Virus record (IMG/VR): IMGVR_UViG_3300036852_000041
Coordinates: 1-20,555 of that record
Source: a virus
Length of the DNA stretch: 20,555 nucleotides
Reading direction: 5' to 3' (one strand)
The notes beneath the pieces were generated by a model that saw only the letters and a program-made list of their open reading frames with translations, made no database searches and was not told the origin of the DNA. The first letter of the stretch is position 1, and every line of letters begins with the position of its first letter. Positions 1 through 20,555 of the stretch are shown one piece after another. The position numbers were made by a program, and so were the translations under genes.

Positions 1-83
1 TTGGATACTTTGTCTTGCAGCCACAGGAATACACCTGTGGTGTACAGATAGCCACCGATGACCACCGTTTCTAGGAACCCCAT
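1..83 (-). CDS. Small membrane protein, second copy (runs off the window)
   Basis: The ATG at 83 lies one base after the stop of the protease gene. The readable 27 residues begin MGFLETVVIGGYLYTTGVFL and match the first 25 residues of the protein at 2197-2373 with only three changes, so this is a paralogue. It has one hydrophobic segment (about residues 5-22) followed by a charged turn. After the segment an extra A in the GACAAAGTATCC stretch (GACAAGTATACG in the other copy) shifts the alignment, so the C-terminus either diverges or is frameshifted. The paralogue sits in a lysis cassette, so a holin or lysis-accessory role is possible but not shown. Confidence 0.6.
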   Translation of the reverse strand, partial: MGFLETVVIGGYLYTTGVFLWLQDKVS

Positions 84-84
84 C

Positions 85-855
85 TTATTCGATTCCGAGG
101 TTCTTGAATAACGCATGGACAACATCTACAGGGGTGACAAGAATCACGTCCCAATCCTTGTATTGCTCGGGCAAACCTTGAATTTCGTAATCCTTGGCGA
201 AAAGTCCGCCCCACAATACAGCGATGACGCGGTCATTGCCGTCTAAAATAGCAGAACCGCTAGAGCCAGGACCTAGTTGTCCTGGCGGCACAATCATAAA
301 ACGTGTACCTGGAAAAGCATCCGTGAGTGACGTACGTTCGACACCTTCACCAAATGGCGTTGTGAGAACACGCTTGAAAGTTACCCTACTACCTGCGATG
401 GATGGCGCGATGAGACCGCGTGTGACAACTTCTACGCCTTGTGGATAACCGTGAATGTAACCCTCACCACGTTCTGGCATAGTACTGGCTAGCCACAGAC
501 GAGCCGTCTCACCTCTACGTACGTCAGGCACAATACCAAGCGCAATATCTACAGTCTGTGTACCGTTCTCGCCATGTACATTTACACTAGCACGCCAGTT
601 GATGATGCCCAGCGTGGTAGCAGCCGCGTTGCGAGCAACCAAGACAGCATCAGTGCAGTGGCCTGCTGTCAGAATCCAACTATGATATTCGTCAATATAT
701 GGAAAGACATACGAAGCTGAGCACGCAAATCGCTTACCTTCCTCGGTGTATGTCCAGATACGTGTAATCTCACTTCTACCAATGTCACTAATACCGCTGG
801 CAGGAACCACAAGAGCCAGCACAAGCACTACTGCTGTAACAAGCTTTCTGAACAT
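85..855 (-). CDS. Secreted trypsin-like serine protease
   Basis: A 256-residue protein of chymotrypsin/trypsin type. Residues 1-21 form a signal peptide: a basic start, a long hydrophobic core, then PASG. The catalytic triad is readable: His66 in TAGHC, Asp103 in TVDIALG and Ser199 in GPGSSGSAI, with Cys45 and Cys67 placed to form the disulfide beside the His. The length is normal for a bare protease domain with no extra module. An AAGG ribosome site lies about 7 bases before the ATG. It is the next-to-last gene of the lysis cassette, after a DUF1353 gene, so it probably acts in the periplasm or outside the cell late in infection. The target is unknown. The family call is strong; a lysis role is inference. 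Confidence 0.88.
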   Translation of the reverse strand: MFRKLVTAVVLVLALVVPASGISDIGRSEITRIWTYTEEGKRFACSASYVFPYIDEYHSWILTAGHCTDAVLVARNAAATTLGIINWRASVNVHGENGTQTVDIALGIVPDVRRGETARLWLASTMPERGEGYIHGYPQGVEVVTRGLIAPSIAGSRVTFKRVLTTPFGEGVERTSLTDAFPGTRFMIVPPGQLGPGSSGSAILDGNDRVIAVLWGGLFAKDYEIQGLPEQYKDWDVILVTPVDVVHALFKNLGIE

Positions 856-928
856 GATGGTACCTTTTACGTTTGTGCAGATATCAAGCCTCTGCTGGCT
901 CAGGTGTTGCGGTACTACGGGGTACTAC

Positions 929-1315
929 TTATGCGGAGATATGAGTAGCGCGGGTATCGTAGGACCAGTAACCACCGATACGGACACCAGCCCACATTGC
1001 CCAGGTACGAATCTTCCAGTAACCACGCGCTTCCATCGCTTCGGCTAGCAGCGCGTCAGCGCCTGCACGTGTGATATCTTCTGTGTTAGTTCGATAGAAC
1101 CAGTCATGCAGAACAGCGGGGGCTTGGGCCTTCCCACCCGTGAACCAGTAGATGAATGGTAGGCGGGGTACTGATGCGAAGTCCGTAACGAACCCGGCAG
1201 GGACTACTACTTCACGGCCTAGAAGTTCGCTGTAATAGCGAAGTGGAGCAAGTAGCTCCCAGTCCTTCTCGTTGATTTGCCGTACATCAAGGGCGGATAG
1301 AAACTGAGTCTTCAC
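929..1315 (-). CDS. DUF1353 family phage protein
   Basis: A protein of 128 residues if started at the GTG at 1315, which has AGGCGG six bases upstream and follows the TAA of the gene before it by two bases. A longer ATG start at 1357 would overlap that gene by 40 bases and adds residues that do not look conserved. The DUF1353 hallmarks are GFVTDFASVPR (residues 41-51) and APAVLHDWFY (65-74, with His70 and Asp71). The C-terminal third carries an amphipathic helix and a Trp-rich hydrophobic tail. DUF1353 proteins are common in phage late regions, often near lysis or tail genes, but their activity is not established. Confidence 0.85.
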   Translation of the reverse strand: MKTQFLSALDVRQINEKDWELLAPLRYYSELLGREVVVPAGFVTDFASVPRLPFIYWFTGGKAQAPAVLHDWFYRTNTEDITRAGADALLAEAMEARGYWKIRTWAMWAGVRIGGYWSYDTRATHISA

Positions 1316-1317
1316 GG

Positions 1318-1500
1318 TTAACCGCCTAGTAGCAGAATCAATCCCTTCAATAGCCAACCACCAACGACCGGGCCATAAGCTTCTACGCCCTGTTTGGCAA
1401 GCGGGCCACCATACGCACCGGCAGCATAGCTGCCTGCTACGAGTGCATACTTCTGTAACTTCGGATTCTGTAGCGTCTCAACCAACCAATAATTCTTCAT
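1318..1500 (-). CDS. Small hydrophobic protein, possible holin
   Basis: A 60-residue protein. After a short polar start (about 18 residues) it is almost wholly Gly/Ala/Leu rich, with two hydrophobic stretches at about 19-36 and 45-59 separated by KQGVEAYG. The start overlaps the end of the preceding small gene by 23 bases and its stop lies two bases before the DUF1353 GTG, typical of a translationally coupled late operon. Size, double hydrophobic segment and place two genes after the M15 peptidase suggest a holin-like membrane protein. No recognised holin motif is visible. Confidence 0.6.
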   Translation of the reverse strand: MKNYWLVETLQNPKLQKYALVAGSYAAGAYGGPLAKQGVEAYGPVVGGWLLKGLILLLGG

Positions 1501-1654
1501 CAGTCCCTTCCCACTGTGTAATCAATGGCTTATATTCAGCACTAAGAGACACACGACACGTCCACCACGTGCCGTCTTGCTCAAGCGCAAACACCGTGTT
1601 ATATCCTCTACTTGGACAAGAAATTGTTGTCGTCCCAATAAAGTGCTTCGCCAT
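1478..1654 (-). CDS. Small hypothetical protein in lysis cassette
   Basis: An open frame of 58 codons beginning MAKHFIGTTT and ending DEELLVG, preceded by AGAAGG seven bases before the ATG. It fills the gap between the M15 peptidase stop (1677) and the next gene, overlapping the latter by 23 bases. The product is soluble-looking, with two Cys (13 and 33) and an acidic tail. The ribosome site, exact packing and ordinary composition support a real gene. I recognise no family. Confidence 0.6.
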   Translation of the reverse strand: MAKHFIGTTTISCPSRGYNTVFALEQDGTWWTCRVSLSAEYKPLITQWEGTDEELLVG

Positions 1655-1676
1655 AAAACCTTCTTACCTTATTCTC

Positions 1677-2042
1677 CTAATAGAGCCAGAGCACTTCTCC
1701 GTCAGCAGTAGCGGATACGTCTAGGTGGACAAAAGACTTGGCGATACCTATACGTGTGATACCAACACGCGCTGCCTCGCGTACAACTTCGAAGCGTTCG
1801 CGCGAGCCGTGTACCCGAATATCAGCGGCCTCGCCTGTAACGTGCGCGCTATCACCAGCACCACCTACACGCTCGTTGTACCAGCGGCAGCGTATGCCGG
1901 AGTTCACGATAAGCGCATATCCCACTGACTCACGTATCTTGTTCAACTTTATTAGTAGTGTATCGCTAGGCTGCGTGATTGCGTCACACTCAGCACGCTG
2001 GCACTTGCAAGCAAACTCTTCAGGCGAAAAGTACGTAGACAT
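1677..2042 (-). CDS. M15-type peptidase (endolysin)
   Basis: A 121-residue zinc peptidase of the M15 family, which cuts peptide bonds in peptidoglycan stem peptides. The zinc ligands fit at His67 and Asp74 in SAHVTGEAAD and His106 in FVHLDV; the N-terminus FSPEEFACK is the usual opening of phage M15 proteins. The ATG at 2042 is chosen because the preceding small gene stops two bases before it. An upstream in-frame ATG at 2102 would bury 57 bases inside that gene. There is no signal peptide, so export would need a holin. It lies in the middle of a run of tiny membrane genes, which fits the lysis enzyme of the phage. Confidence 0.88.
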   Translation of the reverse strand: MSTYFSPEEFACKCQRAECDAITQPSDTLLIKLNKIRESVGYALIVNSGIRCRWYNERVGGAGDSAHVTGEAADIRVHGSRERFEVVREAARVGITRIGIAKSFVHLDVSATADGEVLWLY

Positions 2043-2044
2043 TG

Positions 2045-2197
2045 CTATCTTGGCGGGAATGTTTGAGAATAGCAAGTGCCTGTACTGCACCACTGTTTCC
2101 ATGCAATACTCGACGCATCCCAGCCGTAACTATACCCAAGCATCAGTGATAGAAACGCTATGAGACTAAGGTAGACAGCAACAAGGAGTGTTCGCAT
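2045..2197 (-). CDS. Small single-pass membrane protein, lysis cassette
   Basis: A 50-codon frame that starts inside the stop of the gene before it (TAATG) and stops two bases before the M15 peptidase start. The product opens MRTLLVAVYLSLIAFLSLML, one N-terminal membrane segment or signal-like stretch, then a short tail with two Cys (CSTGTC) ending in FPPR. The position directly before the endolysin suits a holin, signal-anchor protein or small spanin-like component. There is no clear lipobox. The reading rests on exact packing at both ends. Confidence 0.6.
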   Translation of the reverse strand: MRTLLVAVYLSLIAFLSLMLGYSYGWDASSIAWKQWCSTGTCYSQTFPPR

Positions 2198-2373
2198 TAT
2201 TTGTCAGTAAGTTTAACGGGCGGTAGCCCGACGTGGGCCCGCGTTTCGTTGATGGCTTTCTCAGCATGCTTCAAGTGGTTGCCAGTAATCTTCGTATACT
2301 TGTCTTGCAACCACAAGAATACACCTGTGGTGTACAGGTAACCGCCAATTACTAGAGTCTCTAGAAGGCCCAT
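2197..2373 (-). CDS. Small membrane protein, first copy
   Basis: A 58-residue protein: a hydrophobic segment at about residues 5-22 (LETLVIGGYLYTTGVFLWLQ), then a charged amphipathic tail ending PPVKLTDK. Its near twin begins at position 83. It starts six bases after the HEVGH gene stop with no Shine-Dalgarno visible, so translation is probably coupled. Its own stop overlaps the next ATG. One N-terminal membrane segment and a helical tail resemble small phage lysis or inner-membrane accessory proteins. The exact role is unknown. Confidence 0.65.
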   Translation of the reverse strand: MGLLETLVIGGYLYTTGVFLWLQDKYTKITGNHLKHAEKAINETRAHVGLPPVKLTDK

Positions 2374-2379
2374 GAGGGA

Positions 2380-3174
2380 TTATTTAGTCTTCGCTTTCAG
2401 GATATTTCTTGTCGCGGTCTCAGCACCCGCTTGTACTAATACCTCATTGTGTGCAAGCCGAGTAGCCATACGCACCGCAGTCTCAGTATCAACACCCAGA
2501 CTACGCTGAATGATTGGGAAGTAATGTGCAACGTTCTGCTTGAATGCCTCGGCTGCTTGAGGGTTCGCGGCCATGATACGTTCAGCAGCCTGTATGGTAT
2601 TCGGTGTTACGCGAATCGTATTGAGTTCCGGCGCTGCGCCCGTAACTCGGCCGCGCTTCAATACGTCTAGTACGTGCCCAACCTCGTGTGGTAACGTGCT
2701 GGGATACATACGGAGTATTCCTGCTTGCGCTTCTCGTGAAAGCTGGCTAATACCCTTCATCAAATCGGAAGGAGAAAGCATTTCCATCACAATACGCTTG
2801 CTGGGCGTAACACTTGTAGCACCTAGCTCGGCAAGTGATTCGCTTGGTGTGCCACCTGGCAACCAACCAAAGGTGACATGCTCTGGCGCATCCTCCATCA
2901 CCTTGTAAGCCTTAGGCATCATCCGGGCAACCAACTGAGCAACCCCGTGCTTGGGATTCGTGACTACGCTCTGTACGGGTTTGTCTGGCTGTGCCAGGTC
3001 TACACCACCATATGCAAGCGCGTACTCTTTAGGTGTCTGTGCGTTGCCAAATCTATACTTCTTCCAAGCATCTATTAGGCGAGCAATACCCGCTGCGCCT
3101 GCTTGGGCTTGCGGAGCCCGCGAGATAGTAGGCGTAGTAGGCGCTTCAGCTTGAGTAGGTTCTAGTTGGTCCAT
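2380..3174 (-). CDS. Putative zinc metallopeptidase-like protein (HEVGH)
   Basis: A 264-residue protein. Residues 1-30 are a Pro/Ala/Thr/Gln-rich disordered tail. The rest is a mixed domain with LPHEVGHVLDV at 161-171, an HExxH zinc and catalytic signature (His163, Glu164, His167). A candidate third ligand lies near the C-terminus (Glu244 in AHNEVLVQAGAE, or Glu252), a spacing seen in gluzincin-like enzymes. There is no signal peptide. It follows a strong terminator hairpin and its ATG has no convincing ribosome site. It could be a virion-carried or maturation protease, or a structural protein that keeps the motif. No named family is recognised. Confidence 0.6.
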   Translation of the reverse strand: MDQLEPTQAEAPTTPTISRAPQAQAGAAGIARLIDAWKKYRFGNAQTPKEYALAYGGVDLAQPDKPVQSVVTNPKHGVAQLVARMMPKAYKVMEDAPEHVTFGWLPGGTPSESLAELGATSVTPSKRIVMEMLSPSDLMKGISQLSREAQAGILRMYPSTLPHEVGHVLDVLKRGRVTGAAPELNTIRVTPNTIQAAERIMAANPQAAEAFKQNVAHYFPIIQRSLGVDTETAVRMATRLAHNEVLVQAGAETATRNILKAKTK

Positions 3175-3181
3175 AGGTTTG

Positions 3182-3266
3182 AAAAACGGCTAGCGGAGCC
3201 GGGCGTCTCGTGGGAGGGACACTACACGCCGGACGCTAGCCGCTTAACGCGGGCATGATACCCGCG
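3182..3266 (-). terminator. Double-hairpin terminator
   Basis: Two stems follow the stop of the small basic gene. The first is CGCGGG/CCCGCG with a 7-base loop (3248-3266). The second has a perfect 9-bp outer stem, CGGCTAGCG/CGCTAGCCG (3187-3195 with 3234-3242), and an inner GGCGT/ACGCC pairing, and is followed on the minus strand by TTTTT. This is a typical intrinsic terminator. The next ATG is only 12 bases beyond the stem, so the hairpin could instead shape the start of that mRNA. Confidence 0.75.
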
Positions 3267-3416
3267 CTATCTAGTAGCCTTGCGCCCTTTGCGTCTAGCA
3301 GGAGCACCACTGGCGCGAGCGCCCATGAATCTGCGCTGCTTGTCAGTCAGCGGGCGTCCGTTAGCTCTGCCTTCGTGAAGAATGATTTCTGCTTTGCGTT
3401 GTGTTAGGTCTGCCAT
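3267..3416 (-). CDS. Small basic hypothetical protein
   Basis: A 49-residue protein starting MADLTQRKAEIILHEG and ending in a strongly basic tail (ARRKGRKATR). AAGGAT lies nine bases before the ATG at 3416. An in-frame ATG at 3509 would add a hydrophobic 31-residue extension but has no better ribosome site and would overlap another candidate gene. The middle, PLTDKQRRFMGARASG, resembles short basic phage proteins of unknown role. Nucleic-acid binding is possible. Confidence 0.6.
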   Translation of the reverse strand: MADLTQRKAEIILHEGRANGRPLTDKQRRFMGARASGAPARRKGRKATR

Positions 3417-3417
3417 A

Positions 3418-3552
3418 TTAGTTATCCTTATTGCGGTCTTGATAATGACGCCACGCAGATATAGCGTGAAAATACAAACCAATAAGATAGTAAGCAGCCA
3501 ATCCAGCATGGAACCAGGCAGCTTTACGCTCGCTCGTTGGATGCTTCGGCAC
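3418..3552 (-). CDS. Candidate small membrane protein (GTG start)
   Basis: A 44-codon frame from GTG at 3552 to a TAA one base before the start of the next gene. The product has a charged start (MPKHPTSERK), a hydrophobic aromatic segment at about 12-33 and a polar tail ending RNKDN. It overlaps the glycosyltransferase end by 29 bases. The ribosome site is weak (GAAGAAGAG far upstream). A competing frame across the same bases (ATG at 3509) is also hydrophobic, so only one of the two is likely translated. I favour this one because it stops exactly at the next start. Confidence 0.4.
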   Translation of the reverse strand: MPKHPTSERKAAWFHAGLAAYYLIGLYFHAISAWRHYQDRNKDN

Positions 3553-4285
3553 GCCGCTTTTCATACTCTTCTTCGCTTACGAGAATTGGTCTAGGTAGGG
3601 GGATTCGGAGGAACTTGCCTTCCGGGTAGCACAGCCGCAGGTACCACTCACCGTCAACACGCTCAGGGAACACTGAATGTCCGTACGGGGCATGCCCCAT
3701 ACTCAACGTCGGGTCAACCCACACACGGAACCCAAGCTTGCGGGCCAGGTTCATGAACCAGATATCTTCGCCAAGGCTCGCATCACCCTTCCATCCTTCC
3801 CTAAAGAAGGGCTCCCCACTAGCCTTCATAGCCTCAAGCACGCGGCGCTGAACCAACATGCCTGCTGTGCCTGCCGCATGCACTTCGATAGGCTCGTTAC
3901 CTTTCGGTAAGTCATGGAAGATGATAGGACCGGTCTTGTGATACAACACACTATCAAATGGAGGAAGCTTCTTACTAACGAGCGGTACAAGAAGGTCACA
4001 CTTGAACTTCTTAGCTCTCGTAATCATCGTCTTGAGAAGGTCGGTCTCCCACGTATGGTCATCACCCAGAATCCAAAGCCACTTGAAATCCGGGTTGTCG
4101 TACGTGGCTTGCGCGATGTTGCTGAACATGGCCGCGAGACCAGTACCACTTTGCTTCTCAAGGAAGGTACCGTTAGGTACTTGTGTACGCATCAGGTTCA
4201 GCCAGAACTCTTCGATGCGTGGCCAACCTGACGTGCAGAATCCTACTACTCCGGGTGGGTGTGCGGGTTCTATGTAGGGAAGCAT
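3524..4285 (-). CDS. GT-A fold glycosyltransferase
   Basis: A 253-residue enzyme expected to transfer a sugar from a nucleotide-sugar donor. The metal-binding DxD-type site is WILGDDHTWE (Asp75, Asp76). The acceptor side carries LGEDIWFMNLARKLGF (Glu173, Asp174), and SMGH (His198) may close the metal site, a layout common in GT2-like phage enzymes. There is no membrane segment, so it is a cytoplasmic enzyme. Its ATG overlaps the stop of the acyltransferase (TAATG), so the two are co-translated and probably act on one glycan. The target could be host surface polysaccharide, virion protein or DNA; the sequence does not decide. The first 15 residues are less typical of the fold. Confidence 0.8.
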   Translation of the reverse strand: MLPYIEPAHPPGVVGFCTSGWPRIEEFWLNLMRTQVPNGTFLEKQSGTGLAAMFSNIAQATYDNPDFKWLWILGDDHTWETDLLKTMITRAKKFKCDLLVPLVSKKLPPFDSVLYHKTGPIIFHDLPKGNEPIEVHAAGTAGMLVQRRVLEAMKASGEPFFREGWKGDASLGEDIWFMNLARKLGFRVWVDPTLSMGHAPYGHSVFPERVDGEWYLRLCYPEGKFLRIPLPRPILVSEEEYEKRRAEASNERA

Positions 4286-4746
4286 TAGTTAGTATGGCTC
4301 CCCATAAGCTCGGCCTTCATGTACGGCGCGTACACGATAGCTTCAGGCGGCACATCTTGTGTTACGACGCATCCTGCGCCTATCATTGCTCGCTTACCGA
4401 TACGCACGCCAGGGAGTAGTACTACCCCTGCGCCAATGGAGCAGCCGTCTTCGAGAATGGGCGGCTCTGCCTTGTAGTCAGTGTTATTTACGATAGGGTA
4501 GCGGTCGTCTGTCGCGGTAACGTTAGGACCAATAAAGACGTTCTTGCCTACACGCGAGTTACGAGGCAGAAACACGCCGTGCTGAATGCGTGTGTTAGCT
4601 CCGATATGCGAGCCCGCGCCAATGTATACGTTGCTGCCCACCACAACAAAATCACCGAGTACTACGTCTTCTTCAATGTTAGCGCCACGCCATACGCGTA
4701 CGCCTTCACCTATTACTACGTTATACGCTACGTGTCCTAGAATCAC
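4285..4746 (-). CDS. Hexapeptide-repeat (LbH) acyltransferase, sugar N-acetyltransferase-like
   Basis: A 153-residue left-handed beta-helix protein built of [LIV]GxxxxI repeats, for example VVIGEG, VYIGAG, VFIGPN, CSIGAG, VRIGKR and AMIGAG. The loop FIGPNVTATDDRYP, with His56 in RIQHGV before it, matches UDP-amino-sugar N-acetyltransferases of the WbpD/QdtC type, which work as trimers with acetyl-CoA. The start is GTG at 4746, with GGAGG about nine bases upstream. It is the first protein gene after the tRNA array and overlaps the glycosyltransferase, so it probably supplies or finishes an acylated sugar. The fold is sure; the exact substrate is inferred. Confidence 0.85.
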   Translation of the reverse strand: MILGHVAYNVVIGEGVRVWRGANIEEDVVLGDFVVVGSNVYIGAGSHIGANTRIQHGVFLPRNSRVGKNVFIGPNVTATDDRYPIVNNTDYKAEPPILEDGCSIGAGVVLLPGVRIGKRAMIGAGCVVTQDVPPEAIVYAPYMKAELMGSHTN

Positions 4747-4922
4747 TTCTTCAGCCCTCCGCTGATTTTGATTGCGCGTGATAAGTGTGCGCGCCCCACT
4801 TCCCGATAGGCTAGCGTGCTGCGGTCACTGGCGAGCTTTGCACTGCGTGGACTTCCGATGTACGCTCAGGGCGACCTTTTATCCGCAGCGTTACGCCCCA
4901 TCAGCTAGCTGGTCAACTACAA
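4747..4922 (-). other. Structured spacer after the tRNA array
   Basis: No convincing gene. On the minus strand it holds the palindrome CAGCTAGCTG (4902-4911), a GGGGCG/CGCCCT stem (4868-4873 with 4895-4900) and an AGCGT/ACGCT pairing further on. There is no T-run, so it is not a clear terminator. The ribosome site of the acyltransferase is at its lower end. It may be a decayed tRNA or a small structured RNA. Confidence 0.35.
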
Positions 4923-5015
4923 TGGAGGAAGGACAGAGATTCGAACTCTGACACCCAGGTTCGCTGGGCTCTGCGGGGTTCAAGCCCGCCGCCTTACCGT
5001 TGAGACTACCCTTCC
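4923..5015 (-). tRNA. tRNA-Ser(TGA)
   Basis: 93 nt with encoded CCA. Acceptor GGAAGGG/TCCTTCC, anticodon loop CTTGAAC on a GCGGG/CCCGC stem. The long variable arm fits a class II serine tRNA. The elbow is standard: D-loop with CGG, T-loop TTCGAAT. Last tRNA of the array in transcription order. Confidence 0.95.
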
Positions 5016-5020
5016 ATGAA

Positions 5021-5107
5021 TGGCGGAAGCAGCAGGATTCGAACCTGCACAACCCGTGAAGGTCGCTGCTTTAGCAAAGCAGTGCCATACCGTTAGGCGA
5101 TACTTCC
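5021..5107 (-). tRNA. tRNA-Ser(GCT)
   Basis: 87 nt with encoded CCA. Acceptor GGAAGTA/TGCTTCC, anticodon loop TTGCTAA on CTGCT/AGCAG, long variable arm. Standard elbow (AACGGTA; TTCGAAT). Reads AGC/AGT codons. Confidence 0.95.
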
Positions 5108-5114
5108 GTTGAAT

Positions 5115-5192
5115 TGGTAGGCCGCATGAGAGTTGAACTCATATCTACGCAGGTTAAGAGCCTGGCGCTCTTGTCCGTTAAGCTACCGGCCT
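5115..5192 (-). tRNA. tRNA-Lys(CTT)
   Basis: 78 nt with encoded CCA. Anticodon loop CTCTTAA. The D-loop has CGG and the T-loop is TTCAACT, a standard elbow. The acceptor has a G7-G66 mismatch and the anticodon stem a C27-C43 mismatch. C34 limits it to AAG codons; no TTT-anticodon partner is in the array. Confidence 0.92.
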
Positions 5193-5198
5193 ACGAAT

Positions 5199-5276
5199 TG
5201 GCTCTAGGTCAAGGAATCGAACCTTGCTCATTCCTGATTAACAGTCAGGCGCTCTCACCTTGAGTGCTAACCTAGA
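5199..5276 (-). tRNA. tRNA-Asn(GTT)
   Basis: 78 nt with encoded CCA. Perfect acceptor TCTAGGT/ACCTAGA, anticodon stem CCTGA/TCAGG with loop CTGTTAA. Standard elbow: D-loop with AAGG, T-loop TTCGATT. Discriminator G. Confidence 0.95.
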
Positions 5277-5283
5277 GTGAAAC

Positions 5284-5337
5284 TGGGCGCGGCACTTTTG
5301 CTCGTAGCATTTCTGGGCCTTGAGACTTCCGCGCGTA
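5284..5337 (-). other. Short tRNA-like element
   Basis: A spacer between the Trp and Asn tRNAs, about 50 nt. On the minus strand GCGCGG (5329-5334) pairs perfectly with CCGCGC (5287-5292), which is followed at once by CCA (5284-5286), like an acceptor stem. Inside it are a small TGCT/AGCA stem and the motif GCAAAAGT, which recurs in the spacer at 5681-5722. There are no complete D and T arms. It may be a tRNA remnant or a small processed RNA. Confidence 0.3.
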
Positions 5338-5409
5338 TGGCGAGCCGTGTAGGTGCTGCCCCCACTCACCCGGGTTTTGGAAACTCAGGAGCGTGCTGAC
5401 GCCCGACTC
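5338..5409 (-). tRNA. tRNA-Trp(CCA), atypical elbow
   Basis: 72 nt with encoded CCA. Acceptor GAGTCGG/ACGGCTC (last pair mismatched), anticodon loop TTCCAAA on TGAGT/ACCCG with an A29-C41 mismatch. The D-arm is cut down to GCGT-CAGC-ACGC, a tetraloop, with no normal bases 8-9. The T-arm is GTGGG-GGCAGCA-CCTAC. The elbow therefore reads A18 G19 with G55 C56 and G54-G58. Foldable and CCA-bearing, but strongly divergent. Confidence 0.75.
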
Positions 5410-5413
5410 ATAT

Positions 5414-5492
5414 TGGAACCCTGTGGAGGATTCAAACCTCCGACCTAGCAGTTCGTAGCTGCTTGCTCTGGTTCAGGCTGAGCTAACAGGGC
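5414..5492 (-). tRNA. tRNA-Arg(ACG), swapped elbow pair
   Basis: 79 nt with encoded CCA. Acceptor GCCCTGT/ACAGGGT, anticodon loop CTACGAA on AGCAG/CTGCT. The D-loop reads CTGAAC (G18 A19 in place of G18 G19) and the T-loop TTTGAAT (T55 T56 in place of T55 C56), so the usual G19-C56 pair is replaced by A19-T56. Confidence 0.93.
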
Positions 5493-5500
5493 GCGTAATC

Positions 5501-5588
5501 TGGTGCAAGCGGATGGATTCGAACCACCGTAGGTCGCAATGCCTGCGAGTTTACAGCTCGCCGTCGTTGGCCGCTTGACTACGCTTGC
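5501..5588 (-). tRNA. tRNA-Tyr(GTA)
   Basis: 88 nt with encoded CCA. Acceptor GCAAGCG/CGCTTGC, anticodon stem GCGAG/CTCGC with loop CTGTAAA, and the long variable arm typical of bacterial tyrosine tRNA. Standard elbow (GCGGCC; TTCGAAT). Confidence 0.95.
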
Positions 5589-5595
5589 GTGAAAT

Positions 5596-5670
5596 TGGAG
5601 CCACCTGGATGAATCGAACACCCGACTCGTCCTTACGAAAGGCGCGTTTTGCCACTAGAACTAAGGTGAC
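5596..5670 (-). tRNA. tRNA-Thr(CGT)
   Basis: 75 nt with encoded CCA. Acceptor GTCACCT/AGGTGGC, anticodon loop TTCGTAA on CGCCT/GGACG with a C29-A41 mismatch. Standard elbow (AGTGGC; TTCGATT). Confidence 0.9.
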
Positions 5671-5680
5671 TCGAAGAAAC

Positions 5681-5722
5681 GGTCCGGGACTTTTGCGCGC
5701 TCAGAAACACGACTACCGGCCC
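5681..5722 (-). other. Short structured element between Thr tRNAs
   Basis: A spacer of 57 nt (5671-5727) holding a stem, GG-G-CCGG with CCGG-A-CC on the minus strand (one G-A mismatch), around a 27-nt interior with GCAAAAGT. That motif and its flanks (CCG before, GTTTC after) align with the element at 5284-5337, suggesting a common origin. It has no CCA end. Confidence 0.25.
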
Positions 5723-5727
5723 GACGA

Positions 5728-5801
5728 TGGAGCCAAGAGATGGAATCGAACCATCACCGCGTTCTTACCAAGAACGCATTCTACCACTAAACTATCCTGA
5801 C
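5728..5801 (-). tRNA. tRNA-Thr(GGT)
   Basis: 74 nt with encoded CCA. Acceptor GTCAGGA/TCTTGGC, anticodon stem CGTTC/GAACG with loop TTGGTAA. Standard elbow (AGTGGTA; TTCGATT). Confidence 0.95.
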
Positions 5802-5807
5802 TCGAAC

Positions 5808-5882
5808 TGGCGACCACAAGGGGAATCGAACCCCTACAGTACGCTGGACAGGCGTACGTCATTGCCGTTAGACCATGTGGCC
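5808..5882 (-). tRNA. tRNA-Asp(GTC)
   Basis: 75 nt with encoded CCA. Acceptor GGCCACA/TGTGGTC, anticodon stem TACGC/GCGTA with loop CTGTCCA, discriminator G as usual for Asp. Standard elbow (AACGGCA; TTCGATT). Base 37 is C. Confidence 0.94.
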
Positions 5883-5887
5883 GTAAT

Positions 5888-5965
5888 TGGGGTAACGTGA
5901 GTGACTCGCACACTCTTCGATGCCTTCACAGGGCACCCGCTCACTATCAAGCTGCTTACGTCACC
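5888..5965 (-). tRNA. tRNA-His(GTG), A18/G55 elbow
   Basis: 78 nt with encoded CCA, counting the extra 5' G. It has the histidine hallmark G-1 opposite C73. Anticodon stem GTGCC/GGCAT with loop CTGTGAA. The D-loop carries GATAGT (A18 G19) and the T-loop is TGCGAGT (G55 C56, T54-A58 kept). The bases before the D-stem are slightly longer than normal. Confidence 0.9.
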
Positions 5966-5972
5966 GTGGAAC

Positions 5973-6044
5973 TGGTGGAGATGCGGGGTAACGCTCCCCG
6001 AAACTCTGCTTGCAAAGCAAAGGTGCGACCTTTCGCACACCCCC
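5973..6044 (-). tRNA. tRNA-Ala(TGC), reduced D-arm
   Basis: 72 nt with encoded CCA. Acceptor GGGGGTG/CATCTCC contains the G3-T70 wobble that marks alanine tRNA. Anticodon stem TTTGC/GCAGA with loop TTTGCAA. The D-arm is GCGA-AAGG-TCGC, only a tetraloop. The T-arm is CGGGG-AGCGTTA-CCCCG, giving G55 C56 and an A54-T58 pair. Confidence 0.88.
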
Positions 6045-6050
6045 ATAAAT

Positions 6051-6127
6051 TGGTAGCGGTGGTGGGAATTGCACCCGACCGTATTGTGCTTATGAGGCAC
6101 ACATGCCCACTAGGGCATCTCACCGCA
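6051..6127 (-). tRNA. tRNA with CAT anticodon (Met-type), A18/G55 elbow
   Basis: 77 nt with encoded CCA. Anticodon stem TGTGC/GCACA with loop CTCATAA. The first acceptor pair is a T1-T72 mismatch, as expected of an initiator, but the three G-C pairs of initiator anticodon stems are missing. It could be initiator, elongator Met or a lysidine-modified Ile tRNA. The D-arm is a 6-bp stem with TAGT tetraloop. The T-loop is TGCAATT and the T-stem has a bulged C. Confidence 0.8.
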
Positions 6128-6134
6128 GTGAAGT

Positions 6135-6208
6135 TGGTTGTCTCTGCTGGTACCGCCCCAGCATCACCTGTGTTTCAGGCAGGTGCTTTACTATTAAGCT
6201 AAGAGACA
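6135..6208 (-). tRNA. tRNA-Phe(GAA), A18/G55 elbow
   Basis: 74 nt with encoded CCA. Perfect acceptor TGTCTCT/AGAGACA, D-arm GCTT-AATAGTA-AAGC, anticodon loop CTGAAAC on CCTGC/ACAGG with a C31-A39 mismatch. The T-arm GCTGG-GGCGGTA-CCAGC has a perfect stem but a G54 G55 C56 loop with G58. Confidence 0.9.
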
Positions 6209-6209
6209 T

Positions 6210-6284
6210 TGGCTATCGCTGCTGGAATCGCACCAGCATCTGCACTTTCAGAGAGTGCGGTCCTAGCTGTTAAACGAAGCGATA
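6210..6284 (-). tRNA. tRNA-Gln(CTG), A18/G55 elbow
   Basis: 75 nt with encoded CCA. Perfect acceptor TATCGCT/AGCGATA, anticodon stem GCACT/AGTGC with loop CTCTGAA. D-loop AACAGCTA (A18 G19), T-arm GCTGG-TGCGATT-CCAGC (G55 C56, T54-A58). Reads only CAG. Confidence 0.92.
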
Positions 6285-6292
6285 GTGAAACT

Positions 6293-6366
6293 TGGAGATG
6301 CCTGCGAGAGTCGAACTCGCTTGGCGCGGGTTGCAGCCGCGTGCTTGGCCGTCCAGCCCAAGCATC
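6293..6366 (-). tRNA. tRNA-Cys(GCA)
   Basis: 74 nt with encoded CCA. Acceptor GATGCTT/AGGCATC, anticodon stem CGCGG/CCGCG with loop CTGCAAC, discriminator T as in Cys tRNAs. Standard elbow (GACGGCC; TTCGACT). Base 8 is G instead of T. Confidence 0.94.
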
Positions 6367-6372
6367 CCGAAA

Positions 6373-6448
6373 TGGTCAGAGCAGCGGGAGCCGCCCCCGC
6401 ATCACAAACTTGAGAGGTTCGTATCCTGTCTAGTTAGACGATGCTCTG
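6373..6448 (-). tRNA. tRNA-Glu(CTC), A18/G55 elbow
   Basis: 76 nt with encoded CCA. Perfect acceptor CAGAGCA/TGCTCTG, anticodon stem CGAAC/GTTTG with loop CTCTCAA. The D-loop holds CTAGAC (A18 G19). The T-arm GCGGG-GGCGGCT-CCCGC gives G54 G55 C56 and G58. C34 restricts it to GAG. Confidence 0.9.
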
Positions 6449-6451
6449 AGT

Positions 6452-6527
6452 TGGGCTCTCCGAGAGGATTCGAACCCCTGACGCCCGGGATAGAAGCCCG
6501 GCGTTCTGTCCACTGAACTACGGAGAG
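6452..6527 (-). tRNA. tRNA-Arg(TCT)
   Basis: 76 nt with encoded CCA. Acceptor CTCTCCG/CGGAGAG, anticodon stem CCGGG/CCCGG with loop CTTCTAT. Standard elbow (AGTGGACA; TTCGAAT). Reads AGA/AGG, codons rare in many bacteria. Confidence 0.95.
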
Positions 6528-6530
6528 ATT

Positions 6531-6604
6531 TGGTAGCTGCTGAGAGATTCGCACTCTCATGACCCAATAATAAGTTAGGCATCCTGCTGTTGGATGAAGC
6601 AGCG
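6531..6604 (-). tRNA. tRNA-Ile(TAT), A18/G55 elbow
   Basis: 74 nt with encoded CCA. Anticodon stem CCTAA/TTGGG with loop CTTATTA (T33, anticodon TAT, T37). The first acceptor pair is a C1-T72 mismatch. D-arm ATCC-AACAGCA-GGAT (A18 G19), T-arm GAGAG-TGCGAAT-CTCTC (G55 C56). Confidence 0.88.
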
Positions 6605-6607
6605 ATT

Positions 6608-6681
6608 TGGTACGAACCCTAAGAATTGCACTCAGATTCCACGGTAATCGGCCGTGTGTCTTGCTGTTAGACGAGGCTCGT
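6608..6681 (-). tRNA. tRNA-Ile(GAT), A18/G55 elbow and C33
   Basis: 74 nt with encoded CCA. Acceptor ACGAGCC/GGTTCGT, D-arm GTCT-AACAGCA-AGAC, T-arm CTGAG-TGCAATT-CTTAG. Anticodon stem CACGG/CCGTG with loop CCGATTA, so base 33 is C instead of the near-universal T, and base 37 is T. Confidence 0.86.
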
Positions 6682-6682
6682 A

Positions 6683-6759
6683 TGGTGCGCGGCAAGGGAG
6701 TCGAACCCCTACTGACCAGGGTTTGAGTCTGGTTCCTCTGCCAATTGGGATACCCGCGC
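6683..6759 (-). tRNA. tRNA with CAA anticodon (Leu-type), short variable loop
   Basis: 77 nt with encoded CCA. Acceptor GCGCGGG/GCCGCGC (G7-G66 mismatch), anticodon loop CTCAAAC on CCAGA/CCTGG (A31-C39 mismatch). Standard elbow (ATTGGCA; TTCGACT). The anticodon would read TTG (Leu), yet the variable loop is only TCAGT, not the long arm expected of leucine. Its charging is therefore uncertain. Confidence 0.82.
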
Positions 6760-6764
6760 ATAAT

Positions 6765-6850
6765 TGGTACGCTCGGAGAGATTTGAACTCCCACGCGGTT
6801 TCCCGCCACGCGTTCTAAGCGCGTGTTGTCTTCCGTTCCAGCACGAGCGC
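6765..6850 (-). tRNA. tRNA-Leu(TAG)
   Basis: 86 nt with encoded CCA. Acceptor GCGCTCG/CGAGCGT, anticodon stem ACGCG/CGCGT with loop CTTAGAA, and a long variable arm. The D-loop GGAACGGAAGACA is Leu-like, T-loop TTCAAAT. Standard elbow. Confidence 0.95.
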
Positions 6851-6856
6851 ACGAAA

Positions 6857-6932
6857 TGGTGCAAGCTGTAGGAATCGGACCCACCTTGCCTCGCTTGTAA
6901 GGCGAGCACTCTCCCCAGAGAGTTAAGCTTGC
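6857..6932 (-). tRNA. tRNA-Val(TAC), C55 T-loop
   Basis: 76 nt with encoded CCA. Acceptor GCAAGCT/AGCTTGC, anticodon stem CTCGC/GCGAG with loop CTTACAA. The D-arm is a 6-bp ACTCTC/GAGAGT stem with a TGGG tetraloop. The T-arm GTGGG-TCCGATT-CCTAC has C55, which could form a Watson-Crick pair with G18. Confidence 0.93.
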
Positions 6933-6939
6933 ATGAAAC

Positions 6940-7016
6940 TGGACCAGCAAGCGGGATTCGAACCCGCACCACCTACTTGGAAGGAAGGTGTGCTAACCGT
7001 TGAACACTATTGCTAG
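6940..7016 (-). tRNA. tRNA-Gly(TCC)
   Basis: 77 nt with encoded CCA. Acceptor CTAGCAA/TTGCTGG, anticodon loop CTTCCAA on CCTTC/GTAGG with a T30-T40 mismatch. Standard elbow (AACGGTTA; TTCGAAT), unlike the other glycine tRNA of the array. Confidence 0.93.
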
Positions 7017-7023
7017 GTCAGAA

Positions 7024-7098
7024 TGGACCGGCTCACGGGTACTGCCCCCGCTGCCTCGACATTGGCAATGTCGCGCTCTACTAGTGAGCTAGAGCCGG
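7024..7098 (-). tRNA. tRNA-Gly(GCC), A18/G55 elbow
   Basis: 75 nt with encoded CCA. Perfect acceptor CCGGCTC/GAGCCGG, D-arm GCTC-ACTAGTA-GAGC, anticodon stem CGACA/TGTCG with loop TTGCCAA. The T-arm GCGGG-GGCAGTA-CCCGT gives G54 G55 C56 and G58. Confidence 0.93.
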
Positions 7099-7117
7099 AT
7101 GGAACTACTACACAAAA

Positions 7118-7193
7118 TGGTCTGGGCGGGTGGCTCTGCCCCACCGTTTTCCCGGTTCCAGGCCGGGTGGATTACTGGCTTTCCTACACCCAG
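7118..7193 (-). tRNA. tRNA-Pro(TGG), A18/G55 elbow and C33
   Basis: 76 nt with encoded CCA; first tRNA of the array. Acceptor CTGGGTG/CGCCCAG, D-arm GGA-AAGCCAGTAA-TCC (A18 G19). Anticodon stem CCCGG/CCGGG with loop CCTGGAA, so base 33 is C. The T-arm GGTGG-GGCAGAG-CCACC gives G54 G55 C56 and G58. Confidence 0.88.
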
Positions 7194-7309
7194 ACGAAAG
7201 AGAATATCTGCACGCCCGCCCGCGCGAGCGTTACGACTTGGTGGCCACCATTCGTAGCGTGCAGCCCTGGTAACGCCAGGGACGCTGGTGGGTATTCCCC
7301 ACCGCATAC
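7194..7309 (-). ncRNA. Structured leader of the tRNA array
   Basis: No protein gene is convincing here. On the minus strand three helices follow each other: GGTGGG/CCCACC (7287-7303), CCCTGG/CCAGGG (7265-7281), and CTGCACG/CGTGCAG closing 7208-7264, with an inner TACGA/TCGTA stem around the 12-base palindrome TGGTGGCCACCA (7239-7250). An AGCGT/ACGCT pairing could instead close a three-way junction, so two folds compete. There is no T-run. It lies between a protein gene stop and the first tRNA, suggesting a processing or regulatory RNA. The helices are seen; the role is inferred. Confidence 0.4.
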
Positions 7310-7567
7310 TTACTTAGCCGAAGTCAAATCGTCGCCCATCTGGCTAGTAGCATCGCTCTGAGGCTTCTGCCAGGTTGAGGTTCCTTTGTAGATTGGTTTG
7401 TCAGTCCCGTGCGTAGGCTTAGGTGCGTCCGGCCAGACACCAATCGCACGGCGCGGCCTTACGCTCTTAATTTTCGCATTCGGAATCTCTTGCCCAGGCG
7501 CAACACCACGCTCTGCGGCAGTTTCTGCAAGCTCGATGCCGACTCTGTTTCGTTGTCTCTTTGCCAT
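7310..7567 (-). CDS. Hypothetical basic, probably disordered protein
   Basis: An 85-residue protein starting MAKRQRNRVG, with a GGGAG ribosome site eight bases before the ATG. It is rich in Lys, Arg, Pro and Thr, with no membrane segment and little predicted structure. It follows the small membrane gene by one base and is the last protein gene before the tRNA array. No family is recognised. Confidence 0.7.
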   Translation of the reverse strand: MAKRQRNRVGIELAETAAERGVAPGQEIPNAKIKSVRPRRAIGVWPDAPKPTHGTDKPIYKGTSTWQKPQSDATSQMGDDLTSAK

Positions 7568-7568
7568 G

Positions 7569-7772
7569 TTAACTCCCTTTAATAGTGCTCTTATACAGCA
7601 TAGGCAGGTACACGAGCGTCGTGAAGGCTCCCGCAGCGATGAGCCTGTAGGGCTCTACAGCGATGGCTGCGTACGTCCACAGGCCCACAGCGCTGACTAG
7701 GCTGGCCCACAGGGGCAGCTTGTCGCTCAGGGCCGCTCTCAGCGCCTGCAATACAATGTCCGTGCTACTCAT
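7569..7772 (-). CDS. Small two-segment membrane protein, holin-like
   Basis: A 67-residue protein from the ATG at 7772, which has GGAGGGG seven bases upstream; a longer in-frame start at 7835 would lie deep in the previous gene. After an amphipathic N-terminal helix (SSTDIVLQALRAALSDKL) come two hydrophobic segments at about 21-36 and 43-58, then a basic tail KSTIKGS. This layout matches small class II holins, but it is separated from the M15 peptidase by the tRNA array. It could be a second holin or another membrane protein. Confidence 0.65.
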   Translation of the reverse strand: MSSTDIVLQALRAALSDKLPLWASLVSAVGLWTYAAIAVEPYRLIAAGAFTTLVYLPMLYKSTIKGS

Positions 7773-7968
7773 CGTCCCCTCCGATATCGAAACCTGACCC
7801 CGCATCCTCGATTGGGATACGAGCATCCACAGCACGAGATTTAATCCATAGTCCTAATAGCTTAATACGTTCGTCGTTAGTAAGACCCGGCAGAGCTAGC
7901 ATCTTTCTAATTTCGCTAATAGGCGTAGTCTCTTCTATTACAACAACCTTCTTCTTTGGTCTACCCAT
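7765..7968 (-). CDS. Hypothetical small protein with basic N-terminus
   Basis: A 67-residue protein: MGRPKKKVVV, then a helical middle and an acidic tail (DIGGDDE). The ribosome site GGAGGGG lies ten bases before the ATG. It overlaps the next gene by eight bases. The size, the charged layout and its place after the ejection-type proteins and before a holin-like gene recall the slot of a small terminase subunit in some podoviruses, but no motif proves this. Confidence 0.6.
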   Translation of the reverse strand: MGRPKKKVVVIEETTPISEIRKMLALPGLTNDERIKLLGLWIKSRAVDARIPIEDAGSGFDIGGDDE

Positions 7969-7996
7969 TACGACACAGCCCCTCCAAGGCTACAGA

Positions 7997-8019
7997 ACTA
8001 AGTATAAACTTTTCTTAGT
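7997..8019 (-). promoter_or_regulatory. Palindrome with TATACT, possible promoter or operator
   Basis: In the 62-base gap between two genes, ACTAAG and CTTAGT form a 6-bp inverted repeat with an 11-base A/T-rich centre. On the minus strand the centre includes TTTATACT, close to a -10 box, but no good -35 is found 17 bases upstream. Weak evidence. Confidence 0.25.
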
Positions 8020-8030
8020 GATTCCCGATT

Positions 8031-9656
8031 CTATTTTGCAGAGCCAACAGCCTTAGCGGCTGCTAGGTCTGCGAGTAGCTTCGTTAGCTCGTGCGCGGCG
8101 TAAGGCGTGCGGCCAGCGTAGCGGGCGGTAATGTTCGGTAGGGCCAACTGGCCAGCAATTGCACCAGCCGCCAGTTTTGGACCACCAAACCACCAGCCTA
8201 GACCAGGTAAGCCACCACGGCCTAATAGCTCAATGAGTGACGTGTTGTAGAGGTTCTTCGCTGGCACGTCCTGGCTACCGACTTTACCGCCACGTGTAAC
8301 GGCTTCTGTTAGAGCCTTAAGGCCGTCTTTGCCCAACTGCTCTTCTAGCTTGCGGCGCACTCTTGTATCACGAAGCATGGCTTGAAGTGCGGGCATATTG
8401 AACGTCATACCTGATAGCTCACCTGAATAAAACCGAGGCTTAGCAAGAAGATTTAGAGCACCAGACATAGACGAGTGGATTTTATTAGTAACATCCCAAT
8501 CAGATTCTAACAAGCTGGGTACTACATGGCCGTCCTTTACACGGCCTTGACCAAGGTCAGCACGAATCTCGTCGCTCACTTGGTTATAGAGAGCGCGCTG
8601 GTCTATGCCTTGAATGGTGCGGTCAAGCGGATTACGACTGAAGGCTCTGTCACCAATCTTGCTTCGTGCTTCAATAGCCTTAGTTAGAGATATAGGCTCA
8701 TCACTGAGCGACGGCACGTTCATCTCGCGCCCAAGAAGTGCTTCCATTTTGGCAATACGGTTGCCAAACCAGGTCTTAAGGCGCGTCTTGCCCTCACCCG
8801 ATGCGACGTTGTGTAGTGATGCCGCGTCTGTTACACCCTCGAAGACTTCGGGCACTGCTTCGGATACAATACCGGGTGCTTTTATATTATTGCGAAGATT
8901 AGTGAAGTAACGCTTCTGCTCTGCAATACGCGCAGCAATTCGGGGGCTGTTGATTGGCACATCCTCAAGCTGCTTGATGCGACTCAAGGTTTCGTCAATA
9001 GCTTTGATAACCACATCCTTCGCTCTCTTGTCTGCGATTGTTGGGATGGTTTTTGCAATCTTTGTGGTATCTTCGCTTGCAATCTTTCGAGCCATACCGG
9101 GCAAAGAACGTGCGACTTTACCCACACCGTACGCAGTACTTTCGCCAAGCGCGCCAGCAGCTAGCCCCTTCAATGCGCCAACACCCGCACCTTCTTCGCT
9201 GCTACCACCAAGCGCACCGCCAGCGGTAGCGCCTGCGACACGGCCAGCGACAGGCCATAGACGAGCTGCTGCGCTAGCGCCTTTGACTGCCGCACCAACT
9301 CCCTTACCAGCTAGACCCGTACCGGCCATAATCCCAAGTTCAGTCAGTGACTGAGGGACGATAATCTTAGCTAGGGTCTCCGTGCCATAGTTAGGGTCAT
9401 ACTTGAGCGGATTCTGGAATGGGATTGCCGGGACAGCCTTTGCTACATACGGAGTCACGAAGTCAGCGGCCTTCTGGAACCATGAGCGCGTGTCTGGCTT
9501 CTCGCCAGTGATTAGCGTGGAAAGGGTCTGGTCGGACACGCGGTCAGGCTTTGATGCAGGAGATGGACTAGTACCGCTCAGAGCAGAGCTAATGTCTGCA
9601 TCTGTGAAATCATCGGGGAATTCGTGTGTCTGTCCCTCAAACTCAATTCTTTTCAT
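8031..9656 (-). CDS. Large virion/ejection-type protein
   Basis: A 541-residue protein. Residues 1-30 (MKRIEFEGQTHEFPDDFTDA onward) are a short module found at the start of many podoviral internal or virion proteins. Residues about 105-185 are a Gly/Ala-rich, glycine-zipper-like stretch (GTGLAGKGVGAAVKGA, GALGGSSEEGAGVGALKG) that could insert in a membrane. The middle (190-420) is helical and charged; another Gly-rich hydrophobic patch is at about 480-510. No lysozyme or transglycosylase motif is visible. The start overlaps the preceding stop (TAATG). It probably belongs to the set of proteins ejected with DNA; this is inferred from composition and place. Confidence 0.65.
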   Translation of the reverse strand: MKRIEFEGQTHEFPDDFTDADISSALSGTSPSPASKPDRVSDQTLSTLITGEKPDTRSWFQKAADFVTPYVAKAVPAIPFQNPLKYDPNYGTETLAKIIVPQSLTELGIMAGTGLAGKGVGAAVKGASAAARLWPVAGRVAGATAGGALGGSSEEGAGVGALKGLAAGALGESTAYGVGKVARSLPGMARKIASEDTTKIAKTIPTIADKRAKDVVIKAIDETLSRIKQLEDVPINSPRIAARIAEQKRYFTNLRNNIKAPGIVSEAVPEVFEGVTDAASLHNVASGEGKTRLKTWFGNRIAKMEALLGREMNVPSLSDEPISLTKAIEARSKIGDRAFSRNPLDRTIQGIDQRALYNQVSDEIRADLGQGRVKDGHVVPSLLESDWDVTNKIHSSMSGALNLLAKPRFYSGELSGMTFNMPALQAMLRDTRVRRKLEEQLGKDGLKALTEAVTRGGKVGSQDVPAKNLYNTSLIELLGRGGLPGLGWWFGGPKLAAGAIAGQLALPNITARYAGRTPYAAHELTKLLADLAAAKAVGSAK

Positions 9657-11344
9657 TATGGAAGTCTCACAGGACGGCCTTGAGCGTCACGCCCCCAACG
9701 GACTGAACCCGCAGGAGCCGCAGGCGCACCTTGTGCCTCAGTTGGCTTTAATGCACCACGCCCTTGCTGCGCGTAGGAAAGTTCACTGTTGCGTAGCTGT
9801 CGTAGAACCTCATACAAACCAGACAGCTTCTTTTCATACTCAACGCTGCTTACTTCTCTGCCAGTAGGTACGAACGCTTCTACTACACGCTGCTCGCCTT
9901 CAGTCAATTGCTTACCGCCGAAGGCAAACTTAGTCTTTTCCATAATACCGTTCAGTCGCTTGAACTCAGCAAAACGGTCGATTGATTCTTTCGTGAAGCC
10001 AGGCGGAACAATACCGGTATTACCGTAGGTAGCCATTGCAGCTTCGTACGCAAACTTCTTGGCTCCGACGAACGACGCAAATTCCTTGGAGAATCCGGCC
10101 AAGTCCTTAACAGCGCTGATGCTCTGGTCCATAGCCGCAATACGGTTACGAGTCTCAACATCGAGCGGCTGCTGTTCGCGTCTCGCGGCAACCTTGGTAC
10201 CTTCGCCCTCAACGTAGGCATCGTACTTCGTCTTAGCGTTCGCGCGCTGCTCAGGCGTAAGCGCCTGGTTGTTCATGTCAGCAATCCACTGGTTAGGCGT
10301 CTCGCGGACGGTTTCTCTCGCCTTTAGCAGCGCCCGACGGTCTTTCCCTTCCTCTAGCAGCATCTGCTTAGCAAGGTCGTGGCGGTCCTTGCGTAGCTGT
10401 GCAATCGTCTTAGTCGTATTATCAAGTGTGACAGCAAGCTTGTCGGGGTCACGGAAGGCAATCGCAATCTCTTCCTTATCCATACCGTGCTCGGCAGCGA
10501 TAATACCTAGCTTGACCTTCAGCGTGTCCTGGTCATAGCCGTAGGTCTTCCATGCGTCCCGCCACTCGTCCATTAGGGATTCGTGGTTGGCCTTCATCTG
10601 GTCAATCTTGTGGCTGTAGTCCTTCCACTCATTCTCAGCGCGCTTCGTGTCGCCTTCGGCCCAACCGGCGAGTGCGCCGGAATAGGAAGCAAGTGCGCCT
10701 TGAGCGTAGTTGCTCATTACACCAGCGCCCATAGTGCCCAACAGGCCAAGCATGGCCAGCGTGCGATTAAGCGTTTCAAACACAGGCTCGCCTGGCTTGG
10801 CAGTCCCGAAGGGACGTGCGGCCATGCTAGGCGGCGCAGGAAGCTCTAGCGGCGCTGGGCGCTCCATTGTTGGGCGCTCAGGCATTTGTAGTCCGCTTAC
10901 GTCCTTCTTGTAGCTAGAGATAAGACCTTCAGCCGTTGTCCGTGCACCGGCCTCGGCCTCCGTGGCTGCGGCCTGTTGGCTCGCCTGCTGCTCGTAGAGA
11001 TACGCTAGCTCTGGGTCACTCTGCTTAATCCAATCAATGAACTCTGCGCTGGTTCGTGGGCGGTCAGGTTCCGCAACTAGTGCTGGGGCCTCATACGGTG
11101 ACGGGAAAGCAGTAGGTACTGGTGTGGCAACAGGAGTAGGAGCAGCTTGCTGTGCCTGAGCATAAGCAGCCTGAGCGGCTTGCATGTCCTGGCGTGAGCG
11201 GTCAACGTCCGATTCGGCCAGCGCGCGTTCAGCCGTCTCAGTTTCCTCTGGTGACGGCGTACCTTTAGGCCAAGCCAGACCGGTAGCGGAGACACCCGGG
11301 ACACGAGAGCGTAGGATATCGCTAAGACCTGTGTTGTATGCCAT
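9656..11344 (-). CDS. Internal virion/ejection-type protein
   Basis: A 562-residue protein. Residues 30-90 are an Ala/Gln-rich coiled region and Pro-rich linker. At about 190-230 lies a hydrophobic Gly-rich segment (LAMLGLLGTMGAGVMSNYAQ). Residues 235-400 are long charged helices (KRAENEWKDYSHKIDQMKAN and on), and the tail ends VRWGRDAQGRPVRLP. Such mostly helical, low-complexity proteins next to tail genes are typical of podoviral inner-core or ejection proteins. The start and stop overlap the neighbours by TAATG. No enzyme motif seen. Confidence 0.65.
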   Translation of the reverse strand: MAYNTGLSDILRSRVPGVSATGLAWPKGTPSPEETETAERALAESDVDRSRQDMQAAQAAYAQAQQAAPTPVATPVPTAFPSPYEAPALVAEPDRPRTSAEFIDWIKQSDPELAYLYEQQASQQAAATEAEAGARTTAEGLISSYKKDVSGLQMPERPTMERPAPLELPAPPSMAARPFGTAKPGEPVFETLNRTLAMLGLLGTMGAGVMSNYAQGALASYSGALAGWAEGDTKRAENEWKDYSHKIDQMKANHESLMDEWRDAWKTYGYDQDTLKVKLGIIAAEHGMDKEEIAIAFRDPDKLAVTLDNTTKTIAQLRKDRHDLAKQMLLEEGKDRRALLKARETVRETPNQWIADMNNQALTPEQRANAKTKYDAYVEGEGTKVAARREQQPLDVETRNRIAAMDQSISAVKDLAGFSKEFASFVGAKKFAYEAAMATYGNTGIVPPGFTKESIDRFAEFKRLNGIMEKTKFAFGGKQLTEGEQRVVEAFVPTGREVSSVEYEKKLSGLYEVLRQLRNSELSYAQQGRGALKPTEAQGAPAAPAGSVRWGRDAQGRPVRLP

Positions 11345-12156
11345 TAGCTTGCCAAAATTCTAAAGATGTTCTGTGATGCATTAGCCGCAGCACTCTGCGC
11401 CTGATTACTCTGGCCAGTCGCAGCAGCAGCAAGATTGCCAAGCGAACCAGTGCCCGCTTGTACGCCCTGATTACCGCTCGCGTATAGATTAGCTGCGAGC
11501 TGAGCAGCGAATGCCATAGCCTGCTGGTTTGCGTAGGCTTCCGCCTGAGGCATCATGGTGGTTACGTCTATGCCAGCACGAGCGTACTGGTCTCGTAGCT
11601 TTGCAAGTAGCGCTTGACGGTATTGGTCAACCTGTGCTTGTAGGCCAGCAGGCAGCGGACCGCCTAGCAGCGCGCTAGAACCCGCAGTAGCTAACGCGGA
11701 CCCTTGCTCAGCCATAGGCGTTGCAAATCTGCGAACATCACCACGTAGCTCGCTCGCGGTCTTGTTCTCTTGTGCACCACGCCGCATGTTCTGAATGCTG
11801 CTAACAGCACCAAGCCCGGTTGCGCCGAGTCTTAGCAGCGGGTCTGCTGCCTTAAGTACGCCGCCAGTCTTGCTAATACCGCCCATAATCGTGTCAAACC
11901 AATTACCGGTACCGGCAGGAGCAGCGCCCTCTGCGGGTACGGCTGGGGCCTGCTTGTCGCCGAACAATGAATCCCACCAACTACCACCACCAGGAGCTGA
12001 TGTAGCAGTTGGCGGTGCCCACACCGGCGCATCAATCTGTCCTACCAGTTCACTAAGCCCGCCTGGGTCAGCAGGATAATTTACCTCTGGTGCAGCGTTA
12101 CCGCCGCCACCGAACAATCCGCTAGCCCAATCAGACAATCCGCTAAACCAACTCAT
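11344..12156 (-). CDS. Ala/Gly-rich virion protein, DNA-ejection type
   Basis: A 270-residue protein. It opens with a short aromatic amphipathic piece (MSWFSGLSDWASGLFGGGG), partly repeated at about residue 59 (SWWDSLFGDK) and 85 (NWFDTIMGG). A hydrophobic Gly/Leu stretch follows at 100-125, and the second half is helical and Ala/Gln-rich, including YRQALLAKLRDQYARAGIDV. This resembles small ejection proteins encoded after podoviral tail genes. Its stop overlaps the next ATG. Confidence 0.62.
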   Translation of the reverse strand: MSWFSGLSDWASGLFGGGGNAAPEVNYPADPGGLSELVGQIDAPVWAPPTATSAPGGGSWWDSLFGDKQAPAVPAEGAAPAGTGNWFDTIMGGISKTGGVLKAADPLLRLGATGLGAVSSIQNMRRGAQENKTASELRGDVRRFATPMAEQGSALATAGSSALLGGPLPAGLQAQVDQYRQALLAKLRDQYARAGIDVTTMMPQAEAYANQQAMAFAAQLAANLYASGNQGVQAGTGSLGNLAAAATGQSNQAQSAAANASQNIFRILAS

Positions 12157-12172
12157 GTATGGGTACCTTTTC

Positions 12173-12511
12173 CTAGATTGCTAAAGTAAGCCGAAGTCTT
12201 TGATGCTCTAAAGCGTGAACGAATGTCCACTGAACAAACGCATCTTCTTTTTGTAAGTCGAATGAAGTCAAGTCGCCTGGTCGAGGAATATCGATGGCGT
12301 CTGCCAAGCCATCGTGCACGCGCTGGTGCGCATCTGAACCCTCTACTTTCAAGTCACCGAAGATTTGCCACGACCCGCCCCCGCTCCCGGTTTTCTCTGC
12401 TAGCACTTGATGCCAACGCTCGTGCGCTCCGAGAAAATCCAACCAAGCGTCTTCGTCCTTGAAAGGCAGAACCTGCCAGAGTAGGGGACTTACAAGACCG
12501 GTCTTTGCCAC
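12173..12511 (-). CDS. Hypothetical His/Trp-rich protein
   Basis: A 112-residue protein from GTG at 12511, eleven bases after the previous stop, with a weak ribosome site. It is acidic and helical, with His clusters: AHERWHQVL (29-37), DAHQRVHDGL (60-69) and HALEHQRLRL near the end. The clusters could bind metal, but no family is known to me. It lies within the virion-protein block and may be a structural accessory. Confidence 0.65.
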   Translation of the reverse strand: MAKTGLVSPLLWQVLPFKDEDAWLDFLGAHERWHQVLAEKTGSGGGSWQIFGDLKVEGSDAHQRVHDGLADAIDIPRPGDLTSFDLQKEDAFVQWTFVHALEHQRLRLTLAI

Positions 12512-12522
12512 GGGGTGTACCG

Positions 12523-14403
12523 TTAGGCCATTCCGGCGATACGTCTGCGAATCGCTTCTGTCATATCTTCGCTGCCACCTAGGCTTGGCGAACCCTGCGG
12601 AGCCTGTGGTACAGACTCAACACCGCCTGGCGTACCAAGCAGCGCAGTACGCAGCGCTTGAGTTAGTGAGTCCATACGCGTGTCAGCAGGTGCTGCGCCT
12701 GGTGCAGCAGCGGGCGCTTGTGCTTGTGCCGGTGTTGCGCCCGATAGTCGCAGCCAAGCTGCGCTTTTTGGTGTAGTAATTGGTGCATTAGGGTCAGGAT
12801 ATGCACCGGGCACCGAATAGTCGTAGCCGGGACCGCCCGGGCGTCCGGTGTAGCCCTCTGGTACTGGCCCCGCGTTGGGAACCATTACCATCCCACCGAT
12901 GAGTGGCATGGTAGTCCCATAGAGTTGCTGGAACATAGCTGCGTGCTCACCAAACTGTCCAGGGTCATACATCATCTGCGGGGTTGCATAGTCCGGGTTC
13001 TGGAATCGCGCAAAGTTCCGCATCTCCGAGTTGTCTGTACTTGCATAGGTATCTGGTAGGAGTGGAAGCAGCGCATCAATTATCTGCTGGGCGTTACGTA
13101 CGTGCGGACCAAAGTCCGTCTCAGAAGTGTTAACCCCGTGGGTTTTAGGACCGACCCCAGGCAGATTCGGAATCTGGTACTGACCCGCGCCCTCGCCATA
13201 ACCACCAACACGGTGTCCTACCTCGACCTTGAACGCGTTAAGCGCGTCCGCTAATTCCTGTTTGGATTGGACATACGGGAGACCTTTCATCAGCGCGCCG
13301 AGACTTGAGCCCTCTAGCTGTGCAGTCTTGCCTACCCGTTCCGGGAACGTCATCCAGGACTCAGACGGATGGAACATCGGGTCGATTAACTCCGACATGA
13401 TATTGCTGGCAATAAAGTCCGGAGCCGCGAGAGTGTCCAGCGTAATCTGTTCCGGAGGATTGCCAGCTTGGATACCGTTAGCAATTGCGAGCCCCATCTG
13501 AATAACGGCTGCGACGACGGCGGCCGGAGCAGCAGCAGCAGCAGCGGCAGTCGCCGCTTGCATCGCCACTGCACTACCGGACGCTGCGGCTTGGGCAATT
13601 GGGCCAACAAGACTCGTAAGCTGGCCGATACCACCGACAGCTTTCGCCAACATCGCAACGCCCTTGTCATCAGTCAATCCACCAAGTAGACCCAAGGCAC
13701 CGCCCGCAAGACTAATTCCACCACCGAGTCCCATTCCACCGCCAACACCCCCAAGACCTTCGCCTGCTCCACCTAGCAAGTCCGTGTTGATGCCGAGCTC
13801 ACCAAGCGCAGCGATTCCTTCTGGTGATGAGAAATATTCCGACGCAGTCCCTAGAGTTCCCGGCAACTGCGTACCAAACTCACTGCTTGTTGGGCTAGAC
13901 AACTGCTGTTGTGGGAGCCCGGTAATTTCGCCTGAGAGTGGTCCAGGCGCGGAAATGTCCATAGAAGGCAATGGACCGCCGCTCTCATAGTAGCTTCGTA
14001 GCTGGTCGCTCATTGACTGGTCAGACCGCTGTAGTTGCCCTTCACCACCAACGTTGCCACGCGTACCAAGGTCTGGTTCACCAAGCAACTTCTTGAGTAC
14101 GTCAGCACCAATTCCTAGACCTTTGGCAATGTACGCGAGCATGTTGTCGTCAACACCGCCCATACCACCAGCAGCGCCACCACCACCAGCAGCGCCAGCG
14201 ACAGGCGAGCCTGTAGGGCTCGTGCCCGCACCAGCACTCCCGCTTACGCCAGGCAGACTAGGAAGCGACGGCGGACCACCAGCTTCGGGAACGCTCGTGG
14301 TACCAGGCAGAGTGCCCTCTACGGGGTTGCCAAGAAAGTTCAGACCCTTATAAAATTCTCTGCTGTTTTCGTCTGCGTTGAAGTCTGCTACATTGACCGG
14401 CAT
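12523..14403 (-). CDS. Large Gly/Ala-rich virion protein
   Basis: A 626-residue protein with TAGGAGTC about eight bases before the ATG. The N-terminal third is Gly/Pro/Ser-rich. Residues 215-310 are a Gly and Ala-rich hydrophobic stretch with GGVGGGMGLGGG-type repeats and a polyalanine run coded by a GCN microsatellite near 13529-13550. A better-ordered part (330-510) contains FHPSESWMTFPERVGKTAQL and Tyr/Pro-rich segments, followed by an Ala/Pro/Gln linker and a basic end. The composition fits a virion protein that may enter the cell envelope during DNA ejection. No catalytic motif visible. Confidence 0.6.
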   Translation of the reverse strand: MPVNVADFNADENSREFYKGLNFLGNPVEGTLPGTTSVPEAGGPPSLPSLPGVSGSAGAGTSPTGSPVAGAAGGGGAAGGMGGVDDNMLAYIAKGLGIGADVLKKLLGEPDLGTRGNVGGEGQLQRSDQSMSDQLRSYYESGGPLPSMDISAPGPLSGEITGLPQQQLSSPTSSEFGTQLPGTLGTASEYFSSPEGIAALGELGINTDLLGGAGEGLGGVGGGMGLGGGISLAGGALGLLGGLTDDKGVAMLAKAVGGIGQLTSLVGPIAQAAASGSAVAMQAATAAAAAAAPAAVVAAVIQMGLAIANGIQAGNPPEQITLDTLAAPDFIASNIMSELIDPMFHPSESWMTFPERVGKTAQLEGSSLGALMKGLPYVQSKQELADALNAFKVEVGHRVGGYGEGAGQYQIPNLPGVGPKTHGVNTSETDFGPHVRNAQQIIDALLPLLPDTYASTDNSEMRNFARFQNPDYATPQMMYDPGQFGEHAAMFQQLYGTTMPLIGGMVMVPNAGPVPEGYTGRPGGPGYDYSVPGAYPDPNAPITTPKSAAWLRLSGATPAQAQAPAAAPGAAPADTRMDSLTQALRTALLGTPGGVESVPQAPQGSPSLGGSEDMTEAIRRRIAGMA

Positions 14404-14417
14404 TTAAAGACTCCTAA

Positions 14418-15155
14418 TTACGTCTTGATGATGTAGTTGAATACGAGATATGGCGACAAGCTTGAGACTGAGGCAGTATCGGCTACTGACGGGCCGCTAG
14501 TAGCTCCGCTAAGTGGGACACTGTGTGTGTGGGTCAGCGCAAAGGTAGTTCCACCAGCGGTTGCGGCTTGATTGAAGCTTTGACTCTCAATACCGGTAGT
14601 CATCGTCCCTTGCTGCGTATGCGTGTGGCTGGACATGCCGTGAGCGTGTGTCGCAGCCCCGCCCGTTTCGCCTAGGGCATCGAATGAGGCGTTTGCAGCG
14701 TCGAAACCAGCAGGGACTCTACCCTTCGTGTTGGGTAGATTAAATGTTGTAGACCCATCACCGGCTCCGTATGCGGTTCCGATTACTGCGAACAGAGCAG
14801 CAAAAGTCGTGCGCGAGATAGCGGTTCCATTACAGAACTTCCATCCGACAGGTTCAGTTGAACCAGCGTATTGCGTTACCGCTCCTGTAGGAGCGATGGT
14901 TGCTTCCGTAACACCGGGCGCGATTTGGCTCCATGAAACACCGGAATCCAAATACAACGTGCCCCCATTAATGTCGGTTGCGAAGTAGTACCGGCCTGAT
15001 ACGCTAGCAGCCGGGCGCGCTGCAAACGTGCCCTGTGTGATTTCACGAGCGTTGACATAATCTTTAGCCGCTATGAAATCGTCGTCAATCTCCGAAGCAG
15101 GTACGTTACCTGATTGCGCGGAGAATACGTTGGGGATAGAAAGTGAGCCAGCCAT
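14418..15155 (-). CDS. Tail fibre protein with tail-collar domain
   Basis: A 245-residue protein. Residues 1-80 (SIPNVFSAQSGNVPASEIDD, then YVNAREITQGTFAARPAAS) match the start of the next upstream gene and probably anchor the fibre to the virion. Residues about 88-150 are a phage tail-collar domain: PTGAVTQYAGSTEPVGWKFC, NGTAISRTTFAALFAVIG, FNLPNTKGRVPAGFD. The rest contains a His-rich segment (HAHGMSSHTHT) and a beta tip ending in YLVFNYIIKT, as in receptor-binding proteins with metal-bound His. Probably a short fibre contacting the host surface. Confidence 0.85.
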   Translation of the reverse strand: MAGSLSIPNVFSAQSGNVPASEIDDDFIAAKDYVNAREITQGTFAARPAASVSGRYYFATDINGGTLYLDSGVSWSQIAPGVTEATIAPTGAVTQYAGSTEPVGWKFCNGTAISRTTFAALFAVIGTAYGAGDGSTTFNLPNTKGRVPAGFDAANASFDALGETGGAATHAHGMSSHTHTQQGTMTTGIESQSFNQAATAGGTTFALTHTHSVPLSGATSGPSVADTASVSSLSPYLVFNYIIKT

Positions 15156-15158
15156 GCG

Positions 15159-16166
15159 TTATCTAACTTCCACAGCATAAGCAAGGATTTCACTGGTAGT
15201 GGCAGTAGGAGTGCTGCCTGTGTTGTCGCTCTTATGCTGAAGCTTGTAGATAACTGCTGTAGCTACCGCAGGCGCAGAAAGATATGTCCACGCTGCACCA
15301 CCTGCGGCACCTTGACCACCTGCACCACTTACTGCACTAAATGAACGAATGCTGTTAGTAACAGCAGAACCGTTGTCTACAAGTCGAGCACTAATTCCGT
15401 TGTTTTGTCCTGCTGTATTTGTGATAGAGCACGCAGCACTGAAGTTTACTTTGAACTTGCTGGCCGTGCCGTGTGGTAGAACCGTAATAGAGGAACTGGT
15501 CACATCAGTGTAGGAACCAGACGTAGTACCGCTACCAGCGGATGAAAGAGACCAAAGCTTTGGCGCACCGAACCATGGATTAGTTAAATCAGCGGTAAAC
15601 TGGGTGCTGCCGTCAGTCTTAACGACACCGACATATGTGCGTGTCGCATCGCCAGACTTAATCTCTACACCGAAATCCGTGTCTACAGCGTGTGTAGTTG
15701 TGCTTAGTTCAAGTACAGTAGAACCAGAACTATTGGTTGCGTAGACGTAGTAGATTGTTGATGCAGAAAGCCCGGTCGTGTCCACAGAGACGGCGGCGGT
15801 AATCGCGCGCTGTCCCCAAACACTGCTGACCTTCAGCGGAATTACGCCTACGCCGAGCGCGATATGCGTCGCATCAGTGCGGGTAATAACCGATGAGCCT
15901 ACCGGAACGAATGGAGGGTTGATTCCGGTTGTAATCGCAGTCCACGCGGAGCCGTTGTCTTCAAACAACTGTCCGCCGAGTGAGTCAGTAGCAAAATACC
16001 AGCGTCCGGCTGTACCGGCTGCTGGACGGGCGGCGAGCGTCCCGAGTGTGATTTCTCGGGCGTTGACGTAGGACGCAGTCGTGGAAAAGTCAGAATCAAT
16101 CTGACTCGCAGCGACGTTTCCGCTCTGCGTACCAAACGTATTGGGGATTATTAGATTGCCCGGCAT
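15159..16166 (-). CDS. Tail fibre-like protein with shared N-terminal anchor
   Basis: A 335-residue protein. Residues 1-82 (IPNTFGTQSGNVAASQIDSD, YVNAREITLGTLAARPAAG, RWYFATDSLGGQLF) are homologous to those of the following gene. The remainder is Ser/Thr/Gly-rich beta-sheet sequence without enzymatic motifs, ending AYAVEVR. The shared module suggests both attach to the same tail site, with different tips. It lies between the large tail protein and the collar fibre. Confidence 0.75.
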   Translation of the reverse strand: MPGNLIIPNTFGTQSGNVAASQIDSDFSTTASYVNAREITLGTLAARPAAGTAGRWYFATDSLGGQLFEDNGSAWTAITTGINPPFVPVGSSVITRTDATHIALGVGVIPLKVSSVWGQRAITAAVSVDTTGLSASTIYYVYATNSSGSTVLELSTTTHAVDTDFGVEIKSGDATRTYVGVVKTDGSTQFTADLTNPWFGAPKLWSLSSAGSGTTSGSYTDVTSSSITVLPHGTASKFKVNFSAACSITNTAGQNNGISARLVDNGSAVTNSIRSFSAVSGAGGQGAAGGAAWTYLSAPAVATAVIYKLQHKSDNTGSTPTATTSEILAYAVEVR

Positions 16167-16197
16167 TATATTGTCTCTCTAGTGTTAGCCGTGACTA

Positions 16198-17961
16198 CTA
16201 AACCAGGCTATTCCACTTCCCTCCTGGTCGAACTTCCATAGCGACGGCACCAAGCGTCCATACAGGCTCGTTTCCGCTAATCGTGTAGCCAAGATAGTTT
16301 CCAAACATCTGAATGTCTTTTGAGTTGCGGATAAGCTGTACACCAGTCACGACCCAAGTAATAGGACCGGAACCAACGAAGGTGATTAGCGCACCGCTGT
16401 TGTTCACGAACTGGATGGTATTTAGGTTACCGCTCAGAACGACGGTGTGGCCTTTGGCAGGGATTTCGTTTTCTACGGTAATCGACGGGCTGACGATGTT
16501 ATCGCTCGTTACCTCAAACCCCAGCTTGTTCCACACCTTCATCTGGGTTGAGTCGCCAAAGTCGAACAACTTAGAGCTAATGATGTAATCTACCGGATTC
16601 GTTTCATTCGCAAACAGACGGACGATGCCTGTGCCGGTCGTAGCCCAAATCTCAGGCGTGCCGTCTACGATTACGCTGGTGATGTACGTAAGTGCCCCCG
16701 CAGAAGCGAAGAACCACTTACCCGCAGCGAAGCAGAGCAGAATCTTGCGTGGCCCGGCTGTGCCCATTGAACTAAAGCCCGTGCCGGGGTCATTGAATGT
16801 GGTCAGGACACACCAGATGAATACCTTGTGAACCGTTCCGACTGTGGCACTTTCATCCGTGCCTAGCGTCAGAGCGGAGTACAGGTTGTCTAGTTTGTCC
16901 GATAGCTTTTGCGGTGTTGCACCAACCAGGGCGTACACACCATAAGGTGTCTGGAAGAGAATGGTTCTAAAGAAGCTGCTTACAGAGCTAGGGAAGGTGC
17001 TACCAACGTTGGAAACGATGTTGGTAAGCGAGAATGTAGTAACCAGGGGCGAGCCTGACGTACTTACGTTCGTGATAGCGTCAACTGCACCTTCACCAAC
17101 AATCCACAACTGCTCTAGAGCACTGATAATGTTGTAGATGCTGCCAGAGAATACGCTGTCAGAAATCGTGACAGAGCCCGCGCCGTTGGTTAGCGTGAAG
17201 TCACCATAGCTCGCGGGCGAACTGAATGAGATAGTACGGCTAGGTTTTGGACCTACAATCCATACACGGCCCTCGAATACTGCTATAGCAGAGCCTGTGG
17301 TTGGTGCTCCGGTCACTACGGTAAGGGTCACCCCAACCACCGTTGTCGTAGCGGCTTGACTCAGCGTGATTGTTGTGGCATTGACAATCGCAGCAATTGT
17401 GGTGCCACCAGGAATACCCGAACCGCTAATAGCCTGTCCGGTCTGCATCCATGCTGTCGTCGGTATGTTGTCTACAGTGGTATTGGTGTGCGTGTTGCCT
17501 GTGGTAACAACCGGAGTAGATAGCTTGATAAGCGTCGTGCCGTCCCAAGACCAATATCCATTCGTGTCTATAATCAGAATCGGGCTGTCTTTCCAGATGG
17601 TCAGACGGGTTGCTACGGTGCCTGTTACGGTGGCAGCAGCAGCAACAACGGTTACCGCACTGGTAACACGGTTAACTTGGGTGATAGAGCCATCAGTACG
17701 AACACAGAGAAGCATCGGCACGCCAGAAAGCGTGAAGCCCCAGATACTGAAAATGTTCGTCAGATTCGCGTGCGTAATCGGCGTGCCAGGACCGGGCACA
17801 AGACGGATGTTTCCCTTACCAACGGGCATGGCGTTTTCAAGCCACGCAAACTCGTCGTCTTCAATACCCGTGCGAACGTCGGTCTGATTTACGCCCTTGA
17901 ATGCGCGTAGCTGGACAGTTTTATTAGCGTTCTGGGTAATCTCTTCCTGCTTGAGCGGCAT
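16198..17961 (-). CDS. Large podoviral-type tail protein
   Basis: A 587-residue protein. The N-terminus RAFKGVNQTDVRTGIEDDEF, followed by AWLENAMPVGKGNIRLVPG, is a signature of a tail or head-tail stabilisation protein common in podoviruses. The rest is beta-rich with repeated short W/F and Gly motifs (AVFEGRVWIVG, LEQLWIVGEGAVDAI, TPYGVYALVG), as in propeller-like tail proteins. Residues about 155-216 form a Thr-rich insert (GSGIPGGTTIAAI, TTITLSQAATTT) that looks like a mobile beta module. It starts four bases or less after the adaptor gene and is probably coupled to it. Confidence 0.75.
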   Translation of the reverse strand: MPLKQEEITQNANKTVQLRAFKGVNQTDVRTGIEDDEFAWLENAMPVGKGNIRLVPGPGTPITHANLTNIFSIWGFTLSGVPMLLCVRTDGSITQVNRVTSAVTVVAAAATVTGTVATRLTIWKDSPILIIDTNGYWSWDGTTLIKLSTPVVTTGNTHTNTTVDNIPTTAWMQTGQAISGSGIPGGTTIAAIVNATTITLSQAATTTVVGVTLTVVTGAPTTGSAIAVFEGRVWIVGPKPSRTISFSSPASYGDFTLTNGAGSVTISDSVFSGSIYNIISALEQLWIVGEGAVDAITNVSTSGSPLVTTFSLTNIVSNVGSTFPSSVSSFFRTILFQTPYGVYALVGATPQKLSDKLDNLYSALTLGTDESATVGTVHKVFIWCVLTTFNDPGTGFSSMGTAGPRKILLCFAAGKWFFASAGALTYITSVIVDGTPEIWATTGTGIVRLFANETNPVDYIISSKLFDFGDSTQMKVWNKLGFEVTSDNIVSPSITVENEIPAKGHTVVLSGNLNTIQFVNNSGALITFVGSGPITWVVTGVQLIRNSKDIQMFGNYLGYTISGNEPVWTLGAVAMEVRPGGKWNSLV

Positions 17962-17964
17962 TAC

Positions 17965-18630
17965 TTATCTCACACCTGAAGCCATACCCATACCTGCGTA
18001 CGGCTGACTGATGCCCATGCCGCGAGCGCCACCCATGACCCAACTTAAACGCTGTTGATATAGCTTTAGGTACTGGTCAGCTTCGTCGTATTGCTGTAGC
18101 TCTAGACGAGCAAAGTGCGCCGCAAGGAACGGAACAGGGTCAGTCCACGGATACGGAAGCGGGTCAGCGTCAGTAGTCAGAACCAGCGGAGTGCTTACAC
18201 GCAGCGTGTCCCACTCGGTTCCGTAGGCTATCTGTGGCGCAGGCGCAATAACGATAGTCCCAGCACCCTTCTTCGCAAATCCAACAGGGATGTTCTTGTA
18301 TCCCTGATAGGGCTGAAGAATAGAGCCAAGTTCCGTGTAGCTAACTTGACCAAGCTGTAGTCTGGAATTTCCGTTGAGCAGAACGATACCCAACACGTCA
18401 ATCGTGTTGGCTGAGAACGCTGGCGGTCCAACAGTGTTGCTGTAGTTGTACGTACCTTGTCCGACGATGAGCGTGATTGATTGAGTACTGCGATTCTCGC
18501 CTGTGTCCCAGTCGCGCTGTTGCATCGCGCGGTTGATAAATGCAGTCAGGTCTGTGTCGCTAAAATACACACTGTTAGCGTCATGGAGCAGACGGCGCGT
18601 ATCTAGGAGATATGAGGCAAGAGTTGACAT
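17965..18630 (-). CDS. Head-tail adaptor / tail accessory protein
   Basis: A 221-residue protein. The start TLASYLLDTRRLLHDANSVY, then FSDTDLTAFINRAMQQRDWD, is the helical opening of phage adaptor proteins (gp4/gp6-like). The middle contains a YNYSNT-type beta section and PYPWTDPVPFLAAHFARLEL, followed by a helix (EADQYLKLYQQRLSWVMGGA) and a Gly/Met-rich tail. It follows the capsid gene and its terminator and precedes the large tail protein, the usual place of the portal-tail adaptor. Confidence 0.75.
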   Translation of the reverse strand: MSTLASYLLDTRRLLHDANSVYFSDTDLTAFINRAMQQRDWDTGENRSTQSITLIVGQGTYNYSNTVGPPAFSANTIDVLGIVLLNGNSRLQLGQVSYTELGSILQPYQGYKNIPVGFAKKGAGTIVIAPAPQIAYGTEWDTLRVSTPLVLTTDADPLPYPWTDPVPFLAAHFARLELQQYDEADQYLKLYQQRLSWVMGGARGMGISQPYAGMGMASGVR

Positions 18631-18643
18631 GAATGTCCTTTAG

Positions 18644-18684
18644 AGAAAAAAGAAGGGGCCGGGCCGTTTTACCAGCCCAGCCCC
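18644..18684 (-). terminator. Intrinsic terminator after the capsid gene
   Basis: On the minus strand GGGGCTGGGC (18675-18684) pairs with GCCCGGCCCC (18655-18664), ten pairs with one T-G, loop of ten, followed by TTCTTTTTTC. It lies 47 bases past the capsid stop and would limit capsid transcripts from running into the tail genes. Confidence 0.9.
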
Positions 18685-18730
18685 CTAGGGATGCGGATGC
18701 GGGAACTACTACTGAACTAACGGACTATGA

Positions 18731-19765
18731 TTAGATAGCGCCAATAGTTAGCAGGTTGATTACGCGGGTCTGAGCCGCAGGCTTTGAGCAGACCAGCTCT
18801 AGCAAGCAGACAAGAACCATGATGTAACCAAGCTGGAAGTTAGGCAGCAATGACTCAGGGCCAGCTACCGCGAAGGCAGCATCAGCGTGAATCTTGAAGC
18901 CCATGTAGTTCGTATTGAACAGGTTCAACACACCGGAACCGGAGGTACCAGCCGTGTTGATGTATGGGTCCATGTAAATCGGCACACCGGCCACGCTAAG
19001 AGCCGTGAACGCAGCGTTAACCACCTTGCCATTAGCGCCGTAAGCGCCTTCAGGCGTTACAAGGTAGTGCTCCTGCGGCAGCACGTCCTGGGCGAGCATT
19101 ACCCACTCGCTAGGACCCATGACACCGAAGGTTGGCTTCTCACCACCAGAAGCCTTGGTTGCGCTCATAATCCACTTAAGGACCGTAGCGCGGGTAGGCG
19201 TGGTAGCCGTACCGTCAATCAGGTTACCCTTCCAGAACGCGTTGGTAGCGCGGTCAATTCCGCCGTAGTTAGCGCGGGTTGGGTTGGCCGTGTTGATTAC
19301 GTCAGGGATAGACCAGGTAGCGAGGTTAGAAGCGTTCGCTACGTGTAGGTCCGTTGAAAGCGTGTCGGCAATGCTGTTACCAGCGTCGTTCATACGCGCT
19401 TCGATAAGCGGAATTACAGCAGCGTCGACCTGCGCAAGACCTTCCATCACGTAGAATGGAATAGGCGTTACGTAAGCCTTTAGGTCGAACTCAGCGTTCT
19501 GAATTCCAACCTGAAGCGTAGGCGCACTGAACGAACCGCTGTAGTCCGTATTCTGTGTGGTTACCATCGCGGAACCCTGGACGGGCTGCGTGATAGGCGA
19601 TACACCGCCAGAGATAGGCTCCGCAGCAGCTAGGTATGCACTGAGCGTTGGAGTTGCCTTGTAAAGCTGAACTACTAGCTTAGGAATGAATGCTCGACGC
19701 GTTACCGCGACTAGCTCGTTACCTACTGCACCGGAGGGTAGAATTCCCTGTCCCAAAACTGGCAT
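18731..19765 (-). CDS. Major capsid protein
   Basis: A 344-residue protein with AAGGA about ten bases upstream. Typical capsid features: N-terminal NELVAVTRRAFIPKLVVQLY helix, a section VQGSAMVTTQNTDYSGSFSA, ARMNDAGNSIADTLSTDLHV, the later VAGVPIYMDPYINTAG, and LNLFNTNYMGFKIHADAAF near the end. The arrangement fits an HK97-fold coat protein of medium size. It sits between a likely decoration protein and a strong terminator, the normal place. The C-terminus (LGYIMVLVCLLELVCSKPAA) is unusually hydrophobic, with two Cys. Confidence 0.85.
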   Translation of the reverse strand: MPVLGQGILPSGAVGNELVAVTRRAFIPKLVVQLYKATPTLSAYLAAAEPISGGVSPITQPVQGSAMVTTQNTDYSGSFSAPTLQVGIQNAEFDLKAYVTPIPFYVMEGLAQVDAAVIPLIEARMNDAGNSIADTLSTDLHVANASNLATWSIPDVINTANPTRANYGGIDRATNAFWKGNLIDGTATTPTRATVLKWIMSATKASGGEKPTFGVMGPSEWVMLAQDVLPQEHYLVTPEGAYGANGKVVNAAFTALSVAGVPIYMDPYINTAGTSGSGVLNLFNTNYMGFKIHADAAFAVAGPESLLPNFQLGYIMVLVCLLELVCSKPAAQTRVINLLTIGAI

Positions 19766-19801
19766 GTTAGTTAATTTCCTTTGTGTTGGTTTTTAGCTTT
19801 G

Positions 19802-19819
19802 GTCGCCCCCTCAAGCGAC
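19802..19819 (-). promoter_or_regulatory. Hairpin in the capsid mRNA leader
   Basis: On the minus strand GTCGC and GCGAC form a 5-bp stem with an 8-base loop, about 36 bases before the capsid ATG and after the stop of the preceding gene. No T-run follows. It could slow decay or mark processing of capsid mRNA. Confidence 0.3.
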
Positions 19820-19830
19820 TGTTGCTAGTC

Positions 19831-20142
19831 TTAGAACATTGACTTGATTTGTGTCAGAGTTACGGTCTGGTTAGAACCGGTATTCTTAACGAACCAGCAG
19901 AAACCGTCTGAATACAATGAAGCTTTAGCTGAGGTACCGCTTAGGTACGTAACCGTAGATACCCCAGAATCAGGAGTGAATACGACGGATGCGTTGTCTA
20001 CAGCAGGAAGCTCAATCAGCCAGAAGCCCTGCGAGATTGCAGTAACCTGAGTCGTGGTAAAAAGGGTTCCGGTGCGCGCACCAAATGCAGAACCAGCAGC
20101 GCCGAATGTCTGCTGTGCACCAACTTCAATCTTAACTGCCAT
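19831..20142 (-). CDS. Small beta-rich protein, likely head decoration protein
   Basis: A 103-residue protein with AAAAAGGAC before its ATG. Nearly all of it is beta-prone (VKIEVGAQQTFGAAGSAFGA, FWLIELPAVDNASVVFTPDS, KASLYSDGFCWFVKNTGS). It is directly before the capsid gene, with a strong ribosome site, which suits a decoration or head-stabilising protein made in large amounts. No named family is recognised. Confidence 0.6.
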   Translation of the reverse strand: MAVKIEVGAQQTFGAAGSAFGARTGTLFTTTQVTAISQGFWLIELPAVDNASVVFTPDSGVSTVTYLSGTSAKASLYSDGFCWFVKNTGSNQTVTLTQIKSMF

Positions 20143-20158
20143 TGTTCTTGTCCTTTTT

Positions 20159-20172
20159 GCCGCACAAGCGGC
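20159..20172 (-). promoter_or_regulatory. Hairpin before decoration-gene ribosome site
   Basis: GCCGC-TTGT-GCGGC on the minus strand, a perfect 5-bp stem with a tetraloop, followed at once by AAAAAGGAC, the ribosome site of the next gene. It resembles leader hairpins that protect or expose ribosome sites. The role is inferred. Confidence 0.35.
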
Positions 20173-20184
20173 GCTGTATTGGTA

Positions 20185-20430
20185 CTACGCGGTAACCTTG
20201 GACCACTTCTTGGTGGCGGGATTTACTACCTTGCGGAAGGGAGGCTTGTTCTCGTCTTCTACGGCATCTGGTTGCCCAGCTTCTATACCAGCCGTAAGCG
20301 CAGCCTGGTCAGTGAACTTGTCTAGGAACCGCTGACCGAAACGAGCGAAGGTCTGGCAGAGTGTGCACGAGCGCACGCTTGCATGACCATGAGCGCATCT
20401 AGAATCGAGAGGGATAACCTGACGTTGCAT
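20185..20430 (-). CDS. Hypothetical Cys/His-rich small protein
   Basis: An 81-residue protein. The N-terminal part holds RCAHGHASVRSCTLC: Cys12, His14, His16, Cys22 and Cys25, a spacing that could bind one zinc ion. An acidic helix follows, then a basic Lys-rich end (NPATKKWSKVTA). The ATG overlaps the stop of the upstream gene (TAATG). It lies at the start of the head genes; the role is unknown. Confidence 0.65.
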   Translation of the reverse strand: MQRQVIPLDSRCAHGHASVRSCTLCQTFARFGQRFLDKFTDQAALTAGIEAGQPDAVEDENKPPFRKVVNPATKKWSKVTA

Positions 20431-20555
20431 TATCTGCGGTTCTTTTCGAATTCTTCAACCATCTTGTGGGCTTCGTTGTTGGCCCAACCAGCAGGGTCTG
20501 CAACGAGACCATCGGGGTTGTTGATTTGGAAAGCGTTCTTATTGCGTGCTGCACT
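20430..20555 (-). CDS. C-terminal end of a head-region gene (runs off the window)
   Basis: The frame is open from the window edge to TAA at 20430-20432, giving 41 residues ending AHKMVEEFEKNRR. The readable part is polar and helical, with a charged basic end, as in many scaffolding or head-assembly proteins, and it lies upstream of the capsid gene. With only the tail visible the identity is a guess. Confidence 0.6.
   Translation of the reverse strand, partial: SAARNKNAFQINNPDGLVADPAGWANNEAHKMVEEFEKNRR

Follow-up and report, generated by a model that had tools for sequence, protein, structure and literature searches.

An A18-G55 elbow swap recurs in phage array tRNAs and in other virus and bacterial tRNAs

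Eleven of the 26 tRNAs in a phage tRNA array carry G55 in the T loop, and ten of these read A18-G19 in the D loop. Hundreds of further tRNAs from viruses and bacteria show this swap, and comparison of the aligned genes shows positions 18 and 55 to have changed together, repeatedly, across many isoacceptors and lineages. We consider it likely, on sequence grounds, that the eleven function as elongator tRNAs, with A18-G55 serving as an alternative tertiary pair of the elbow. The contact between G18 and pseudouridine 55 (ψ55) has been called essentially invariant in reviews. No earlier description of an A18-G55 elbow was found in the literature searched, and the D/T-loop variant selections of the Steinberg group, cited in PMC7912444, may have met it in the laboratory.

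The tRNA array and its elbow states

The window is the whole stretch of DNA analysed, 20,555 nucleotides of IMG/VR record IMGVR_UViG_3300036852_000041. Hand reading and a structural scanner blind to positions 18 and 55 place 26 tRNA genes on the minus strand within 2.27 kb (4923-7193), so that the array starts at 4923, ahead of the first position (5338) quoted in the sequence-only reading. All 20 amino acids are covered, and the array has the make-up of a tRNA array unit (dense, at least 20 tRNAs, 19-20 amino acids). The genes are listed below with stem pairs out of 21 and, where noted, the tools or methods that support them.

7118-7193, minus, tRNA-Pro(TGG): A18-G19, G54-G55-C56, G58; 20/21 pairs; CCA
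7024-7098, minus, tRNA-Gly(GCC): A18-G19, G54-G55-C56, G58; 21/21 pairs; Rfam 44 bits; cloverleaf fold
6940-7016, minus, tRNA-Gly(TCC): standard elbow; additional T in acceptor 5' strand; ARAGORN, structural scanner
6857-6932, minus, tRNA-Val(TAC): D loop GG, T54-C55-C56 (a G18-C55 variant); 21/21 pairs
6765-6850, minus, tRNA-Leu(TAG): standard elbow; ARAGORN, Rfam
6683-6759, minus, tRNA-Leu(CAA): standard elbow; short, 5-nt variable loop; ARAGORN, structural scanner
6608-6681, minus, tRNA-Ile(GAT): A18-G19, T54-G55-C56, A58; 21/21 pairs; cloverleaf fold
6531-6604, minus, tRNA-Ile(TAT): A18-G19, T54-G55-C56, A58; 20/21 pairs
6452-6527, minus, tRNA-Arg(TCT): standard elbow; Rfam 60 bits
6373-6448, minus, tRNA-Glu(CTC): A18-G19, G54-G55-C56, G58; 21/21 pairs
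6293-6366, minus, tRNA-Cys(GCA): standard elbow; ARAGORN, structural scanner
6210-6284, minus, tRNA-Gln(CTG): A18-G19, T54-G55-C56, A58; 21/21 pairs; ARAGORN, Rfam
6135-6208, minus, tRNA-Phe(GAA): A18-G19, G54-G55-C56, G58; 20/21 pairs; Rfam 50.5 bits
6051-6127, minus, tRNA with CAT anticodon (Met; Ile if lysidine-modified): A18-G19, T54-G55-C56, A58; T stem with a bulged C; structural scanner, fold
5973-6044, minus, tRNA-Ala(TGC): D tetraloop AAGG (18/19 ambiguous), A54-G55-C56, T58; G3-U70 retained; hand reading, fold
5888-5965, minus, tRNA-His(GTG) with G-1: D loop GATAGT (A18-G19), T54-G55-C56, A58; surplus bases 5' of D stem; ARAGORN, hand alignment
5808-5882, minus, tRNA-Asp(GTC): standard elbow; ARAGORN, Rfam
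5728-5801, minus, tRNA-Thr(GGT): standard elbow; ARAGORN, Rfam
5596-5670, minus, tRNA-Thr(CGT): standard elbow; ARAGORN, Rfam
5501-5588, minus, tRNA-Tyr(GTA): standard elbow; ARAGORN, Rfam
5414-5492, minus, tRNA-Arg(ACG): G18-A19, T55-T56 (19-56 changed from G-C to A-U); 21/21 pairs
5338-5409, minus, tRNA-Trp(CCA): D loop TCAGCA (A18-G19 by hand), G54-G55-C56, G58; short D arm, lengthened anticodon stem; fold no better than shuffled sequences
5199-5276, minus, tRNA-Asn(GTT): standard elbow; ARAGORN, Rfam
5115-5192, minus, tRNA-Lys(CTT): standard elbow; ARAGORN, Rfam
5021-5107, minus, tRNA-Ser(GCT): standard elbow; ARAGORN, Rfam
4923-5015, minus, tRNA-Ser(TGA): standard elbow; ARAGORN, Rfam

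The combination of A18-G19 with G55 is unambiguous in eight tRNAs (Pro, Gly-GCC, Ile-GAT, Ile-TAT, Glu, Gln, Phe and Met); His and Trp bring the number to ten, their A18 being called by hand alignment across a D arm with surplus or absent bases near positions 8-13. The eleventh, Ala, has G55 and a D tetraloop that can be aligned either way. The elbow swap in eleven tRNAs that the sequence-only reading had described was thus confirmed by hand and scanner, together with its caveat about Ala and its statement that A18 never occurs with T55; G18 with G55 is likewise absent from the 26. Its 13 standard tRNAs are indeed strictly standard, the remaining two genes being the Val variant and Arg-ACG, in which G19-C56 has become A19-U56 with compensation. 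The T loop it gave for the eleven held for the shared G55, whereas positions 54 and 58 are not uniform: T54-A58 in both Ile, Gln, Met and His, G54-G58 in Pro, Gly, Glu, Phe and Trp, and A54-T58 in Ala. If genes are taken as independent, the probability that both sets of 11 among the 26 coincide exactly is p = 1.3e-7 (3.1e-7 without Ala); the tree test below lifts this assumption.

Judged against RF00005, most altered tRNAs have the cloverleaf (stems of 7, 4, 5 and 5 bp, 7-nt anticodon and T loops) with 20-21 of 21 pairs, and G19-C56 is kept, while the conserved G18-U55 is missing from the ten A18-G55 tRNAs and from Ala with its G55. It is very improbable that the class consists of decaying pseudogenes or assembly errors. 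The D arms of His, Trp and Ala are irregular and Gly-TCC and Met have surplus bases, but the stems are perfect in most altered tRNAs, CCA is encoded, the changes at 18-55, 54-58 and 19-56 are compensated, and many independent contigs show the same swap. For the class as a whole this reading is refuted; single irregular genes may be dead, and His, Trp and Ala may be the defective ones here.

Coupled change in other viruses and bacteria

Among 481 tRNAs from the fetched virus and bacterial loci (neighbours on the fetched contigs, with bait tRNAs removed), A18 occurred with G55 in 200 of 207 cases and with another base in 7, and G18 with G55 in 0 of 204 and with another base in all 204. A scan of the whole of IMG/VR for A18 with G55 gave at least 120 matches, with dozens of sound tRNAs among the matches listed; G18 with G55 gave 17 matches, no tRNA among them, and A18 with T55 gave about four genuine tRNAs (L431, L393, L401 and L464) among the 120 matches listed. 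The evolutionary route would have led through A18-U55 and not G18-G55. On a stem-only tree of 427 tRNAs, class changes number about 105 at minimum, and 23 independent switches fall on supported branches; almost every pairing showed 55 moving together with 18, and none showed it moving the opposite way (sign test p = 2.4e-7). Counts, scans and tree strongly support the view that the 18-55 contact was replaced in a coupled fashion, and the independent D-loop and T-loop changes in related tRNAs that would speak against it were looked for and are not the case.

The elbow state can also be followed between homologous arrays. In that of another phage (L134), several orthologues have the opposite state, the differences affecting Pro, Phe, Cys, Tyr, Lys and Asp. 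Our tRNA-Pro(TGG) is 87% identical outside the loops to the standard-elbow tRNA-Pro of L134, tRNA-Phe is altered here and standard there, and tRNA-Cys(GCA) is standard here and has the alternative elbow there. The L134 orthologue of tRNA-Ile(TAT) is 91% identical and has the same elbow; that of tRNA-Ser(TGA), also 91% identical, is standard in both. If a single altered ancestor had been copied and had acquired new anticodons, the coupling would count only once. Such an origin is extremely improbable: no support for it was found, most altered array tRNAs (Pro, Gly-GCC, both Ile, Glu, Gln, Phe and Met) are nearest to tRNAs for the same amino acid, altered or standard, and the tree holds at least 23 independent switches. 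It was rejected on these two grounds.

Other elbow positions follow suit. The 54-58 pair is T-A, G-G or A-T in 229 of 256 altered-class tRNAs (shuffled mean 126, maximum 146), the 19-56 pair also covaries, and C56 is present in 164 of 165 altered tRNAs of relatives. All 20 amino acids occur in the altered class of the relatives, with no isoacceptor bias save a depletion of class II, and discriminator bases track the isoacceptor in both elbow classes.

A class of eleven in one array had been thought unusual; the swap is in fact widespread in environmental virus and bacterial arrays, but it is absent from the 22-tRNA array of Erwinia phage phiEa21-4, the one isolated-phage array checked. BLAST of the altered tRNAs against isolated phages returned standard-elbow tRNAs only, and Vibrio phage KVP40 has no tRNA array within the stretch examined. 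None of the 50 records searched for relatives by capsid protein contains tRNAs, and the array is therefore no trait of the family; a search with two other proteins found no relatives.

Function of the altered tRNAs

In one Ca. Nomurabacteria genome (G051), A18-G55 is present in the sole Phe, both Glu and one Thr tRNA, although this metagenome-assembled genome could be missing a second Phe or Glu tRNA. Since its only Phe and Glu tRNAs carry the A18-G55 form, this form very probably takes part in translation, and its sufficiency for translation in at least one bacterium is strongly indicated. Across 148 genomes of the same order, every Glu match had GG with TTC except the two of G051, which had AG with TGC, and none was mixed; a narrow-pattern scan of Patescibacteria matched 1 of 192 genomes.

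The cell-wall tRNA-Gly of staphylococci, which is non-proteinogenic, also has altered elbow bases, and the sequence-only reading had drawn that parallel. That the altered tRNAs similarly avoid EF-Tu and the ribosome is nevertheless very unlikely, as they span all 20 amino acids where the staphylococcal case concerns Gly only and peptidoglycan use, retain normal anticodons, identity bases and G19-C56, have a compensated pair and serve as the only tRNAs for Phe and Glu in one genome.

In the translational reading, A18-G55 would substitute for G18-U55(ψ55) with the L-shape retained. The D-loop/T-loop fold would still be held by G19-C56, a matched 54-58 pair and purine 57. The exposed 19-56 face, read by the ribosome, RNase P and other partners, would be kept. 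TruB requires 53-GUUYRANYC-61 (PMC7912444), a target that G55 abolishes; the removal of the ψ55 site, claimed earlier, follows from the sequence, as does loss of the G18 target. The altered RNAs are predicted to be unable to carry ψ55 (TruB), Gm18 (TrmH) and often m5U54 (TrmA), so their elbow would be independent of these host modifications.

What drives the change in arrays

The most likely driver in arrays is that the elbow no longer has to be modified by the host; the main rivals are neutral drift and evasion of elbow-reading enzymes. That A18-G55 is simply as good as G18-U55, with arrays drifting under weaker constraint than housekeeping tRNAs, is possible but doubtful. The frequent switching on the tree, an altered share that varies among arrays from a few percent to nearly all, and the lack of isoacceptor-specific logic beyond class II would fit; arrays that are almost wholly altered (22/25 in L110, 17/18 in L093, most of L275) and the fixation of the altered form in some essential bacterial tRNAs make it less likely.

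Somewhat less probable still is that the altered elbow lets array tRNAs escape nucleases or toxins with which the host recognises the T arm or elbow, and that phage and array tRNAs thereby survive when host tRNAs are destroyed. tRNA arrays are suspected anti-defence units (PMC12803027), anticodon-loop changes are known to let phage tRNAs evade (PMC10264068), and in Verrucomicrobium BvORR106 all 22 sampled chromosomal tRNAs are standard as against 8 of 10 scanned array tRNAs with A18-G55. Cas12a3 grips the T-arm backbone (PMC12851939), though its contact is to phosphates. Against evasion, over half of this array retains the normal elbow, orthologues switch in either direction between phages, and essential tRNAs of a Patescibacterium are altered. 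Defences that cut tRNAs usually aim at those for Lys, Arg, Tyr and Asn, and these show no enrichment among the altered tRNAs of the 481-tRNA set. Escape from tRNA-cutting defences had been put forward earlier; as evasion of anticodon nucleases it is unsupported by the isoacceptors affected, and the evaded enzyme may instead be an elbow- or T-arm-reading nuclease. In its broadest form, A18-G55 with its own 54-58 pairs would be a second, modification-independent elbow code and a selected device, providing a full reserve set of tRNAs that enzymes recognising the elbow (among them the ψ55, Gm18 and m5U54 modifiers and tRNA-destroying defences) cannot read but the ribosome still accepts; this we regard as a tentative suggestion, on a par with simple evasion.

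Whether arrays dodge host enzymes in this way becomes testable. By recurring in coupled form, the replacement supplies dozens of natural, independent tests by evolution of what an elbow requires. It implies that specific natural tRNAs can do without ψ55 and Gm18, and the altered tRNAs offer scaffolds for orthogonal tRNAs.

Detection by annotation tools

Altered-elbow tRNAs are often overlooked by standard annotation. ARAGORN reported 16 of the 26 array tRNAs, and scoring all 26 with the covariance model, as had been advised, put only 15-18 above the Rfam (RF00005) cut-off. ARAGORN missed 114 of 289 altered tRNAs (39%) versus 5 of 229 normal ones (2%), and virus tRNA counts would be too low in consequence.

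Comparison with known systems

The altered class shares with the canonical bacterial elongator tRNA (RF00005) its cloverleaf, anticodons, discriminators, encoded CCA, G19-C56 and purine 57; it differs in having A18-G55 instead of G18-U55, no TruB target, and a 54-58 pair that may be G-G, A-U or C-A and not U-A. The tRNA array units of phages, mycobacterial plasmids and cyanobacteria are likewise dense arrays on mobile genomes, and that literature, as searched, does not mention elbow variants (PMC6409571, PMC12803027, PMC10272220). In the phage tRNAs that escape through the anticodon loop, the change blocks nuclease cutting in that loop, whereas here it lies in the elbow. tRNA-Pyl and mammalian mitochondrial tRNAs naturally do without the standard 18-55 contact, but their D loop is small or missing and G19-C56 is lost (PMC7609411), whereas the altered class mostly has a D loop of normal size and retains 19-56. 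Eukaryotic tRNA-Ala and initiator tRNA, with A54-A58, offer a purine-purine replacement of an elbow tertiary pair, at 54-58 and 15-48 and not at 18-55 (PMC7566577).

The tRNA array and its elbow states

The linear 20,555-base IMG/VR virus record carries minus-strand genes for capsid, tail-collar, peptidase, hexapeptide-transferase and glycosyltransferase-like products, and an array of 26 tRNAs, every one with an encoded CCA and most separated by short spacers, that serves all 20 amino acids. The minus-strand order is Pro, Gly-GCC, Gly-TCC, Val, Leu-TAG, Leu-CAA, Ile-GAT, Ile-TAT, Arg-TCT, Glu, Cys, Gln, Phe, Met, Ala, His, Asp, Thr-GGT, Thr-CGT, Tyr, Arg-ACG, Trp, Asn, Lys, Ser-GCT and Ser-TGA.

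7193 down to 4923, minus strand: the tRNA array
7118-7193, minus strand: tRNA-Pro(TGG), C33 replacing U33 in the anticodon loop
6940-7016, minus strand: tRNA-Gly(TCC), single-base stem insertion (extra T in the acceptor)
6683-6759, minus strand: tRNA-Leu(CAA), 5-nt variable loop without the long class II arm
6608-6681, minus strand: tRNA-Ile(GAT), C33 replacing U33
6051-6127, minus strand: CAT tRNA, single-base stem insertion (bulged C in the T stem)
5671-5727, minus strand: array gap, hairpin-like stretch
5414-5492, minus strand: tRNA-Arg(ACG), A19-U56 for G19-C56
5277-5337, minus strand: array gap, hairpin-like stretch

The two gap stretches, of 57-61 bases, share GCAAAAGT and have tRNA-acceptor-like ends (CCGCGCCCA; CCGGACCG); neither holds a recognisable tRNA or folds better than its shuffles. 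C33 recurs in the related Pro tRNA of Alcaligenes phage QDWS595 and in the Pro and Ile-GAT tRNAs of L134, a phage contig with a homologous array.

The standard G18-U55 elbow is replaced unambiguously by A18 and G55 in Pro, Gly-GCC, both Ile, Glu, Gln, Phe and Met. The D arms of His and Trp are irregular, and aligning them by hand gives A18 with G55 there too; Ala has G55 and a D tetraloop. G19 and C56 are kept in these altered tRNAs, and positions 54 and 58 change jointly, as T-A, G-G or A-T. A second elbow pair is compensated in Arg-ACG, and Val, with G18-C55, is in a third elbow state. Most other T56 tRNAs in virus loci also have G18-A19 in the D loop, and G18 with C55 is seen in several tRNAs of a Ca. 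Nomurabacteria genome (two Ala, Gln-CTG, Val-GAC and Trp; loci L339, L338, L343 and L331).

Coupling of positions 18 and 55

The sequence-only reading had proposed that the D-loop and T-loop changes occur together, and this held well beyond the window. An A18+G55 pattern gave at least 120 matches in 2.9 million virus contigs, many of them metagenomic, and those listed included dozens of structurally sound tRNAs of many isoacceptors. All loci fetched with this bait, from virus and bacterial contigs, were scanned for tRNAs by stems and CCA, ignoring positions 18 and 55. Position 18 was then called from a GG where there was one, or else from an AG within the permitted stretch of the D loop, and tRNAs with ambiguous loops formed a category of their own. 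Among 481 neighbouring tRNAs, with the matches used as bait removed, 200 were A18/G55, 7 A18/non-G55, none G18/G55 and 204 G18/non-G55, the baiting inflating class frequencies and leaving the coupling unaffected. A G18+G55 pattern scan of virus contigs gave 17 matches and no tRNA, and an A18+T55 scan about four genuine tRNAs among the 120 matches listed, most of the others being ordinary tRNAs that fitted the pattern in the wrong register, or unrelated sequence. From these scans and the neighbour counts, the G18-G55 state is apparently excluded, with A18-U55 as the plausible intermediate of the switch.

Stems and anticodon loops alone, with D and T loops omitted, gave a tree that placed 23 position-18 switches on supported branches, all or nearly all with a matching switch at 55 and none with an opposite one (p = 2.4e-7). 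The L134 array, which lies alongside a capsid gene, has blocks of gene order in common with that of the window. Pro and Phe are altered in the window and standard in L134, and the opposite holds for Cys, Tyr, Lys and Asp; the two arrays agree in having altered elbows in both Ile, Glu and Gln, and standard ones in both Ser, Thr-CGT and Arg-TCT. The elbow is also standard in a related Pro tRNA of a Schitoviridae phage.

A conserved A18-G55 Gly(UCC)-like family (virus loci L091, L095-L098, L100, L101, L112, L114 and similar) has an apparent 8-nt anticodon loop (TATTCCAA) and a T stem with one additional A, and is possibly a frameshift-type tRNA. A repeated A18-G55 scaffold starting TACATAC carries many different anticodons, CTA included, in Nostoc and Calothrix (L210, L264, L277, L278, L286, L291, L303). 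Alcaligenes phage vB_Af_QDWS595 (L089, 4968-5221) encodes an unannotated permuted (two-piece) tmRNA (RF04321, 111 bits).

Occurrence in bacteria

Groups with A18-G55 tRNAs by pattern search of GTDB genomes include Patescibacteria, Planctomycetes, Nostoc and Verrucomicrobia. The array of Verrucomicrobium sp. BvORR106, with ordinary chromosomal-type genes as neighbours, has eight A18-G55 tRNAs, one standard and one G55 with an unclear D loop; its chromosomal tRNAs were standard in 22 of 22 sampled. In the metagenome-assembled Ca. Nomurabacteria genome, a scan of the 39 tRNAs that Rfam located gave A18-G55 for the sole Phe tRNA, for both of the Glu tRNAs and for one Thr tRNA. Glu tRNAs matched in 148 genomes of its order were all GG+TTC, except its own two with AG+TGC, and none was mixed at 18 and 55. 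Discriminator bases track the amino acid in both classes. Judged from sequence, it is strongly indicated that the A18-G55 form would suffice for translation in at least one bacterium.

Why arrays might favour the altered elbow

Anticodon nucleases as the driver are argued against, since their expected targets, Lys, Arg, Tyr and Asn, are not enriched in the altered class. Class II tRNAs are depleted in it, above all Ser (2 of 23 altered), a pattern that fits constraints from structure or from the synthetases better than a nuclease target list. The preference of arrays for A18-G55 may reflect release from host modification, evasion of nucleases that read the elbow, or drift between two equivalent states.

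Annotation and comparison with the standard elbow

ARAGORN missed 114 of 289 altered tRNAs vs 5 of 229 standard ones, and among the altered tRNAs missed were 54 of the 55 with G54-G58; in the window it reported 16 tRNAs, with only His and Gln from the altered eleven. A full-text search of openly licensed papers found no mention of A18-G55, nor do the available portions of reviews on non-canonical tRNAs, the elbow and T-loop modification describe it. The annotation misses may be why A18-G55 was overlooked; its novelty is provisional, as the literature search was confined to openly licensed papers.

In the standard elbow, according to PMC4810234 and PMC7912444, base 18 inserts between 57 and 58 and contacts psi55, and partners of the tRNA read the face that the 19-56 pair presents. 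The covariation suggests that A18 and G55 would touch or stack as a unit, with 54-58 still closing the T loop; position 60 is nearly always T if 54 is T, and otherwise mostly A. According to PMC7912444, TruB needs U55 within 53-GUUYRANYC-61 and TrmH targets G18, so that psi55 and Gm18 would be impossible on the altered tRNAs, as m5U54 would be on their G54, A54 and C54 forms.
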